From the NCBI RefSeq assembly GCF_022014595.1, contig NZ_CP091740.1, forward strand, positions 2,220,200-2,284,199: a stretch of 64,000 nt of DNA, written 5' to 3'. The DNA is from Solitalea lacus (GTDB taxonomy: Bacteria > Bacteroidota > Bacteroidia > Sphingobacteriales > Sphingobacteriaceae). Of this stretch, positions 1-64,000 are shown piece after piece. Every line of letters begins with the position of its first letter. Positions within the stretch are counted from its first letter, which is position 1. The notes beneath the pieces are model-generated. The model was not told the DNA's origin. It ran no database searches and was given only the letters and a program-made list of their open reading frames with translations. The position numbers and the translations under genes were made by a program.

Positions 1-1
1 T

Positions 2-850
2 GATATGACACAGTCTGGGGCGGTTGCCTTTTCTGACGGAAACAAACCTGTACAGAATGCTGGCTTAATGATGCGTTCTTTGCAATATGCTTCGGCATTT
101 AATGGTTTGGTAATCTCTTATGCCGAAGACGCTTCTATTGCCGAAAAAGCCAAGGTGAATGAAGGAATTACGGCTACGTATTTAGGAATGAAAGGTATTC
201 CAAATTTAGCTGAGGAGTTAATGGTGGCAAGAGATATTTTTCTGACAGAATATACAGGAGGTAAGGTCCATTTTACCACTGTTTCAACTGCCGGGAGTGT
301 TGAACTTATTCGTGCAGCCCGTAAAAAAGGATTAAAGGTAACGGCAGATGTTGCTGCACATCATTTGGTATTGGATGAAACTGTTTTAACGGATTTCGAT
401 AGTAATTATAAGGTAAAACCTCCTTTGCGCACTCAAAATGATATTAAGGCCCTTAAAGCTGGTTTGAAAGATGGAACAATTGATGCTGTAGTTTCACAAC
501 ATACACCACATGAAATAGAGTACAAGGCTCAGGAGTTTGAGACAGCTGCTTATGGCATTTGTGGGTTGGAAACTGCTTATGCTTTGTTTAACATGGGATG
601 TGAGAAAATACTTTCTATTGAAGAGATGGTTGATGCACTGGCAATTAGCCCTCGGGAAATTTTAGGATTAGAAGTTCCTGCAATTGAACTCAATAAAAAA
701 GCTAGTATTACTGTATTTGATCCTGATCATCAATGGGTTTTACAGGAATCATCTATTCTCTCTAAGTCAAAAAACACCCCTTTAATTGGAAAACAATTGA
801 AAGGAAAAGCAATGGCAGTTGTCAATAATGGCCAAATTGTGAAATTATAA
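2..850 (+). CDS. Dihydroorotase-like protein, 5' end cut by window
   Basis: C-terminal ~283 residues of a class I dihydroorotase-type amidohydrolase; the reading frame is open to the window edge, so the N-terminal HxH metal site is missing here. Family landmarks visible are KVKPPLR (substrate loop), GLKDGTIDA, GLETAYAL and the HH pair in ADVAAHHL. The normally invariant TDHAPH motif reads SQHTPH, so the aspartate metal ligand/catalytic base is replaced by glutamine. In the family that position is essential, so this may be a non-catalytic paralogue (as in pseudo-DHOase PyrX) rather than the working pyrimidine enzyme; that is inference. It is followed at 67 bp by a hypothetical gene and DUF4199. 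Confidence 0.85.
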   Translation, partial: DMTQSGAVAFSDGNKPVQNAGLMMRSLQYASAFNGLVISYAEDASIAEKAKVNEGITATYLGMKGIPNLAEELMVARDIFLTEYTGGKVHFTTVSTAGSVELIRAARKKGLKVTADVAAHHLVLDETVLTDFDSNYKVKPPLRTQNDIKALKAGLKDGTIDAVVSQHTPHEIEYKAQEFETAAYGICGLETAYALFNMGCEKILSIEEMVDALAISPREILGLEVPAIELNKKASITVFDPDHQWVLQESSILSKSKNTPLIGKQLKGKAMAVVNNGQIVKL

Positions 851-917
851 TTTATAGATTTTTAAATGATGGAGGCCTTTTGGTATTCATCAATTGTAAT
901 TCAATATTCTAAATAAA

Positions 918-1646
918 ATGGATAAAAAAGTACAAGAGGCTCTTGGAGCGGCTTTGGCTGGATATAAAATCGGTCAGTCTGGTTCATTGCCAGCAAATTT
1001 TGAATTAAATGGTTCTGTCAAAGGTTTTTATGAGGCTTTGGTAAAAATCTTCTCAAGTGAAGAGAACTTTAAATCGAAAATGAAAGCAATGGATGATGCA
1101 TTTGATGAGAATCCAGAGTTTGCGCCCTTGCAAGAGTTTTTCTTCGATCTATTGTTAATCAACTTCTTCCAATCGGATGCAACTCGTTTGGGAGAGGATT
1201 ACTTGGAGTCGCCTGAATGGGTAAAAATTGAGGATGAAACCATTGACCGAGGAACTGAGCTGCTTAATCTTTTCCTCTACTTACACGAATGTGAAACTGA
1301 AAACATTGAACCTGAACTTTCTGATTATCTTAAAGAATTTTTATTGATTGAGGAAGAAGAGTTTCAGGAGGAATTGGAAATCTATGAAGAGGTAGTGGCC
1401 AATCAAATGCTGGTAGAAAGCACTTATGGAGAAATTGCCAAAACAGCAAACAAATTAGATGAAACAGCACCGTTGAAAGATTTGTTTTATGTTTTGATGA
1501 GTTTCTTCAATGAAACTTATCCTGATGCTGCTGATTTGAAAGAATACTTAAAGCAGGCTGAAAATAAGCCATTTGATACTGCAGCACTTTTTGCTATACT
1601 TGTTTATAATAATAACTTATCGGAATTACCCGTAAAAATTAATTAA
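918..1646 (+). CDS. Hypothetical acidic protein
   Basis: 242-residue protein with no signal peptide or membrane segment visible, very acidic (runs such as LIEEEEFQEELEIYEE) and predicted mostly helical. I do not recognise a family. ATG start with an A-rich upstream region. It lies between the dihydroorotase-like gene and the DUF4199 gene, 22 bp before the latter, in the same orientation, so the three are probably co-transcribed up to the terminator at 2262. A cytosolic role is likely from composition; function unknown. Confidence 0.75.
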   Translation: MDKKVQEALGAALAGYKIGQSGSLPANFELNGSVKGFYEALVKIFSSEENFKSKMKAMDDAFDENPEFAPLQEFFFDLLLINFFQSDATRLGEDYLESPEWVKIEDETIDRGTELLNLFLYLHECETENIEPELSDYLKEFLLIEEEEFQEELEIYEEVVANQMLVESTYGEIAKTANKLDETAPLKDLFYVLMSFFNETYPDAADLKEYLKQAENKPFDTAALFAILVYNNNLSELPVKIN

Positions 1647-1668
1647 TAAACAAAATTTAAAAAAAACT

Positions 1669-2232
1669 ATGGAGCAAGAAATTCAATTAATTCAAAATTC
1701 AAAAATCAGAAGTGAATCCTTACGTTACGGTCTTTATTTAGGCCTAATCGCCATTCTTATCACTTTGGGCGTTTACCTTATAGATGCAACACTGTTGGCT
1801 TCATTCAAAGTGGGTGGTCTTTCATTAGTTGTTTTTATAGTGTTTCTGGTTATTGCCATGAGAAACATAAGAAATTCGGTAGGAGGCTACTGGGATTTTC
1901 GTCAGGCGTTTGTCTCTTGCTTTATTATTTTGGCTGTATCTGCCGTTATCGGTCAAATATTTGTGTATATACTCCACAATTTCATTGATCCAACTCTATC
2001 TGAAACCTTAAAAACTGCTGTAATCAATCAAACTGAAGGCATGTTGGCTAAGTTTGGCACTCCGCAGGATAAAATTGACGAAGCTCTTAAAGAGATCGAA
2101 AAGAAAGATATGTCAGTTACATTTAAATCTACAGTTGTTCAGTTAGGAGGCACTTTGGTATTTTATGCAATAATTTCTCTTATAATGGGAGCTGTATTAA
2201 AAAAAGCTAAACCGATGTTTGACGCCCAATAG
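1669..2232 (+). CDS. DUF4199 family membrane protein
   Basis: 187-residue integral membrane protein. Three or four hydrophobic segments are visible at about residues 20-40, 45-65, 80-105 and 155-177, with a charged amphipathic stretch (about 110-150) between the last two. Segment layout, the early GGYWDFRQAF motif and size match DUF4199, a Bacteroidota membrane family of unknown function commonly placed next to a GT2 glycosyltransferase, as here. Last gene before a hairpin terminator. Role unknown; perhaps a partner of the envelope glycosyltransferase downstream (inference from context). Confidence 0.75.
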   Translation: MEQEIQLIQNSKIRSESLRYGLYLGLIAILITLGVYLIDATLLASFKVGGLSLVVFIVFLVIAMRNIRNSVGGYWDFRQAFVSCFIILAVSAVIGQIFVYILHNFIDPTLSETLKTAVINQTEGMLAKFGTPQDKIDEALKEIEKKDMSVTFKSTVVQLGGTLVFYAIISLIMGAVLKKAKPMFDAQ

Positions 2233-2261
2233 GTAATTATTGCCAGGAACTTTTATATTTT

Positions 2262-2296
2262 TGTCCCGTCCGAAAAAGACGGGACATTTATGTTTT
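2262..2296 (+). terminator. Rho-independent terminator after DUF4199 gene
   Basis: Perfect 9-bp stem TGTCCCGTC / GACGGGACA with a 7-nt loop, followed by a T-rich tail (TTTATGTTTT). Confidence 0.8.
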
Positions 2297-2415
2297 AATG
2301 AATTACCGTAATTCTTAGAATTAAATCAAAATCACATATTTAAAATTGACTAAAAAGATATAGGATTGAGTTAAAGTGCGCTTCAATCTTAATCTTTAAA
2401 TCGCAGATCGAATAA

Positions 2416-3366
2416 ATGAAAGATATTTCAGTAGTAGTACCTTCATACAACGAAGATGAATCGTTACCGGAGTTAACCAATTGGATTGAACGAGTAATGA
2501 AGGAAAACAACTTTTCTTACGAAGTAATTTTTGTTGATGACGGTAGCACCGACCGTACCTGGGAGGTAATTGAAGAGCTAGAAAGAAAAAATGATAATGT
2601 TCGCGGCATTAAATTCCGTAGAAACTATGGAAAATCAGCTGCATTGAATGTTGGTTTTGAGGCTGCTCAAGGGAGTGTTGTAATTACTATGGATGCTGAC
2701 CTTCAAGACAGTCCGGATGAAATTCCTGCTCTTTATAGCAGAATCGTAAATGAAGGTTTTGATTTGGTTTCTGGTTGGAAGAAAAAACGCTATGATCCAA
2801 TTACCAAAACCATTCCTACCAAATTGTTCAATGCGGCTACGCGTAAGATGTCAGGTATCGAATTAAATGATTTTAATTGCGGTTTAAAGGCTTACAGATA
2901 CGATGTGGTAAAAAGCATTGAAGTGTATGGTGAAATGCATCGATACGTTCCTGTAATTGCAAAATGGGCAGGTTTTAAGAAAATAGGAGAACAGGTTGTT
3001 GAGCACCGTGCTCGTAAATACGGAACCACGAAGTTTGGAATGAGCCGTTTTATTAATGGTTTTTTGGACTTGCTTTCTATCTTCTTTGTTGGAAAATTTT
3101 CGAAACGTCCAATGCACTTTTTCGGTGCGATGGGGGTGTTAAGCTTTTTTATCGGATTTTTTGTTACAATTTGGCTTTTAGTAGAAAAACTGGTTTCAAT
3201 TGCACGTCATGTCCCTTACCGCGATGTAACTAATAACCCTTTGTTCTTCATCGCGTTAATTGCCATTGTAATAGGTTTTCAATTGTTTCTAACCGGCTTT
3301 TTGGCTGAACTGGTTTCTCGTAATGCACCTGAACGTAATACGTACCAGATAGAAAAGGAGATTTAG
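2416..3366 (+). CDS. GT2 family glycosyltransferase, membrane anchored (DPM1/GtrB-like)
   Basis: 316 residues. The N-terminal GT-A domain shows VVVPSYNEDESLPEL, DDGSTDRTWEV and the metal-binding DADLQDSPDEIP; the C-terminus has two transmembrane helices (about 232-255 and 275-300). This is the architecture of polyprenyl-phosphate sugar transferases such as dolichol-phosphate mannose synthase-like and GtrB proteins, which load a hexose onto undecaprenyl phosphate at the inner membrane. Sugar specificity cannot be read from sequence. Same strand as the GT4 gene downstream, but a strong hairpin lies between them. Confidence 0.9.
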   Translation: MKDISVVVPSYNEDESLPELTNWIERVMKENNFSYEVIFVDDGSTDRTWEVIEELERKNDNVRGIKFRRNYGKSAALNVGFEAAQGSVVITMDADLQDSPDEIPALYSRIVNEGFDLVSGWKKKRYDPITKTIPTKLFNAATRKMSGIELNDFNCGLKAYRYDVVKSIEVYGEMHRYVPVIAKWAGFKKIGEQVVEHRARKYGTTKFGMSRFINGFLDLLSIFFVGKFSKRPMHFFGAMGVLSFFIGFFVTIWLLVEKLVSIARHVPYRDVTNNPLFFIALIAIVIGFQLFLTGFLAELVSRNAPERNTYQIEKEI

Positions 3367-3388
3367 TTATAACCTGAAACTTGTATTG

Positions 3389-3445
3389 AAAAATTGAAAA
3401 TGACAGAAACGAAAGATTCACTTCTGTTATTTTCAATTTTTTTGT
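3389..3445 (+). terminator. Terminator after GT2 gene
   Basis: A 20-bp stem (3389-3408 with 3422-3441, one G-T pair) enclosing a 13-nt loop and followed by a T run. Confidence 0.75.
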
Positions 3446-3540
3446 TTTGGTAGGTAAACAGATGGCAAGGCAGAGGCTTCATTTGTTTTAATGCTGCATG
3501 TTTTAGTAATTTTCAACACTTAAATTTTCAAAACGAATTA

Positions 3541-4683
3541 ATGAATATTATACTCGTTGGGCCTGCTTATCCATTTCGTGGCGGAATTGCGCAAAGTCAA
3601 GCTATCCTTTTTCAGCATTTATCAAAAGATAACAATGTAAGCATCGTAAATTTCAAAAGACAATATCCAGGCCTTCTGTTTCCGGGAAAGAGTCAGTTTG
3701 AAGAGGGTGAAGATGTTTTTGGTATTCCTCAAGAAAAGAACAGAAGGTTAATTGATATTCTGAATCCTTTTTCATGGATATCTACTGGAATTAAAATTGC
3801 CAGAATGAAGCCGGATGTGGTCATTTTTTCGTATTGGATGCCTTTTTTTGCACCTTGTTATGCAAAAATAGCATTCTTTATTAATCGCTTTTGTAAGACC
3901 AGAATATTGCTGATTTGCCATAATATTCTTCCGCATGAGAAGCAACCTGGTCAAAACTTGCTGACTAAAATTTTGTTTGCTCAGGTTGATGGATTTATGG
4001 TATTGAGTGATAGTGTTGAAAATGATTTGAAGAAGTTCAATAAAACAAAACCATATCGTAATTCACCTCATCCAATTTACAACACTTTTGGCGTCGCGGT
4101 GGAGAAATTTGAAGCTCGTAATCAAATCAAGCATCTGTATAATGTTGATTTAGCTGACGAAAATGTAATGCTGTTTTTTGGTTTTATTCGTAAGTATAAA
4201 GGTTTGCATTATCTGCTAGATGCTATTCCGGCTGTTTTAAAGCAACAAAATGTAAAGCTTTTGATCGTAGGTGAATATTATGAGGATGAGCAGCCTTACA
4301 TAGATCAAATCGCCAAATTGGGTGTTGAAAATCAAATAATCCAAGTATCTAAATATGTGCCTAATGAGCATATTCGTTATTTCTTTTGTGCATCAGATTT
4401 AGTGGTTCAACCTTACATATCCGCCACCCAGAGTGGGATTTCTCAAATAGCTTATTTCTACGATCGTCCGATGATCAGTACAAGGGTAGGGGCATTAAGT
4501 GAAGTGGTAATTAACGGTAAAACGGGATTTATTGTTGAACCTGAAAATAGTAATGAATTAGCATTAGCCATTAATCGATTTTATGCTGAATCACTTGAAA
4601 GGGAGTTTGCTGATAATATAGAAATTGAGAAGGAAAAGTATTCTTGGGACTACTTTGTAGCTAGATTAAAAGAACTTTTCTAA
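3541..4683 (+). CDS. GT4 family glycosyltransferase
   Basis: 380-residue GT-B fold glycosyltransferase. The N-terminus shows a Rossmann start with the glycine loop PFRGGIAQS; the C-terminal half has the nucleotide-sugar domain with MLFFGFIRKYKGLHYLLDAI, the donor-binding region and GFIVEPENSNELALAI. It transfers a sugar from a nucleotide donor, probably to a cell-surface glycan or glycolipid; donor and acceptor are not evident. Cytosolic or peripheral membrane; no signal peptide. A hairpin terminator shared with the convergent AIR-synthase-like gene follows immediately. Confidence 0.88.
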   Translation: MNIILVGPAYPFRGGIAQSQAILFQHLSKDNNVSIVNFKRQYPGLLFPGKSQFEEGEDVFGIPQEKNRRLIDILNPFSWISTGIKIARMKPDVVIFSYWMPFFAPCYAKIAFFINRFCKTRILLICHNILPHEKQPGQNLLTKILFAQVDGFMVLSDSVENDLKKFNKTKPYRNSPHPIYNTFGVAVEKFEARNQIKHLYNVDLADENVMLFFGFIRKYKGLHYLLDAIPAVLKQQNVKLLIVGEYYEDEQPYIDQIAKLGVENQIIQVSKYVPNEHIRYFFCASDLVVQPYISATQSGISQIAYFYDRPMISTRVGALSEVVINGKTGFIVEPENSNELALAINRFYAESLEREFADNIEIEKEKYSWDYFVARLKELF

Positions 4684-4700
4684 AGTAATTGGTTTATATA

Positions 4701-4738
4701 AAAAAAGAGATGTTTCGTTGTTGAAACATCTCTTTTTT
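4701..4738. terminator. Bidirectional terminator
   Basis: A 16-bp perfect stem (4701-4716 with 4723-4738) flanked by A and T runs on both sides, placed between convergent genes, so it can stop transcription from either side. Confidence 0.85.
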
Positions 4739-4756
4739 TATGTGATTATCAGGTGT

Positions 4757-5938
4757 TTATTTGTAAATAAACTCTCCGAATTCTGATTTTATAGTCACTT
4801 TTTTACCCGTATATTCTTCAACGCGTCCCACAATTTGGGCATCAATATTAAATGATTTACTAATACTGATTATGTCTGCGGCAATTTCTTCCGGAACATA
4901 TAATTCCATACGATGCCCCATGTTAAATACTTTGTACATTTCCTTCCAATCGGTATTTGATTGCTCTTGTATTAACTTAAACAATGGAGGTACTGGGAAT
5001 AAGTTGTCTTTGATAACGTGTAAATCATCAATAAAGTGCAATACTTTAGTTTGAGCGCCTCCGCTGCAATGCACCATTCCATTAATTTGTTTTCTGTACT
5101 TTTCTAAAATCTTTTTAATAACAGGCGCATAAGTGCGGGTTGGAGACAAAACTAACTTTCCTGCATTAATTTGACCGAATCCTTCAACCTCAACCTTATC
5201 TGTTAGATTTTTATTGCCAGAGAAAACAAGTTCGTAAGGAACGGCAGGGTCATAACTTTCCGGGAATTTATCGGCAATGGTTTTGTTAAACACATCATGA
5301 CGTGCAGATGTTAAACCGTTGCTGCCCATACCACCATTATATTCTGATTCATAAGTGGTTTTTCCATAAGATGTTAAACCTACAATTACATCGCCTGCCT
5401 TGATGCGATCATTTGAAATTACATCTTCACGTTTCATTCGGCAGGTAACTGTTGAGTCAACGATAATGGTTCTTACTAAATCGCCCACATCAGCGGTTTC
5501 TCCACCAGTTGAATAAATGCTGATGCCATGTTCACGTAATTCAGTCAAAATTTCTTCAGTTCCGTTAATAATGGCCGCAATTACTTCTCCCGGAATCAAA
5601 TTTTTATTTCGGCCAATGGTTGAAGAAAGCAAAATATTATCAACAGCACCAACACATAACAAGTCATCAATATTCATGATGATGGCATCCTGAGCTATAC
5701 CTTTCCAAACGCTAATATCTCCGGTTTCTTTCCAGTAAATATAGGCAAGTGATGATTTGGTTCCGGCGCCGTCGGCATGCATAATGTTGCAGTAGGCCTC
5801 ATCACCACCTAAAACATCAGGAATTATTTTGCAGAAAGCTTTAGGGAAAATTCCCTTATCAATATTTTGAATAGCGGCATGAACATCTTCTTTGGAAGCC
5901 GATACACCTCTTAAATTATAACGAGCATCTGTTTGCAT
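4757..5938 (-). CDS. purM: AIR synthase-like protein (PurM family)
   Basis: 393 residues from the chosen ATG (MQTDARYNLRGVSASKEDV). PurM superfamily: YNIMHADGAGTKS-type N-terminal nucleotide region, DAIIMNIDDLLCVGA, the STGGETADVGD motif and GFGQINAGKL. PurM makes aminoimidazole ribonucleotide from FGAM and ATP in purine synthesis. This longer Bacteroidota form (~390 residues against ~345 in E. coli) differs from the classical enzyme in detail, so it may be a paralogue. The open frame extends 55 codons upstream, but a promoter-like TATCTTTG lies between that extension and this ATG and the extension has no family similarity. Confidence 0.82.
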   Translation of the reverse strand: MQTDARYNLRGVSASKEDVHAAIQNIDKGIFPKAFCKIIPDVLGGDEAYCNIMHADGAGTKSSLAYIYWKETGDISVWKGIAQDAIIMNIDDLLCVGAVDNILLSSTIGRNKNLIPGEVIAAIINGTEEILTELREHGISIYSTGGETADVGDLVRTIIVDSTVTCRMKREDVISNDRIKAGDVIVGLTSYGKTTYESEYNGGMGSNGLTSARHDVFNKTIADKFPESYDPAVPYELVFSGNKNLTDKVEVEGFGQINAGKLVLSPTRTYAPVIKKILEKYRKQINGMVHCSGGAQTKVLHFIDDLHVIKDNLFPVPPLFKLIQEQSNTDWKEMYKVFNMGHRMELYVPEEIAADIISISKSFNIDAQIVGRVEEYTGKKVTIKSEFGEFIYK

Positions 5939-5942
5939 AGCG

Positions 5943-5950
5943 CAAAGATA
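5943..5950 (-). promoter_or_regulatory. -7 promoter element of the AIR synthase-like gene
   Basis: TATCTTTG on the minus strand fits the Bacteroidota TAnnTTTG element exactly. It ends only four bases before the ATG, implying an almost leaderless mRNA. No clear -33 TTG partner is seen. Confidence 0.5.
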
Positions 5951-6215
5951 AAATTTTTTAGGGGTTGATGAGGGTGCTTTTTTAATGCTAATTACTTGGG
6001 AGGTAATTGTATGATTAAAAATCCAGATGGGGATAATATAATTATTAGGGAAATATTTATCATTCATAAATTTTTTTCTTTTGAGTGCCAATATGTTATG
6101 CATGCATTGTAGTTTGTTGTTTTGTATTAAATACTTAATGCCTGAATTTCGCCGTTCAAATTACTAACAACTCATTTATTATTAGTAATTTATATACAAT
6201 TTATTCAATAGCATT

Positions 6216-7208
6216 ATGAAGAAAATTTTACTATCAGCCCTTATGATGACGATATTATGTACAGGGGCATTGGCACAAAATGTTGATGTGGAACCTAAGG
6301 CTGGTCGCGGTTGGTATATTAGAGGTGGAGCAAGTTATTTTTTTAGCATTACCCCGGGGGAGTTTCCCAATGTAAGCGAATTTCAGCCCTATGCAACTCA
6401 AGGTAACCTATTAAATCCGGCTACTGGTGCCAGAGATACAACCTACATGAAAAACCTTACCGGTTCATATGGAGAAGGAGTTCGTGGTGGTATTGCTGGA
6501 GGTTATATGTTTAATAAAACCTTAGGTGTTGAAGTGGATGTAAACTATTTTAAAAGCGTTAAAAATCTGATGTCTTCAGATGAAGTATTTGCCGGTGGAA
6601 ATGTAATTGCATCTCGAAAATCAAGAGGTTATGTTCAGGCTGTTACTTTAGCGCCAAGCTTGGTTTTTGCCTTACCTATTGAGGGTAAATTTAAACCATA
6701 TACCCGCATTGGTTTTACAGTACCACTTTGGGGTACATTAACTATTGAATCATCGGGAAAACGACCTGGTATTATAACCGATCCTAATTCCCCGTTACTT
6801 GGCCAACAAATTATTACTGAAGTTTCCAGAGTTGAAAAGGTCGATCCTAAACCTACTATCGGTTTTCAAGGAGCCTTGGGTGTAAGTTACAAGTTCATGG
6901 AAAATTTAGGTTTCTACGCTGAAACTGAATATCGAAATATTCCGGTAGGTAGTAAAAACAAAGAGACTACTGAATACACAAGGGTTACTCGATTAGCTGC
7001 TAATGGAACGGTGATTCAATCGCGGGGTATTAATGATTTGAAAACATATGAGCGCCAAACAAATTATCAAAAAGAGTTAACCACTACATCTAATAACCGT
7101 ATTACTAACAAAGCTTCTTTTGATGAAAATAAACCGTTAGATGATAATAGAAATTATATAAATATTGGTGGTTTAGGTTTTAGCGTTGGATTGAAGTATA
7201 GTTTTTAA
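6216..7208 (+). CDS. Outer membrane beta-barrel protein
   Basis: 330 residues with a cleavable signal peptide (MKKILLSALMMTILCTGALAQ). Alternating hydrophobic strands, paired aromatic residues and the closing strand GGLGFSVGLKYSF ending in phenylalanine are typical of OmpA/PorT-like outer-membrane barrels; YMFNKTLGVEVDVNYF is a barrel hairpin. No peptidoglycan-binding domain. Specific function unknown. It is monocistronic: a 300-bp divergent region lies upstream and a strong terminator downstream. Confidence 0.8.
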   Translation: MKKILLSALMMTILCTGALAQNVDVEPKAGRGWYIRGGASYFFSITPGEFPNVSEFQPYATQGNLLNPATGARDTTYMKNLTGSYGEGVRGGIAGGYMFNKTLGVEVDVNYFKSVKNLMSSDEVFAGGNVIASRKSRGYVQAVTLAPSLVFALPIEGKFKPYTRIGFTVPLWGTLTIESSGKRPGIITDPNSPLLGQQIITEVSRVEKVDPKPTIGFQGALGVSYKFMENLGFYAETEYRNIPVGSKNKETTEYTRVTRLAANGTVIQSRGINDLKTYERQTNYQKELTTTSNNRITNKASFDENKPLDDNRNYINIGGLGFSVGLKYSF

Positions 7209-7225
7209 AATAGCCTAAAGAAAGC

Positions 7226-7277
7226 TATAAGTGAAAAGGCCTGAAATTAAACTTAATTTCAGGCCTTTTCACTTATA
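7226..7277. terminator. Bidirectional terminator, 25-bp stem
   Basis: Perfect inverted repeat of 25 bp (7226-7250 with 7253-7277) with a 2-nt centre, between the convergent barrel gene and nfu-type gene; A/T runs on both sides. Confidence 0.85.
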
Positions 7278-7293
7278 TGAAAGGTTAGGGGAA

Positions 7294-7857
7294 TTACATT
7301 GCTTCAGCAACTACTTCAGTTACTTCAGGTACCATTCGTTTTAGAAGGTTTTCAATTCCTGCTTTTAAAGTTATAGTTGAAGACGGACAGCCGCTGCATG
7401 ATCCTTTTAATACTACGGTTACAACTCCTGCTTCATCAAATGATTTGTAGTGAATTGCGCCTCCGTCTTGCTCCACAGCCGGGCGTACATAATCATGTAA
7501 AATTTGTTGGATTTTTTTCTCAATATCGGTTCCTTCAAAAATTACTTCTTCCTTGTGATTATCCACAATTTTAAGTTCCGATTCAACAGCTCCTTTTACA
7601 AATTCTTTTAAAATGGGAACAAGATCATCCCAGTCGGCACCGGCAACTTTAGTCACGGTAACAAAATTACTTGCAAAGAAAACACCATCAACAAATGAAA
7701 ATTTGAATAATTCACGTGCAAAAGGAGAGTCTTGGGCGCTTTCCTTAGTTGCAAAGTCTTTGCTACCATTGATTAAAAGTTTATTAGTAATAAACTTCAT
7801 AGTAGCCGGATTAGGCGTTATTTCGGTATAAACGTTTACAGTTGCTGTTAAACTCAT
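7294..7857 (-). CDS. NifU-type Fe-S scaffold (Nfu)
   Basis: 187 residues with two domains: an N-terminal Nfu_N domain (about 8-90; ITPNPATMKFITN) and a C-terminal NifU-like domain (about 105-180) with the cluster-binding CSGCPSS motif. Such proteins hold and pass on a [4Fe-4S] cluster to target enzymes in the cytosol. Length and domain order match Nfu1-type proteins. ATG start, 25-30 nt downstream of an exact -7 element. Shares a terminator with the convergent barrel gene. Confidence 0.93.
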   Translation of the reverse strand: MSLTATVNVYTEITPNPATMKFITNKLLINGSKDFATKESAQDSPFARELFKFSFVDGVFFASNFVTVTKVAGADWDDLVPILKEFVKGAVESELKIVDNHKEEVIFEGTDIEKKIQQILHDYVRPAVEQDGGAIHYKSFDEAGVVTVVLKGSCSGCPSSTITLKAGIENLLKRMVPEVTEVVAEAM

Positions 7858-7885
7858 CCTTTTGTCTGTTTATTTAGAATAAGTA

Positions 7886-7893
7886 CAAAGATA
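7886..7893 (-). promoter_or_regulatory. -7 promoter element of the Nfu gene
   Basis: TATCTTTG on the minus strand, exact match to TAnnTTTG, 28 nt upstream of the ATG. Confidence 0.55.
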
Positions 7894-7969
7894 GACAAAA
7901 AAGGTTTTATGATTTTTAGATTTTAGAAATAGAGGCGTAATAAGTTCAAATTATGCCGTTGTGAGATTC

Positions 7970-8010
7970 AGTGGAAAAAAATAATGCAGAGCTGATTAAC
8001 TCTGCATTAT
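7970..8010 (-). terminator. Terminator of purB
   Basis: 11-bp stem ATAATGCAGAG / CTCTGCATTAT followed on the minus strand by an 8-T run, 22 nt after the purB stop. Confidence 0.8.
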
Positions 8011-8032
8011 ATCTCTGTAAACTACCAGGATA

Positions 8033-9376
8033 TTAATACCCGGTGTATGAATGTGGACTAAATTGTTTTAACTCATTTTTTACCGAATCGCTTACATTTA
8101 AGCTGTCAATAAACGTATGGATACTTTTCTGAGTAATCTGCTCATTTGTGCGAGTAAGCTCTTTTAAAGCTTCGTATGGTTTAGGGTAGCCTTCTCTGCG
8201 TAAAACAGTTTGAATTGCTTCAGCAACAACGGCCCAATTGTTATCTAAATCAGCATCGATAGTGGCCTTATCCAATAAAAGTTTGTTTAAACCTTTTATT
8301 GTAGCTTTATATGCAATAATAGTATGGGCAATTGGTACGCCAATATTACGTAATACGGTTGAATCAGTTAAATCACGTTGTAAACGAGAGATAGGTAATT
8401 TTGCTGCAAAATGCTCAAATAAAGCATTAGCAATTCCAAGGTTACCTTCAGAGTTTTCAAAATCGATTGGATTAACCTTGTGAGGCATTGCTGATGAACC
8501 AACTTCACCGGCTTTTATTTTCTGGCGGAAATAATTCATAGAAATATATGTCCAGAAATCACGATCAAGGTCAATCAAAATGTTGTTGATGCGTTTAAAG
8601 CTATCGCAATGAGCTGCAAAGTTATCATAATGCTCAATTTGTGTTGTTAATTGAGATCGATTCAATGTCAATTGTTCATTAACGAATTTATTTCCGAAGG
8701 CAATCCAATCAGTATTAGGATAAGCCGCTTTATGTGCATTGAAATTACCTGTGGCTCCACCAAATTTTGCAGAAAAAGGAACTTGTTTCAACAAATTAAG
8801 TTGCGCCTCAAAACGCTCAATGAATACTCCGATTTCCTTACCTAGTTTAGTTGGTGAAGCTGGCTGGCCATGTGTGCGCGCCATCATTGAGATTTCTGCC
8901 CACTCATCACGAAGCTCTTTTAAGCGGGTAAGTAGCTTAGTAAATTCAGGAAGATAAACACGCTCAACAGCATGCTTAAGCATTAACGGAGTAGCTGTAT
9001 TATTAATGTCTTGAGATGTCAGACCAAAATGGATGAATTCTTTATATTTTTCCAGGTTAAGATTATCAAACTGCTCCTTAATAAAGTATTCTACCGCTTT
9101 AACATCATGGTTGGTGGTCTTTTCAATCTCTTTTATTTGCTCGGCATCATCCTCACTGAAATCAGTATAAATTTCACGCAGTTGCTCATATTTCGATTTG
9201 TCAAAATCTGCTAGTTGAGGTAAAGGAAGTTCGCAAAGTGCAATAAAGTATTCAATTTCTACGCGAACGCGGTATTCAATTAAAGCTGCTTCAGAAAAGT
9301 AAGCTGCCAGTTCATGAGTAGCATTTCTATATCGGCCATCAACAGGAGAGATTGCCGTAAGTGTATTTACCAACAT
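8033..9376 (-). CDS. purB: Adenylosuccinate lyase
   Basis: 447 residues from the chosen ATG (MLVNTLTAISPVDGRY). Fumarase/aspartase superfamily; cleaves succinyl-AMP to AMP plus fumarate and SAICAR to AICAR plus fumarate in purine synthesis. Visible family landmarks: SPVDGRY, FIHFGLTSQDINNTA, MMARTHGQPASPTKLGKE, and the signature GEVGSSAMPHKVNPIDFENSEGN (given in part: SSAMPHKVNPIDFE). Homotetrameric cytosolic enzyme. An upstream ATG would add 16 residues but lies upstream of the promoter-like element at 9402, so it was not used. Confidence 0.96.
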   Translation of the reverse strand: MLVNTLTAISPVDGRYRNATHELAAYFSEAALIEYRVRVEIEYFIALCELPLPQLADFDKSKYEQLREIYTDFSEDDAEQIKEIEKTTNHDVKAVEYFIKEQFDNLNLEKYKEFIHFGLTSQDINNTATPLMLKHAVERVYLPEFTKLLTRLKELRDEWAEISMMARTHGQPASPTKLGKEIGVFIERFEAQLNLLKQVPFSAKFGGATGNFNAHKAAYPNTDWIAFGNKFVNEQLTLNRSQLTTQIEHYDNFAAHCDSFKRINNILIDLDRDFWTYISMNYFRQKIKAGEVGSSAMPHKVNPIDFENSEGNLGIANALFEHFAAKLPISRLQRDLTDSTVLRNIGVPIAHTIIAYKATIKGLNKLLLDKATIDADLDNNWAVVAEAIQTVLRREGYPKPYEALKELTRTNEQITQKSIHTFIDSLNVSDSVKNELKQFSPHSYTGY

Positions 9377-9401
9377 ATAAGGAACGATTTTTTTGAAAAT
9401 G

Positions 9402-9409
9402 CAAAGATG
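9402..9409 (-). promoter_or_regulatory. -7-like element of purB
   Basis: CATCTTTG on the minus strand, one mismatch to TAnnTTTG, 26 nt upstream of the chosen purB start. Confidence 0.4.
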
Positions 9410-9532
9410 CCAAAAAAAGCGCAAATAATTAACAGTAAATGCTATTATACACGAAAGAACAATGCTTTTTGCTTAAACGAATTGACTGTTGGTTGAACAT
9501 TTATTGTGCATGCTTTGTAAAATGTGCGTGAC

Positions 9533-9578
9533 GGAAACGCTGGAAACTTTTGAAGTTGAATTTGTTTCCATAGTTTTG
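9533..9578 (+). promoter_or_regulatory. Promoter and probable operator of the tetR-efflux operon
   Basis: TTTTG at 9548-9552 and TAGTTTTG at 9571-9578, spaced 18 nt, match Bacteroidota -33/-7 elements. Overlapping them is an inverted repeat GGAAAC (9542-9547) ... GTTTCC (9564-9569), with a further GGAAAC at 9533-9538. The arms are 22 bp apart, about two helical turns, as expected for a TetR dimer site. Only seven bases separate the -7 box from the ATG, so the leader must be very short. Confidence 0.55.
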
Positions 9579-9585
9579 TTTTGAA

Positions 9586-10212
9586 ATGGAAAAAGAAGAA
9601 CTCCAACGACTACGCATACTTGAAGCTTCGTACAAATTGTTTTCAACATACGGAGTGAAAAGTATTACCATGGATGACATAGCACGTGAACTTGCCATGT
9701 CAAAAAAAACTATTTACCTGTATTACAATGATAAAGATGATCTGGTAACTCAATTGATTCGTTTTGTTTTGGATAGACATGTGATTGAAATGGATGAATG
9801 TGCTTCAAAGGCCAATGACCCGATTCATGAAATTTTTCTTATGACAGAACAGGTTGAGAAAATGCTGAAAACGATTAATCCGAGCATGTTTTATGATTTG
9901 CAAAAGTACCATGCCAATGCATGGAACTCTTTTGAAGAGTTTAAGTTCAATCACGTATACAATTGCATTTTACAGAATTTGACGAAGGGTGTGGAAAAAG
10001 GACTTTATCGAAAAGGTATTAACCTTGAAATTTTAGCACACATGCGTGTGTTGCAGGTTTCAAGCATTTTTAATCCATTGTATTTTCCTGCTACCCGTTT
10101 CAATATTAACGAAGTACAAAATCAACTTACCGATCATTTTATGCACGGAGTTGCAACCCTAAAAGGACATAAACTAATCAATAAATACTTACAAGTAACC
10201 GAAGAAGAATAA
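9586..10212 (+). CDS. TetR/AcrR family regulator
   Basis: 208 residues. The N-terminal HTH (about 8-55) shows the family pattern RILEASYKLFSTYGVKSITMDDIARELAMSKKTIYLYYNDKDDL. The C-terminal ligand domain is of the Bacteroidota type. It is the first gene of a four-gene efflux operon and ends 6 bp before the TolC-like gene, so it most likely represses the operon and is released by a pump substrate (family knowledge plus context). Candidate operator arms lie in its own promoter. Confidence 0.92.
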   Translation: MEKEELQRLRILEASYKLFSTYGVKSITMDDIARELAMSKKTIYLYYNDKDDLVTQLIRFVLDRHVIEMDECASKANDPIHEIFLMTEQVEKMLKTINPSMFYDLQKYHANAWNSFEEFKFNHVYNCILQNLTKGVEKGLYRKGINLEILAHMRVLQVSSIFNPLYFPATRFNINEVQNQLTDHFMHGVATLKGHKLINKYLQVTEEE

Positions 10213-10218
10213 ACTATT

Positions 10219-11616
10219 ATGAAACCTCTACTAACACTTATCATGACAGGTTTACTAACAACGGGTTCGGCTCTTGCCCAAGAGCGAGCGCAGGTGCATG
10301 TTTTTAAACTGGAGGATTGTTTAAGTTATGCCTATGAACATCAGAATACCATTTTAAATGCCAAATTGGATGAACAAACTGCTTCAGCTAAAGTGAAAGA
10401 AACTTTAGGAATTGGATTGCCCCAAGTAAATGGTGAAGCAAATTTTCAGCATTTTATGGATATTCCTACCACAATTATTCCTGACTTTATTAGTCCAGCT
10501 GTTTATGGAGTTTTAGAGAAGGAAGGTGTTGAAGGCAATAACGGTCCAATTACCAAACCTTCTGAATTTGGTGGAGTTCCTGCTCAATTTGGTACAAAAA
10601 ACACATTTACAGCTACATTAAGTATTTCACAATTGTTGTTTGATGGAACTTATTTAATGGGACTTAAAGCTGCAAAGGTGTATAAAGAATTATCTACCAA
10701 AAATGTTAAAAGAACGCAGATTGACACCAAAGAAGCAGTTTCAAAAGCATATTACAGTGTAATTGTAAATAATGCTTATTTGAATACTGTTGAAATATCG
10801 ATTGAGCGTTTACGTGAAGCCTACAAACAAACCGAAGCTTTGAATAAAAGTGGGTTTGCTGAAAAAATTGATGTAGAACGTATAAAGGTATTGCTAAACA
10901 ATGCTGAAACTCAAAAGAAAACAATTAAACGCTTATCGGATCTGAATGCTTATTTGCTAAAGTATCAGATGGGGATGCCGGTAACTGATAGTTTAGTTGT
11001 TAATCAAAAACTGGAAGATATGAAGCTTGATGCCATGATGCCTTCACTCGAAGGTGTCAATGTTGAAAACCGTATTGAGTACTCTTTGCTTCAAACTCAA
11101 AAGCGTTTGTTAGAATATGACTTAAAACGCTATAAGTTGGCTTATGTGCCAAGTGTTGCCGCTTATGCAAGCTTTGGCCAAACAGGACAGAATAATTCGT
11201 TTATCAAAACATTTGAAAAGTTTTTCCCAACCAATCTGGTAGGTGTCAGGTTCTCAATTCCATTATGGAGCAGCGGCCAACGCCAACAGCGTATAAACAT
11301 GGCAAAGTTTAACCTTACCAAAACGGAAAACGATATGGTGAACCTTAAAAATACGTTGAACCTTTCATTGAAAAATGCTGCGGTAGGGTTTGAAAATAAC
11401 AAAGATGAGGTAGATAACCAAAACAGAAATCTTGAACTGGCGAGAGAAGTGGCAAGGGTAACAAAGATAAAGTATAATCAGGGTGTGGGTTCAAGCTTGG
11501 AGGTTACAACAGCCGAAACTGATCTTAAATCTGCCGAAAATAATTATTACACGGCTGTTTATAGTGCAATTCTATCATGGATTGAATTACAAAAAGCTAT
11601 GGGAAATTTTAATTAA
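10219..11616 (+). CDS. TolC family outer membrane efflux protein
   Basis: 465 residues with a signal peptide (MKPLLTLIMTGLLTTGSALA). Two repeated OEP domains: the first contains LEDCLSYAYEHQNTILNAKLDEQ, the second begins around NRIEYSLLQTQKRLLEYDLK and ends NQGVGSSLEVTTAETDLKSAENNYYTAVY, the typical helical hairpins of the trimeric outer-membrane channel. It forms the exit duct for the RND pump encoded just downstream. Starts 6 bp after the tetR stop, 26 bp before the adaptor gene. Confidence 0.93.
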   Translation: MKPLLTLIMTGLLTTGSALAQERAQVHVFKLEDCLSYAYEHQNTILNAKLDEQTASAKVKETLGIGLPQVNGEANFQHFMDIPTTIIPDFISPAVYGVLEKEGVEGNNGPITKPSEFGGVPAQFGTKNTFTATLSISQLLFDGTYLMGLKAAKVYKELSTKNVKRTQIDTKEAVSKAYYSVIVNNAYLNTVEISIERLREAYKQTEALNKSGFAEKIDVERIKVLLNNAETQKKTIKRLSDLNAYLLKYQMGMPVTDSLVVNQKLEDMKLDAMMPSLEGVNVENRIEYSLLQTQKRLLEYDLKRYKLAYVPSVAAYASFGQTGQNNSFIKTFEKFFPTNLVGVRFSIPLWSSGQRQQRINMAKFNLTKTENDMVNLKNTLNLSLKNAAVGFENNKDEVDNQNRNLELAREVARVTKIKYNQGVGSSLEVTTAETDLKSAENNYYTAVYSAILSWIELQKAMGNFN

Positions 11617-11642
11617 TCAACTAAACTGTAAAAGCTACTCAA

Positions 11643-12764
11643 ATGAATACGTATAAATCAATTTCGATTATTGCTTTAGCTGGGTTAATGGCCTCTTGCG
11701 GAAGCACCAACTCTACTGATAAAAAAACACAGCTTGAAAATTTAAAGAAAGAACAAGCTAAAATTGCCGCTCAAATCAAAGAAATTGAAGGTGAATTGGC
11801 AAAAACAGATACCTCTACAACCAGAAAAGTACGGTTTGTTGAAATTGCTGGGGTAACATCTGGAAGTTTTAAACACTATATAGATATTCAAGGAAGAATT
11901 GAAGCCGTTGAAAACGTAAATGTTTCAGCACAAGCACCCGGTACAATTACAAATATTTATGTTACCGAGGGGCAGGGTGTAAAAAAAGGGCAGGTGCTGG
12001 CTCAACTTAACAATGCCGTTTTATTAAGTCAAATAGAGGTTGTTAAAACTAATTTGGCGTTGGCCAATACTGTTTACAATCGTCAAAAAGCGCTTTGGGA
12101 TCAAAAAATAGGAACTGAAATTCAGTATTTGCAAGCAAAGAGTGCTAAGGAAGGTCTTGAACGTCAATTAGCTTCTATGGATGATCAGGCCGATCTAACT
12201 AAAATTAAATCCCCAATTAACGGTACTGTTGATGCCGTTATTGCAAAATTAGGCGATGCTGCATCTCCAGGTATGCCTTCATTCAGGGTGGTAAATGCCG
12301 GAAATCTTAAAGCTCGTGCAACTGTTGCTGAAAGTTATGCAGCAAATGTACAGCAAGGTGATGAGGTTAAAATAGTATTGCCAGATTTAAATAAAGAAGT
12401 AAACGCACATGTTTCTTTCGTTAGCCGTTCAATTGATCCGTTAACCCGTTCATTTACGGTTGAAGCAAAATTGCCTTCGGATCCTGCTTACCGTGCCAAC
12501 ATGGTGGCTGTAATGAAAATTGTAGATTATAATTCTGCCAAAGCGGTAACAATTCCAGTTAATGCAGTTCAAAATGTAAATAATGAAACATTTGTACTGG
12601 TAGCTGATAAGGCAAACGGAAAAGAAGTAGCACGCAAAAAAGCAGTTAAAGTAGGTAAAATTTATAATGGTAAAGCTGAAATTGTTAACGGTTTATCAGA
12701 AGGAGATAAGTTAATTACAATTGGCTATCAAGGCTTAAATGATGGTGAAGCTATCAAATTTTAA
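11643..12764 (+). CDS. RND efflux periplasmic adaptor (membrane fusion protein), lipoprotein
   Basis: 373 residues. Lipoprotein signal (IALAGLMASC, lipid-anchored Cys near residue 19), then a predicted coiled coil (LENLKKEQAKIAAQIKEIEGEL), a biotinyl-lipoyl-like hairpin with ITNIYVTEGQGVKKGQVLAQL, an alpha hairpin and beta-barrel domains ending NGLSEGDKLITIGYQGLNDGE. It bridges the inner-membrane RND permease to the TolC channel in the periplasm. Third gene of the operon; the permease follows after 49 bp. Confidence 0.93.
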   Translation: MNTYKSISIIALAGLMASCGSTNSTDKKTQLENLKKEQAKIAAQIKEIEGELAKTDTSTTRKVRFVEIAGVTSGSFKHYIDIQGRIEAVENVNVSAQAPGTITNIYVTEGQGVKKGQVLAQLNNAVLLSQIEVVKTNLALANTVYNRQKALWDQKIGTEIQYLQAKSAKEGLERQLASMDDQADLTKIKSPINGTVDAVIAKLGDAASPGMPSFRVVNAGNLKARATVAESYAANVQQGDEVKIVLPDLNKEVNAHVSFVSRSIDPLTRSFTVEAKLPSDPAYRANMVAVMKIVDYNSAKAVTIPVNAVQNVNNETFVLVADKANGKEVARKKAVKVGKIYNGKAEIVNGLSEGDKLITIGYQGLNDGEAIKF

Positions 12765-12813
12765 AGAAATAAGTTTTGTGCTTACTAAAAAGCTAACATT
12801 TAATAGCTAAAAG

Positions 12814-15800
12814 ATGAAAGACATTTTTAAAGAATTTAAGCCTTCAAGTTGGGCCATAGATAATAAAACAAGTATTTACGTACTTACGGTTATTATCACA
12901 CTTGCCGGGTTGTTATCGTATTTTAAATTGCCGAAAGAACAATTTCCTGAGGTGGTTTTCCCTCAAATGTACATTTCAACCGTCTATTTGGGTGTTTCTC
13001 CAACTAATATTGAGAACCTGGTGACCAAACAAATTGAGAAACAGGTGAAATCTATATCAGGAGTTAAAAAGATAACAAGCAATTCTGTTCAAGACTTTTC
13101 GAATATTATTGTAGAGTTTAATACTGATGTGGATGTTGATGCAGCTCTTCAAAAAGTAAAGGATGCGGTTGATCGGGCAAAGGATGATTTACCAGACGAT
13201 TTGACTCGCCAACCACAGGTTATTCGCATTGATGTTTCGGAAATTCCAATTATGAACGTCAATATTTCAGGTGATTATGATCTTGAAACAATTAAGGAAT
13301 ATGCTGAACAACTGCAAGATCGCATTGAGTCATTAGGAGAAATTACCCGCGTTGATCTTGTTGGTGCACTTGATCGTGAATTCCAGATCAATGTTGATAT
13401 GTATAAAATGATGGCCGCCAATATCTCTTTTTATGATATTGAGAGTGCCATACGTTCAGAGAACGTAAACCTTACAGGTGGTCAAATTGCCATGGATGGT
13501 ATGAAACGTACCTTAAGTGTAAATGGCCAGTTCAGGGATGCTCAAACTATCGGCAATATTATTATTCGAGGGGCCTCAGGGGCTACCGTATTCCTGAAAG
13601 ATATAGCTGATGTTAAAGATTCGTTTGCGGAACAGGAAAGTTTTGCCCGTTTAGATGGTAAGAATGTAATTACCTTAAACGTGGTTAAGCGCAGTGGACA
13701 AAACCTGATTAATGCTTCAGATAAAATTCGTGAAATTGTAAAAGATATGGAGGCCAATACATTTCCATCTGGTCTAAAGGTGGTAATTACTGGTGATCAA
13801 TCAGACGAAACACGTATTACCCTGCATGATTTGATTAATACTATCATCATCGGGTTTATTTTGGTAACAATTATCCTGATGTTCTTCATGGGTACTACCA
13901 ATGCAATTTTCGTAGCGCTTTCCGTTCCCTTGTCAATGTTTATTGCTTTTTTGGTAATGCCTTGGATAGGGTTTACCTTAAATATGATCGTGTTGTTCTC
14001 TTTCCTTTTGGCTTTGGGAATTGTGGTGGATGATGCCATTGTGGTGATTGAAAATACGCACCGGATATTCGATAATGGGCAGGTACCGATAAAGAAAGCG
14101 GCAAAAATGGCAACTGGTGAGGTTTTCCTCCCGGTATTATCAGGTACTCTTACTACGTTAGCGCCATTTATTCCATTGGCATTTTGGCAAGGGGTAATTG
14201 GTAAGTTCATGTTCTATTTACCGATTACATTAATTGTGACTTTACTCGCGTCATTATTGGTTGCTTATATCATTAATCCTGTTTTTGCGGTTGATTTCAT
14301 GAAGCCTCATACCGATGATCATCATCAGGAATCGAAGAAAGTTACCAAAGGATTTAAGGTTACAGCCGTTGTAATGGTTGGATTGGCCTTATTATTCTAT
14401 TTGAGCGGGTTATTCGGGATGGGTAACTTGATTATAGCCTTGTTCGGCTTATATGCACTGAATAGATTTGTGTTAACCGGGGTGATTCGTAATTTTCAGG
14501 AAAGACGCTGGCCAGCGGTTCAGGAAAAGTATAAGCAATTAATTACCTGGTCACTTGGTAAAAGCCGTCCAACATGGTTGTTGTTAGGAACATTTGGCCT
14601 TTTGATCTTTTCGTTTGTTTTCTTTGGAATTCGTCAGCCCAAAGTGGTTTTCTTCCCACAAAGTGACCCTAACTTCATTTACACATACATTCGTATGCCA
14701 ATTGGTACCGACCAGAAATATACTGATTCGATTACTAAAGTGGTAGAAGGTAGAATCTTTAAAGTAATTGGGAAAAACAATCCAATTGTGGAATCAGTTA
14801 TTGCCAATGTTTCAATTGGTGCCAGTGAAGATCCTATGGGAGGGGGCAATGCCCAACCACATTTAGGAAAAGTAGGTATTGCGTTTGTTGATTTTGCAAA
14901 ACGAAACGGAGAATCAACAAGAGACTACTTAGCAAAAATTCGCGAAGCTGTAAAAGGTATTCCAGGCGCTGAGATTTCTGTTGATCAGGAACAAAACGGA
15001 CCTCCAACCGGTAAACCAATCAGTATTGAAATTGCCGGAGATAATTTTGATGAGTTGGTTGGTACTTCAAATAAACTAAAACGGTACTTAGATTCATTAC
15101 AAATTGGAGGGGTTGAAGAGTTAAAGTCGGATTTTGAAAGTGATAAACCTGAAATAGTAGTTGATATTGATCGTGAACGTGCAGGTAGGGAAGGTATCAG
15201 TACCGGGCAAATTGGTATGGAATTGCGTACAGCCATATTTGGTAATGAAGCCTCAAAATTCCGGGATGATAAGGACGATTACAAAATCCAGGTGCGTGTA
15301 AAAGAAGATCAGCGTAATAATATCAATTCCTTAATGAATATGAAGTTAACCTACCGCGATATGAACATGGGTGGAGCAATTCGTCAGATTCCCCTATCTG
15401 CAGTAGCTGATATTCATTATTCAACGTCTTATGCCGGTATTAAGCGTAAAAATCAAAAACGTTTGGTAACCATTTCCTCCAACGTATTGGGTAATTACAA
15501 TGCTAATGAAGTTGTTGGTAATATTCAAAAAGCCTTGCTTGATTTCCAAGTTCCTCCATCAGTTCAAATAAAAATGGGTGGAGAGCAGGAGGAACAAGCT
15601 GAGACCGGTGCGTTTTTAGGAACAGCAATGTTGGTGTCCTTAGGACTGATATTCCTCATCTTAGTAACTCAATTTAATTCAGTTGGTAAACCGATTATCA
15701 TTCTTTCTGAAATTTTATTCAGTATTACCGGAGTTCTTTTAGGCTTTGCCTTGTTTAAGATGGAAATTTCTATTGTAATGACAGGTATTGGTATTGTGGC

Positions 15801-16212
15801 ATTAGCTGGAATTGTTGTTCGGAACGGTATCCTATTGGTAGAGTTTACCGATTTACTGCTTGAGCAAGGTTTTGAGTTGAAAGAAGCTATTATTGAAGCT
15901 GGTAGAACTCGTATGACGCCAGTAATCTTAACAGCATCTGCAACTATGTTGGGCTTAGTTCCTCTGGCTGTGGGTTTAAATATTGACTTTGTTACCTTGT
16001 TTACAGATTTGAACCCTCATATTTTCTTTGGTGGCGATAGTGTTGCATTCTGGGGACCCTTATCATGGACAATGATTTTTGGTCTGGCCTTTGCAACTTT
16101 CCTTACGCTAATTCTAGTACCAATTATGTACTATCTTGTATATAGCGCCAAAGCCAGAATTAAAGGAAAAACAAAGCATGCTAAAAAAGTTGAACTTGAA
16201 TTAGCAGAATAA
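12814..16212 (+). CDS. RND efflux transporter permease (AcrB/HAE1 family)
   Basis: 1132 residues with the RND layout: a first helix (about 20-38), a large periplasmic loop, six helices (about 345-560 including an extended cytoplasmic segment with HTDDHHQES), a second periplasmic loop and six terminal helices. Helix 4 carries LALGIVVDDAIVVIENTHR, the proton-relay region with paired aspartates. It drives drug/proton antiport through the TolC-like duct. Probable hydrophobe/amphiphile exporter; substrate unknown. The last gene of the tetR operon, followed by two terminators. Confidence 0.95.
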   Translation: MKDIFKEFKPSSWAIDNKTSIYVLTVIITLAGLLSYFKLPKEQFPEVVFPQMYISTVYLGVSPTNIENLVTKQIEKQVKSISGVKKITSNSVQDFSNIIVEFNTDVDVDAALQKVKDAVDRAKDDLPDDLTRQPQVIRIDVSEIPIMNVNISGDYDLETIKEYAEQLQDRIESLGEITRVDLVGALDREFQINVDMYKMMAANISFYDIESAIRSENVNLTGGQIAMDGMKRTLSVNGQFRDAQTIGNIIIRGASGATVFLKDIADVKDSFAEQESFARLDGKNVITLNVVKRSGQNLINASDKIREIVKDMEANTFPSGLKVVITGDQSDETRITLHDLINTIIIGFILVTIILMFFMGTTNAIFVALSVPLSMFIAFLVMPWIGFTLNMIVLFSFLLALGIVVDDAIVVIENTHRIFDNGQVPIKKAAKMATGEVFLPVLSGTLTTLAPFIPLAFWQGVIGKFMFYLPITLIVTLLASLLVAYIINPVFAVDFMKPHTDDHHQESKKVTKGFKVTAVVMVGLALLFYLSGLFGMGNLIIALFGLYALNRFVLTGVIRNFQERRWPAVQEKYKQLITWSLGKSRPTWLLLGTFGLLIFSFVFFGIRQPKVVFFPQSDPNFIYTYIRMPIGTDQKYTDSITKVVEGRIFKVIGKNNPIVESVIANVSIGASEDPMGGGNAQPHLGKVGIAFVDFAKRNGESTRDYLAKIREAVKGIPGAEISVDQEQNGPPTGKPISIEIAGDNFDELVGTSNKLKRYLDSLQIGGVEELKSDFESDKPEIVVDIDRERAGREGISTGQIGMELRTAIFGNEASKFRDDKDDYKIQVRVKEDQRNNINSLMNMKLTYRDMNMGGAIRQIPLSAVADIHYSTSYAGIKRKNQKRLVTISSNVLGNYNANEVVGNIQKALLDFQVPPSVQIKMGGEQEEQAETGAFLGTAMLVSLGLIFLILVTQFNSVGKPIIILSEILFSITGVLLGFALFKMEISIVMTGIGIVALAGIVVRNGILLVEFTDLLLEQGFELKEAIIEAGRTRMTPVILTASATMLGLVPLAVGLNIDFVTLFTDLNPHIFFGGDSVAFWGPLSWTMIFGLAFATFLTLILVPIMYYLVYSAKARIKGKTKHAKKVELELAE

Positions 16213-16230
16213 AATACTTTTTTGTGTTTG

Positions 16231-16262
16231 AGCCTTCCTGCGAAAGCAGGGGGCTTTTTTAT
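16231..16262 (+). terminator. Terminator of the efflux operon
   Basis: Imperfect GC-rich hairpin AGCCTTCCTGC-GAAA-GCAGGGGGCT followed by TTTTTT, 18 nt after the permease stop. Confidence 0.8.
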
Positions 16263-16278
16263 GGTGTAACTAAAAAAG

Positions 16279-16317
16279 AAAAGCAAGCAGTTCATAGGTG
16301 AATTGCTTGCTTTTTTA
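16279..16317. terminator. Second, bidirectional terminator
   Basis: 14-bp stem AAAGCAAGCAGTTC / GAATTGCTTGCTTT with one G-T pair and A/T runs on both sides, between the efflux operon and the convergent acetyltransferase gene. Confidence 0.75.
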
Positions 16318-16339
16318 TAAGATAATTTCCTGGTTTATT

Positions 16340-16777
16340 TTAATTGAAATTGATATACATGGTTTGATGCATACCTATTCCTTCAACTTCAAAAGCATCT
16401 CCAATGCTGGTAAAGCCTAATTTTTGATAAAATCCTACAGCAGAAACCCGGGCATTACACCAAAGTAGGTGAATATCTTTTTGTTTTAAATAATCAATAG
16501 CGAATCTGACTAAAACACTTCCTGCGTTTTTGCCCCTATGCTCAAGAGAAGTCGCCATTCCTTTTAAATGGTATTGAGCTGTACTACCAAAGTAAGGGAG
16601 GTTAGATCGATTAAAAGATCCTATACTTATTATTTCATCATTTTCAACAACAGCCAGGTGAAAAGTCTCAGGCTCGTTATCCTTTGGAAAATAACAAGAA
16701 TTAATTGCAACTCCAGGTTTTAATACCCGTTGGCGAAGACAAAATGTGTCTTCAGCCGAAATAAATTTTACATGCAT
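16340..16777 (-). CDS. GNAT family N-acetyltransferase
   Basis: 145 residues. Single GNAT domain: acetyl-CoA-binding motif A is seen in YHLKGMATSLEHRGKNAGSVLVRFAIDYLK, followed by HLLWCNARVSAVGFYQKLGFTSIGDAFEVEGIG. Transfers acetyl from acetyl-CoA to an amine; substrate unknown. Monocistronic with its own -7 element upstream. The start ATG is the second CAT on the plus strand and gives the family-typical length. Confidence 0.88.
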   Translation of the reverse strand: MHVKFISAEDTFCLRQRVLKPGVAINSCYFPKDNEPETFHLAVVENDEIISIGSFNRSNLPYFGSTAQYHLKGMATSLEHRGKNAGSVLVRFAIDYLKQKDIHLLWCNARVSAVGFYQKLGFTSIGDAFEVEGIGMHQTMYINFN

Positions 16778-16833
16778 GACGCCGTACCGTACCGATCAAA
16801 CAATTCAATTGAGAGCGCAATAATTAAGCGGCG

Positions 16834-16841
16834 CAAAGTTA
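16834..16841 (-). promoter_or_regulatory. -7 promoter element of GNAT gene
   Basis: TAACTTTG on the minus strand, exact TAnnTTTG match, 56 nt upstream of the ATG. Confidence 0.45.
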
Positions 16842-17022
16842 AAATTTATTTTATATTTTAAAATTGATGTGAAACAATTGAATTGTATTGAGTTACTAGT
16901 TTCTACAACAATTTTATTCAAGCAATGTTCTTTTCAAGTATTTAAATTCAAATGATAGGAATTGATGTTTTTTGACGTAAGGTTTTAGTGATATGGTAAG
17001 AAGTCTTAAATGGCTCCGCGAT

Positions 17023-18084
17023 TTAAAATAAGTTTAGTTGTTTGTTGTGTTGATTGTTGAAATAGTGTATGCTGTATTCTCGCATTTGCCTATTAGCCAG
17101 GTACTTTGCAACGGATAGTTTAAACAAGTTTCTTATTGATTCGGCAACATTTCCTTCTCCACGCATTCTGGTTCCATAACGGCTATCGTTTAACTGCCCT
17201 CCATGACACTCCTTAATCAGGTTTAAAACCTTTTCAGCTCTGTCGGGATAATTTTTATATATCCAATCAGTAAAGAGATCTCCGATAGATCCATTTAGTC
17301 TTACTATAGTATAACCCGCATCTGATGCGCCTGCTTCTGCGGCTTTTTTAATTATTGATGGAATTTCTTCACTGTTTAATGCTGGTATGATTGGAGCCAC
17401 CATTACTCGTACAGGAATGTTTCTTTCAGTTAGTTGTTTTATGATTTGGATACGGCCTTCACCTGTAACGGTTCTCGGTTCTAGTACTTGTCTTAATTTT
17501 TCATTCAGTGATGTTATACTTATGTTCACATGAACAAGGTTAAAAGAATTGAGTTCGGTTAAAAGATCCATATCTCTTAGAATAAGGTTGTTTTTGGTAA
17601 TAATGCTTACCGGGTTTTTATATTTCAGAAAAACCTTGAGCAATGAACGGGTAATTTTGAGTTTTCTCTCAATAGGTTGGTAACAATCTGTGTTTCCGGA
17701 AAGGAGAATTGGAGTAGGGGTCCAGTTCTTTCCTTCAAAATTTTTGATCAGAAGTTCAGCTGCATTATGTTTAACAATGATTTTTCTTTCAAAATCAAGT
17801 CCGGCGCTAAACCCCCAATACTGATGTGCATTGCGAGCATAACAATATATACAACCATGTTCACAACCTTGGTACGGATTAATTGAGAACATAAGTGGTA
17901 AATCAGGACTTTCAATTTTATTGACAATTTTTTTAGCAGATTCTTTGAATAGCTGTGTGGCTGAATTTTCTAACAAAGGTTCATCCAGCCCTTCAATATG
18001 TTCCGTTACATATTCTTGCTTCAAATAAGGGTTTTGGGTATTAATTTGAGCCCCCCTTCCTTTAAAATAGTCCATCGTATCCAT
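17023..18084 (-). CDS. PA0069-family radical SAM protein (SPL-like)
   Basis: 353 residues. The radical SAM cluster motif CEHGCIYC (Cx3Cx2C) near residue 73 is followed by YARNAHQYWGFSAGLDFERKI, characteristic of the PA0069 family related to spore photoproduct lyase. The C-terminus carries YTIVRLNGSIGDLFTDWI and RYGTRMRGEG. Exact reaction unknown; SPL relatives repair thymine photoproducts with SAM radical chemistry. A 19-bp palindrome identical in architecture to the one upstream of the LexA-like regulator gene lies 10 nt upstream of the ATG, suggesting damage-type regulation (inference). A second in-frame ATG three codons in is also possible. Confidence 0.9.
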   Translation of the reverse strand: MDTMDYFKGRGAQINTQNPYLKQEYVTEHIEGLDEPLLENSATQLFKESAKKIVNKIESPDLPLMFSINPYQGCEHGCIYCYARNAHQYWGFSAGLDFERKIIVKHNAAELLIKNFEGKNWTPTPILLSGNTDCYQPIERKLKITRSLLKVFLKYKNPVSIITKNNLILRDMDLLTELNSFNLVHVNISITSLNEKLRQVLEPRTVTGEGRIQIIKQLTERNIPVRVMVAPIIPALNSEEIPSIIKKAAEAGASDAGYTIVRLNGSIGDLFTDWIYKNYPDRAEKVLNLIKECHGGQLNDSRYGTRMRGEGNVAESIRNLFKLSVAKYLANRQMREYSIHYFNNQHNKQLNLF

Positions 18085-18093
18085 TTTATAAAA

Positions 18094-18112
18094 ATACTAA
18101 AAAAATTAGTAT
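18094..18112 (-). promoter_or_regulatory. Palindromic operator upstream of radical SAM gene
   Basis: ATACTA-N7-TAGTAT, 6-bp perfect arms and an A-rich 7-nt spacer. 17 of 19 bases match the palindrome at 24487 in front of the S24 regulator gene, including all arm bases. Confidence 0.65.
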
Positions 18113-18377
18113 TTTTTTTAAAATTGTCATGAACAAATTATTTGAAGGTACTATTTGTTAAAAGATGCTTTATGATTTTAATTGTCTGTAAAGTAGTGCT
18201 TTATATTGATTATTATGTGTAAATTAAAGTAGTGAATCGCATTCCGAACTCACTTTAGAAGCTTCATTATTAACTATTCTTTTAAATCATCGTTGTGAAA
18301 AAATCATTGCCTATGAAGCTGAAAGAGATGTTCGACCTGGCGGTTACAGGAGGATAATTCAAATCTAAATTTTACAT

Positions 18378-19646
18378 ATGCAACTAGCCTATACAAAACA
18401 TTTTAAGCACGCCTATCTTGTATTGGTTCTATTATTTAGCTATGAATTTAGTATAGCTCAGTCAAAAACTGATACCTTAATAAGTACACAAATTAAGGAT
18501 ATTGGTGACGTGCTCTTCAAGAAAAAGAAAAAAGATTCTATTAAGATTGCAGAAAAAAAGGATAGTTTCTTTCTTCTAATACCGGTTATTGGATCCCAGC
18601 CTGCTACTGGTTTTATGTTTGGCTTTACGGGGCAGTATACGTTTAAAGGACTGAAACCAGAGGATAAATATTCAACTATAAACCTTAACGCCACCTACAC
18701 TACTAAAGACCAATGGTTAATCAATATGAAAAATAATGTGCTGCTTTCCGGTAACAAAATTTTTCTAAGTGGCGATTGGCGTTTTTATATCTTTTCACAA
18801 CCCAATTATGGCTTAGGTACTGATATTATTCCCCCTGCAAAAGATGATGAAGGTTTTAGTCTTGATTCTTTGTCTCAGCCAATGGATTATAATTACATTA
18901 AATTTCACCAAACAGCATCCTGGCTTGTAAAGAACAACTTTTATGTAGGGGCCGGATTACATTTGGATGGCTATACAAGTATAGATGATAATAATTTAGA
19001 TACTGCCAACCAACGTTATACAGCACATTATAATTATAGCACCAAATATGGATTTGATCCGAAAAAGTATTATGTATATGGGGTAAGTTTAAATTTTCTT
19101 TACGACTCTCGAGATAACCAAATTAATCCTAATCATGGATTGTACGGTAACCTAAATTTCAGATTAAATCCCGCTATAGGAAAAAATGATTACACCAGTA
19201 CTGTGTTGTTTGCTGAAATGAGATATTTTAAACCATTAAGTAAAACTAATTTGCAACATGTGTGGGGTATTTGGGTATATGGTCAATTTGTAACCAGCGG
19301 AAAGGTGCCATATCTTAACTTACCATCAATTGGCTGGGATCAACGAAGTAGAGGAGGTAAAGGGTATACTCAGGGAGTATTCAGAGGAAATAATTTAGTG
19401 TATCTTGAAACTGAATATCGATTTCCAATAAGTAAAAACCAGTTGTTCAGTGGAACTGTATTTGGTGATTTTACCACAGCAAGCGATAAAGACCGCGATG
19501 TAAAACTGTTTGACTCAATACAGCCCGCTTTTGGAGTTGGATTTAGAATATTATTAGATAAAAAAACGAGAACAAACCTCATATTTAATTACGCTTGGGG
19601 ACGAAAATCAAAAGGATTTTATCTCAATGCCGGAGAATCATTCTAA
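18378..19646 (+). CDS. BamA/TamA-type outer membrane surface antigen-like barrel
   Basis: 422 residues. N-terminal signal sequence (hydrophobic HAYLVLVLLFSYEFSIAQS), a short lysine-rich linker, then a 16-strand-like barrel starting IPVIGSQPATGFMFGFTGQY. LYDSRDNQINPNHGLYGNLNFR is the Omp85-type strand pattern (usually DxRdn..P..G), and RGGKGYTQGVFRGNNLVYLETEYRFPI resembles the RGF-like/terminal barrel region. POTRA domains are absent, so it is a short barrel-only member; role unknown, possibly lipid or protein transport across the outer membrane. Monocistronic, terminator follows. Confidence 0.8.
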   Translation: MQLAYTKHFKHAYLVLVLLFSYEFSIAQSKTDTLISTQIKDIGDVLFKKKKKDSIKIAEKKDSFFLLIPVIGSQPATGFMFGFTGQYTFKGLKPEDKYSTINLNATYTTKDQWLINMKNNVLLSGNKIFLSGDWRFYIFSQPNYGLGTDIIPPAKDDEGFSLDSLSQPMDYNYIKFHQTASWLVKNNFYVGAGLHLDGYTSIDDNNLDTANQRYTAHYNYSTKYGFDPKKYYVYGVSLNFLYDSRDNQINPNHGLYGNLNFRLNPAIGKNDYTSTVLFAEMRYFKPLSKTNLQHVWGIWVYGQFVTSGKVPYLNLPSIGWDQRSRGGKGYTQGVFRGNNLVYLETEYRFPISKNQLFSGTVFGDFTTASDKDRDVKLFDSIQPAFGVGFRILLDKKTRTNLIFNYAWGRKSKGFYLNAGESF

Positions 19647-19684
19647 GGTCTGAAAGCAACTAAGAGTATACTTAATACTATAAT

Positions 19685-19735
19685 TATTTCGACTCTTTTG
19701 GTGGCTATAGGCCCATAAAGAGTCGAAATATTTTA
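19685..19735 (+). terminator. Terminator of the surface-antigen-like gene
   Basis: Perfect 14-bp stem TATTTCGACTCTTT / AAAGAGTCGAAATA (19685-19698 with 19717-19730), then TTTTATT. Confidence 0.8.
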
Positions 19736-19857
19736 TTGTTATGTAGTTGATATTTAGGTTTTTAAAATATTTTATGCAGGAAAGTTAGGGTTTTGTAGAC
19801 AAAAAGGCATATGTTTTGCGAGATATAGGGATAAATCAAACTAATCATCTGAAAGTA

Positions 19858-20256
19858 ATGCATAACATTAAGCCACGCCATACAATCATTGTAATTATAC
19901 TTTTGATCAGCGTTACATTGTTTACATGCAGTAAAAGTGATGCCGATACAGTGTCTTGTGATTTTTCTACCGAAAGCTACACAACTAACAACGATGGTAC
20001 AGTTACCTATACAGTTACCAAGGAAGGTAATGGCAGTACTATAAGCTCCATAACTTATAGAGGAACTGATGGAGTAATTACGGTTCCCAATCCAGGTGAT
20101 AATTTTACGTTAAGTGCTCCTGTGAAAAAAGGAACTGTAATTACACTTAACGTAAAAGGTACTGCCGTTGAAGGGCAGCTAAGGGCCCAATACAAATTCA
20201 TAAGCACTACCGGTACTGAGCAAGGAAATGCATTCAGAGCATGTCCAGGGGATTGA
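19858..20256 (+). CDS. Hypothetical lipoprotein
   Basis: 132 residues from the ATG at 19858. Lipoprotein signal IIVIILLISVTLFTCSKSD with the lipidated Cys near residue 24. The remaining ~100 residues are predicted beta-rich (YTTNNDGTVTYTVTKEGNGST), resembling a small immunoglobulin-like surface domain, but no family is recognised. An upstream TTG would add 14 residues ahead of the signal and was rejected. Confidence 0.7.
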   Translation: MHNIKPRHTIIVIILLISVTLFTCSKSDADTVSCDFSTESYTTNNDGTVTYTVTKEGNGSTISSITYRGTDGVITVPNPGDNFTLSAPVKKGTVITLNVKGTAVEGQLRAQYKFISTTGTEQGNAFRACPGD

Positions 20257-20290
20257 TTATCATGGAATAATCACAACAACCATTAGAAAC

Positions 20291-20671
20291 ATGAGTTTAC
20301 ACGATAAAATATTGGAAGTTTATCAATCTGTAAAGAGTTATCCTGATCTTGTCCAAAAGCTGATTGAATTAGGAATCCAATCTTATACAGTTGATGTAGC
20401 AACCGGTTCAATATTATATCGTTTAGCAGACGGGGAGAATTTATTGCATGTGGGTGAAGTTGATAATAGGTCAATTTTTGAGCGTTTTAGTGCTGATTTA
20501 ACTGTAATGGCAATCAGAGATAATCAACAAGGTAAAACCACATATCCTGAATTTATGCATGCAATAGGAGCTGCGGGGGTCAGATTTTATGAAGCAACAT
20601 TAACCGGTGAAAATAAACGTGTTACTTATATTGGATTTGGTGGATTCTATGAAGAATCTATTCCAATTTAA
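20291..20671 (+). CDS. DUF1398 family protein
   Basis: 126 residues starting MSLHDKILEVYQSVKSYPDLVQKLIELGIQSYTVDV. The pattern YPxFMHAIGAAGVRFYEATL and YIGFGGFYEESIP matches DUF1398 (once annotated as phage envelope-like protein); function unknown, small cytosolic protein. The open frame extends 21 codons upstream into the lipoprotein gene, but the family begins at this methionine. 34 bp after the lipoprotein stop. Confidence 0.8.
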   Translation: MSLHDKILEVYQSVKSYPDLVQKLIELGIQSYTVDVATGSILYRLADGENLLHVGEVDNRSIFERFSADLTVMAIRDNQQGKTTYPEFMHAIGAAGVRFYEATLTGENKRVTYIGFGGFYEESIPI

Positions 20672-20688
20672 ATTCATTCAGTCAATCT

Positions 20689-22314
20689 TTAATTTTTACT
20701 AAAGAGCATTTCTTCCAAACGGTTATCTTTTTTGTATACGTCTTTTCTGAAGTTTAATAAGCCGTTGTGATCAACAAAAGCCGTGAAGTAACCAATGTAC
20801 ACTGGCACTGACTTTTTTAAAGTAACATAGAGCTCCTGGTTTGCATTCATCGCTTCTGTAATCTTATCACTGGTCCATGTATTATCGTCCTTTAATAAAA
20901 GTTCAGCAAGTTTCTTTGGTTCGCTTACTCGAATGCATCCATGACTAAAAGCCCTTTGATCTTCTTTGAATAAAGATTTTGAAGGTGTATCGTGCAAATA
21001 AATATTATATGTATTTGGAAAGAGGAATTTTACCTGTCCAAGTGAATTTGTTGGGCCAGGAAGTTGCCTCAGCACCGGAAGTTGTCCCATATAGCCGGTA
21101 ATTTCCATGTTGTGGTCTCGTAAGTAATTACTGTTTTTACTCATTTCAGGTAATATTTCATTACGTGTTATGCTTGGCGGGACATTCCAATATGGGCTAA
21201 AAACAATATATCTTAAGTTTCCATTAAAAATTACAGTTTGATGCATCACCTTTCCAACTACCACATTACACCCCCATTCTAAAGTATCTGAATTGAATAT
21301 ATACAGCTTAAAGGCGGGGATGTTAATAATTATATGTTTTCCTTCAACCTTTTCCGGAACCCACCGGCTTCGTTCAATGTTTACCATTAGTTGTTTCAGG
21401 CGTTCACTTGGTTTTATATTCAGTTCATTGATAAATGAATTCCCAATTACTCCATCGGCAGTTAAACCATGTCTGGTTTGAAATTGCTTTGTTGCCATTA
21501 TTAATTCAGCATCAAATAATGGATTTTTATTATCTTTTTTTAGGTCTCCCAATAAAAACAAACGATGGCGTATTGCTAAAAGTAAGGATGATGAGTCGCC
21601 TGGGTTATAAGTTTTTTGATCAAGTTTTAGTGACTCCCAGTTCTCATTTGTTGTCAGCTTGCGATACAGCTTCAAATTATCCTTCAGTAAATCATATTGA
21701 CGAAAAACTGGTGTTTTGCTTAAAACATTTGATGCAGGTTGGTTAATTATATCTTCCAGTTGTTTCTGAAAGTCAATCTTTTTTCTCGGAAGGAACCACT
21801 CTAACTCTTGCATCTCCTTGTCGTTTACAGAACCTTGCCATGCAATTTTTGAAAAAGCAAAATAGGCGCCGGTAAGCATTAATTCCGTAGTAGCATCCGG
21901 TTTATTGTTTATTATGGAGTGTATAAGTGAATCAAGCTTGCTGTCATAAGGTATTTTTCCGTTTAAACCTTCTTCATCTAAGTGTTGAACCCGATTGTTT
22001 AAATTACTAGCCTGCTCAATTAAACCTTTACGATCAAACCAAGCAAAGGCAAAATTTCTATTCTTATAAAATTTAGTAATATCCGTCTGATAGGAGGAAA
22101 GTAATGGGTATTTATTGATGAAATTATTTAAAGTTATGCTGTCTAAGTGAATAGCAGTTTGGGAACTGTAGTTACCAGGGATGGTTCTATTCCAGTTTGA
22201 TACATTTATGATCGTATCGACAGGTTTCAGGTTGGGTTTGTTATGTTTTCCAACACAGGATGAGAGTAAAACAGGAAATAGGGTGTATAAAATTATGGTT
22301 GTTTTTAATTTCAT
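20689..22314 (-). CDS. L,D-transpeptidase (YcbB/LdtD type), lipoprotein
   Basis: 541 residues. Lipoprotein signal ending LFPVLLSSCVGK; a scaffold domain; a peptidoglycan-binding-like domain around residues 230-290 (DAELIMATKQFQTRHGLTAD); and a YkuD catalytic domain with the active-site motif SHGCIRVSEP (His/Cys) near residue 455. Such enzymes form 3-3 cross-links or attach lipoproteins in the periplasm. The subdomain order matches the LdtD/YcbB family. Own -7 element upstream; convergent with the DUF1398 gene. Confidence 0.92.
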   Translation of the reverse strand: MKLKTTIILYTLFPVLLSSCVGKHNKPNLKPVDTIINVSNWNRTIPGNYSSQTAIHLDSITLNNFINKYPLLSSYQTDITKFYKNRNFAFAWFDRKGLIEQASNLNNRVQHLDEEGLNGKIPYDSKLDSLIHSIINNKPDATTELMLTGAYFAFSKIAWQGSVNDKEMQELEWFLPRKKIDFQKQLEDIINQPASNVLSKTPVFRQYDLLKDNLKLYRKLTTNENWESLKLDQKTYNPGDSSSLLLAIRHRLFLLGDLKKDNKNPLFDAELIMATKQFQTRHGLTADGVIGNSFINELNIKPSERLKQLMVNIERSRWVPEKVEGKHIIINIPAFKLYIFNSDTLEWGCNVVVGKVMHQTVIFNGNLRYIVFSPYWNVPPSITRNEILPEMSKNSNYLRDHNMEITGYMGQLPVLRQLPGPTNSLGQVKFLFPNTYNIYLHDTPSKSLFKEDQRAFSHGCIRVSEPKKLAELLLKDDNTWTSDKITEAMNANQELYVTLKKSVPVYIGYFTAFVDHNGLLNFRKDVYKKDNRLEEMLFSKN

Positions 22315-22338
22315 AGAGTGAAATTTGCAGTCAAGCTA

Positions 22339-22346
22339 CAAATGTA
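22339..22346 (-). promoter_or_regulatory. -7 promoter element of the L,D-transpeptidase gene
   Basis: TACATTTG on the minus strand, exact TAnnTTTG, 24 nt upstream of the ATG. Confidence 0.5.
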
Positions 22347-22446
22347 TTATCATTTTTAAAACTCTATGGATAATTGTTGGAAGGGATAAATGCTTTCTTG
22401 TAATATGCACATAATCAAGTTGCTTATGTGAGTTTTGGAAAAAATA

Positions 22447-22592
22447 TTTTGCTAATTCAAATTAATGCTCTACTTTAGCGCCTAGGAAAAAGAGTATAAG
22501 TTATATTTTATATTCCTTCCATTATTCTTTTTCTTTTGGTTTAGGTTAAATTAAAGGAGTTGACACTTCCCAGGTTTCAACTCCTTTTTTTA
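22447..22592 (+). ncRNA. Candidate small RNA on the plus strand
   Basis: The gap between two minus-strand genes holds, on the plus strand, TTTTG (22447) and TACTTTAG (22471; one mismatch to the -7 consensus) spaced 19 nt, and about 80 nt later an 11-bp hairpin (22553-22563 with 22577-22587) followed by seven T. The T run favours plus-strand termination although no plus-strand gene precedes it. Transcript would be about 105 nt. The hairpin may instead be a weak minus-strand insulator. Low confidence. Confidence 0.3.
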
Positions 22593-22597
22593 TTTCA

Positions 22598-23002
22598 CTA
22601 ATTTGAACCGTTGTTTGCAGGAGATTCATTGCCTTTCTGGTTTTGTGTTCTGCTTTTCATCTTTTCCATGCGTTCTTTTTTCAAAACTTCATAATCGGCC
22701 CATTGCTTTTCAGTTAAAACCGCTTTTAATGCAGTCTCTTTTTCTTCGTTAATTTTCTTCATGCCTTCCATCATGGCTGCACGGTCGCCCGCATTGGCTT
22801 CCCTTAATTCATCTACTTTCTTTGCGGAACTTAAATTAATTTCATGAACTTTTTTTTGCTGATCATCGGTTAATGCTAGCTTTTTGGTAAGCTGCTGGGT
22901 TTGCATCGAAGCTCTTTCCTCTGCACTGCGAGGTTGTCTTTCTTGAGCAAACATGGTTGTTGCAATTAATAAAGTGACAATTGCTAAAGCTAATTTTTTC
23001 AT
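22598..23002 (-). CDS. Spy/LTXXQ-like periplasmic protein
   Basis: 134 residues with a signal peptide (MKKLALAIVTLLIATTMFAQ). The mature part is helical and charged, with LTKKLALTDDQQKKVHEIN and ALKAVLTEKQWADYEVLKK, the two LTxxQ-like repeats of Spy/CpxP-type proteins. Spy-like proteins are periplasmic chaperones or metal/stress sensors; specific role here not known. Low-complexity tail rich in Asn and Lys. Confidence 0.75.
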   Translation of the reverse strand: MKKLALAIVTLLIATTMFAQERQPRSAEERASMQTQQLTKKLALTDDQQKKVHEINLSSAKKVDELREANAGDRAAMMEGMKKINEEKETALKAVLTEKQWADYEVLKKERMEKMKSRTQNQKGNESPANNGSN

Positions 23003-23081
23003 TTCTATTGTTCTTTTGCTTTTGAGTTTTATTTATAAAAAAGGTTTAATGTAAAATGAAAAAAAAATAGCTGGTGATTAA

Positions 23082-23645
23082 TTATATATTATTCGTTTTA
23101 GTTGATAGCAATGTGAAAATGGCCGAATCGAAAAATTTGCCATTGTAGTAATAGTTCTCTTTAAAATAGGCTTCTTGCCTAAACCCTGTTTTTTTTAGCA
23201 ATTTTATTGATGCCAAATTGTTTGGATTGACATTGGCTTCAATAGAATGGAATTTGATGTTATTGAAACCATAGCTGATTACTTTCATCAAAGCTTCAAA
23301 CATCAAACCATTATTCCAGTAATTGGGGTGAAGTAAATAGCCAATTTCGGCTCGGTGATGTTCTTTGATTATTCGCCAAAATCCTATTGTTCCGATCAAT
23401 TGATTGTTGCCTTTTAAAGTAATAGCCCAGTTGATCCCTTCATTTTCAGCAAAGGAATCAACTATCTTTTGAATCAGTGTTTCTATTTCTTGGATATCAC
23501 TGGGTGGCTCGCGGTCTAAATACTTTAATACTTGGTCATTGCTTCTTAATTCAAACAAAGCAATGCTGTCAGAATGGTCAATAGCCCTAAGGTTTAACCT
23601 AGGGGTTGAGAGTATAGGGAACGAATCAAACTTTATGTCCAGCAT
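23082..23645 (-). CDS. GNAT acetyltransferase, RimJ/RimL type
   Basis: 187 residues. Starts with LSTPRLNLRAIDHSDSIALFELRSN, the Acetyltransf_3 pattern, and has RAEIGYLLHPNYWNNGLMFEALMKVISYGF and ANVNPNNLASIKLLKKTGFRQEAYFKEN. RimJ/L relatives acetylate protein N-termini or small molecules; substrate unknown. It starts 21 bp after the stop of the S24 regulator gene on the same strand, so the two are probably co-transcribed. Confidence 0.88.
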   Translation of the reverse strand: MLDIKFDSFPILSTPRLNLRAIDHSDSIALFELRSNDQVLKYLDREPPSDIQEIETLIQKIVDSFAENEGINWAITLKGNNQLIGTIGFWRIIKEHHRAEIGYLLHPNYWNNGLMFEALMKVISYGFNNIKFHSIEANVNPNNLASIKLLKKTGFRQEAYFKENYYYNGKFFDSAIFTLLSTKTNNI

Positions 23646-23666
23646 TACCGAAAAGTTGCTAAAAAG

Positions 23667-24464
23667 TTAATCATTTGGCTTTAGTTTGGTAACAGTCTTT
23701 TGTAATTGCTCTACCATTTCGGTTAGTTTTTCGAGTGAAGGTTCAATTGCTGGGGTAGGGAAGGCTGTGCTTATGAAGGCTTTGGCTTTCCATATTTCAA
23801 GCACATCGCTGGCATTGATGCTGTAAGTTTCATAGGCTTTGTTGTCTGATGCAAGGTACAAGCGTTGGTTTTCTTTGATTTTATTGGTTACGCGTTTGTA
23901 AACAATGCCTTCATCTTTGCTTAGTACAACATATGTATCACCTGATTTAATATCACCAAAGTTCTCTATGTATTCTCCAACTACAATGGTTCCTGGTTCT
24001 AATGGAAGCATGGAGTCTCCCTTTAATTCAAATGCCCTGAATGTTCCTCCTTTTAAGAACGGGAGATGGAACTTTGGTAGCTCTGCTACATATTGGGGGT
24101 CGGCATAACCGTTTAAATAGCCTGCACTTGCTTTGGCCGGGATTAATTCAATGTTTTCATTTTGATCCTTATCTACAGTAATACTTAAAACCCGGAGGCC
24201 GCCACTTGTTTTGTTTTTCTCCTCTTCTGCAGCTTTTTCCTTTTTAGCAAACCATTTATCGGTTATTCTTTCCGAAATCAATTCATCAACTGAAATGCTA
24301 AATAAATTAGCCATCTTAAGAAGTAGTTCTGTTTTTGGTTCTGCCCGATCTTCTTCGTATGCACCAATAACAGCCCGTTTAACTTCTAGATTGTCAGCTA
24401 ATTGCTGTTGCGTAAGTCCTTGTTTTTTGCGCAGGTATTTTAAGTTTTGTGAGATAGTGCCCAT
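23667..24464 (-). CDS. LexA-like regulator: XRE HTH plus S24 peptidase
   Basis: 265 residues from the ATG (MGTISQNLKYLRKKQG); the frame extends four codons upstream only through a TTG. N-terminal HTH_3 (about 4-58; LTQQQLADNLEVKRAVIGAYE), a lysine/glutamate-rich linker, then a S24 domain with GDSMLPLEPG (Ser151) and IVYKRV (Lys190), the Ser-Lys dyad of self-cleaving repressors, and a candidate Ala114-Gly115 scissile bond in KASAGY. This predicts RecA-stimulated self-cleavage, as in LexA/CI. The palindrome at 24487 suggests autorepression. Divergent from a GIY-YIG-like gene. Confidence 0.9.
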   Translation of the reverse strand: MGTISQNLKYLRKKQGLTQQQLADNLEVKRAVIGAYEEDRAEPKTELLLKMANLFSISVDELISERITDKWFAKKEKAAEEEKNKTSGGLRVLSITVDKDQNENIELIPAKASAGYLNGYADPQYVAELPKFHLPFLKGGTFRAFELKGDSMLPLEPGTIVVGEYIENFGDIKSGDTYVVLSKDEGIVYKRVTNKIKENQRLYLASDNKAYETYSINASDVLEIWKAKAFISTAFPTPAIEPSLEKLTEMVEQLQKTVTKLKPND

Positions 24465-24486
24465 GAATTTTGCCAAAAATTTTATA

Positions 24487-24505
24487 ATACTAAAAATAAT
24501 AGTAT
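24487..24505. promoter_or_regulatory. Palindromic operator between regulator and GIY-YIG gene
   Basis: ATACTA-N7-TAGTAT, perfect 6-bp arms. It lies 23 nt upstream of the regulator ATG and directly abuts the -7 box of the divergent gene, so a bound dimer would cover both promoters. Confidence 0.65.
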
Positions 24506-24512
24506 ATATTTG
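24505..24512 (+). promoter_or_regulatory. -7 promoter element of the GIY-YIG-like gene
   Basis: TATATTTG, exact TAnnTTTG, sharing its first base with the operator; a TTTTA at about 24480 stands where a -33 element is expected. Confidence 0.5.
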
Positions 24513-24583
24513 CTAATAAAGTTAGTGACAATTTCGGGATTATCAAGAAATAAATAAAAATAGATTTTAAAAGAAAAACGATT

Positions 24584-24973
24584 ATGGCACTTTTCAATAA
24601 CACTTCAAGAATTAATTCAGCTGGTAGCAAACGTTACATCTATTTTATGACTGATCGTAATCGCTCAAGTATTATAGTTGGAACCAGTGATGATTTAATA
24701 AACACCATCAATAAATTCAGAGCAATTCCGACCTTGCATTTCGATGCTTCTGGACACTATTCACGTTTGGTGTATTTTGAGGAGTTTGAAAATGAAGTGT
24801 TATTACAAAAACGTTTATTGATATTACAACATCTTACCAAAGCACAAAAAGAGAAAATTATTCGTTCGGTGAACGCTGACTGGGTTGATCTTTCCTTAGG
24901 AGTTGATTTTGAAAATATATTAGATCCGAAGTTTCCCCGTACCAATTTCAGGTATACAGCTGTTGCATGTTAA
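24584..24973 (+). CDS. Degenerate GIY-YIG domain protein
   Basis: 129 residues. The fold pattern KRYIYFMTDRNRSSIIVGTSDDLINTIN, then RLVYFEEFENEVLLQKRLLILQHLTKAQKEKIIRSVNADWVDLS, matches small Bacteroidota GIY-YIG proteins, including the closing N-x-W-x-DLS. The first motif reads YIY (normal) but the second reads IVG rather than YIG, and the catalytic arginine after it is not evident, so nuclease activity is doubtful. Divergent from the LexA-like gene with a shared operator, so it is likely co-regulated. Confidence 0.75.
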   Translation: MALFNNTSRINSAGSKRYIYFMTDRNRSSIIVGTSDDLINTINKFRAIPTLHFDASGHYSRLVYFEEFENEVLLQKRLLILQHLTKAQKEKIIRSVNADWVDLSLGVDFENILDPKFPRTNFRYTAVAC

Positions 24974-25070
24974 ATCTGCGTCATTTAACCTTAAGAACGT
25001 AGTGGTATTAAACTTTAAATACTATTTTTGTAATAATAAGTGTTAGCCACGTACTTTTAATATTCTTTAG

Positions 25071-25784
25071 GTGTCGAAAAAACATTCAGATTATTTTAGC
25101 TGCAAATCCTGCCAATACCGGAAAGACTCAGTTTTTTGTGGTTTAAGGGAGAATGAATTAGACGTTATTGACTCTCATAAAGGCCATATTACTTTTAATA
25201 AAGGTGAAGAGATTTTTGTGGAAGGAGATCGTCCTCATGGTATTTATTGTATTCATGAAGGGAAAGTAAAACTGTCTAAGCATGGTGAGACAGGTAAGGA
25301 ACAGATTGTACGTTTTGCAAAAGAAAGTGATGTATTAGGTTACCGCGCCTTGCTAGGTAATGAGATGTACGATTGTAGTGCTATAGCTTTAGAAAAAACT
25401 GATGTATGCTTTATTCCAAAAACTGATTTCTTTGAAATCTTTGATAAGAGCCCATCATTGTCATTGAATTTGGTTAAACTGCTTTCTGCTGATTTAAGAC
25501 ATGCTGAAAATAAGCTTACTGATATAGCTCAAAAACCTGTTCGTGAACGAATTGCCGAAAATATCTTATTGTTGAAAGAAACTTTTGGTGTAGATGAAAT
25601 AACAGGTTCAATTAAAGTAGTATTAAGCAGAGAAGAAATTGCCAATATGACCGGCACCGCTACTGAAACCGCAATTCGTTTACTCTCAGAACTTAAGGGA
25701 GATGGTTTGATTGAATTTGTCGGAAAAAAAATTAAAATTGTCAATGTTAAAGAATTAGTTCGTAGGGCTAATATTTACAATTAA
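25071..25784 (+). CDS. fnr: FNR-type Crp/Fnr transcription factor
   Basis: 237 residues with a GTG start (no other start before residue 99; a stop codon sits immediately upstream). Cys11, Cys14, Cys23 and Cys113 (in DVCFIP, aligned with VCEIP of E. coli FNR) form the full ligand set of an oxygen-sensitive [4Fe-4S] cluster. A cyclic-nucleotide-binding-like barrel spans about 30-130, and the HTH is LSREEIANMTGTATETAIRLLSELKGDG, with the DNA-contacting E and R of FNR kept. A TATTTTTG -7 box is at 25023-25030. The next gene, a cbb3-type copper ATPase, has an FNR-like box in its promoter. Confidence 0.9.
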   Translation: MSKKHSDYFSCKSCQYRKDSVFCGLRENELDVIDSHKGHITFNKGEEIFVEGDRPHGIYCIHEGKVKLSKHGETGKEQIVRFAKESDVLGYRALLGNEMYDCSAIALEKTDVCFIPKTDFFEIFDKSPSLSLNLVKLLSADLRHAENKLTDIAQKPVRERIAENILLLKETFGVDEITGSIKVVLSREEIANMTGTATETAIRLLSELKGDGLIEFVGKKIKIVNVKELVRRANIYN

Positions 25785-25790
25785 CGCTAG

Positions 25791-25806
25791 CATGATTTTT
25801 ATCATG
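25791..25806 (+). promoter_or_regulatory. FNR-type binding site
   Basis: CATGAT-TTTT-ATCATG, a perfect palindrome containing TGAT-N4-ATCA, close to the FNR consensus. Its centre is about 41-42 bp upstream of the start predicted from the -7 box at 25828, the usual position for an activating FNR dimer. Confidence 0.65.
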
Positions 25807-25827
25807 TTTTTCTTAACTTATCGGAAA

Positions 25828-25835
25828 TAGTTTTG
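25828..25835 (+). promoter_or_regulatory. -7 promoter element of the copper ATPase gene
   Basis: TAGTTTTG, exact TAnnTTTG, 40 nt upstream of the ATG. Confidence 0.55.
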
Positions 25836-25875
25836 TCCTATCCATTAAATTTTAGGGCTTAACCTTGCGGACACT

Positions 25876-28275
25876 ATGCAGCTAACCGATACTAAAACCA
25901 CATGTTATCATTGCGGTCTTGACTGTGATGAAGAAACCGTTGTCTTCGACGAAAAAACGTTTTGTTGTAACGGATGTAAAGTGGTTTATGAAATTTTAGC
26001 AGAAAACCACCTTTGTGATTATTACCAAATTGCGGCTAATGCCGGTATCTCTCAAAAAATAAAAAAAACAGCCAAAGGCAAGTTCTCAATTCTGAATAAT
26101 CAGGAGATTAAGGAAAAACTGATTCGGTTTACAAATGGAAAACAGACCCATGTTGTTTTCTTTCTTCCTCAAATCCATTGCAGTTCATGTATTTGGTTGC
26201 TCGAAAATCTTCATCGTATCAACGCGGGTATTATTCACTCAAGGGTTGATTTTGCTCTAAAAGAAATTACCATTGTTTTTAATGAAAATGAGGTATCACT
26301 TCCGGTGATAGCCGAACTTTTGACTAGTGTTGGTTATGAACCTTACCTTAATTTAAATGATATTTCCAGCAAGAAGAATTATTTGGTTGATAGAGGTTTG
26401 GTTTACAAATTAGGCATAGCCGGGTTTTGTTTTGGCAATATAATGATGCTAAGTTTTCCTGAATATTTTTCAGACGGAACGGTTGATTATACTCTTAAAA
26501 AAATATTTAATTATCTGAACTTGGCATTATCACTTCCGGTATTTTTCTATAGTGCTAATGTGTTTTATTTATCTGCCTGGGCCGGAATTAAAAAACGTTT
26601 TTTAAATATTGATGCTCCAATTGTATTGGCCATTCTCATTACGTTCATTAGAAGTGTTTATGAGATTTTAAGTGGAACAGGTGCCGGTTATCTCGACTCG
26701 ATGACAGGAATTGTGTTTTTTATGCTTATTGGTAGGTATTTACAAAATAAAACATATCAGAAATTATCATTTGACAGGGACTATAAATCCTATTTTCCTA
26801 TCGCTGTAACCCTTAAGAAGGATGATGGTGAAGAAGAGAATATTCCTGTGACGCAATTGAATTGTGGAGATACGCTTATTATTAGAAACAATGAATTGAT
26901 ACCGGCTGATTCTATTTTAATTAAGGGGAAAGCCAATATTGATTACAGCTTTGTTACTGGTGAATCAGATCCTGTCCAAAAGTCAATAGGTGAAAATATT
27001 TATGCAGGTGGAAAGCAAGTAGGAAGTGCAATAGAACTGAAGATTACCCGAAATGTTTCAAATAGCTATTTAACAGAATTATGGAACAAAGATGTTTTTA
27101 GATTATATGAAGACAAAAAGAACTCTTATATACATAGTATAAGCCGTTATTTTACTATTGCATTGTTTACCATGGCTGCTTTAACAGCAATATTTTGGGC
27201 TATAAATGATCCTTCCAAAATTCTAAATGCAGTTTCTGCCATGCTTATTATTGCTTGTCCGTGCGCATTATTATTGTCGTCAACTTTTACAAATGGGAAT
27301 GTGCTGCGAATATTTGGACGAAATAATTTCTATCTAAAAAACGCAACCGTTATAGAAATGCTTGCTGATGCTGATACTATTGTTTTTGACAAAACAGGAA
27401 CAATTACCCAAAACGGGCAATCGATGGTAAACTATGTTGGTGTGGATCTCTCTGAGGGACAGCAGCAACTGATACGCTCCGTGGTGTTACAGTCAGTTCA
27501 TCCGCACAGTAAAGCCATTAGTGCTTTTTTACCTAAGTTTAACACTCTTACCGTTGAAAGTTTGGTTGAATTACCAGGTAAAGGTATTCAGGCCGAGATT
27601 AAAGGTAATATCATTCGTGTGGGTTCGGCTGATTTTGCAGGAGCAACACAGCTATCCGAGGTGAAAACAGGAAAAACATACGTTTCAATTAATGAACAGT
27701 TTTTGGGAGTGTTTAGCATCTCTAATCAATATCGTAAAGGATTGGTGCCGTTGATTGGAGAATTGCGCGGTCAATATAAAATGTCCTTAATTTCAGGAGA
27801 TAATGATGCAGAGAAAGGTGCACTCACGCAATTGTTTGAGACCAAAAATGAATTACTGTTCAATCAAACTCCGGAAAGCAAGCTAAATTATATAAAGAAC
27901 TTACAAAGGAACGGTAAAAATGTGATGATGATCGGAGATGGTTTGAATGATGCCGGAGCTCTTAAGCAAAGTAATGTAGGGATTGCGGTTTCTGATGAGG
28001 TCAATAATTTTTCACCTGCATGTGACGCTATTTTGGCTGGTGGTGAGTTGATAAAACTTAGTTCATTAATACGTTACGCGAAATCTGCCAAATCCATTGT
28101 GATGATCAGCTTTATTATATCTATTTTATATAATATCGTTGGGTTGTCATTTGCCGTTCAGGGTACGCTCTCGCCAGTTATTGCAGCTATTTTAATGCCT
28201 GCCAGCTCAATAAGCATAATTCTGTTTACAACAGGAGCAAGCGCATTTATGGCAAAAATTAAGGGACTAAAATAA
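25876..28275 (+). CDS. ccoI: Heavy-metal P-type ATPase, CcoI/FixI type
   Basis: 799 residues. N-terminal cysteine cluster (CYHCGLDC...FCCNGC) and HMA domain with CSSC (Cys102, Cys105), membrane helices, TGES actuator motif, the CPC copper site (near residue 461), DKTGT phosphorylation site (Asp505), HPHS and GDGLNDAGA. This order and the extra N-terminal Cys domain are typical of CcoI/FixI, which supplies copper for cbb3 cytochrome oxidase assembly at the inner membrane. The usual neighbours ccoS and ccoNOP are absent from this window. The upstream FNR gene and FNR box suggest microaerobic induction. Confidence 0.92.
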   Translation: MQLTDTKTTCYHCGLDCDEETVVFDEKTFCCNGCKVVYEILAENHLCDYYQIAANAGISQKIKKTAKGKFSILNNQEIKEKLIRFTNGKQTHVVFFLPQIHCSSCIWLLENLHRINAGIIHSRVDFALKEITIVFNENEVSLPVIAELLTSVGYEPYLNLNDISSKKNYLVDRGLVYKLGIAGFCFGNIMMLSFPEYFSDGTVDYTLKKIFNYLNLALSLPVFFYSANVFYLSAWAGIKKRFLNIDAPIVLAILITFIRSVYEILSGTGAGYLDSMTGIVFFMLIGRYLQNKTYQKLSFDRDYKSYFPIAVTLKKDDGEEENIPVTQLNCGDTLIIRNNELIPADSILIKGKANIDYSFVTGESDPVQKSIGENIYAGGKQVGSAIELKITRNVSNSYLTELWNKDVFRLYEDKKNSYIHSISRYFTIALFTMAALTAIFWAINDPSKILNAVSAMLIIACPCALLLSSTFTNGNVLRIFGRNNFYLKNATVIEMLADADTIVFDKTGTITQNGQSMVNYVGVDLSEGQQQLIRSVVLQSVHPHSKAISAFLPKFNTLTVESLVELPGKGIQAEIKGNIIRVGSADFAGATQLSEVKTGKTYVSINEQFLGVFSISNQYRKGLVPLIGELRGQYKMSLISGDNDAEKGALTQLFETKNELLFNQTPESKLNYIKNLQRNGKNVMMIGDGLNDAGALKQSNVGIAVSDEVNNFSPACDAILAGGELIKLSSLIRYAKSAKSIVMISFIISILYNIVGLSFAVQGTLSPVIAAILMPASSISIILFTTGASAFMAKIKGLK

Positions 28276-28278
28276 AAA

Positions 28279-28308
28279 AACTCTCCGAGCTTAATAATTC
28301 GGAGAGTT
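28279..28308. terminator. Bidirectional terminator
   Basis: 10-bp stem AACTCTCCGA / TCGGAGAGTT between the ATPase and the small convergent gene; the minus strand ends in an 8-T run, the plus strand more weakly. Confidence 0.8.
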
Positions 28309-28312
28309 CTAA

Positions 28313-28483
28313 TTATCGTTTAGGACAGCTTTTGCAAGCTTTGCCACGTTTGTATTTTTTACAACACTTCTTAAAGGCACAACATCCACTCAAATAAACA
28401 TTGAAGCCTTTTGCCATTTCCGGATCAGTTGGTATCACCGGAAGTTTGCAACTATCAGATTCTAAAAATTTTACCTCTTCCAT
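28313..28483 (-). CDS. Small cysteine-rich protein
   Basis: A 56-residue protein (MEEVKFLESDSCKLPVIPTD...CKSCPKR) with seven cysteines (positions 12, 34, 35, 40, 41, 50, 53) and a lysine/arginine-rich tail, CCAFKKCCKKYKRGKACKSC. The cysteine pattern suggests metal binding; no signal peptide, so cytosolic. An exact -7 box lies 17 nt upstream and a strong terminator directly follows the stop, supporting a real gene. Placed next to the copper ATPase, so a link to metal or redox homeostasis is plausible but unproven. I do not recognise a named family. Confidence 0.7.
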   Translation of the reverse strand: MEEVKFLESDSCKLPVIPTDPEMAKGFNVYLSGCCAFKKCCKKYKRGKACKSCPKR

Positions 28484-28500
28484 CTATTCTTAAAGCTTGG

Positions 28501-28508
28501 CAAATATA
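28501..28508 (-). promoter_or_regulatory. -7 promoter element of the small Cys-rich gene
   Basis: TATATTTG on the minus strand with a TTTG (28530-28533) 21 nt further upstream, an acceptable -33/-7 pair. Confidence 0.5.
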
Positions 28509-28722
28509 AGGCAATATTTAGATTAAATACAAATAATATTTAGACAAATTTTAAATTAGGCCATTGATAACCCTGGAAATTATCCTGATTGATTGTGATT
28601 ATTAATTAAAGCAAAATGGTATTTTAGAACACCAATTTATGATGCGTTTTTGGGATGGCTAATACTATGTTTTTCCTTAAGTGCCAATTAGTTAAATAAC
28701 CAATTAATATATCAATACTCTT

Positions 28723-29421
28723 ATGAATAAAGTTGTTGCTAACGCTGATGAAGCGGTTAAAGACATAACTGATGGATTAACTTTAATGGTTGGAGGTTTT
28801 GGTCTTTGTGGGATTCCGGAAAACTCTATAGCTGCTTTAGTTAAGAAAAATGTGAAAAATCTTACTTGTATTTCTAACAATGCCGGAGTTGACGATTTTG
28901 GCTTAGGTCTGTTGCTTCAAAATAAGCAAATTAAGAAGATGATATCTTCTTATGTTGGTGAGAACGCAGAGTTTGAACGACAGTTGCTTAGCGGAGAGCT
29001 AGAAGTAGAACTAATCCCGCAAGGAACATTGGCTACCCGTTGTATGGCTGCAGGCTATGGTATGCCGGCTATATTTACCCCTGCCGGTGTAGGAACAGAA
29101 GTTGCTGAAGGTAAAGAAGTGCGCAATTTCAATGGTAAAGATTATTTGATGGAATATGCTTTTGATGCGGATTTTGCTATTGTTAAAGCGTGGAAGGGAG
29201 ATGCTCATGGCAATTTAATTTACCGGTCCACTTCAAGAAACTTTAATCCATTAATGGCCATGGGCGGTAAAATTACTATTGCAGAGGTTGAGGAATTAGT
29301 TCCAGTAGGTGAACTTGATCCTGATCAGATTCATACCCCTGGAATTTACGTGCATCGAATTTTCGAAGGTAAAAACTATGAAAAACGTATTGAGCAACGT
29401 ACTGTTAGAAGCAGAGGTTAA
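28723..29421 (+). CDS. scoA: 3-oxoacid CoA-transferase subunit A
   Basis: 232 residues. Begins [34 protein letters not shown], the alpha-subunit glycine-rich motif, with KTIAE-like [27 protein letters not shown] near the end. With subunit B it transfers CoA between succinyl-CoA and acetoacetate (ketone-body use). Length and motifs match succinyl-CoA:3-ketoacid transferase alpha. The B-subunit gene follows after 132 bp. Confidence 0.95.
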
Positions 29422-29553
29422 TCAAAGTATGTTTCATTGTCAAATTAAGCCAATTAAGTTTAAAGTAATCATTTGATAGAGTTTAGATGGTTGAGTCGAT
29501 ACTTCTAGTGTATTTTAACGGAATTCTAATCAATAGATTTAAGAAATAAAGAA

Positions 29554-30210
29554 ATGTTAGATAAAAACGGCATAGCTAAACGTATAGCAAAAGAATTAAA
29601 GGATGGTTACTATGTAAACCTAGGAATCGGAATTCCAACATTAGTGGCCAATTATATTCCTGATGGTATTTCAGTTACTCTTCAGTCGGAAAATGGTTTA
29701 TTGGGTATGGGGCCTTTTCCGTTTGAAGGTGAGGAAGATCCTGATTTGATCAACGCAGGTAAGCAAACCATTACAACGTTACCTGGAAGCTCAATTTTTG
29801 ACTCTGCACTAAGTTTTGGAATGATACGTGCGGGAAAAGTTGACCTGACAATATTAGGCGCGATGGAAGTATCAGAAAATGGTGACATTGCCAACTGGAA
29901 AATACCTGGTAAAATGGTAAAAGGAATGGGTGGAGCGATGGATTTGGTGGCCTCTGCAAAAAATATTATTGTTGCTATGCAGCACGTAAATAAAGCTGGG
30001 GAGTCTAAACTGCTGCCTTCATGTACATTGCCTTTAACAGGAACTCGCTGTGTTAAAAAGATTGTAACGGAATTGGGTGTGTTCGATGTACTGCCAGAAG
30101 GTGGTTTTAAATTATTAGAGCGAGCACCTGGAGTTTCTGTTGAACATATTATAAATTCAACCGCTGGTAAATTAATTATTGAAGGTGAAATTCCAGAAAT
30201 GGTATTATAA
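29554..30210 (+). CDS. scoB: 3-oxoacid CoA-transferase subunit B
   Basis: 218 residues. Contains YVNLGIGIPTLVANYIPDG and the catalytic glutamate motif SENGLLGMGPFP, plus GAMDLVASAKNIIVAMQHV. Forms the heterodimer with the upstream A subunit. The gap between the two genes is 132 bp with no terminator seen, so they are probably one operon; a GC-rich hairpin follows. Confidence 0.95.
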   Translation: MLDKNGIAKRIAKELKDGYYVNLGIGIPTLVANYIPDGISVTLQSENGLLGMGPFPFEGEEDPDLINAGKQTITTLPGSSIFDSALSFGMIRAGKVDLTILGAMEVSENGDIANWKIPGKMVKGMGGAMDLVASAKNIIVAMQHVNKAGESKLLPSCTLPLTGTRCVKKIVTELGVFDVLPEGGFKLLERAPGVSVEHIINSTAGKLIIEGEIPEMVL

Positions 30211-30228
30211 AGCAATCTTCAAGATTTA

Positions 30229-30262
30229 AAAAGGGGCATGAGTTCGTTCTTATGCCCCTTTT
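30229..30262 (+). terminator. Terminator of scoAB
   Basis: 11-bp stem AAAAGGGGCAT / ATGCCCCTTTT with a T-rich end. Confidence 0.85.
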
Positions 30263-30283
30263 ATTCATACAAATTCACCATAA

Positions 30284-30320
30284 AACAAACGCCGTATCAT
30301 GTTCTGATACGGCGTTTGTT
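30284..30320 (-). terminator. Terminator of yidC operon
   Basis: Perfect 16-bp stem (30284-30299 with 30305-30320) and a TTTTA tail on the minus strand, 21 nt after the yidC stop. Confidence 0.85.
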
Positions 30321-30341
30321 GTTTTATTAAAAGGAAGAACT

Positions 30342-32123
30342 TTATTTTTTACGTTGTTGAGCAGCTTGTTGTTGTTTTGTCATTTCTTCTAAACGCATTT
30401 GCCATTTAGACTTCTGACTAGCTCCAGGACGCTTTTTATTTTCCTGAATCTTAGCATGAATTGCATCATCATTAACAAACTTACGGATGATAAATTGTTG
30501 TAAGAAAGTGATAATGTTCGCACAGAAGTAATAGAAGTTCAAGCCTGCTGGAAAACTATTTAATGCTCCTAAAAATACAACCGGCATAATGTAACCAATG
30601 TATTTCATTTGACCTGTAACTCCCGAAATTCGGTTGTTCATCCACGTGTAAATTAATGTCGATATAGTCATTAATACACACATTAAGCTTAAGTGGTTTC
30701 CAAGGAACGGTATGTTCACTCCAAAATTAATCACTGAATCATAAGTTGAAAGGTCATTCATCCATAAGAATGGTTGTTGACGTAACTCAAAAGAAGCAGG
30801 GAAGAAACGGAAGAACGCCAGTAATATTGGCATTTGAAGCAACAATGGAATACAACCAGCTAATGGGTTTACTCCAGCTTGTTTGTATAACTTCAGGTAT
30901 TCCTGTTGTAACTTGGTTTGATCTTCTTCACCAACTTTAGCTTTAATTGCATCCATTTCAGGTTTTAATGCACGCATTTTGGCCTGAGACAAATATGAAC
31001 TATAAGTTATCGGTAATAAAACCAATTTTAACACAACTGTTAAAATAAGGATGATAATACCATAGTTTAAATTGAAGTTGTCCAGGAAGTTGAATAAAGG
31101 AATTACCGCCCAACGGTTAATCCATCCTAAAGGTCCCCAGCCTAATTTAATTTGGCTTTGCAAGTCATAACCTACATTTTTCAATGTGGTAAAGTGATTT
31201 GGACCGAAGTAAAATGTAAAGTTTAATTGCTCATCAGGTTTTGATTGAATTGGAACAACCAAGTCAGCTGATAAGTTCTTAAGATTCGATTTGGTAAGGT
31301 CGGTAACAGTGCTTAATGTTCCAGTTTGGAATTTGTTTTGAGCAATTAGTACCGTAGAGAAGAAGTGCTGCTTAAAAGAAATCCATTTTATTGGCTCTTC
31401 AAGTTTTTCTTCTTTGTCTTTACTCTCTGATAAGTAATCTACATCACCATTTTCCTTTTGGTAAAAAACAGTTGTATAGGTTTGTTCGTTTTTCTTATCT
31501 TTTTCTTGTTGAATCAGATCACTTTTCCACTCTAGGTTTAAGGTTTTTGCACTTGGATTCAATAATTGATTCATTCCGGCCATTTTAACGCCGAAATTTA
31601 ACAAGTAACTATCACCTTTAAGCGAATACACATAATCAACATATTGCGTAGCTGAAAATGCCAAACGCATTGTTACGCTGTTTGAATCTTTACCGGCCAC
31701 ACTGAATGACGAACCGATTGGTTGGAAAAGTTCATCAGTCGTATTTACATTTTTAGTAGTTAATGGCAGTTTTAAACCAAAACGGTTTTCATCGCCATTA
31801 AATAATATTATCGGTTTGCCGTTCCATGTTTTCTGACCTTTAAGTTCGGTTGAGTAAACACGACCACCTTTGGTTGAAAGCGTTATTTTAACTTTTTCGT
31901 TTTCAAGAGTAATAAATTGCTCCTGAAGAGCAGCCGAGTCAGCAAACTTTACAGTTTTGTTTGCTGTAACTGGAGCTGTCTTAATGCCGGCCTTAGCATT
32001 TTTAATCGAATCGGTTTGGTGCTGATATTGCTTTAATTCAGCCTCATTTGGCTTCATAAAGTAGCTCCATCCAAGCATGATGGCAGCAATCAACAACATA
32101 CCGGTAAGGGTGTTTCTATCCAT
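30342..32123 (-). CDS. yidC: Membrane protein insertase YidC
   Basis: 593 residues. N-terminal helix (MDRNTLTGMLLIAAIMLGWSYFM), a large periplasmic beta domain (about 60-350), then the conserved five-helix core with the substrate groove region PLTYSSYLSQAKMRALKPEMDAIKAK-like (here ITYSSYLSQAKMRALKPEMD), NPLAGCIPLLLQMPIL and the lysine/glutamine-rich tail KSKWQMRLEEMTKQQQAAQQRKK. Inserts inner-membrane proteins with or without Sec. Bacteroidota size is normal. 18 bp downstream of pyrG in one operon. Confidence 0.96.
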   Translation of the reverse strand: MDRNTLTGMLLIAAIMLGWSYFMKPNEAELKQYQHQTDSIKNAKAGIKTAPVTANKTVKFADSAALQEQFITLENEKVKITLSTKGGRVYSTELKGQKTWNGKPIILFNGDENRFGLKLPLTTKNVNTTDELFQPIGSSFSVAGKDSNSVTMRLAFSATQYVDYVYSLKGDSYLLNFGVKMAGMNQLLNPSAKTLNLEWKSDLIQQEKDKKNEQTYTTVFYQKENGDVDYLSESKDKEEKLEEPIKWISFKQHFFSTVLIAQNKFQTGTLSTVTDLTKSNLKNLSADLVVPIQSKPDEQLNFTFYFGPNHFTTLKNVGYDLQSQIKLGWGPLGWINRWAVIPLFNFLDNFNLNYGIIILILTVVLKLVLLPITYSSYLSQAKMRALKPEMDAIKAKVGEEDQTKLQQEYLKLYKQAGVNPLAGCIPLLLQMPILLAFFRFFPASFELRQQPFLWMNDLSTYDSVINFGVNIPFLGNHLSLMCVLMTISTLIYTWMNNRISGVTGQMKYIGYIMPVVFLGALNSFPAGLNFYYFCANIITFLQQFIIRKFVNDDAIHAKIQENKKRPGASQKSKWQMRLEEMTKQQQAAQQRKK

Positions 32124-32141
32124 TTATCGGTTTTTAAATAC

Positions 32142-33770
32142 TTATTTAGATTTCTTTGGATTATTCTCGTAATGATATGTTTTAGCAGCCTCTACAAACT
32201 TAACAAATAAAGGATGTGGATTTGCTACCGTACTTTTTAATTCAGGGTGAAACTGGCCACCAACAAAATATGGGTGATTTTTTAATTCAATAATTTCAAC
32301 CAAGTTTGAGTCAGGGTTAATACCTGAAGTTATCATTCCGGCATCATTATATTGCTGTAAGTAAGCATTGTTGAACTCATAACGATGACGATGGCGTTCA
32401 GAAATACGAGATTTACCATATGCATTAAATGCTTTGGTGCCTTTCTTGATTTCACAAGGATACGATCCCAAACGCATTGTTCCGCCCATGTTTGTAATTT
32501 CCTTCTGCTCTTCCATGAGGTTGATAACCGGATAATTAGTCTCGGCATTCATTTCAATAGAGTGAGCACCATCTAAGTTAAGGACGTTGCGAGCGAATTC
32601 CACCACGGCACATTGCATACCTAAACAAATTCCAAAGAATGGAATATTGTTCTCACGAACGTATTTAATAGCATCGATTTTACCCTCAATACCACGGTTT
32701 CCAAAGCCAGGGGCAACCAAAACACCATCTAAACCATTCAGTTTCTCTTCCACATTGCTTTCATTGATGTGTTCTGAATGGATGTACTGTAAGTTTACTT
32801 TACACTCGTTTTTAGCTCCAGCATGAATAAACGACTCACAAATTGATTTGTAAGCATCAGGTAATTCAACATATTTACCAACCAACCCAATCTTAACTTC
32901 AGATGTTGGATTTTTTAGCTTACCTAAAAACTCTTTCCATGAATCAAGATTAGGCTCATCCTTCATTGGAAGTTTTAGCTTGGTTAATACAATGCGGTCT
33001 AATTGCTCTTTCAGCATCAACAACGGAACGTCGTAAATAGTTGAAGCATCGGCTGATTCAATTACCGCGTTTACGTTTACGTTGCAGAATAAAGCGATTT
33101 TTTTACGTATCTCCTGGGTCATACGATGCTCTGTACGGCATACTAATATATCAGGGTGTACACCATACTCCATCAGCATTTTAACAGAGTGTTGCGTTGG
33201 TTTGGTTTTTAATTCACCAGCAGCAGCTAAGTAAGGTAACAAGGTAAGGTGAATTACCAACGTATTGGTAGAGCCGTGTTCCCAACGGAACTGACGAACA
33301 GCCTCGATGTATGGTAATGACTCGATGTCGCCAACGGTTCCACCTAATTCGGTGATCACAATGTCGTACTCTCCAGTATCACCTAAGCGCTGAATATTGG
33401 CTTTAATTTCATCGGTGATATGAGGAACCACCTGTACGGTTTTTCCCAAATAATCTCCACGACGCTCTTTGTTAATTACATTTTGATAAATGCGGCCGGT
33501 AGTAACGTTGTTGGCCTGTGAGGTTGGAACGTTCAAAAAACGTTCATAGTGACCAAGGTCTAGGTCAGTTTCTGCGCCATCTTCAGTTACATAACATTCT
33601 CCGTGTTCATAAGGATTCAATGTTCCCGGATCAATATTAATGTATGGGTCAAGCTTTTGGATGGTTACCCTGTATCCCCTCGATTGTAATAATTTAGCTA
33701 ATGAAGCTGAAATAATTCCTTTCCCTAACGAAGAGGTAACACCCCCCGTAACAAAAACGTATTTAGTCAT
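32142..33770 (-). CDS. pyrG: CTP synthase
   Basis: 542 residues. N-terminal amidoligase domain ([47 protein letters not shown]) and C-terminal glutamine amidotransferase domain with [17 protein letters not shown] (nucleophile Cys) and the FHPEL histidine/glutamate pair. Makes CTP from UTP, ATP and glutamine. An exact TACTTTTG promoter element is 33 nt upstream. Forms a two-gene operon with yidC downstream. Confidence 0.97.
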
Positions 33771-33802
33771 AATCTCAAATGATGCCTGCTGGTTACGGGT
33801 TG

Positions 33803-33810
33803 CAAAAGTA
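33803..33810 (-). promoter_or_regulatory. -7 promoter element of pyrG-yidC
   Basis: TACTTTTG on the minus strand, exact TAnnTTTG, 33 nt upstream of the ATG. Confidence 0.55.
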
Positions 33811-33949
33811 CGAAAAATAATGGGATGATGACTGCCTGAATTTAAATTCAGTTCATATTGTGATAAAGTATTGCTGCTAAAGCACTAAAGCAGGGATTTT
33901 GAGCATTGTGAACCCACTTTTATTGAAAGTTGCTCTTGATTGGTGGAAA

Positions 33950-33998
33950 AAAAGACCCCAAAGAAGGGTGGTTTTGCCAACTTTTTTTGGGGTCTTTC
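33950..33998. terminator. Hairpin terminator upstream of pyrG
   Basis: A 12-bp stem AAAGACCCCAAA / TTTGGGGTCTTT with a 16-25 nt loop and a strong T run on the minus strand. No gene needing it is obvious; it may insulate the pyrG promoter from antisense transcripts. Confidence 0.6.
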
Positions 33999-34095
33999 TA
34001 TACATAATCATACTCAATATTTAAAAGGATCTATGATCAAACTATCTAATTATTATTATTATGTCAAATGATGCCATTGTCAATCATATTCTAAT

Positions 34096-34103
34096 TATAT
34101 TTG
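34096..34103 (+). promoter_or_regulatory. -7 promoter element for the cobalamin leader
   Basis: TATATTTG, exact TAnnTTTG, about 50 nt upstream of the riboswitch; a TTG at 34077 is a poorly spaced -33. Confidence 0.4.
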
Positions 34104-34149
34104 CCTCCGTAGTTCTTTACATTTTTGTTTCGATAGGAAGGTTACTAAC

Positions 34150-34315
34150 CATTAGGTTGGCATTAAATAAGGAACCATGTGCAAATCATGGGCTGTCGCG
34201 CAACTGTAAGTAACGTAAAAATTGTTATTATAATCTCATACCCATTGTTCTTTAGAAAGAATGAGAAGGGCGATAACAATGTTACAAGCCAGGATACTTG
34301 CCTCACTATGTAAGA
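34150..34315 (+). promoter_or_regulatory. Cobalamin riboswitch
   Basis: The leader contains GGGCTGTCGCGCAACTGTAA, close to the cobalamin aptamer core, and about 80 nt later the B12 box AAGCCAGGATACTTGCC. The variable arm between them is a hairpin-forming stretch. In Bacteroidota this riboswitch controls B12-related genes such as metE, repressing them when cobalamin is bound. Here it precedes a truncated metE. The 9-mer GATACTTGC inside the B12 box (34293-34301) has its exact complement downstream at 34372-34380, a candidate alternative pairing. Confidence 0.85.
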
Positions 34316-34481
34316 CAAATGCTTTCGCGGTATAAAGCAGTAGTCATAAAAAGATGTGTTCTGTTGATAAAGCAAGTATCAGCTTAAGCTCATTTTAATT
34401 AATCTACACAAATTCCCGAAAGCATACCGAAAACTGTAAGGAACATTAATTTATTTAATGTTTCAACAATGTTTTATGCGT

Positions 34482-35333
34482 ATGCTAAAAAACAATCCTG
34501 GTTTCCCACTCAAGGAATCCAAGCGTGAACTTAAAAAAGCTTGTGAGGAATATTGGGGAGGTAAATCCGATAAGTTCCACCTTGAGCAAACTGTACAACA
34601 TCTGCGGTATCAAAACTGGCAGTTACAACTTCAAGCGGGTATAGATTTAATTCCTTGTAACGATTTTAGTTATTATGATCATGTTTTGGATATGTCATTG
34701 TTGTTGGGAGTAATTCCATCACGGTACACACCAATTCTTACTGACATAAAAGGCAATACAGAACTCGACCTGTATTTTGCTATGGCTAGGGGTTATCAGA
34801 AAGACGGATTAGACATTAAAGCAATGGAAATGATCAAGTGGTTTGATACTGATTTTCATTACGTTGTTCCTGAGTTTACCGCTGATCAGTCATTTAAATT
34901 ATTTTCTAACAAACTATTCAGTGAATATACTTTCGCCAAGCAACTATTAGGCGAAAAAGCAAAACCCGTAATCATTGGCCCCGTATCCTACCTACTACTC
35001 GGAAAAGAGAAAGAAAACGGCTTTCAAAAGATTGAACTTATTAAGCAACTAGTTCCGGTTTATATCGAAATCTTGAATAAACTAAAGAGTCTGGGAGCTG
35101 TATGGGTTCAACTTGAAGAGCCGTTTCTGGCTCTTGCTTTTACTTCAGCTGAAAAACAAGCATTTGAATGGGCATATAATGAGATAAAGAAGAAATGTTT
35201 TGGAATAAAAATTTTGCTCACAACTTATTTTGAAGGTTTACGAGACAATATTGAGTTCGCTACAAAGCTTCAAAATGAGGCTTTGCATATTGATTTGGTT
35301 CGGGCGCCTAAGCACCTAGAATGCCTAAGCTAA
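34482..35333 (+). pseudogene. Truncated cobalamin-independent methionine synthase (metE)
   Basis: 283-codon remnant of MetE (normally about 750-770 residues). It opens MLKNNPGFPLKESKRELKKACEEYW, where the family has FPRIG, so substrate-contacting residues are already altered; it reads MetE-like through YFEGLRDNIEFATKLQNEALHIDLVRAPKHLE and stops after one third. The whole C-terminal barrel with the zinc site for homocysteine is missing, and no remnant of it is evident before the PAS gene. It cannot be a working methionine synthase. In-frame ATGs at 34458 and 34476 are also possible starts. Confidence 0.8.
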
Positions 35334-35440
35334 TTCGCTTTATTAAGGGTTTTTTGTTCATCAAAATTATGTTATTGTATTGGTCAACAATATTAAAGTA
35401 CCAAAATTACTAAAGGCCTGTTCGAGACGAATACTACAAA

Positions 35441-35929
35441 ATGCTAAATCGCTATAATGCGAGAACTGTTTTAGGAACTCCGCTTAACAGCTGGGATGTT
35501 TTTATGGAAGGTTATTTTAGACTCTCATCAAAATTGAAAGACGTTACTGCATTAAAAAAGTTCGCTTGTGAACATAAATGGCAACATGATTTTGATTTTG
35601 AAACAGAACTTTGCAAGCATAACCGTTGTGTCATTATAGCAGATACTGGTTTAAATATTGTATTTGTAAGCAGGAACATAACTGCAATAAACGGTTATCT
35701 GCCTGACGAGTTAATTGGTAAACCTCTAAATTTATTTCAGGGTATTAAAATCGATCCGAATATTAAATCTTTGACTCAGGATGCCATCAGTATGGTGGAG
35801 CCGTTTAAGGCAATTATTGTGAATTACAGAAAAAACAGAACAAAGTACAATTGTGAAATCAATGGTTTTGCAGTATTTAATAAACAAAAGGAATTAGTCA
35901 ATCTTGTGGTTTTCAAAAAAATAATATAA
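35441..35929 (+). CDS. PAS domain protein (LOV-like without photoactive Cys)
   Basis: 162 residues. Residues about 60-160 form a PAS domain: NRCVIIADTGLNIVFVSRNITAINGYLPDELIGKPLNLFQG. The LFQG stretch parallels the LOV motif NCRFLQ, but the adduct cysteine is absent, so flavin-light chemistry is not expected. No output domain. The preceding ~55 residues are unassigned. It lies 107 bp downstream of the metE remnant and overlaps the next gene by one base, so the cobalamin leader may control it. Confidence 0.75.
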   Translation: MLNRYNARTVLGTPLNSWDVFMEGYFRLSSKLKDVTALKKFACEHKWQHDFDFETELCKHNRCVIIADTGLNIVFVSRNITAINGYLPDELIGKPLNLFQGIKIDPNIKSLTQDAISMVEPFKAIIVNYRKNRTKYNCEINGFAVFNKQKELVNLVVFKKII

Positions 35930-36171
35930 TGGCAACACACGAACCGAAAAGCTGTCAGCGCTGTAATAATCTCTTTGAGTGCAAAACTGGAACAATTGTA
36001 CAATGCCAATGTTACGGTATTAACTTTAATGAAGATGAAAAGGAAATTATTGCGCGTAGTTTTAGTGACTGTTTATGCCGGAATTGTTTATTAGAAATTA
36101 AACAAGAAATAAAATACCGATCGTTAATAGAGAAACAAGAACAAATAAATATACTACTTAAAACCCGATGA
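35929..36171 (+). CDS. Cysteine-rich CWC family protein
   Basis: 80 residues with the pattern SCQRCNNLFECKTGTIVQCQCYGINFNEDEKEIIARSFSDCLCRNCLLEI, matching the small cysteine-rich CWC family (zinc-ribbon-like, function unknown). Translationally coupled to its neighbours: its ATG overlaps the PAS stop by one base and its stop overlaps the thioesterase start by four (ATGA). Confidence 0.85.
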   Translation: MATHEPKSCQRCNNLFECKTGTIVQCQCYGINFNEDEKEIIARSFSDCLCRNCLLEIKQEIKYRSLIEKQEQINILLKTR

Positions 36172-36554
36172 TAAATTTAGAAGAGAAGATTAGTCAGTCA
36201 GAAACCCGAATTTTTAAAGCTGTTTTTCCAAATACTACCAATCATTATGATACATTATTTGGTGGCACAGCTATGCACTTAATGGATGAAGTGGCATTCA
36301 TTACGGCTACACGGTTTGCCCGGAAACGCATGGTTACTGTATCATCAGACCGAATCGATTTTTCAAAACCTATTCCCGCAGGAACCATTATTGAACTAGT
36401 TGGTAAAGTGGTGCATATAGGCAATACCAGCCTAAAGGTAAGTGTTGATATTTATATTGAACAAATGTATTCCGCCCATCGTGAAAAGGCCATTTCAGGT
36501 ACATTTACTTTTGTGGCAATCGACGAGCATAAAAAGCCTGTAAAAGTAGTTTAA
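36168..36554 (+). CDS. Acyl-CoA thioesterase, YciA-like hotdog family
   Basis: 128 residues. Hotdog fold signature: FPNTTNHYDTLFGGTAMHLMDEVAFITATRFARKRMVTVSSDRIDF, the YciA/ACOT pattern with the catalytic Asn/Asp region. Hydrolyses acyl-CoA thioesters; chain specificity not predicted. Last gene of the riboswitch-metE'-PAS-CWC-thioesterase run, closed by a terminator. Confidence 0.92.
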   Translation: MINLEEKISQSETRIFKAVFPNTTNHYDTLFGGTAMHLMDEVAFITATRFARKRMVTVSSDRIDFSKPIPAGTIIELVGKVVHIGNTSLKVSVDIYIEQMYSAHREKAISGTFTFVAIDEHKKPVKVV

Positions 36555-36578
36555 AAAACTATTTCGAAAGAATAAGTT

Positions 36579-36608
36579 AAATCCCCTTACTATAACCGAA
36601 GGGGATTT
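36579..36608. terminator. Bidirectional terminator
   Basis: 10-bp stem AAATCCCCTT / AAGGGGATTT between the convergent thioesterase and kdsB genes. Confidence 0.8.
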
Positions 36609-36613
36609 ATTAT

Positions 36614-37339
36614 TTATAAAATTTTAGCAAGATCTTCTGGGGTATCAATGGCTATGGTTTCGAAAGATGTTTCTGCCATTTTAATTTTGAAGCCATTTTC
36701 AAGCCACCGCAACTGTTCCAATGATTCGGCCAGTTCAAGGGAGCTTGCTGTAAGCTGATTTAATTGCATCAAAAAATCATTTCTGAATCCATAAATTCCA
36801 ACATGATGGTAAAAGTTATAAGCATTTAGCCAGTTTTCTTTCTGTTCATTTCTGATAAACGGAATCGGAGATCTGCTGAAATACATAGCTTCGAATTGCT
36901 GGTTTAAAACAACCTTTACCACGTTAGGACTAAATAATTCCTCTTCTTTTTTTATTTTCTTAAACATGCTGGCAATTTGAGTGTTGGGCTCATCAAAGCA
37001 ATGAATCAAATCACTAATTTGTTCTGGTGAGATAAAAGGTTCATCCCCCTGAATATTGATTATGCCCTCAAACCCAGGTTGGGCTTGGGCGACTTCTGCA
37101 CAACGTGAAGTGCCGTTAATATGATCAGCAGAGGTCATCATAACCTTCCCTCCAAAAGATAACACATGGTCAAAGATTCGTTGATCATCGGTGGCAACAA
37201 TCACTTCGTCTAAATCAGTGCAGAGTAAACATTGTTCATATACCCGTTGAACCATGGATTTGCCTTTGATGTCAACAAGGGGTTTACCCGGGAAACGAGT
37301 TGATTGATAACGAGAAGGTATAACGCCTAAAAATTTCAT
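36614..37339 (-). CDS. kdsB: 3-deoxy-manno-octulosonate cytidylyltransferase
   Basis: 241 residues. Start VIPSRYQSTRFPGKPLVDIKGKSMVQRVYEQ is the CMP-Kdo synthetase signature; EVIVATDDQRI and INIQGDEPFI follow, with HVGIYGFRNDFL. Activates Kdo with CTP for lipopolysaccharide inner-core synthesis. An exact -7 element lies 18 nt upstream of the ATG. Confidence 0.96.
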   Translation of the reverse strand: MKFLGVIPSRYQSTRFPGKPLVDIKGKSMVQRVYEQCLLCTDLDEVIVATDDQRIFDHVLSFGGKVMMTSADHINGTSRCAEVAQAQPGFEGIINIQGDEPFISPEQISDLIHCFDEPNTQIASMFKKIKKEEELFSPNVVKVVLNQQFEAMYFSRSPIPFIRNEQKENWLNAYNFYHHVGIYGFRNDFLMQLNQLTASSLELAESLEQLRWLENGFKIKMAETSFETIAIDTPEDLAKIL

Positions 37340-37356
37340 CTATTTATATAAGTACA

Positions 37357-37364
37357 CAAAGGTA
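37357..37364 (-). promoter_or_regulatory. -7 promoter element of kdsB
   Basis: TACCTTTG on the minus strand, exact TAnnTTTG. Confidence 0.5.
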
Positions 37365-37410
37365 ATTTTAACTACCTAAATTGTTTTTGTTTAATAATTA
37401 AAAAAATCTT

Positions 37411-38187
37411 TTACCAGGTCAATTTTGTTTTGGTCAAAAATGAGTCTACCCCTTTTTTGAAGTCTTCAGTACTTCTTACCTGTGCATTGGTTTTAGCTGC
37501 AAAAATTAATGCATCTTCACTATTCATTGTCTGCACTTTTTGAATCAGGTTTTTGGTTATTGCCACAGCGTTGGCTGAGGTCTCGATACAAAGCTGTTTG
37601 GCGAATTGATTAACTTCCTCATCAAGCTGTTCGACTGCAATTATTTTATTGACGAGTCCTAAAGAAAGTGCTTCATCGGCGGAAATTAATCTTCCGCTTA
37701 GTAAGAGGTCTTTGGCTTTTCCTTCACCTATCTTCCTGATCAAAAATAATGCGACTAGAGCTGGTACAAATCCAATTTTCACTTCAGTATAGCCAAATTT
37801 TGCTTCAGTTTGAGTAAATGCAAAATCACAAACTGTAACTAATCCACAACCTCCGGCAATAGCATGGCCCTGAACTTTTGCGATGGTTATTTTTTCTGAA
37901 AAATAAATCGCACTGAATAATTCGCGTAATTGATGACTGTCGGCAAGATTTTCATTAGCCGTGTTTGCCTGCAATTTCTGAAGGTAAGCTAAATCGGCTC
38001 CTGCACTAAAAACCTCACCTTCGGCTTCCAAAACAATCACTTTGGCGTTATGATCTTTTTCTGCCTTGTAAAAAGTAGTCTTTAGCTGCTGAACCAAAGA
38101 TTCATTTAGTGCATTTCGCTTTTCGGGCCGATTAATAGTGATATAGGCTATGCGTTCTTTTACAGTATATTTTACAAGTTTTTCCAT
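37411..38187 (-). CDS. Enoyl-CoA hydratase/isomerase family protein
   Basis: 258 residues. Crotonase fold: ITINRPEKRNALNESLV, FSAGADLAYLQ (oxyanion hole), VQGHAIAGGCGLVTVCDFAF and TEVKIGFVPALVALFL. Substrate unclear; the catalytic Glu positions of true hydratases are not fully conserved, so isomerase or other acyl-CoA chemistry is possible. Same strand as kdsB, 71 bp upstream of it. Confidence 0.9.
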   Translation of the reverse strand: MEKLVKYTVKERIAYITINRPEKRNALNESLVQQLKTTFYKAEKDHNAKVIVLEAEGEVFSAGADLAYLQKLQANTANENLADSHQLRELFSAIYFSEKITIAKVQGHAIAGGCGLVTVCDFAFTQTEAKFGYTEVKIGFVPALVALFLIRKIGEGKAKDLLLSGRLISADEALSLGLVNKIIAVEQLDEEVNQFAKQLCIETSANAVAITKNLIQKVQTMNSEDALIFAAKTNAQVRSTEDFKKGVDSFLTKTKLTW

Positions 38188-38973
38188 TTAAATATCAATT
38201 TTTATGGTAGTTGATTGGTGTCCAGTTTTTCGCATTTTTTACATTTACTGCTCCACACTAGATTGAAACGAACGAAAATTTCAGTCATAATCCGTATTCG
38301 GACTCCATAAAACTGTAGATAATTTTTGTGTTTGACAAGACAAGGTGATTGAAATGATTATATGTCGATTGTAATTGATTGTACTGCACAATAACCCAGA
38401 AGCCATGTGATGCGGAATCCTCATCAAAAGCAAAATAGTATTGTACAAACTTTTTGTGTTTTTCAATCTGATTTTGTTCAATTTTTAATTACTAAATTGA
38501 TTTAGGTAGCAGAAGATATTAAACAGACAGTAAGTTTATAATAATACTTTATCGAAAGTAATAGATTAATTTTATAAACAACACCCAAAATAAAGTAAAA
38601 TAGTAATCTGTCGAGGGTTAATTGACACGTTTGTAATCGTAACAATTCTTCATATTCATGACCAGTTAGCAATAGGTTAAAACAGTTGAAATTGAATCAA
38701 TATAATTTTGAAATTTTTCTTTTTTCTAAGTGGGGAGCATTCTTTGAATATTACTGTAACTAGAATTGTTTTTTATCGATTGGAAATAATGAACGGCCAA
38801 AGTAAAGCTTAGATAGCTTCAAGTATACAGGTGTAAGTCATCTCTTGAACCATATAGGAGATTATTATTATTCGAATCGTTGGAATATCATAAGAAGACT
38901 TTGCAGACAATTTGAGCGAACAATTTTCATTAAATGAAAATTTATATCTTAGTGATTTAATTTTAAAATATTT
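38188..38973. other. Gene-free stretch, 786 bp
   Basis: A/T-rich with no open frame I trust; a 66-codon minus frame (38281-38481) has no family resemblance. The right end is the probable promoter region of the next lipoprotein gene. It marks the left edge of the accessory region. Confidence 0.6.
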
Positions 38974-39519
38974 ATGAATAAAAATTTACTTTCTGTTTTA
39001 CTTTCAGCATTAGCACTTCTAGTTTTTAGTTGTGAATCAAAAGATGCCCAAAAAACAAAGCTTAACGAAGCCAATATTGTATCAACAGATGATTTAACAT
39101 TAAATAAATCAAGTATTATGGAGATTAATGAATCTCCATCTAAAGAATTAGCTGTGAGAGAGTGGGGACTACCTAGTACAAACACAGAAGCTTGGAAAAA
39201 TGCAAAGGAACAATCCTTTTCTGACACCATTCGATATACACATATTGATGCATTATTGGCTATAAACTATTCGACTTTAACAATCGACTCAACGAATTTT
39301 ATAATTAAGAATGTTAAAATAAATTTGATTAATGGTGACAATGATTACGTTTTCGTTGCAAATATTGGAAACCAAGCAAATATGGGAACAAGACAAAAGT
39401 ATAATACGTTTGTCCCGATAAACACTCTTGGTCAACTGAAAGCTACATCTCCTAGAACATTAAAACAAGAAGGGAAAGCCGTAGCGATATTCGCAAAAGG
39501 TTTTGTTAAGCAATTTTAA
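38974..39519 (+). CDS. Hypothetical lipoprotein
   Basis: 181 residues with a lipoprotein signal (LLSVLLSALALLVFSCESKD, Cys near residue 20). The mature domain (about 60-175) has alternating strands (TLTIDSTNFIIKNVKINLINGDNDYVFVANIGN); no family recognised. Isolated gene in a gene-poor area, followed by a terminator. Confidence 0.7.
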   Translation: MNKNLLSVLLSALALLVFSCESKDAQKTKLNEANIVSTDDLTLNKSSIMEINESPSKELAVREWGLPSTNTEAWKNAKEQSFSDTIRYTHIDALLAINYSTLTIDSTNFIIKNVKINLINGDNDYVFVANIGNQANMGTRQKYNTFVPINTLGQLKATSPRTLKQEGKAVAIFAKGFVKQF

Positions 39520-39581
39520 GGAGCTCTTTTTTACACTTTGTCAGGACGAAAGTTGAGTGATCATTGAAAAGGCTCAAAGAA

Positions 39582-39620
39582 AAAGAAAGGCTCTTAGAGG
39601 ATCTCTAAAAGCCTTTCTTT
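39582..39620 (+). terminator. Terminator after the lipoprotein gene
   Basis: An 18-bp stem with one mismatch (39582-39599 with 39603-39620) enclosing a short loop. Confidence 0.7.
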
Positions 39621-39631
39621 GCATTTGTAGC

Positions 39632-39660
39632 CCTGATGAGAAATTATTTGAACACTTGAA
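39632..39660 (+). repeat. 29-bp direct repeat, left copy
   Basis: 28 of 29 bases identical to 43101-43129; the two copies flank the DUF4386, cytochrome c and AraC genes. Codes for PDEKLFEHL in one frame and PDKKLFEHL in the other copy. Confidence 0.7.
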
Positions 39661-39928
39661 TGGCATTTTGAGTATTGTAGAATTAATAAAAGCCAATATT
39701 TAAAGGGGAAAAGGTATCATTTTCCATACAGTAGAGCCGGAGGGAAGGGGATCAAACATTTATAAAGCTATTAAGGAAGATTAGAGCAAAAGAGTAAAAT
39801 ATTTAGAAGAGAAGTTAGGTCTCCAACAAGAGTGGAAGCATTTCTTTGTTGTTACTGTGGTAAAGAAATATTGCCCTAACGAAAAATATACGACTGAATC
39901 AGAGCTCGTTTTAAGAACTGGTATTTAA
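39632..39928 (+). pseudogene. Decayed open frame, unknown family
   Basis: One frame reads PDEKLFEHLNGILSIVELIK...IIFHTVEPEGRGSNIYKAIKED-stop-SKRVKYLEEKLGLQQEWKHFF...VLRTGI, interrupted by two in-frame stops (after KANI and after KED). The continuous frame over 99 codons suggests a dead gene rather than chance. Its start coincides with the left copy of a 29-bp direct repeat. Confidence 0.4.
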
Positions 39929-40285
39929 GGTGCGACCTCAACCCGATCAGAATTATAAAGGCAAAGACATGGTGAAAAACCAAATTGTGGGAAGAAAGTT
40001 ATCCCAAATACAATTCCCGATCATGTAGCCTTAAACTATCATTTTCTTTCATTAAGCAAGTCATTAAAACCACTTTTTAAGTACCGCTAAGGGCTTCAGA
40101 ACTAGGGGCACACGGGTAGTTGGTGAGTTACATACGCTGTTCAGTATTTCGCATGCATTACAAACGCACGGGCGGAGCAAATCGCCTCTACTCATTCGGC
40201 TGTATGGCGCAAAATATCAGCTTTTTGTCGTCATCTGTTAACCGATTAAAATGCCGCTTCCTCGATTTTTGCTTAAAAATATAAC
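39929..40285. other. Gene-free stretch
   Basis: No convincing gene; scattered short frames only. Probably decayed sequence and the upstream region of the DUF4386 gene. Confidence 0.5.
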
Positions 40286-41026
40286 ATGAAAAATTTCTTT
40301 CAGTACCGCTTTGCAATTGGCGCAATTAGCATTGTAGCCGGGTTGCTTTCACTAGCCTGCCTGCTAGTTGGGATGATGGCAGTAAACTATCATTTTGAAG
40401 CATTTTCCGACCCTGCCCTCACCATTCTGTATGCAAACAATATGCAACTGGTAAAATGGTTCAATTTGCTTGATATGCTGGGTTATTACCTTTTGCTTCT
40501 GCCCTTGATATTCTATTTCCATCAGCAATACAGGTATAGAACACCGTGGTCTCCTCTAATCACATTTTCGGGTTTAGCATATGTACTAACAGGCGCAATT
40601 GGAGCAGCTATTCTTGCAGCTGTTTGGCCCAGTTTATTAACTGATTACGCATCGGCTAACCCTGAAAACAAAATGATTATCAGCAACCTGTTCAAAGCTA
40701 TTACAACCATGGTTACTGTGGGCATGTGGAACATTCTGGAAGTTCTATTTGCAGCTTTATGGTGGATGGGTTTAGGCAAACTGATCTACAGCGAAAACAA
40801 GAGCCTGGGAGTACTAACGTTTATTGCTGGAATAAGTACTTTATCAGATGCATTGGGTAATATGTTTAACCTAACTATTCTATCCGAAATAGGCGTGAAC
40901 CTATACCTGATACTTGGAATAATATGGCCAATCATCATTGGTATATTCCTCCTAAAAAAATCGATGAAACAACCTTCTGATTCTCTTCACCATTCTTTAC
41001 AATATATTACTAATGAAACTGCTTAA
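40286..41026 (+). CDS. DUF4386-like membrane protein
   Basis: 246 residues with six predicted membrane helices (about 10-32, 55-78, 92-118, 145-165, 172-195, 205-225). Hydrophobic pattern and size fit DUF4386-type membrane proteins of unknown function. The end overlaps the cytochrome c gene by 14 bp, so they are translated together. Family call is by resemblance. Confidence 0.65.
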   Translation: MKNFFQYRFAIGAISIVAGLLSLACLLVGMMAVNYHFEAFSDPALTILYANNMQLVKWFNLLDMLGYYLLLLPLIFYFHQQYRYRTPWSPLITFSGLAYVLTGAIGAAILAAVWPSLLTDYASANPENKMIISNLFKAITTMVTVGMWNILEVLFAALWWMGLGKLIYSENKSLGVLTFIAGISTLSDALGNMFNLTILSEIGVNLYLILGIIWPIIIGIFLLKKSMKQPSDSLHHSLQYITNETA

Positions 41027-41906
41027 GAAATTGTTGAAGTGGTCAAAAATCACTGTTATCACTCTATTGCTGGTGCTTGCATTCGCCTATCTTGTCATCT
41101 ATATACTGAGTCAACAACGGATTCAAAAGAAATATTCCTATACAGATGCAGCGATCAACATTCCCACCGATTCTTTATCGATAGCAAAAGGAAAACATCT
41201 TTATAAAATTAGAAGCTGCCAGGATTGTCATGGAGAAAGGGGAGAAGGCAGGCTGTTTATGGACAATAAAATGTTAATGCAACTTACGGCACCAAACTTA
41301 ACGAAAGGCAATAGCGGAATTGCAGATTTTAAAACGGTCGACTGGCTGCGTGTGCTTAGGCATGGTGTAGACAAAAACGGCAGGTCATTATATATGATGC
41401 CATCTCATGAGGTCACCAACCTTACCAATGAGGACTTGGCTAACCTGATTGCTTATTGCAACCAATTGGAGCCTGTTGCCACTTCGCAGGAAAAACTTCA
41501 TTCGATAGGTCCAATAGGACGGCTGTTATTGGTCATGAACCAGGTTGCTGTACTACCGGCAGAAAAGATTGATCACAGTGCCATCCATACAGAAAAGTTG
41601 GAAGAAAAAACGGGTGCAGCTTATGGGCAATATTTGTCTTTGGGCTGCCAGGGTTGTCACCGGCCCGACATGAAAGGAGGCGGCCCTTTGGCTCCAGGTT
41701 ATCCACCTGTACCCAATATTACCGGCGATGGAAATGTAGGAAACTGGAACGAGCAAGCATTCATTGCTACCATTAGAAATGGGAAAACACCTGAGGGAAA
41801 AGAATTGAATAATAATTATATGCCCTGGAAATCAATTGGCCATTTTACTGACGAAGAGCTTAAATCGATTTTTATGTACCTGCAAAAACTTTCGGATAAG
41901 CATTAA
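41013..41906 (+). CDS. Dihaem c-type cytochrome, membrane anchored
   Basis: 297 residues. N-terminal membrane anchor (about 10-32; VITLLLVLAFAYLVIYIL), then two cytochrome c domains each with CxxCH: CQDCHGERGEG near residue 68 and CQGCHRPDMKGG near residue 213. Methionine ligands likely in LYMMPSHE and NNYMPWKSIGHF. A periplasmic electron carrier, similar to subunits partnered with alcohol/aldehyde dehydrogenases. Convergent with the AraC gene, 5 bp between stops. Confidence 0.88.
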   Translation: MKLLKKLLKWSKITVITLLLVLAFAYLVIYILSQQRIQKKYSYTDAAINIPTDSLSIAKGKHLYKIRSCQDCHGERGEGRLFMDNKMLMQLTAPNLTKGNSGIADFKTVDWLRVLRHGVDKNGRSLYMMPSHEVTNLTNEDLANLIAYCNQLEPVATSQEKLHSIGPIGRLLLVMNQVAVLPAEKIDHSAIHTEKLEEKTGAAYGQYLSLGCQGCHRPDMKGGGPLAPGYPPVPNITGDGNVGNWNEQAFIATIRNGKTPEGKELNNNYMPWKSIGHFTDEELKSIFMYLQKLSDKH

Positions 41907-41911
41907 TGCCA

Positions 41912-42934
41912 TTAATTTAATGCTTTTCGATAAGCGTTAGGCGATGTGCCTGTCCATTCGCGAAAGGCCCTTTGAAAGGTGCTTGGTTCAGTATAACCCA
42001 GCTTATAGGAAATTTGAGCAATTGTAAGTTTTTCGCTGCGCAACAAACTACACGCCAGCTCATGCTTAATGTTATCACTCAATTTCCTGAAGCTGGTGTT
42101 TTCTATTTTTAGTTTACGCTGCAATGTTCGGGGCGTTAAGCGCAGATGTGCTGCTATTTCTTCCAACTGTGGAAACGTATAATTAAAATGCTTAAGAATG
42201 CTTTGTCTCACCTCGCCACTAAAGTCGCCCACATTCCTTTCCTTGTCCATCTCTTTTTCCAACAATGTTTTGAAAACCTCATTCAGTTCTTTATTATAGC
42301 CAATAACAGTTGTTTTCATATCTACCATGGAAAATACAATGCAATTGCATGATTCATTGAAGGTGGGCCGGCACTTGAATAGCTGCTCATGCAAACTTGT
42401 ATCACTGACCCTGGAATATCGGTACATCACCTTTTTCAATGAAAACAGCTTACCTGTTAAAAGATATAACACATGCAATGTTCCGGCATAGGCCATATCT
42501 ACACTATGCCTTGCGGTTTCGGGCGATATATCGTTCCATACCTGTAAGGGCTCACAATAATAATAGAGATCTTGGTTCTTCACTTCAATATAGAAATTGT
42601 ACAAGCGGGTAAAAGCAGCGGTGAACTGCTGCAGGCTTTCAAGCGCCGTTAAAACATCTTTACTTGTCTGCATTAAATGACCCGTAATGCCCAGTACAAC
42701 TGAAGTTGTTTTTCTTCCAATTTCCAGCCCCAGGTTCCTTTTTCCCGAAATGGTCAATGCCGCTTCCATAATAGCACAGTTTTGTTCCAGGGACAGCCTG
42801 TAGCCGGCATCCTCCAGTTCTTGGGGAGAAATTCCACCGGCCTGGCAAATGCTTTCGATCTGCGCATTGCTACAGTCTATACCTAAAACAATATTTCTGA
42901 TAATGGGCATACTGACCCAAAAGTCTGTGGACAT
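41912..42934 (-). CDS. AraC family regulator (OruR-type N-terminus)
   Basis: 340 residues. N-terminal arabinose-binding-like domain (about 20-200; SGKRNLGLEIGRKT) and C-terminal HTH_18 (about 245-335: LRLTPRTLQRKLKIENTSFRKLSDNIKHELA, KLTIAQISYKLGYTEPSTFQRAFREWTGTSP). Layout as in OruR-type regulators. It probably controls the convergent DUF4386/cytochrome c pair (context). Confidence 0.9.
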   Translation of the reverse strand: MSTDFWVSMPIIRNIVLGIDCSNAQIESICQAGGISPQELEDAGYRLSLEQNCAIMEAALTISGKRNLGLEIGRKTTSVVLGITGHLMQTSKDVLTALESLQQFTAAFTRLYNFYIEVKNQDLYYYCEPLQVWNDISPETARHSVDMAYAGTLHVLYLLTGKLFSLKKVMYRYSRVSDTSLHEQLFKCRPTFNESCNCIVFSMVDMKTTVIGYNKELNEVFKTLLEKEMDKERNVGDFSGEVRQSILKHFNYTFPQLEEIAAHLRLTPRTLQRKLKIENTSFRKLSDNIKHELACSLLRSEKLTIAQISYKLGYTEPSTFQRAFREWTGTSPNAYRKALN

Positions 42935-43100
42935 ATAAAAAATCGTTGCACTGGAAACAATTTCCTCGTCTTAACAAGAAGCTAGGTTTCTAAGATAATC
43001 ACTGCCTATGCAAATAACAACAAAGCCACCTTTTGATATCGCTATATATCTGGGCATCGAGGAAGACTACTTAGAAAAGTAGTGTTTTATTGTCATTAGG

Positions 43101-43129
43101 CCTGATAAGAAATTATTTGAACACTTGAA
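43101..43129 (+). repeat. 29-bp direct repeat, right copy
   Basis: Second copy of the repeat at 39632 (one mismatch). A frame here reads IRPDKKLFEHLKGFKQC-stop, a C-terminal fragment of something lost. Confidence 0.7.
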
Positions 43130-43173
43130 AGGATTTAAACAGTGCTGAACCAATTTTGAACATCCAAAACATA

Positions 43174-44715
43174 TTACGATTCGGACATCACTTCTTTATA
43201 ATTCTCTTCAATTTCTTTTACTTCCTCATCGGTTAATTCTGCAAACTCTCTTTCTCGGGCTCTTTTAGACAAAGCGCCATCGTTTTGTTCTAAAAATCGA
43301 ATCAGTAATGCAACAGTTTTGTCGGGCATCTGAAATCGATCGTCTAGCCAAGTCTTCATTGAATCATACCTCTGCAAATATGAAACTTCTTGAGGTATGA
43401 TTGTGTTGATAGTGTGATTGACACAATCGTACAAAAATTCAGCTTGTGCTGTAGCATCAAAAAAACGATAATAATCAATAGTTTGATTCAATACCTCAAT
43501 ATTATTGCCGGATGTTTTTTTCCAGTCAATAAAATCAAGCAGGGGATAGGAGTAATTTTCTAATACTTTTCGGTAATCGTCTATTCGCTCTAAAATGGCT
43601 GCAGAAACAGGGAAAATAATACCCTGTGGCGTGAATTTCATTTTAGCTAGCAAATGATGGATCAGATAACGATGGAGTCTTCCGTTTCCATCCACAAAGG
43701 GATGGATAAAAACGAAACCAAATGCTATTTTGGAAGCAGTTAAAACTGGATGAAATCCGCTATCCTCCATTTGTCGGGTAGAACTTAATAATCCACTCAT
43801 TAATGATTCCACATCTTGCCAGCGCGCTGAGATATGCTCGGGTATAGGTTCACCTGTGTTTCGATCATGTTCGCCAATAAAACCACCTTCAGTACGATAG
43901 CCCATTTTAATAAAACGACTATTTTCAATAACTATTTGCTGCAAGCGAAGCAACTCTTCCTTATTCAGTGGGGTACTTCCTGCTTGTCCGATGGCTCTAC
44001 CCCAGCGAATTGTTCTATTTTGTGTGGGATTTTCTCCTTCTATAGTAAATGATGCTTTAGAATCTTTTAATAATAGAAAAGCAGATGCACGATGCAAAAT
44101 ATCTTTATGAACTCCCTTTATAACCGAATTAGTTTTTTCAGAAAGGTTTTCCCGAATATAGTTTTCCAATTTGGGCGTTTTGTGAACCAGCGGACAAAAA
44201 TCAACCGTTCCAGGCAAATTGTTTTTAATGCGATGACGATTCGAATTACTACTTACCGGACTTGCAAACTGTAACTCCTCATTTACAAGAGAAATATAAT
44301 TACCCTCCTTTAAATCAGGTACCTCAAGCGGCTTTTGCATCAACCATTCATATAGAAACCAAATCTTTCGACTGTACCGGCTTTGCGGTTCATTGGTAAT
44401 CCACTGTTCTATGATTTTAGGTTCTAGTTTTTCAAAAAGTTTTTTGAAAAACAATAAATTGATGCCTTCATATTTTAAGGCAAAAACTAAATGGTCATAG
44501 AGGTTTTCATGAGGCTGGTGTCTTGGAGTGAAAACTAGCCATTCTTCTGTAACATATTGCCTTCGTTTTTCACTGATTAACGCCAATTGACGTGGTATGG
44601 GCACAGTTAAATCCAAGGAATCTATAATAGCACCATATCCTACAAGATTCCCGACCTCAGGGGCCGTTCTTTCGTGAAAAGTGCTTATTGATTGTGAAAA
44701 ATGCTTTTTTTTCAT
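43174..44715 (-). CDS. Fic family protein (AMPylase-type, self-inhibited)
   Basis: 513 residues from the ATG at 44715; a GTG two codons earlier is also in frame. A long N-terminal domain (about 1-205), the inhibitory-helix motif SFTIEG (Ser222-x3-Glu226-Gly227), the Fic core with HPFVDGNGRLHRYLIHHLL (catalytic His338), and a C-terminal helical/winged-helix-like region. Fic enzymes transfer AMP or other phosphate-linked groups to protein hydroxyls; the Glu motif in the inhibitory helix marks regulated members. Target unknown. Six GTGAAAA boxes overlie its start. Confidence 0.9.
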   Translation of the reverse strand: MKKKHFSQSISTFHERTAPEVGNLVGYGAIIDSLDLTVPIPRQLALISEKRRQYVTEEWLVFTPRHQPHENLYDHLVFALKYEGINLLFFKKLFEKLEPKIIEQWITNEPQSRYSRKIWFLYEWLMQKPLEVPDLKEGNYISLVNEELQFASPVSSNSNRHRIKNNLPGTVDFCPLVHKTPKLENYIRENLSEKTNSVIKGVHKDILHRASAFLLLKDSKASFTIEGENPTQNRTIRWGRAIGQAGSTPLNKEELLRLQQIVIENSRFIKMGYRTEGGFIGEHDRNTGEPIPEHISARWQDVESLMSGLLSSTRQMEDSGFHPVLTASKIAFGFVFIHPFVDGNGRLHRYLIHHLLAKMKFTPQGIIFPVSAAILERIDDYRKVLENYSYPLLDFIDWKKTSGNNIEVLNQTIDYYRFFDATAQAEFLYDCVNHTINTIIPQEVSYLQRYDSMKTWLDDRFQMPDKTVALLIRFLEQNDGALSKRAREREFAELTDEEVKEIEENYKEVMSES

Positions 44716-44807
44716 AAACACATGTGAAAAAGAGTTATGATAAATATACGTGAAAAATAATTATATCTTGTGAAAAATATATATTTTTAGATTTTTTTGG
44801 TGAAAAA
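44674..44807 (+). repeat. Array of six GTGAAAA boxes at the fic start
   Basis: GTGAAAA(A) begins at 44674, 44694, 44724, 44750, 44770 and 44800, all in the same orientation, with spacings of 20, 30, 26, 20 and 30 bp. Most spacings are multiples of ten, so boxes face the same side of the helix. Two lie inside the fic coding region, four in its promoter. A repressor or self-binding site is likely. Confidence 0.6.
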
Positions 44808-45515
44808 TGATTAAAAATACTTGAAACATTGAGATTTATTGAATACTTCTCAGGGAGTGGAATCGAACATTTTATTAACTTGGCCCGATATAGAATTGCT
44901 TGAACACTCAGAAATTGGCATACCCCGAAATGAACAAACATTAATGGCTCCGGCTTTTAGAGTCTAGTGAATGTTCAACTTGTGCATAAATGGAAAATAT
45001 TCAGAATAAATTGACTCTTTTTTCAAATCTTTATTATGGGAGGAGAGATGGTTTGCTATCCTTATCGTTTCAGTATACATAAAAAATATTCCATGATTTA
45101 TTCTGATTTAAGAAAACCACTGCAGCAATGTTGTTGAAGTGCAAGTTTCAATGTCTCACCCTGACTTTGGGCAATGCGATGTTATGCGTTGTGCATATTT
45201 TACTTCAGGTGGTATTCCTTTTTGATCAAGTCAATTAGGTTTGAATCTGTTATCTTTTGAAATCTAAAGTGTTTTATCATATAGGGACAATATGATCCGT
45301 AAAAACTTTATCGGCACAGTCAGCATCTACGCTTGCCCTGGTTTTTTGTTTTAGAAGGTGAGATGGTAAGAAAATTCCTATCGTAATTAAATGGAATTTA
45401 AATTTCGGGTTTTTGGAGCCGTTTTGAAAGGTATGTAATATATGATCCTTAAGACTATAGTAAGCCACAGATATTGGAATAAAAAGCAAGCCTTTTTTTC
45501 CATTTCAAACTAAAA
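44808..45515. other. Gene-free stretch with remnants
   Basis: Apart from the box array at its left edge, no gene is supported. 44850-44970 carries a short reading frame (GVESNILLTWPDIELLEH...) resembling the decayed frame at 39632. The rest is A/T-rich with no recognisable structure. Confidence 0.5.
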
Positions 45516-47912
45516 CTATGTTCTTATCCCTTCCAAATTGACATCGACACGCATTGCTTTCAATCCTTTAACTCCCTGCAATTCTTCCAATTCCAAAAAT
45601 TCAATTCCGGACTTTAAGATCTCTTTGCTTTGCAAAAAGTTAATGTATTGTTGGTACTCATCAGTTTCTTTCTGATTGAAATAGACCAAGGCTAATTTTC
45701 CCGGCTGCGTCAAACGTTCTGTACTATCCTTCAGATGCACCTTATCAATGCGTTTTTTCATGATCTCATAACGAATATTATAAGAGCCTTCCACATCAAA
45801 ACGTCGTTCATCTTTCCTGAAACTTATGGCAATCGGCTGGCTATGGATAAGGATCAGCTGGGTGGTTTGCAACGGCACCTTTAAGGAAGGTGCCAAATGA
45901 TGGGTGATCCGGGCGATTTCAGCCATTGATTTTAGTTGCCATAAACGCAGGTTTTTCAAGTATAGCGAGTCAAAGGGTTTTTGCGGAGCAATAGATTGAC
46001 CAATATAGATGTTGTACTCCACCCCATCTGTCCGATACTTTTCAAAATAATGCGGGTATGACTGCTGAATATTTTCTTCCTCTTCTTCGAGGTAACGAAT
46101 TACGGCATCGTTTATTTGGGCCAGTGTTTCTTCATATTCACGCCTGAACTGATACAAATGTCCATCATGCGGATTCAACAAGCCATAATAATTTTCAACT
46201 ACAACTTGGGCCTGGCTATTACTTTTTTGCAAGTGCTGAAGTATAGGCTCCACCTCATTTTCCAAGAACTCGTTAATTCTTACTTCATCCTCAGCTAGTA
46301 GCACGTCTTCAATAGCCTTTTGAAAAGCCTGGTTTTTGAATTTCAATCCTTCTAACAATGGAAGTTGAACAAGTACGTCCAGTTTGTCGAGTGTTTGACC
46401 AATTAAATTCAGTTGTTCCTTCAGGTCTCTTTGTATGGCATGGTTCCGCTCTACTGATGAATTTCGAATGTCGATTGCCCCGTATAAAGGATGTACATTA
46501 TCAAACACTACATTTCCTGTAAGAACAGAAGCATCCTCCGCCTTATTCCTTAAATACTCCCAAGCAACTTCTTCAAATTTCCAATGTACAGATGGCTGCA
46601 ATGCTGTAAAGTTGTCTTTGATCAGCCGTTCAATCTTACCGGTAAATTGTTCTTTATTTTTACACATCGCAAGCGACAAGAGCGGAATGATGGGCTCGAG
46701 CCTAGTTAATATCTCGAAATTAAGTTGATGAGGAACTTTAGAGGCCAATTCCAATAAACCCAGCAAACCATCACTATTTTGCATCGGATAAACTATGTAA
46801 CTCTTTACCCCATCAGCTTTAAGAGACGACAAGAAAGGAATGTCGTGAATTAAATCTTCGGTCACATTGGCTATAGCAACAGGTTCAGGGTGTTGATTAC
46901 TAAGAAATTCAATCAGCATATTGTATAAAGCCGTATCCGCCTCGTTGGCATGCAATCTTTTACCTAGCAAACTTTGGGAAGTGTATTCTTCTTCCAGCAC
47001 AAACTGATCATTGATCTTTACAAAAGGCATTAAGCCTACTTCCAAATCATTTAACCCTACCAATGTCCGTACGGCCTGCTTTAAATCTTCAAGATAAGTT
47101 GTTTCGTAAGAATCATGGCTTAGGAGTATTTTCTTAATTTCCTCAACAGATTCATCAGTAGTAACATCCTCAGCGGTTAAGATAGAAAATCCCTCAAGGG
47201 ATAGCATTTCAAGAGGCATTTGTTTCATTAACTTCTCAATGTCCAAAATGCGGAAGGTATTTAAGCAAATGCCACAATGTTCAAGTTTCGGCAAGTCGCC
47301 ATTCAATTGTACATCGACGAATCGTCGGTCTTCGCAAAGACGATAGTAACGAATTAAATCAGTGGAAGGATCCGTAAACGAACAAATCAGGCCAGCTGAA
47401 TTATTTAAGTGGATGCCGTAATACTTCCTGAAAGCCGATTCATAAATAGCTGCAAGAAAATTATCTCTCAACCTGTCTATGGGAATGTCTGCAGGGAGTT
47501 TAACAAACTCTTCCTTTTCATCAAGAAAAAGCTTTTTGAAAGGATCAGAATAGCAGAAAAATCCAGAACGGTTGGGAATGGCAAGGGTGTATATGCTTTT
47601 GTCCTTTTCACCCACAACTGGAAAAATGGCGAAGGTCAGCAATTCAATTAAATCTTCGTTTGCATCCAGTATTGCTGGGTCTTCAATAGTTTGCAACAAA
47701 GCAGGTTGAGCTTCAAAGCGTTTAATAAGGTGCCTATAAAATTGGGCCTGAATGTCGGAAGTAGTCGAAAGCCGTTCCTTTAAAAAGTTGATAAAAGGCA
47801 AGAACGTAAGTTTACCGGGAATATTTGGTAGTTCGCACGCCACATCAGGCTCAGGATATAATAGTCTGAACTTCCTACGATCCCTCAATTCGGAAACGAA
47901 TACATCTTCCAT
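45516..47912 (-). CDS. Large GAF-domain-type protein, unknown role
   Basis: 798 residues without signal peptide, membrane helix or obvious catalytic motif. The central part (about 345-430: NQHPEPVAIANVTEDLIHDIPFLSSLKADGVKSYIVYPMQ then LGLLELASKVPHQL) looks like a GAF domain, and the last 300 residues are long helices rich in Glu and Gln. Similar large GAF proteins occur in Bacteroidota without a known function. It lacks a kinase or cyclase output. Preceded by a 180-bp A/T-rich promoter region; neighbours are unrelated. Confidence 0.6.
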   Translation of the reverse strand: MEDVFVSELRDRRKFRLLYPEPDVACELPNIPGKLTFLPFINFLKERLSTTSDIQAQFYRHLIKRFEAQPALLQTIEDPAILDANEDLIELLTFAIFPVVGEKDKSIYTLAIPNRSGFFCYSDPFKKLFLDEKEEFVKLPADIPIDRLRDNFLAAIYESAFRKYYGIHLNNSAGLICSFTDPSTDLIRYYRLCEDRRFVDVQLNGDLPKLEHCGICLNTFRILDIEKLMKQMPLEMLSLEGFSILTAEDVTTDESVEEIKKILLSHDSYETTYLEDLKQAVRTLVGLNDLEVGLMPFVKINDQFVLEEEYTSQSLLGKRLHANEADTALYNMLIEFLSNQHPEPVAIANVTEDLIHDIPFLSSLKADGVKSYIVYPMQNSDGLLGLLELASKVPHQLNFEILTRLEPIIPLLSLAMCKNKEQFTGKIERLIKDNFTALQPSVHWKFEEVAWEYLRNKAEDASVLTGNVVFDNVHPLYGAIDIRNSSVERNHAIQRDLKEQLNLIGQTLDKLDVLVQLPLLEGLKFKNQAFQKAIEDVLLAEDEVRINEFLENEVEPILQHLQKSNSQAQVVVENYYGLLNPHDGHLYQFRREYEETLAQINDAVIRYLEEEEENIQQSYPHYFEKYRTDGVEYNIYIGQSIAPQKPFDSLYLKNLRLWQLKSMAEIARITHHLAPSLKVPLQTTQLILIHSQPIAISFRKDERRFDVEGSYNIRYEIMKKRIDKVHLKDSTERLTQPGKLALVYFNQKETDEYQQYINFLQSKEILKSGIEFLELEELQGVKGLKAMRVDVNLEGIRT

Positions 47913-48097
47913 GCTATATAAGGTTTATTTTAATCTAAACAAAACTCATATAAAGTTACTGATATACAGCTTGAAAAGACAATCAATTATTTATCTAATT
48001 GTTTGTTTATGAGGGCAATGTGTTTAAAAAAAACAATCCAATATGTAAGAATTGCAAATAGGGTCAAAGCAACTTCACATTAGTTCGTTGTGTTAGT

Positions 48098-48946
48098 TTA
48101 TTTAAAATTCTCCACTATTTGAAAGGGTTTAATTGTAGTTACCTTCATTTGTTTCATTCTTGCAAAACGTTCTTCGATGTTATTTGACAACTGCCATTCG
48201 TGACGTGTTTCAGCAATCATTTGTTGGTTATTAATATCAATACCTTTCCAATCAAAGCTTACGCTTACACCGATAGTATCATCATTGTTTTCTACAATTT
48301 TTAAGTTTTTATATATATGAGAACTCGTTTTAATTTTCAAAGGAGAATCTATCCAAGTCTTAAAAGTTTCAAAATCAGAAATTCGTTCATCAGAACTTAA
48401 ATTGAGTTCAAAATTACGATCTAACAATTCTTTAAACTTTTCATAATTTGGGCATTCCATCAAGTATAACCAATAGTGCATAAATGATTTAACCCTATTT
48501 TCTGTATATGCTTCATCAAATTTAAATTCTTCCACAAGGTCTGTCGGCTGTAAGCTAACCAAGGTAAATACAGGTAAATCATTTGCCCTTTGTCTTAATA
48601 TTGTGGAATAGTGAAGTTTATAGCTATACTTACTATTATCAGGTCTGATATTTTGATAAAGAATATCTGCTTCCAAAGATAAATTGCCATCTTCTAACAA
48701 TTTAATTTCGGTTTTTTGAACGTGATGAGCGTTTCTCCAACCTGTAAAAACCTTTAAACGTTCTTCTAAACCATTTTTGCCTTTTGATGTCCCTGCTTGT
48801 GAAATGATTTCTACATCATCACTTAAGATGTCTTTTTGATTAGCAATTGTATTATCAGTAAAAGGTATTTCATAAACCTGATACCAACGATGGTACTGTG
48901 CCAATACTAAATGCGTGATTTGTTCTATTTTAAAAGTATTTTCCAT
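48098..48946 (-). CDS. Tandem SnoaL-like (NTF2-fold) protein
   Basis: 282 residues. Two similar halves, each with an NTF2/SnoaL pattern: HRWYQVYEIPFTDNTIANQKDILSDDVEIISQAG in the first and HYWLYLMECPNYEKFKELLDRNFELNLSS in the second, each ending in an H/W beta stretch (LHYSTILRQ; TRHEWQLSN). Cytosolic, no catalytic residues identified; such folds bind or isomerise small molecules. 50 bp upstream of the lipoprotein gene on the same strand. Confidence 0.65.
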   Translation of the reverse strand: MENTFKIEQITHLVLAQYHRWYQVYEIPFTDNTIANQKDILSDDVEIISQAGTSKGKNGLEERLKVFTGWRNAHHVQKTEIKLLEDGNLSLEADILYQNIRPDNSKYSYKLHYSTILRQRANDLPVFTLVSLQPTDLVEEFKFDEAYTENRVKSFMHYWLYLMECPNYEKFKELLDRNFELNLSSDERISDFETFKTWIDSPLKIKTSSHIYKNLKIVENNDDTIGVSVSFDWKGIDINNQQMIAETRHEWQLSNNIEERFARMKQMKVTTIKPFQIVENFK

Positions 48947-48996
48947 TGTTATGATTTGTTCTATCCTTTACTTTTTCTACTTGCGCAAGTGTCGAT

Positions 48997-49623
48997 CTAA
49001 TTTCGGGCCTGTATTTTCTTTATAAATCGTTCAATTACAACTTTATATTCTGGTCTTGATAATTTTACATTTTCAAGTAGTTGATTTTCAAGTTCTTTAA
49101 TCGCTTGATTTTCTTGCTTCTCTCGTGATATTTGTATTTCTCCGTAAATATAATTTGCCCAATTGTCCATGTCGTGGTCTGTTAATTTCGGAGCTACATT
49201 GAAATAGTCAGCGAACTGCTCAGTATAGTTTGTTACAAATTCAAAAGCTGAAAGTCCAACTGCTTCCGAATAAAAACCGTCCGATCCATTCATTGATTTT
49301 GTGAAGACAATAAAGTAAAACAGGTCTTTGTTATTATCTTTCGTAAACAGGTTCTTCGTAATTGAAAGCATTTTGTTGTCATCCCTAATAATCAGTTTTT
49401 CTTGTCGATAAATTTCTTTGTAATAGTTGTCAATCGTTGGGTCGGCGAGTGCTTTATTCACCTCTTGTTGATATGGTGAAATGGTCGAATCTAGGTTTGC
49501 CGTCTCTGCGATTAAGTTCTTTTCTGATTTTGTTTTTGTCAGGACAGTCTCACTTTTATTTGTTTGCTGTTCACATGAAAGGAGCAGCGTCAGTCCTAAT
49601 AGGAGTGTTGTTTTAATTACCAT
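48997..49623 (-). CDS. Hypothetical lipoprotein
   Basis: 208 residues with a lipoprotein signal (TTLLLGLTLLLSCEQQ, Cys near residue 17). The mature part is helical and acidic (ENQAIKELENQLLENVKLSRPEYKVVIERFIKKIQ); no family recognised. Its start lies near the right side of a gene-free stretch. Confidence 0.65.
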   Translation of the reverse strand: MVIKTTLLLGLTLLLSCEQQTNKSETVLTKTKSEKNLIAETANLDSTISPYQQEVNKALADPTIDNYYKEIYRQEKLIIRDDNKMLSITKNLFTKDNNKDLFYFIVFTKSMNGSDGFYSEAVGLSAFEFVTNYTEQFADYFNVAPKLTDHDMDNWANYIYGEIQISREKQENQAIKELENQLLENVKLSRPEYKVVIERFIKKIQARN

Positions 49624-50142
49624 TACTGTTTTTTGTTAGAATGCTACGGTATTTATTTATCAATAATTTCTTTAATAAGTTAATTTATTAGAAGAACCAA
49701 CCTGCACGTCGCTTGGGCAGGGGAATTATTTACAAATCGCCAGTAAAAGGAATTTCCCAAAACGGCATATAGAAAATGTTTAATTTATGACTAATCTTCT
49801 TGGTTGTACAAATCAGTTTGGTGCTTGCTCTTTAGTGCAATAATGTTAGCTATTGTTTTTACATTTCGTAGTGTTCAACTGTTGGAAAAGGATCATATTA
49901 ATGAAAGATTTAACTTCTGCTGATGAGATTACTCCTCTTTCAAATTCATCAAGATAGGTTTTAGCATTAAAAACAGGGAAAGGAAGTGTAAAAATATTTT
50001 AATATTTAAAATATTTTCAGGAAGCTATCTAATGAATAGCTTCCCGTACTGCTTTGGGTTGGGTTAACTTTCAAAGGTCAAACATCTCGGACAGTAAATT
50101 TCTAGGCCTTTTTATATACCCTTGCAAATTTACTGTCCAAAC
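49624..50142. other. Gene-free stretch with hairpins
   Basis: No supported gene. Two inverted repeats: GGAAGCTAT/ATAGCTTCC near 50020-50045 and GGACAGTAAATTT/AAATTTACTGTCC (50089-50101 with 50126-50138) just before the IS end at 50143. The A/T-rich left part holds nothing recognisable. Confidence 0.5.
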
Positions 50143-50261
50143 TGTCTATAACGGCGATACTGGGCCACTCAAAACGGCTGGTCATGATCCGCCAGCAGAT
50201 AAGCGAACGCCCCTGTGCAACGGAAAAAACGCTGTAACTATTTGAAGACGAGGGTATTTGA

Positions 50262-50612
50262 AAAAAAAATACCGCTACAGTTGTTTTGTCACCGATTTAA
50301 CCCTGCCGGCACTTCAGATGTGGAATCTGTACCGGCAAAGAGCCAATTGCGAAACCAGATCAAAGAACTGAAATACGATTTTGGGGCAGACAGCTTCAAT
50401 CTTAAAAACTTTGATGCCACCGAAGCGGCCCTGAACTGGGTGATGATGGCCTATAACTTTATTAGCCTTTTCAGGCAGGTCGTGCTCAATACCCAAGTAG
50501 AACAACGCCTGAAAACATTACGCTACAAAGTGTTTGCCATTGGCGGGTATATGGTAAAAAACGGCAGCCAGAAAATCCTAAAACTGTCGCTGGCCATGAA
50601 ACGAAGAGAATG
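50262..50612 (+). pseudogene. Fragment of IS1380-type transposase
   Basis: C-terminal transposase remnant: YRYSCFVTDLTLPALQMW then, after a one-base frameshift near 50354, NQIKELKYDFGADSFNLKNF, ALNWVMMAYNFISLFRQ and LKLSLAMKRREW. The start and ends of the element are missing. The frameshift and truncation mean it is dead. Confidence 0.75.
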
Positions 50613-50806
50613 GGCTGAGGATCTCGTAACGGGCTTTTTCAGTCTGGCTGTTTTCGGTAAACAAATCCCTAAGATCAGCCTCTCCGAGCTCTATGAGCTC
50701 CTGGTAAGAGAGGTTCAGTGCTTTGAAACGACTGGTATAACTGTCAACCGTTTTACGGTTAACTTTTAAAAAATCTGCTACCTTGCGGTTGCTTAAGCCT
50801 TTAAGT
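50605..50806 (-). pseudogene. Outer istA fragment, 5' middle part
   Basis: Minus strand codes KGLSNRKVADFLKVNRK, then SFTSRFKALNLSYQELIELGEADLRDLF-like text (SYTSRFKALNLSYQEL), the HTH of an IstA transposase. The 3' side is lost at about 50605 where the IS1380 fragment begins. It joins in frame with 53421-53478 when the inner IS and one TAAGT are removed. Confidence 0.75.
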
Positions 50807-50915
50807 TGTAATCGGAAAATAACAATGTACCAGTTTCGGAAAATAGCAATGCACCAAAAAGGAAAATAAGAATGTACCATTTCCGTGAATTCGGAAAATA
50901 AGGATGTATGATCAA

Positions 50916-50947
50916 TTTTCAATGCGGGGCATGCCCCGCATTGAAAA
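50916..50947. repeat. 32-bp perfect palindrome ahead of istA
   Basis: 16-bp arms TTTTCAATGCGGGGCA meeting its reverse complement with no spacer, 46 nt before the istA ATG. GC-rich core; could block read-through into the IS or bind a regulator. Confidence 0.7.
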
Positions 50948-50993
50948 AGTGCCAAATTACGGTCAGGTTTAACAACAATTTAGCTGACCAAAG

Positions 50994-52553
50994 ATGGATA
51001 AAAAAACCATTACTAACTGGATCATGTATCACCAAATTCACAAAATGCTAATCGAGGGATCTTCCCTCAGGCAGATTTCTACCTTCACCGGCCTGGACCG
51101 CAGGACGATCAGGAAATATGCAGAAATGAACGAACAGGAGTACGAGGCCTTCCTGTGCCAGAAGGAGGAGCGTCGTAAGCTGCTAACACCCTATGAATCC
51201 TTTGTAAAGGAGAAACTGCTGCAGGTTCCCTCTGCCAGTGCCGCTCAACTGCATGACTGGTTAAAAGAACACCACCCTGATTTCCCCCAGACTGGCTCTC
51301 GCACCGTATATAACTTCGTGATTTGGGTACGGCAAAAATACCACATTCTACAGGAGCCTAAACTCAGGGATTATTTTCCTGTTGAAGAACTACCTTATGG
51401 GGCTCAAGGCCAGGTTGATTTTGGTCAGTATACCCTCAGGTGCGACCAGGGCAGAAAAAAAGTGTATTTCTTCAGTATGGTGCTATCGCGCAGCCGATAC
51501 AAGTTTGTTTACTTTTCCGACCGTTCCTTTACCACCAAAACAGCAGTAGAGGCCCATGAAGCCGCTTTCAAATTCTTTGAGGGTATTCCCCTGGAACTGG
51601 TTTATGATCAGGACCGGTTGTTTCTAGTCGATGAAAACCTGGGGAACCTGCTTTTGACCAGGGAGTTTAAGACCTATGTAACGGAGCGGGATTACCGGTT
51701 GTATTTTTGCCGGAAAAGTGATCCTGAAAGCAAGGGGAAGATTGAGAATGTTATCGGCTATATCAAAAAGAACTTTCTGTATGGCAGAGTTTACCATGAT
51801 ATCCAAACCCTGCAGTTACAGGCCATATCCTGGCTGGCGCGGACCGGCAATGCAATGGTTCATGGTGCCACAGGAAAAGTCCCGGAAAAGGAATGGCAGA
51901 TCGAAAAACCGCATCTTTCCAGCTGGGCACCTGTAAGCCTGCTGCCGGACTGGCTGATGAGCAGTGTACTGAAAAACAACACCTTCAATTATTGTGGGAA
52001 TACCTATTCACTTCCCTTGGGAACCTATACTGGCAAAAAGGCAAATTATGTGAAGCTTCGTCTGGATGATGATATGCTACAGGTTTACAGTCCGAATGAA
52101 GAGCTGCTTTGCAGGCATAAGGTGCCGTTTAACAAAGGCAACCTGATTATAAATACAGATCATAAGCGGGACAAGTCGGGTAAAATTAGTGAGCTAATCA
52201 TCCAAACTGCGGCACTGTTTCCAGATACAGATAAAGCGGAGCGCTACCTGTTAAAAGTAAAAGAACTCAAGCCGCGGTACGTCCGTGATCAGCTTTTATC
52301 GATTCGTGATGCGGTAAGAGAAACCAATCCGGCAACTATAGAATCAGCCATAGAAGAATGCATGGGTAATGCATTTTTTGATGCCGGCACGTTTAAACAG
52401 GTACTAAAAAAACATGCTAAGTCTTCTGCGGACATGGCTGCACCACAAGCGATCATCAAGCTGTTGGATCCATCCCATTTGCAAAAAGCAGAAACCAGGC
52501 CAGCTTCCAGCGACATCAACCTGTATGAATCCCTTTTTAACAATAAACCCTAA
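50994..52553 (+). CDS. istA: IS21 transposase IstA
   Basis: 519 residues. N-terminal HTH (about 20-45: LRQISTFTGLDRRTIRKYAEM), a DDE catalytic core with Asp142 in GQVDFGQ, Asp205 in LVYDQD and Glu251 in KIENVIGY, and a C-terminal domain. Cuts and joins IS ends during transposition together with IstB. Full length with no frameshift, so it appears active. Followed 6 bp later by istB. Confidence 0.95.
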   Translation: MDKKTITNWIMYHQIHKMLIEGSSLRQISTFTGLDRRTIRKYAEMNEQEYEAFLCQKEERRKLLTPYESFVKEKLLQVPSASAAQLHDWLKEHHPDFPQTGSRTVYNFVIWVRQKYHILQEPKLRDYFPVEELPYGAQGQVDFGQYTLRCDQGRKKVYFFSMVLSRSRYKFVYFSDRSFTTKTAVEAHEAAFKFFEGIPLELVYDQDRLFLVDENLGNLLLTREFKTYVTERDYRLYFCRKSDPESKGKIENVIGYIKKNFLYGRVYHDIQTLQLQAISWLARTGNAMVHGATGKVPEKEWQIEKPHLSSWAPVSLLPDWLMSSVLKNNTFNYCGNTYSLPLGTYTGKKANYVKLRLDDDMLQVYSPNEELLCRHKVPFNKGNLIINTDHKRDKSGKISELIIQTAALFPDTDKAERYLLKVKELKPRYVRDQLLSIRDAVRETNPATIESAIEECMGNAFFDAGTFKQVLKKHAKSSADMAAPQAIIKLLDPSHLQKAETRPASSDINLYESLFNNKP

Positions 52554-52559
52554 TAAGCA

Positions 52560-53315
52560 ATGAATACGATAGAAACCATTAAAAAACAATGTCAGTTACT
52601 GCGCCTGGGCGCAGTAACTCCGGGCGTAGAACAGCTGGCAGACCGTGCCGCTGTCGAGGGAATCAGCTACCTGGAATTTGCCAGGAAGCTGCTTGAGTTG
52701 GAACTAGATAACAGAAAGCTGCGCGATATGGAACGAAGGGAAAAAGCAGCGAAATTGCCTTCCCGCCATCAACTCGAACTTTATGACAGTACGTCAGCTG
52801 AAAGCTTACCTAAAGTGCGCCTGGAGCAGCTCAAAGAACTGAGCTGGCTGGATCAAAACTATAACATCATCCTAATGGGGCCAAGTGGAACCGGGAAAAC
52901 TTTTCTCTCGGCCGGATTATGTCATCATGCCCTTAAAAATGGGTACCGGGCTTATTTCAGAACGATGGAACAGCTCATGACCATGTTAAGGAATAAAGAC
53001 ATCTCCACCCTGGCTAAAGCAGAGTACAGGCGGTTATCAAAAGCGCAGCTCATTGTGATTGATGACATCATGATCATTTCCGAAACCAAAGTCGAAGCGA
53101 ACGCTTTCTTCCACTTCATAAATGCTCTGCATGAAAAGACATCTTTTGTGATTACCACCAATAAATCGCCTAAACAATGGGTGGAAGTATTGGGTGATGA
53201 AGTGATCACTACAGCACTCTTGGACCGCTTACTTTACCGTTGTGAGATCATCCAGCTCGGAGGCCAGAGCTACCGCATGCAGAACAGAAAATCAATCTTT
53301 GAAACTTCAGAATAG
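52560..53315 (+). CDS. istB: IS21 helper ATPase IstB
   Basis: 251 residues, AAA+ ATPase of the DnaC/IstB family: Walker A GPSGTGKT (107-114), Walker B AQLIVIDD, sensor region FVITTNKSPKQW, and GDEVITTALLDRLLYRCEIIQLGGQSYR. Selects target DNA and activates IstA. Complete; same operon as istA. Confidence 0.96.
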   Translation: MNTIETIKKQCQLLRLGAVTPGVEQLADRAAVEGISYLEFARKLLELELDNRKLRDMERREKAAKLPSRHQLELYDSTSAESLPKVRLEQLKELSWLDQNYNIILMGPSGTGKTFLSAGLCHHALKNGYRAYFRTMEQLMTMLRNKDISTLAKAEYRRLSKAQLIVIDDIMIISETKVEANAFFHFINALHEKTSFVITTNKSPKQWVEVLGDEVITTALLDRLLYRCEIIQLGGQSYRMQNRKSIFETSE

Positions 53316-53420
53316 CCTCTTATATTTGGTGCAGATCGTACATCCTTGTTTTCCGATCTGTTAAAAACAGTGGTACATCCTTATTTTCCACTATTGGTAC
53401 ATTGCTACTTTCCATTGACA

Positions 53421-53478
53421 TAAGTTTAAGGGAAATTAAACTGCGTAATTCCATGATATCAATTCGTTGTCCTGCCAT
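53421..53478 (-). pseudogene. Outer istA fragment, N-terminal 19 codons
   Basis: Minus strand ATG at 53478 encodes MAGQRIDIMELRSLISLKL and then meets the inner IS. After removal of the inner IS and one TAAGT copy it reads straight on as KGLSNRKVADFL at 50801, reconstituting an IstA start. Confidence 0.75.
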
Positions 53479-53523
53479 GCATCCATTGAGTTCAGATACA
53501 AGGCTATTAAAAATCATGAAAAG

Positions 53524-53721
53524 TGGCCCGATGACTTCCATTTTAAGCAAGGAATCCCTGGTACTATTTTGGCCCAATGACCTCCGTTTTGCTTTTAGGA
53601 GCGACATTGCTTTTGGCCCAATGACCTCCGTAATAACGGCTATCTTTTTGGCCCAATGATTCCCGTTATGACTGGCCCGGTATCACCGTAATGGCTGGCC
53701 CATTGACTGCCGTTTTAGACA
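53524..53721. repeat. Six TGGCCCaaTGAcctCCGTT repeats at the outer IS end
   Basis: Related 18-19-mers begin at 53524, 53570, 53614, 53649, 53673 and 53696, spacing shrinking from 46 to 23 bp toward the end. They are the outer element's transposase-binding sites and match the two sites at its other end (50143-50180). Confidence 0.75.
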
Positions 53722-53905
53722 CCAAGCCTTAAGCATTTACTTATTAAAAGGTATATGTAGCTTATAATGTCCTTATAAATGATCGCAGAAGAATCAATGG
53801 ATTCTTTTATGCAGAAAATAAGTTGTTGCATCTTGTCGCAAATTCATAAACAAAAAAGTCTTCGGTTAAAACACGAAAACTTTTTTTCAAGGTTATGCAC
53901 TGTGA

Positions 53906-54439
53906 TTACTTAAATCTAAAAGCTAAACCAGCCTGAAATACCATGTTTTTAGAATCGGAACCTTCAACAACTTCGCTAAAGCTGCCTATATAGCGTCCGG
54001 TAATGGAAAGTCTAAAAGGTAAATTGATACCCAATCCGACTGCCAAAGCCGGATCGAAACTGCTGTAATTATAACCTAAATCCGGACCGCTGTCACCTAT
54101 ATTGAAACCAAATTGCGGACCTAATTCCAGGCTTATTATTTTAACGATATATATTTTTGCTAGTATTGGAACATTTATATAATCAAGAGTAACATCTCCA
54201 AAACCCTGTTGTGAATACTGCAATTCCGGCACCAAATAAAGTAGGTCTTTTATTATGAATGGTATTTCATAAGTAGCACCAATGTACCATCCATTATTAT
54301 TGTCTTTATTAGGCAAGTCTCCACCAGTGACCTTAGAGAAATTCAATCCTCCTCTAACTCCAAATTGTTGTGCCTTAAGGGTTGTGCTGCAGATTATTAT
54401 AAGGAATAAGCTGAGCAAAAATTGTCGAATTATTTTCAT
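53906..54439 (-). CDS. Outer membrane beta-barrel (porin-like) protein
   Basis: 177 residues. Signal peptide (QFLLSLFLIIICSTTLKA), then QQFGVRGGLNFSKVTGG, the Bacteroidota PorT-like barrel opening, alternating strands and a closing strand MVFQAGLAFRFK. Small outer-membrane barrel of unknown function. It stands alone next to the IS mosaic. Confidence 0.82.
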   Translation of the reverse strand: MKIIRQFLLSLFLIIICSTTLKAQQFGVRGGLNFSKVTGGDLPNKDNNNGWYIGATYEIPFIIKDLLYLVPELQYSQQGFGDVTLDYINVPILAKIYIVKIISLELGPQFGFNIGDSGPDLGYNYSSFDPALAVGLGINLPFRLSITGRYIGSFSEVVEGSDSKNMVFQAGLAFRFK

Positions 54440-54630
54440 AATGACTTACTTTAAGTTAAACATTATTTAAATTCGTTTTTTTTAATTGATAGTCAATAAG
54501 TTGGATATGTTTTATCTTGATTAAAATTTGTTTTCCCTATGGCTTGCTTATAACATTAAAATTTACGCAATATATATCACCTTTAAAAGCTGATTCTCAT
54601 TAATCTCAAAATCCGTCTCTAGTTAGTTGA

Positions 54631-54867
54631 AAAGATTCAAAACTAATAGATGAGATCCAAGGCCATTCAAGGAAACTTATTGGAATTGATATGGAAACTT
54701 ATGCTGTATTCTATGCAGCTTGTAATTGTTCTAAACCACAGCCGTTAGCATTTTCAACCAAATCTTTATCGGATTTTGCTAATGAAGAAAAAAATGATGA
54801 TTATCAAATGTATGCAGCTTATACAAGTGCATCCTATTTATATAACTTTATTTTTGAGATTACTTAA
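54631..54867 (+). pseudogene. C-terminal remnant of a nucleoside phosphorylase-family protein
   Basis: A frame of about 78 codons without a start: KLIGIDMETYAVFYAACN, then SKSLSDFANEEKNDDY-like text (KSLSDFANEEKNDDYQ) and ASYLYNFIFEIT. GIDMETYA is the substrate-binding loop and SDFA carries the catalytic aspartate of the PNP/MTAN superfamily; the KSxSDFA...KNDDYQ form resembles the stand-alone or effector-type phosphorylases. The N-terminus is lost upstream (stop at about 54628). Confidence 0.6.
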
Positions 54868-55029
54868 GTTGAGTATAATTGTGAGTTGCAAAAAAATTAG
54901 AAGATCCGAGTTATTTGCTCGGATCTAATTTACTATACTACCTTAATAAACTCTATTTGAATTAAAGCACAATCTCAAGTTTATTAGAAACATGTTTGTT
55001 TTCATCTTTTCTCAATGATTTATTAGTAA

Positions 55030-55652
55030 CTAATAAATGCTCTCTCTCTCTTTCTCAACTATTTTCAACCAATTTAATGCAGAAATATTGTTATTTGAAT
55101 GAATTTCGAGTCTTACCATGAAGCTTTCATTTGGCTCTCTTCTGTTATTTAAGTAGTGATTTAATTGATATTTGCTAACATCTATATCATTTGATTGATA
55201 TTGATTATTTCAAGATAATTCTTTAAAAAATAACTAAAGTTGTATTCAGGTATATATTTATCACTTTTTAGATAGTCTTCTAAGTGAATTTTAAATTGCA
55301 TCAATTTGAACTTAAGTACCATTTCTGGACTTTGTGATGAAATTCGTCTATCTCTCAATTTCAAAAATGCACTTATTTCTTCTTTTCTTTCTTTTTCATT
55401 TAATTCAGAAGGGATTATATAAGACTCTAAAATTTGCTCTGGTTTTAGGTTCATAAATTTTTTTTCAGTCTTCATAATAGCATCACCTTCTAGGTATAGA
55501 ATTTTTGAACCATAATTAAAGGCATATCTTTTTGTCGTTATTTTCTTGAAATCTTCTGGTTTGACTTCACTTATGTGAACAGTATGTCTTATTTGACTTG
55601 CACGTAGTTTTATTTCAATCCATTTTTCGTTTTCATGATCTACAATTGCCAT
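55030..55652 (-). pseudogene. Frameshifted HTH-like protein
   Basis: The intact first part (155 codons, stop at 55182) is basic and unrecognised (MAIVDHENEKWIEIKLRAS...). Immediately after its stop another frame continues DIDVSKYQLNHYLNNRREPNESFMVRLEIHSNN down to 55030, with an HTH-like SKYQLNHYLNNRR. The first frame ends in FLKNYLEIININQ, the usual lead-in to such a helix-turn-helix, so a small deletion near 55185 is likely. A CT dinucleotide run at 55041 may shift the end again. The short form ending at 55182 might still be made. Confidence 0.45.
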
Positions 55653-55968
55653 TAAGCCGTTTTAAAAGGGGGGGAGAGGTTAAAAGTGAGATAAAGTGCC
55701 CTGAATTAAGACTAAAATAGCAAGAGAGTAAAAATTTATTGGTTAATAAAAAGGTGAGATAGAAATACTTAAAGTACTGAGTAAGAGCTCATAAAATAGT
55801 TTTGTCCATACACCTTTGCGCAAATGAGGTACATGGACAAAACACCCAGATGATTTTTCTGATCATGTATAAAAGGGAAGATGTTATTGTAATTGTTAAA
55901 TTACAAAAAAACTTTAAAACTCCTAACTTTTTAAATAAAAATATTAAACAATACGGTTAAATCAGAGT
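55653..55968. other. Gene-free stretch
   Basis: No gene supported. Contains a G-run (AAAAGGGGGGGAGAGG near 55665) and an 11-bp inverted repeat GTTTTGTCCAT/ATGGACAAAAC (55799-55809 with 55833-55843). Confidence 0.5.
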
Positions 55969-56313
55969 TTATGAACCTTTTAACTCATCACCTAGTTTCA
56001 GTAAAAAGGATTTTAAATTGGATAATGACTCTATAACCTGTTGTTTATCGGCCTCTATATTTTTATTACCTCTTAAATAATCTTTGGCTCCTTGCAGGGT
56101 ATAGCCTTTTTCTTTTACCAAATGATAGATGATTTTTAGGTTCTCAATATCTTCAGGAGAAAATAATCGATTACCTTTTTTATTTTTCTTAGGTTGAAGT
56201 ATATCAAACTCCTTTTCCCAAAAGCGAATATGCGAAGTGCTGACATTAAACATTTCTGCTACTTCTCCAATCGTATAGTAAAGTTTCTTTATTTCCCGCT
56301 CTTTGTATGGCAT
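55969..56313 (-). CDS. MerR family regulator
   Basis: 114 residues from the ATG at 56313 (MPYKEREIKKLYYTIGEVAEMFN); the frame also opens at a TTG three codons earlier. MerR HTH_17 pattern: YYTIGEVAEMFNVSTSHIRFWEKEFDILQPKKNKKGNRLFSPEDIENLKIIYHLVKEKGYTLQGAKDYLRG. No ligand domain, so probably a DNA-binding adaptor. The ATG lies one base after the M23 stop on the same strand, so the two are coupled. Confidence 0.92.
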   Translation of the reverse strand: MPYKEREIKKLYYTIGEVAEMFNVSTSHIRFWEKEFDILQPKKNKKGNRLFSPEDIENLKIIYHLVKEKGYTLQGAKDYLRGNKNIEADKQQVIESLSNLKSFLLKLGDELKGS

Positions 56314-56314
56314 G

Positions 56315-57286
56315 TTAATCAAATGACTGGTTATTACGTGATGAGAGTTCTAACATTTTTTCGTATTCGGCCGGGCTTAAATCGTTAAAGTAATAATTAA
56401 TTGGGTTTACCGGTTTACCTCCTTTATGCACTTCATAATGTAAGTGTGGACCAGTGGAAGCACCTGTATTTCCTACATAGCCTATTACTTCACCTCTTTT
56501 AACCCTTTGACCAACTCGTGTGGCAATTTTACTCATATGTCCATATAAGGTAGAATATCCGTAACCATGATTTATTACTACTTCATTGCCGTAACCTCTT
56601 TCAATGCCAGCAGTGGTTACTACGCCATCTCCGGTTGCATAAATAGGTGTGCCGGTCTGCGAAGTAAAGTCCATTCCGGCATGAAATTTACGAGTTTTAT
56701 AAATAGGATGAATGCGATAACCGTAACCAGATGCCATTCGGGTTAAATCTCTATTAGAAACCGGTTGAATAGCAGGTACCGAAGCCAGCATTTTATCTTT
56801 ATTCTTAACTTCCTTAACTAAGAAATCGTATGATTTGGATTGAATGAACATTTTTTTTGCTAACTCATCAAGTTTGCGTGTAGTTTCAATCATTAAAGCA
56901 GAGTAATTGGAAGATTCCAGCGCCTTATAATGATGTATCCCGGCAAAACCTGTTTGCCACTCATCTGAAGTGATTGGTTCCGACTCAAAGATTACTCTAT
57001 AAATGTTATTATCCCGCTCTTGTAAATCTGTAACAACAGCATCTAATTGTTTTATCCTTTTTCTTAAGATATCATATTGAAGGCTTAATTGTTCAATTTC
57101 CCTTTTAAGTTTCTTTTCCTTGGGCGAATCGATTACATTATAGGCAATAGTTACCGTAACAACAGAAAACACCGTTACCGTTGCCAAATAACCCAGTACA
57201 CGTAATGCTTTCTTTTTTAATGAAAGCTCTACCTTTTCGTACTTAAGCGTATTGGAGTTATAAAAATACTTTACCTTTTTCGCCAT
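56315..57286 (-). CDS. M23 family peptidase
   Basis: 323 residues. N-terminal membrane anchor (about 25-50), coiled-coil part (KLKREIEQLSLQYDILRKRIKQLDAVV) and a C-terminal LytM domain with HAGMDFTSQTG (zinc His) and GASTGPHLHYEVHKGG (HLH). A periplasmic peptidoglycan endopeptidase or scaffold, as in the family. The MerR gene follows in the same operon; alaS is divergent. Confidence 0.94.
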   Translation of the reverse strand: MAKKVKYFYNSNTLKYEKVELSLKKKALRVLGYLATVTVFSVVTVTIAYNVIDSPKEKKLKREIEQLSLQYDILRKRIKQLDAVVTDLQERDNNIYRVIFESEPITSDEWQTGFAGIHHYKALESSNYSALMIETTRKLDELAKKMFIQSKSYDFLVKEVKNKDKMLASVPAIQPVSNRDLTRMASGYGYRIHPIYKTRKFHAGMDFTSQTGTPIYATGDGVVTTAGIERGYGNEVVINHGYGYSTLYGHMSKIATRVGQRVKRGEVIGYVGNTGASTGPHLHYEVHKGGKPVNPINYYFNDLSPAEYEKMLELSSRNNQSFD

Positions 57287-57661
57287 AATAGAGGCAAATC
57301 AATAGAATGGTTAATTAATAAGCTGAGCACGGTAGCTGGTTGGCTTAATGGTTTGGCTCGCAATTTTGTACGATTTTTTATTATGATAGGTTACGTTAAG
57401 AGCTAATGCAATTGCAATTGTATTTGTTAAGTTGTTTTATGTTGCTGATAATTAAACTTTTAATTCAATAAATGTTGTAAGTTCTTTTACAGTGAAACAA
57501 TGACTGCCTTTGGATCAAATTAAACGTTATTTCTTTTCTCCTTACAATTCAAACCCTTATTTTTGGCTCCTTATAAACATTTAGTTAATGTAGTTTGAAG
57601 GAACCTCTTTTTGAGATTACTTCAGCTTTAAATATTTCACTTAGTACTCAGTATTTTATAA
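57287..57661. other. Divergent promoter region of M23 and alaS
   Basis: 375 bp, A/T-rich, no gene. Promoter elements for both genes must lie here but I see no exact TAnnTTTG at convincing positions. No leader structure (for example T-box) recognised. Confidence 0.5.
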
Positions 57662-60271
57662 ATGGATTCCAAATCGATTCGTAAAGCATTTTTAGATTTT
57701 TTTGAGAGCAAGCAACATAAAATTGTTCCGTCGGCCCCTTTGGTGGTAAAAAATGATCCAACCCTAATGTTTATTAACTCGGGAATGGCACCGTTTAAAG
57801 ATATTTTTCTTGGCGTTTCTCCAATTAAATACTCTCGTGTGGCCGATACGCAAAAATGTCTCCGCGTTTCTGGTAAACATAATGATTTGGAGGAGGTAGG
57901 TATTGATACTTATCACCATACCATGTTTGAAATGTTGGGTAACTGGAGTTTTGGTGATTATTTTAAAACTGAAGCTATTGAGTGGGCCTGGGAATTGTTG
58001 ACAGATGTTTACAAATTGCCGAAAGATCGTTTATACGTTACCGTCTTTGAGGGGGACACTAAGGATAACCTTGCTCCAGATAACGATGCTAAGGAGATCT
58101 GGAGGAAATTTATAGCCGAGGATCGTATTCTTTACGGAAACAAAAAGGATAATTTCTGGGAAATGGGTGATCAAGGTCCATGCGGTCCATGTTCCGAAAT
58201 TCATATTGACTTACGTACTGAAGAAGAACGTGCCATAAAGGATGGCAAAGAGTTGGTAAACAATGATCATCCGCAAGTTGTTGAGATTTGGAACAACGTA
58301 TTTATGGAGTTTAACCGTAAAGCCGATGGCTCGTTGGAAAAATTGCCTGCTAAACACGTTGATACAGGAATGGGTTTTGAGCGTTTGTGCATGGCCTTGC
58401 AAGGTAAACGTTCTAACTACGACACAGATGTTTTTCAACCAATGATTCAGTTCATTGCCGGGCAATGTGGAATTCCTTACGGTAAAGAAGAAAAAACTGA
58501 TATTGCCATGCGTGTTATGGCTGATCATATTCGCGCTATCGCCTTTACAATTACTGATGGTCAGTTGCCTTCAAATACAGGTGCAGGATACGTAATTCGC
58601 CGTATTTTGCGTCGTGCTGTACGTTATGCATATACCTTCCTCAACTTAAAAGAGCCATTCCTTTATAAATTAGTTGCTCTTTTAGTTGATCAATTTGACG
58701 GAGTATTCTCAGAACTTAAGGAACAAAAATCATTTGTTGAGAAAGTCGTTAAAGAAGAAGAATCCTCTTTCTTACGGACCTTAGCGAGTGGTATACAGCG
58801 TTTTGAGCGTTATATTGCTGATCATAAAGAAATTGAAGGAGAGTTTGCATTTGAATTATATGATACATACGGCTTCCCAATCGACTTAACTCAGCTTTTA
58901 GCTCGCGAAAATAAGCTGATAGTTGACATGGACGGCTTTAATAAATGTCTTGCACAACAAAAGGAGCGTTCTCGAGCTGCTACAGCAATTGATACCGGTG
59001 ATTGGATTTTGGTAGGGGAGGACACAGAAACTGAGTTTTTAGGATATGATCGACTGGAAAGTGAAGTACAGGTTGTAAAATATCGTAAAATTAAAGCTAA
59101 AGGAAAAGAACAATATCAGTTAGTGTTGAACAAAACTCCTTTTTATGCTGAAGGTGGTGGGCAAGTTGGAGATACCGGTGTGTTGGAAAACGCAAACGAA
59201 ATCATCCATATTACAGATACTAAGAAAGAAAATAACCTTATAGTTCATTTTGTTGATCATTTGCCAGATGATCCTTCCAAAGTGTTTGTTGCTCAAGTTG
59301 ATTCGGATAAACGTAGGGATACAGCTAATAATCACTCTGCAACACATTTATTGCATGCTGCTTTAAAACAAGTGTTAGGTGACCATGTAAATCAAAAAGG
59401 TTCATTGGTAAATAATGAATACTTGCGTTTCGACTTTTCTCATTTTGCCAAAGTTACGGATGAGGAAATTGCAGCGATTGAGAGAATAGTAAACGAGAAA
59501 ATTCGTGAGAATATTAAGTTAATCGAACAACGTAAAGTTCCATATCAACAAGCAATTGATTCAGGCGTTACCGCTTTGTTTGGTGAAAAATACGGTGATT
59601 TTGTTCGCGTTATTACATTTGATCCAACTTATTCAAATGAGCTTTGCGGTGGTATTCATGTTCCTGCAACGGGACAAATCGGTTCGTTTAAAGTTGTAGC
59701 AGAAAGTGCTGTAGCTGCGGGTGTTCGTCGTATTGAGGCAATTACAGCAACAAAAGCCGAAGAATTGTATAATCAGCAACAAGCTATAGTAAATGAGGTG
59801 AAAACCCTGTTGAAAAACCCTAAGGATGTTGTTAAAGGATTAGAATCGGTTTTAGAAGAGAATAACCGTTTGAGAAAAGAACTGGAGCAAATGATTATCC
59901 AAAAAGCATCAATGTTGAAGGATGATTTGGTTAAGCAGGTTGAATTAGTTAACGGAGTTAATTTTATTGCTGTTAAAGTTGATATTCCTTCAGCTGAAGC
60001 AATTAAGAATCTTTCGTTCGAAATGCGGGAGAAACTTACAGATTTGTTCCTGGTGATTGGCGCTGAAATAGACGGTAAACCCAGCATTTCGGTAATTATT
60101 TCAGACAATCTGGTGCAAGACAAAAAAATGAATGCATCGCAGATTGTACGTGAGTTAGGAAAAGAAATCCAGGGTGGAGGCGGAGGTCAACCTTTTTATG
60201 CCACAGCAGGAGGAAAGGATGTGTCCGGCTTGCAACGTGCTCTTGATAAAGCAAGGCAATTCATACAATAA
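57662..60271 (+). CDS. alaS: Alanyl-tRNA synthetase
   Basis: 869 residues. Class II core: [58 protein letters not shown]; the editing domain shows [26 protein letters not shown] and [13 protein letters not shown]; the C-terminal oligomerisation/GGGGG-like region reads [15 protein letters not shown]. Charges and proofreads tRNA-Ala. Length normal. Converges with dgkA; its terminator overlaps the dgkA stop. Confidence 0.98.
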
Positions 60272-60286
60272 CTAAAGTAATGGTGA

Positions 60287-60321
60287 AATATAGCCCGATG
60301 GAAATTCCATCGGGCTATATT
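60287..60321. terminator. Shared alaS/dgkA terminator
   Basis: 17-bp stem (60287-60303 with 60305-60321) between the convergent genes; the dgkA stop codon (60315-60317) lies within its right arm. Confidence 0.8.
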
Positions 60322-60686
60322 ATTTTAGGAAGGAATATTATCAAACCAACTATAACAGCGCTTATGGCAGTTATCAATACTGCTCCTGCAGCAATATCTT
60401 TTACAATTCCTATTCTGCTGTCAAATTCTGGGTTAATTGTATCTGCCAGTTTCTCAATAGCCGTGTTAATTAATTCCATAGCCAGGGTAAAGCCAATAGA
60501 CAGCATAATGATGCACCATTCTATAGAATTGATTTTTAACATAAGCCCTGCAAGACAAACAAGTAGTGTAACAATTAAATGAATTTTGAAATTTAATTCA
60601 CTTGAAAAACATTGCATTATTCCATTGATAGCATAACTAAAGCTAGTTGAGAGGGTTCTAAATAAATTTTTATTCGAATGGCTCAT
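60315..60686 (-). CDS. dgkA: Diacylglycerol kinase family protein
   Basis: 123 residues from the ATG at 60686 (MSHSNKNLFRTLSTSFSYAI); the frame opens upstream inside the kinase gene but the family begins here. Four helices (the first amphipathic) with the DgkA motif MELINTAIEKLADTINPEFDSRIGIVKDIAAGAVLITAI. Phosphorylates diacylglycerol or undecaprenol at the inner membrane. Seven bases after the histidine kinase stop, so one operon. Confidence 0.93.
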   Translation of the reverse strand: MSHSNKNLFRTLSTSFSYAINGIMQCFSSELNFKIHLIVTLLVCLAGLMLKINSIEWCIIMLSIGFTLAMELINTAIEKLADTINPEFDSRIGIVKDIAAGAVLITAISAVIVGLIIFLPKII

Positions 60687-60693
60687 CTTAGTT

Positions 60694-62031
60694 CTAAATA
60701 ACTTGATAAAGTGGTAATGAAAAGCTGAATACACTTCCTTTGCCCAAATCACTTATTGTCCAAATTTTACCGCCATTACGTTCAACAAAATCTTTGCACA
60801 ATATTAAGCCTAAACCAGTTCCTATTTCATTGGCCGTTCCTTTAGTTGAGAAATGATCCATACTGAAAAGTTTCATCTGGTTTTCATGACTAATACCAAC
60901 ACCATTATCTTCTACAGAGAAAATAATAGCTTTATTATCAATACGGCCACTGATTTTAATACGTCCAAATGGTCGTGTAAATTTTATAGCATTTGACAGA
61001 AGGTTTCTGATAACCACTTTGATCATGTTTATGTCTGCGTAGGCAATTAGATTGTTTCCAACACTGTTTTCGATGGTTATATGCTTGCTTTCGACTTCAG
61101 GTCTTAATAAATGGAGAAATTCATCCATTAAGCTCGATAATGAAATTTCAGTTGCGTCAACCTTTAACCCTAGCATCTGGCTGTTAGACCAGTATAACAA
61201 GTTATCTAATAATTGCAAGTTTTGCCCCACCCGTTCAGTCACCTCGGCTGAAAGATCCTTAAACTCTTCGGTTCCAATTAATCTATCATTAAACAGATTT
61301 AACAAGCCTTGTAATGAAGTTAATGGACCCCGCAAATCATGTGAGATGATTGAGAAAACCTTTATCTTTATAAGGTCTTGATTTTCAAGTTTTTTGTATT
61401 GTGTGCTGATTAATTCATTTTGTTTGGTGATTTCCGATTTATGCCGAATAGCTTTATTGCGTTCGGATTCATAATTGTTTCGTATTGAAAGCACAATTGT
61501 AACAATGCTTATTGTTACTAGAATATATGAACCAATAAGATCAATAAATTTCCCTTCCCTTGTGCTATACGGAACAATTAAATCAGGATTGTAATATTCT
61601 ATTGTAAAAAGTGATATAGTGAAGAGTATGCAGGTGAAAATCCAAAAGTACTGGTACTCTACCCGGATAATCGAAATAAATACAATAAGAAAGAAGGTGA
61701 TAATATAAACAACCGGACCTTCACTGCCGGCATTGAAAAACCAGATAACTCCTAAAGCAAGATAACTGTTAAAAATGAAGATGACTAGGGTTGATTGGAA
61801 TTGCTGTTTAAACCGCGAAAAATAATATAGAATCAGCATTATTGTTTCGGCAATAATAATTACAAGGTTTAAGCGAGGGTCTAGATTGTTATAGGTATTA
61901 ATCAGGACTCCGATAAAAGCTATAAATATTGTAACAATGCATGTGAGATTGAATATTCGGTTTTCCAGTGAAAACCTACTACTATCCCCAGTAATGGCAA
62001 TTAATAACCTGTTTGTAATTTGTTTAAGCAT
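60694..62031 (-). CDS. Membrane sensor histidine kinase
   Basis: 445 residues. Six membrane helices (about 28-195) form an integral sensor; a short coiled-coil, then HisKA with ISHDLRGPLTSLQGL (phospho-His near residue 230) and HATPase_c with NLLSNAIKFT, DNGVGIS and GTGLGLILCKDF. No receiver domain and no response-regulator gene beside it, so an orphan kinase. Followed by dgkA at 7 bp. Confidence 0.93.
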   Translation of the reverse strand: MLKQITNRLLIAITGDSSRFSLENRIFNLTCIVTIFIAFIGVLINTYNNLDPRLNLVIIIAETIMLILYYFSRFKQQFQSTLVIFIFNSYLALGVIWFFNAGSEGPVVYIITFFLIVFISIIRVEYQYFWIFTCILFTISLFTIEYYNPDLIVPYSTREGKFIDLIGSYILVTISIVTIVLSIRNNYESERNKAIRHKSEITKQNELISTQYKKLENQDLIKIKVFSIISHDLRGPLTSLQGLLNLFNDRLIGTEEFKDLSAEVTERVGQNLQLLDNLLYWSNSQMLGLKVDATEISLSSLMDEFLHLLRPEVESKHITIENSVGNNLIAYADINMIKVVIRNLLSNAIKFTRPFGRIKISGRIDNKAIIFSVEDNGVGISHENQMKLFSMDHFSTKGTANEIGTGLGLILCKDFVERNGGKIWTISDLGKGSVFSFSLPLYQVI

Positions 62032-62214
62032 GTAGATTGCAAAGCATTATTAGATAGTTGCGGCAATATAAACATTATTCTGCAGCTAATTAGCAATGTT
62101 GTTCGCAATGAAATTAAATCAGAGTTTGTGTTAATAATATCTTTATGAAATATTGATTTTGTTATTAAAATAATTACAAATATTAAATTTTGTTATTAAT
62201 TTAATAAATTCTTA

Positions 62215-62222
62215 TATTTTTG
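62215..62222 (+). promoter_or_regulatory. -7 promoter element of gatB
   Basis: TATTTTTG, exact TAnnTTTG, 9 nt before the ATG; a TTTG at 62189 is 22 nt upstream. Implies a very short leader. Confidence 0.45.
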
Positions 62223-62231
62223 TGAATAGCT

Positions 62232-63698
62232 ATGAGGTCAACAACTATTTACGACAAATACGAACTTGTGGTGGGTTTGGAAATACATGCCCAGTTATCC
62301 ACTCAAACAAAAATTTTTTGTGCGGATTCCGCTGCATTTGGAGCGCAGCCTAATCGTAATATAAGTGCCGTTTCATTGGGTCATCCGGGTACTTTACCTA
62401 AATTAAACGAGCGCGTAGTTGAATATGCGGTTAAGTTAGGTTTAGCAACCAATGGCGCAATTAATAAGTATAATGCATTTGACCGCAAAAATTATTTTTA
62501 CGCCGATTTACCCAAAGGGTATCAGATCAGTCAGGATGCAAAGCCGATTAGTGTGGGAGGTTATGTAGAAATTGGGCTAAAGGATGGATCTCGTACCCAT
62601 ATAAACTTGCATCATATCCATATGGAAGAAGATGCAGGTAAAAGTATGCACGATCAGGATCCGTTTAACTCTTATATCGACTTGAATCGTGCAGGAATTC
62701 CTTTACTTGAAATTGTTTCTGAACCTGATATACGAAGTTCTGAACAAGCAGCTCAATACCTTACAGAAATGCGAAAGTTATTGCGCTACCTTGACATTTG
62801 TGATGGTAATATGGAAGAGGGGAGTATGCGCTGTGATGCTAATATTTCGGTACGTTTAAAAGGAGCGACTGAATATGGGACCCGTTGTGAGGTCAAAAAC
62901 ATGAACTCCATTAAAAACGTACAACGAGCCATAGAATTTGAGTTTAAACGTCAGGTTGAGGTGATTGAGGCAGGAGGAATAATTATTCAAAATACATTAA
63001 ACTTTGATGCCAATACTGGCGAAACATCAGTATTGCGAACCAAAGAAATGGCTAATGACTACCGTTATTTCCCTGAACCTGATTTATTGCCGGTGGTTTT
63101 AACAGATGCTTATATTGAAAATGTTAAAGCTGGTTTACCGCAATTACCAGAAAAACTGATTCAAAAATATACTTCAACTTTCGGACTTTCTGTTTATGAT
63201 GCCACAGTTTTAACGGAAAACCGACAGTTTGCCGAGTATTTTGAAGAATTAATAAAGCATACTTCAAATTATAAAGCTGCAGCCAACTGGATGATGGGAG
63301 CTTTAAAATCATATCTGAATGATAAGGTTATTGAAATTTATGAGTTTGTAGTAAAACCTAATCAAATTGCTGCTTTAATTAATTTAATTGATGGAGGAAA
63401 AGTGAATAATTCTGTAGCAGCACAGAAAATATTCCCGCTTCTTATTGAAAACCCAGAGAAGGAAGTTGAACTCCTGGCTCAAGAATTGGGTGTATTAATT
63501 GAGACAAATGATGACGATGTTTTAGGTTTTATTGATGAAGTACTTTCTAAATACCCTGAAAAAGTAAGGGAATACCATAAAGGGAAAAAAAATCTGGTTG
63601 GTTTGTTTATGGGAGATGTTATGAAATTGTCGAAAGGTAAAATTGATCCTAAATCGGCTAATAAATTAGTGATAGAGCGTCTCGAAAGATATAAATAA
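62232..63698 (+). CDS. gatB: Asp/Glu-tRNA amidotransferase subunit B
   Basis: 488 residues. N-terminal catalytic cradle: VGLEIHAQLSTQTKIFC, HIHMEEDAGKSMH, NRAGIPLLEIVSEPDI, and TRCEVKNMNSIKNVQRAIEFE; C-terminal helical and YqeY-like tail (LVGLFMGDVMKLSKGKIDPK). Transamidates Glu-tRNA-Gln and/or Asp-tRNA-Asn together with GatA and GatC. Full length. Confidence 0.97.
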   Translation: MRSTTIYDKYELVVGLEIHAQLSTQTKIFCADSAAFGAQPNRNISAVSLGHPGTLPKLNERVVEYAVKLGLATNGAINKYNAFDRKNYFYADLPKGYQISQDAKPISVGGYVEIGLKDGSRTHINLHHIHMEEDAGKSMHDQDPFNSYIDLNRAGIPLLEIVSEPDIRSSEQAAQYLTEMRKLLRYLDICDGNMEEGSMRCDANISVRLKGATEYGTRCEVKNMNSIKNVQRAIEFEFKRQVEVIEAGGIIIQNTLNFDANTGETSVLRTKEMANDYRYFPEPDLLPVVLTDAYIENVKAGLPQLPEKLIQKYTSTFGLSVYDATVLTENRQFAEYFEELIKHTSNYKAAANWMMGALKSYLNDKVIEIYEFVVKPNQIAALINLIDGGKVNNSVAAQKIFPLLIENPEKEVELLAQELGVLIETNDDDVLGFIDEVLSKYPEKVREYHKGKKNLVGLFMGDVMKLSKGKIDPKSANKLVIERLERYK

Positions 63699-63724
63699 CG
63701 TTAATTTAATTCATTATATTAAAT

Positions 63725-63760
63725 AAAGACTTTTTAAGTGGTAAAGCTTAGAAAGTCTTT
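63725..63760 (+). terminator. Terminator of gatB
   Basis: 9-bp stem AAAGACTTT / AAAGTCTTT (63725-63733 with 63752-63760) followed by a T-rich run. Confidence 0.7.
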
Positions 63761-63773
63761 TTATTTTTGAATT

Positions 63774-64000
63774 ATGAAGTTTAAAGTTTTCATTTTGGCA
63801 GTTTGTGCCTTGTTTGTTGTTTCATGCAATTCGGGTAAGAAACAAGAATCAGTAAAAGTTACTGTTGCAAAAAATGGAATGCCTATAGGTAATGCAGAAG
63901 GATTTATGGCTCCTGAAATTTCATTGCCATCGATAACAGGTGAGCCTGTGGCATTGTCATCATTGCAGGGAAAATATGTAATGGTTGATTTTTGGGCTTC
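63774..64000 (+). CDS. TlpA/ResA-type thioredoxin-like lipoprotein, 3' end cut
   Basis: First 75 codons only. Lipoprotein signal (VFILAVCALFVVSCNSG, Cys near residue 18), then MAPEISLPSITGEPVALSSLQGKYVMVDFWAS, the entry to an AhpC/TSA-thioredoxin fold; the window ends at FWAS just before the CxxC is expected. Likely a periplasmic-side or outer-membrane-anchored thiol-disulfide oxidoreductase. Confidence 0.8.
   Translation, partial: MKFKVFILAVCALFVVSCNSGKKQESVKVTVAKNGMPIGNAEGFMAPEISLPSITGEPVALSSLQGKYVMVDFWA

Follow-up and report, generated by a model that had tools for sequence, protein, structure and literature searches.

The 64,000-nucleotide stretch of the Solitalea lacus genome analysed here (the window; contig NZ_CP091740.1, positions 2,220,200 to 2,284,199) carries a gene for a PA0069-family radical SAM protein, a gene for an HTH–S24 regulator on the same strand and, divergent from the latter, a small gene whose product is predicted to adopt a GIY-YIG fold (Table 1). 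The palindrome ATACTA-N7-TAGTAT, proposed in a sequence-only reading as a LexA/CI-like operator, was confirmed at both of its reported places, with identical 6-bp arms and 17 of 19 bases equal. Its assignment to genes also held: both genes are on the minus strand, and the copies precede their start codons by 9 bp (radical SAM, ATG at 18084) and 22 bp (HTH–S24, ATG at 24464). No other perfect copy had been noticed by eye, and there is indeed no third one in the window or in the whole 4,402,230-bp genome, where the reversed-pattern control gives 0 matches.

Table 1. Genes and predicted regulatory sites in the window (window coordinates).
Position	Strand	Feature	Remarks
17023..18084	-	Radical SAM protein of the PA0069 family (353 aa), a predicted SOS target	NCBIfam NF033668, 482.9 bits (cut-off 360)
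18094..18112		ATACTA-N7-TAGTAT palindrome, predicted LexA-type operator in front of the radical SAM gene	Core CTAA-AAAAA-TTAG at 18097-18109
23667..24464	-	Non-canonical LexA, HTH_3 + peptidase S24, 265 aa	Pfam; predicted cleavage Ala114-Gly115, Ser151/Lys190 dyad
24297..24311		GCTAA-N5-TTAGC inside the lexA coding sequence	Present in four Solitalea genomes
24487..24505		Predicted proximal lexA operator, second palindrome copy	Core CTAA-N5-ATAG, differing from CTAA-N5-TTAG at a single dyad base
24505..24512	+	TATATTTG, agrees with the -7 box TAnnTTTG of Bacteroidetes	Abuts the distal operator core
24513..24525		Predicted distal operator, perfect core CTAA-N5-TTAG	lexA/GIY divergent promoter; site at contig 2244711-2244725
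24584..24973	+	Protein of 129 aa with a predicted GIY-YIG fold; gene divergent from lexA	T41 and L78 at the expected catalytic Arg and Glu places

Two copies alone are unremarkable, since the base composition of the window predicts 1.56 perfect copies per genome and a first-order Markov model 0.30 (0.023 and 0.004 per window, respectively). What is noteworthy is their location and their conservation in orthologs, rather than their number. With one mismatch allowed, the relaxed pattern TACTA-N7-TAGTA matched 174 times (its control, 457 times) and added no information apart from its nine exact sites.

Comparison with homologous intergenic regions upheld the operator and redefined its sequence: the conserved string is CTAA-N5-TTAG, not the full ATACTA-N7-TAGTAT. 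The radical SAM copy contains this core exactly, and the core precedes the radical SAM gene in 20/20 promoters from the same family (that of the window and three more from Solitalea included). The eight dyad bases are invariant in these 20 promoters and each of the five spacer bases may be A or T; the outermost A of the ATACTA arm is unconserved. Control patterns (six other spacings, four other arm sequences and GGA-N5-TCC) had 0 matches in all 30 radical SAM promoters, and CTAA-N5-TTAG itself was found in 0/10 radical SAM promoters outside the bacterial family. Of 80 named loci with a lexA ortholog, 77 keep the core upstream of that gene, including orthologs as distant as 46% identity in Hymenobacter; so do 29 of 30 genome loci, the window's own included and the 30th left out as unparsed. 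The two sets overlap in some genomes, and orthology of the lexA genes here means best hits plus the shared motif only.

The lexA/GIY divergent promoter holds two candidate sites in tandem. The one-base deviation in the proximal core is identical in three other Solitalea loci, and genomes G009 and G033 have a perfect core at this place; the outer arm of the proximal copy also differs in other Solitalea. The perfect distal core, overlooked by the sequence-only reading, is farther from lexA than the proximal core, at a distance of 23 bp from the latter; the three other loci of Solitalea have it too, as do G009 and G033. The motif that it adjoins matches the published consensus of the Bacteroidetes -7 box (PMC9723704). 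TAnnTTTG also follows the operator core immediately in 8 of the 20 radical SAM promoters; an exact match is absent from the window's own radical SAM promoter and from 12/20 overall. Inside lexA, the stretch that contains GCTAA-N5-TTAGC codes for the peptide ANLFS; outside Solitalea, the loci in which the stretch was found encode a different peptide. The coded peptide may account for this intragenic site rather than an internal operator; this comparison is weak because the stretch was found in only 16/109 loci.

The regulator itself consists of an N-terminal HTH_3 domain (PF01381, 2.2e-14) and a C-terminal S24 domain (PF00717, 1.2e-7). Pfam at E 0.001 reports HTH_3, HTH_19, HTH_31 and Peptidase_S24 in this protein and no canonical LexA winged helix (PF01726). 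Ala114, Gly115, Ser151 and Lys190 are kept in 79/79 orthologs in the alignment of the named loci. Among solved structures, the matches listed for the S24 protein cover just the HTH part; PADLOC matched the regulator solely through its N-terminal HTH part, and the radical SAM and GIY proteins were unmatched.

Elsewhere in the same genome, CTAA-N5-TTAG also stands before dinB–dnaE2, ruvB and a gene for a DnaQ–GIY exonuclease. The extended pattern RCTAA-N5-TTAGY has 31 distinct sites in the genome, 22 of which overlap an ORF of at least 120 aa and 9 of which do not. Five of the nine have an ORF start within 60 bp (lexA/GIY, radical SAM, dinB–dnaE2, ruvB and dnaQ–GIY, the genes being named by eye), and the remaining four have none within that distance. 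The lexA, radical SAM, dinB and dnaQ–GIY sites were also found in three other Solitalea genomes, and the ruvB site was recovered with the strict pattern in 2/4 Solitalea genomes. The genome contains recA, with just a one-mismatch site approximately 100 bp upstream. Genome-wide over-representation was rejected as evidence for an operator because the motif counts fall below those of the reversed-pattern control: 18/16 matches vs 35/37, 8 vs 10 in another count and, for the three other genomes of Solitalea, 16, 28 and 16 vs 44, 64 and 43.

A non-canonical LexA of Bacteroidetes with the operator CTAA-N5-TTAG has been described by Sanchez-Osuna et al. (2021; PMC8565304). In that work, the operator was studied by EMSA with dyad mutants, and dyad changes abolished binding; RT-qPCR with mitomycin C showed that the regulator and its genes are induced. 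Sphingobacteriaceae is one of the families in which CTAA-N5-TTAG regulons are large, and splB belongs to the core regulon (PMC8565304). The Solitalea regulator has the features of this group: HTH_3 plus S24, the Ala-Gly and Ser-Lys residues, the motif in its own promoter (hence presumptive autoregulation) and the motif before SOS genes. The regulons have in common dinB, ruvB, a splB-type radical SAM gene and a GIY-YIG-containing DnaQ-like exonuclease (PMC8565304). Unlike the system of PMC8565304, as described there, Solitalea has two tandem lexA sites, one with a dyad mismatch. The main text of that paper does not name Solitalea, and its Abstract and Results do not mention a small GIY-YIG gene divergent from lexA.

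We therefore read the palindromes, with a probability of roughly 0.93, as operators of the Bacteroidetes non-canonical LexA encoded in the window, through which its targets would be repressed and, upon damage, derepressed as part of the SOS response. In an undamaged cell, a LexA dimer would sit on the CTAA-N5-TTAG sites abutting the -7 promoter box. The genes repressed in this way would be lexA itself, the GIY-YIG-type gene divergent from it, the radical SAM gene of the PA0069 family and, at other places in the genome, dinB–dnaE2, ruvB and the DnaQ–GIY exonuclease gene. Following DNA damage, RecA filaments would be expected to stimulate self-cleavage at Ala114-Gly115, leading to derepression. 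By analogy with the relatives characterised in PMC8565304, the Solitalea protein probably binds these sites, represses and responds to damage in the same way, and RecA-stimulated cleavage would follow the general behaviour of the S24 family. The earlier proposal of an operator common to an autoregulated repressor and the radical SAM gene is thus supported, and the regulon that it suggested is one already described, with splB in its core. The finding is real; as the probable site of a known SOS repressor, the palindrome is for the most part unexceptional. Here two palindromes in a single window led to the recognition of a damage-repressor regulon, and conservation confirmed it; for Solitalea, a described SOS system is now documented, and the added detail is the tandem lexA operators, one of them imperfect in four genomes.

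Other readings of the palindromes account for less of the evidence. Chance A/T-rich dyads or short hairpins upstream of two genes would agree with the number of perfect copies expected from base composition and with the lack of genome-wide enrichment, but such dyads would hardly be invariant around a variable spacer near the start codon of every same-family radical SAM gene, with all controls at 0, nor recur in nearly all lexA promoters, and we give this reading almost no credence. The sites could instead be bound mainly by another HTH protein rather than by the S24 regulator, for instance a 91-aa HTH-only protein that is related to the LexA N-terminus and shares the dinB operator from a divergent gene. 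However, this gene was seen at dinB just in the window's own genome, G001 and G003, whereas the sites and the S24 regulator co-occur family-wide. In seven other genomes with HTH-only matches (L275-L281), no dinB was seen within the roughly 4-5 kb read around each; the gene was therefore dropped as a general feature and taken to be limited to some Solitalea, and its role as the main binder is very improbable.

The regulator may also be autoregulated on these sites but respond to a signal other than DNA damage, as a phage-CI-like or other stress switch, in keeping with its CI/HTH_3-like N-terminal domain. Its putative targets dinB–dnaE2, ruvB and dnaQ–GIY are SOS genes, however, and a related regulator with the same motif is mitomycin-induced along with its genes (PMC8565304), which makes a different signal very improbable.

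Under the preferred reading, repression by LexA, the radical SAM gene is a predicted SOS gene. The three cysteines of its CxxxCxxC motif are invariant in 16 sequences. The link to photoproduct chemistry made in the sequence-only reading would depend on a distant family resemblance of its product to photoproduct lyase. No PDB chain of a spore photoproduct lyase matched the single protein at E of 10 or less, and the family profile reached such chains only at E 0.6-0.9; the NCBIfam model of spore photoproduct lyase, TIGR04070, matched 10/16 family members (E up to 0.01, best 1.6e-8), the window protein being unmatched. NF033668, the PA0069 model, is classed as a hypothetical equivalog. To our knowledge, no reaction has been assigned to PA0069-family radical SAM enzymes, and a literature search for PA0069 together with radical SAM found nothing. 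The presence of the operator in each of the 20 same-family promoters examined strengthens the case that enzymes of the PA0069 family may act on damaged DNA. Radical SAM genes also belong to LexA regulons in Gram-positives and Balneolaeota (PMC7739468) and in Streptomyces (PMC9380542); unlike that of Solitalea, these regulons involve classical LexA and other motifs.

The GIY-YIG-fold gene shares the lexA operators and is conserved alongside lexA. A model of its product (mean pLDDT 74) has 1zg2 (UPF0213) as best Foldseek match, at E 1.4e-3 with none below E 0.001, and a VIA Z of 7.0 to 1zg2 and 7.4 to Slx1 (under 8). Comparison by hhalign of the family with 26 genuine GIY-YIG domains (26 of 30 loci used) gave 98.7%; a sequence search of solved structures returned one unrelated match (E 1.3). 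The modelled fold is probably that of UPF0213, Slx1 and the UvrC N-domain, but unlike them the protein lacks the catalytic Glu, Arg and the YIG tyrosine. Across the 30 sequences compared, with catalytic columns mapped by eye from the hhalign alignment, the Glu is present in 0/30, the Arg in 2/30 and the tyrosine is absent from 30/30. Tentatively, the gene may encode a conserved GIY-YIG protein without catalytic activity, a regular member of the SOS regulon in Sphingobacteriaceae that would be made upon damage and would bind branched or nicked DNA, leaving it uncut. Such a protein might shield DNA from, or guide, genuine GIY-YIG enzymes such as UvrC or the SOS-regulated DnaQ–GIY exonuclease. 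This conserved, inactive-looking partner of lexA poses a concrete, cheaply testable question.

Outside the family, GGA-N5-TCC was rejected as the radical SAM operator (0/10 promoters), and two of the ten genomes (G039 and G051) have no S24 match. Several of 20 S24 promoters outside the family carry other N5 dyads and eight carry none, and no single alternative motif emerged among them. In G040, the S24 gene and the radical SAM gene lie next to each other in divergent orientation, and the region that separates them contains TTGACAA-N5-TTGTCAA, in agreement with the diverged dyads reported in PMC8565304.

Both the lexA-like gene and the radical SAM gene lie downstream of a copy of the palindrome ATACTA-N7-TAGTAT, as the sequence-only reading had described, with 17 of 19 bases equal between the copies. 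The further remark that no other perfect copy was seen holds for the complete 4,402,230-bp genome, in which the motif occurs only twice. Chance would supply 1.56 perfect copies per genome from base composition, or 0.30 under a first-order Markov model; two copies are near the former expectation, and the case thus stands on position and conservation rather than on rarity. The interpretation of the palindromes as operators of the regulator is right in substance, but the motif has to be corrected to CTAA-N5-TTAG. The radical SAM palindrome includes an exact CTAA-AAAAA-TTAG, and the lexA-proximal palindrome reads CTAA-AAATA-ATAG, a single dyad base off, with the same deviation in all four Solitalea genomes. 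At lexA, a perfect core 23 bp farther out was overlooked; the genomes G009 and G033 have both lexA cores perfect and keep the 23-bp spacing. A perfect GCTAA-N5-TTAGC is also found within the lexA coding sequence in the four Solitalea genomes.

Coordinates of genes and sites (window positions unless a locus is named)
Feature	Position	Strand	Remark
PA0069-family radical SAM protein	17023-18084	-	482.9 bits, cut-off 360
Radical SAM palindrome	18094-18112		
HTH_3 + Peptidase_S24 protein (lexA)	23667-24464	-	domain matches
Perfect GCTAA-N5-TTAGC	24297-24311		within lexA
lexA-proximal palindrome	24487-24505		
TATATTTG	24505-24512		GIY strand
Perfect (distal) core	24513-24525		
GIY-YIG-fold protein, 129 aa	24584-24973	+	divergent from lexA
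HTH-only protein	L127:5016-5288 (G000:C1, about 1960015-1960287)		divergent from dinB-dnaE2

Conservation in orthologous promoters, proposed earlier as a check, was found for the core at both genes. CTAA-N5-TTAG precedes the lexA ortholog in 29/30 genome loci, counting the window's own (the 30th, L044, was unparsed by the script), and in 77/80 loci from named contigs; the two sets partly overlap, some named contigs being from the same genomes. The named loci without it are L203, L206 and L208, the last a Clostridia contig matched through the HTH alone. The core is present in 20/20 radical SAM promoters of the same family, including those of the window and three more Solitalea, and in 0/10 from other families, in a set that omits one further database match. 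Across the 20 family promoters there is no change at any of the eight dyad bases, and position -2 is T throughout; the five spacer bases are variously A or T, and between -15 and -5 the flanking sequence shows 48% agreement on average. None of the 30 radical SAM promoters contains a control spacing (N2, N3, N4, N6, N7 or N8), any of four alternative arm sequences or GGA-N5-TCC, and the 20 family loci, 78.5 kb in all, have one CTAA-N5-TTAG elsewhere.

These sites match a published system: one group of non-canonical LexA proteins of Bacteroidetes binds CTAA-N5-TTAG, a regulator with this motif having been assayed by EMSA with dyad mutants and genes having been induced by mitomycin C (PMC8565304). 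The Solitalea regulon is a new instance of this already described system, and by analogy LexA would bind these sites and respond to damage in Solitalea as well. The window's genome is a Solitalea (Sphingobacteriaceae), with LexA at 89% identity in three genomes of the genus and an equal value on contigs named as S. longa and S. agri. All four residues of the Ala114-Gly115 cleavage bond and the Ser151-Lys190 dyad are kept by the regulator and in 79/79 named orthologs, and recA is present in the window's genome; judged by its residues, the regulator would undergo RecA-stimulated cleavage.

The PA0069-family model matched by the radical SAM protein is classed by NCBIfam as a hypothetical equivalog, and direct likeness to spore photoproduct lyase is distant in sequence and profile comparison. 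We take PA0069 to belong to COG1533. In the published system, the SOS-regulated radical SAM gene is called SplB, COG1533 (PMC8565304). SOS regulons or SOS gene neighbourhoods that include a radical SAM gene are also reported from Gram-positives and Balneolaeota (PMC7739468), from Streptomyces (PMC9380542) and more widely (PMC3765255). In a genome of another family (G040, locus L109), the radical SAM gene lies beside the S24 gene in divergent orientation, and TTGACAA-N5-TTGTCAA stands between them, an independent sign that the two belong together.

TAnnTTTG, described as the -7 box that flavobacterial sigma A uses (PMC9723704), begins right after the operator core in 8/20 radical SAM promoters, at offset 13 in seven of them and at 14 in the eighth; the window's own promoter is not one of the eight. 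At lexA, TATATTTG adjoins the distal operator. Because the -7 box abuts the operator, a LexA dimer bound there would block the promoter. In the radical SAM promoters of loci L087, L090, L091, L094, L096, L098 and L102, the box lies about 3-5 bp from an ATG, so those transcripts would be nearly leaderless.

RCTAA-N5-TTAGY occurs at 31 distinct places in the window's genome, 23 from one scan and eight from a second, fewer than its reversed-pattern control, and hence shows no overall enrichment. Twenty-two overlap an ORF of at least 120 aa. Of the nine that do not, four (3358554, 2769504, 4263963 and 4308095) are more than 60 bp from any ORF start. An ORF begins at most 60 bp from each of the remaining five: one stands before lexA/GIY, and the others before the radical SAM gene, dinB-dnaE2, ruvB and the gene for a GIY-YIG-containing DnaQ-type exonuclease (genes named by eye, the domain by PF01541). 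At recA the only site has one mismatch and lies ~100 bp upstream. The three other Solitalea genomes hold 60 distinct places; nine are the sites already known at lexA, within lexA and at the radical SAM gene, and the remaining 51 were sorted. Each of these genomes again has a site at lexA, the radical SAM gene, dinB and dnaQ-GIY; the ruvB site recurs in G002 only, where UmuC-like and RecQ-like genes (named by eye) also bear sites. In the window's genome, G001 and G003, dinB-dnaE2 shares its operator with a divergent gene for an HTH-only protein akin to the LexA N-terminus, possibly a non-cleavable LexA relative. At another fetched locus (L126), a gene at 7582-7902 resembles the small gene after the HTH-only gene and has an operator-like site, TACTAATATTATTAGTA, upstream at about 8054-8070, yet no HTH gene was seen there. 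An operator-like site in G001 (L232) and G003 (L239), two Solitalea species, is shared by a divergent pair of uncharacterised ORFs, of 210 and 171 aa in the sequence fetched.

The GIY gene has a relative in 27/30 genome loci, 26 adjoining lexA and the G002 copy displaced by >1 kb, and in 52/79 named loci; 24 of the 27 named loci without one are Hymenobacter, and one more has just 77 bp upstream. In 8/29 loci a perfect operator of its own, additional to the lexA one, lies 20-29 bp ahead of the GIY gene start. Pfam gave no match at E 0.001 for the window's protein alone; with the threshold relaxed to E 1, PF01541 matches 23/30 members, the best at 1.2e-4. The structure model (mean pLDDT 74) has UPF0213 and Slx1 as best fold matches, with Z of 7.0-7.4, middling by the tool's scale; Foldseek gave nothing at E below 0.001, and hhalign against 26 genuine GIY-YIG domains gave 98.7%. 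Judged by profile and modelled structure, the product has the GIY-YIG fold. In the passages covered, the one paper found on GIY-YIG and LexA in Bacteroidetes mentions just the exonuclease with a GIY-YIG domain. At the columns that we take to be catalytic, mapped by eye from the hhalign comparison, Glu is found in 0/30 members and Arg in 2/30, and the YIG tyrosine column has no Tyr in the 30; the protein is predicted to be an inactive GIY-YIG member. The gene is conserved in Sphingobacteriaceae with its catalytic residues replaced.
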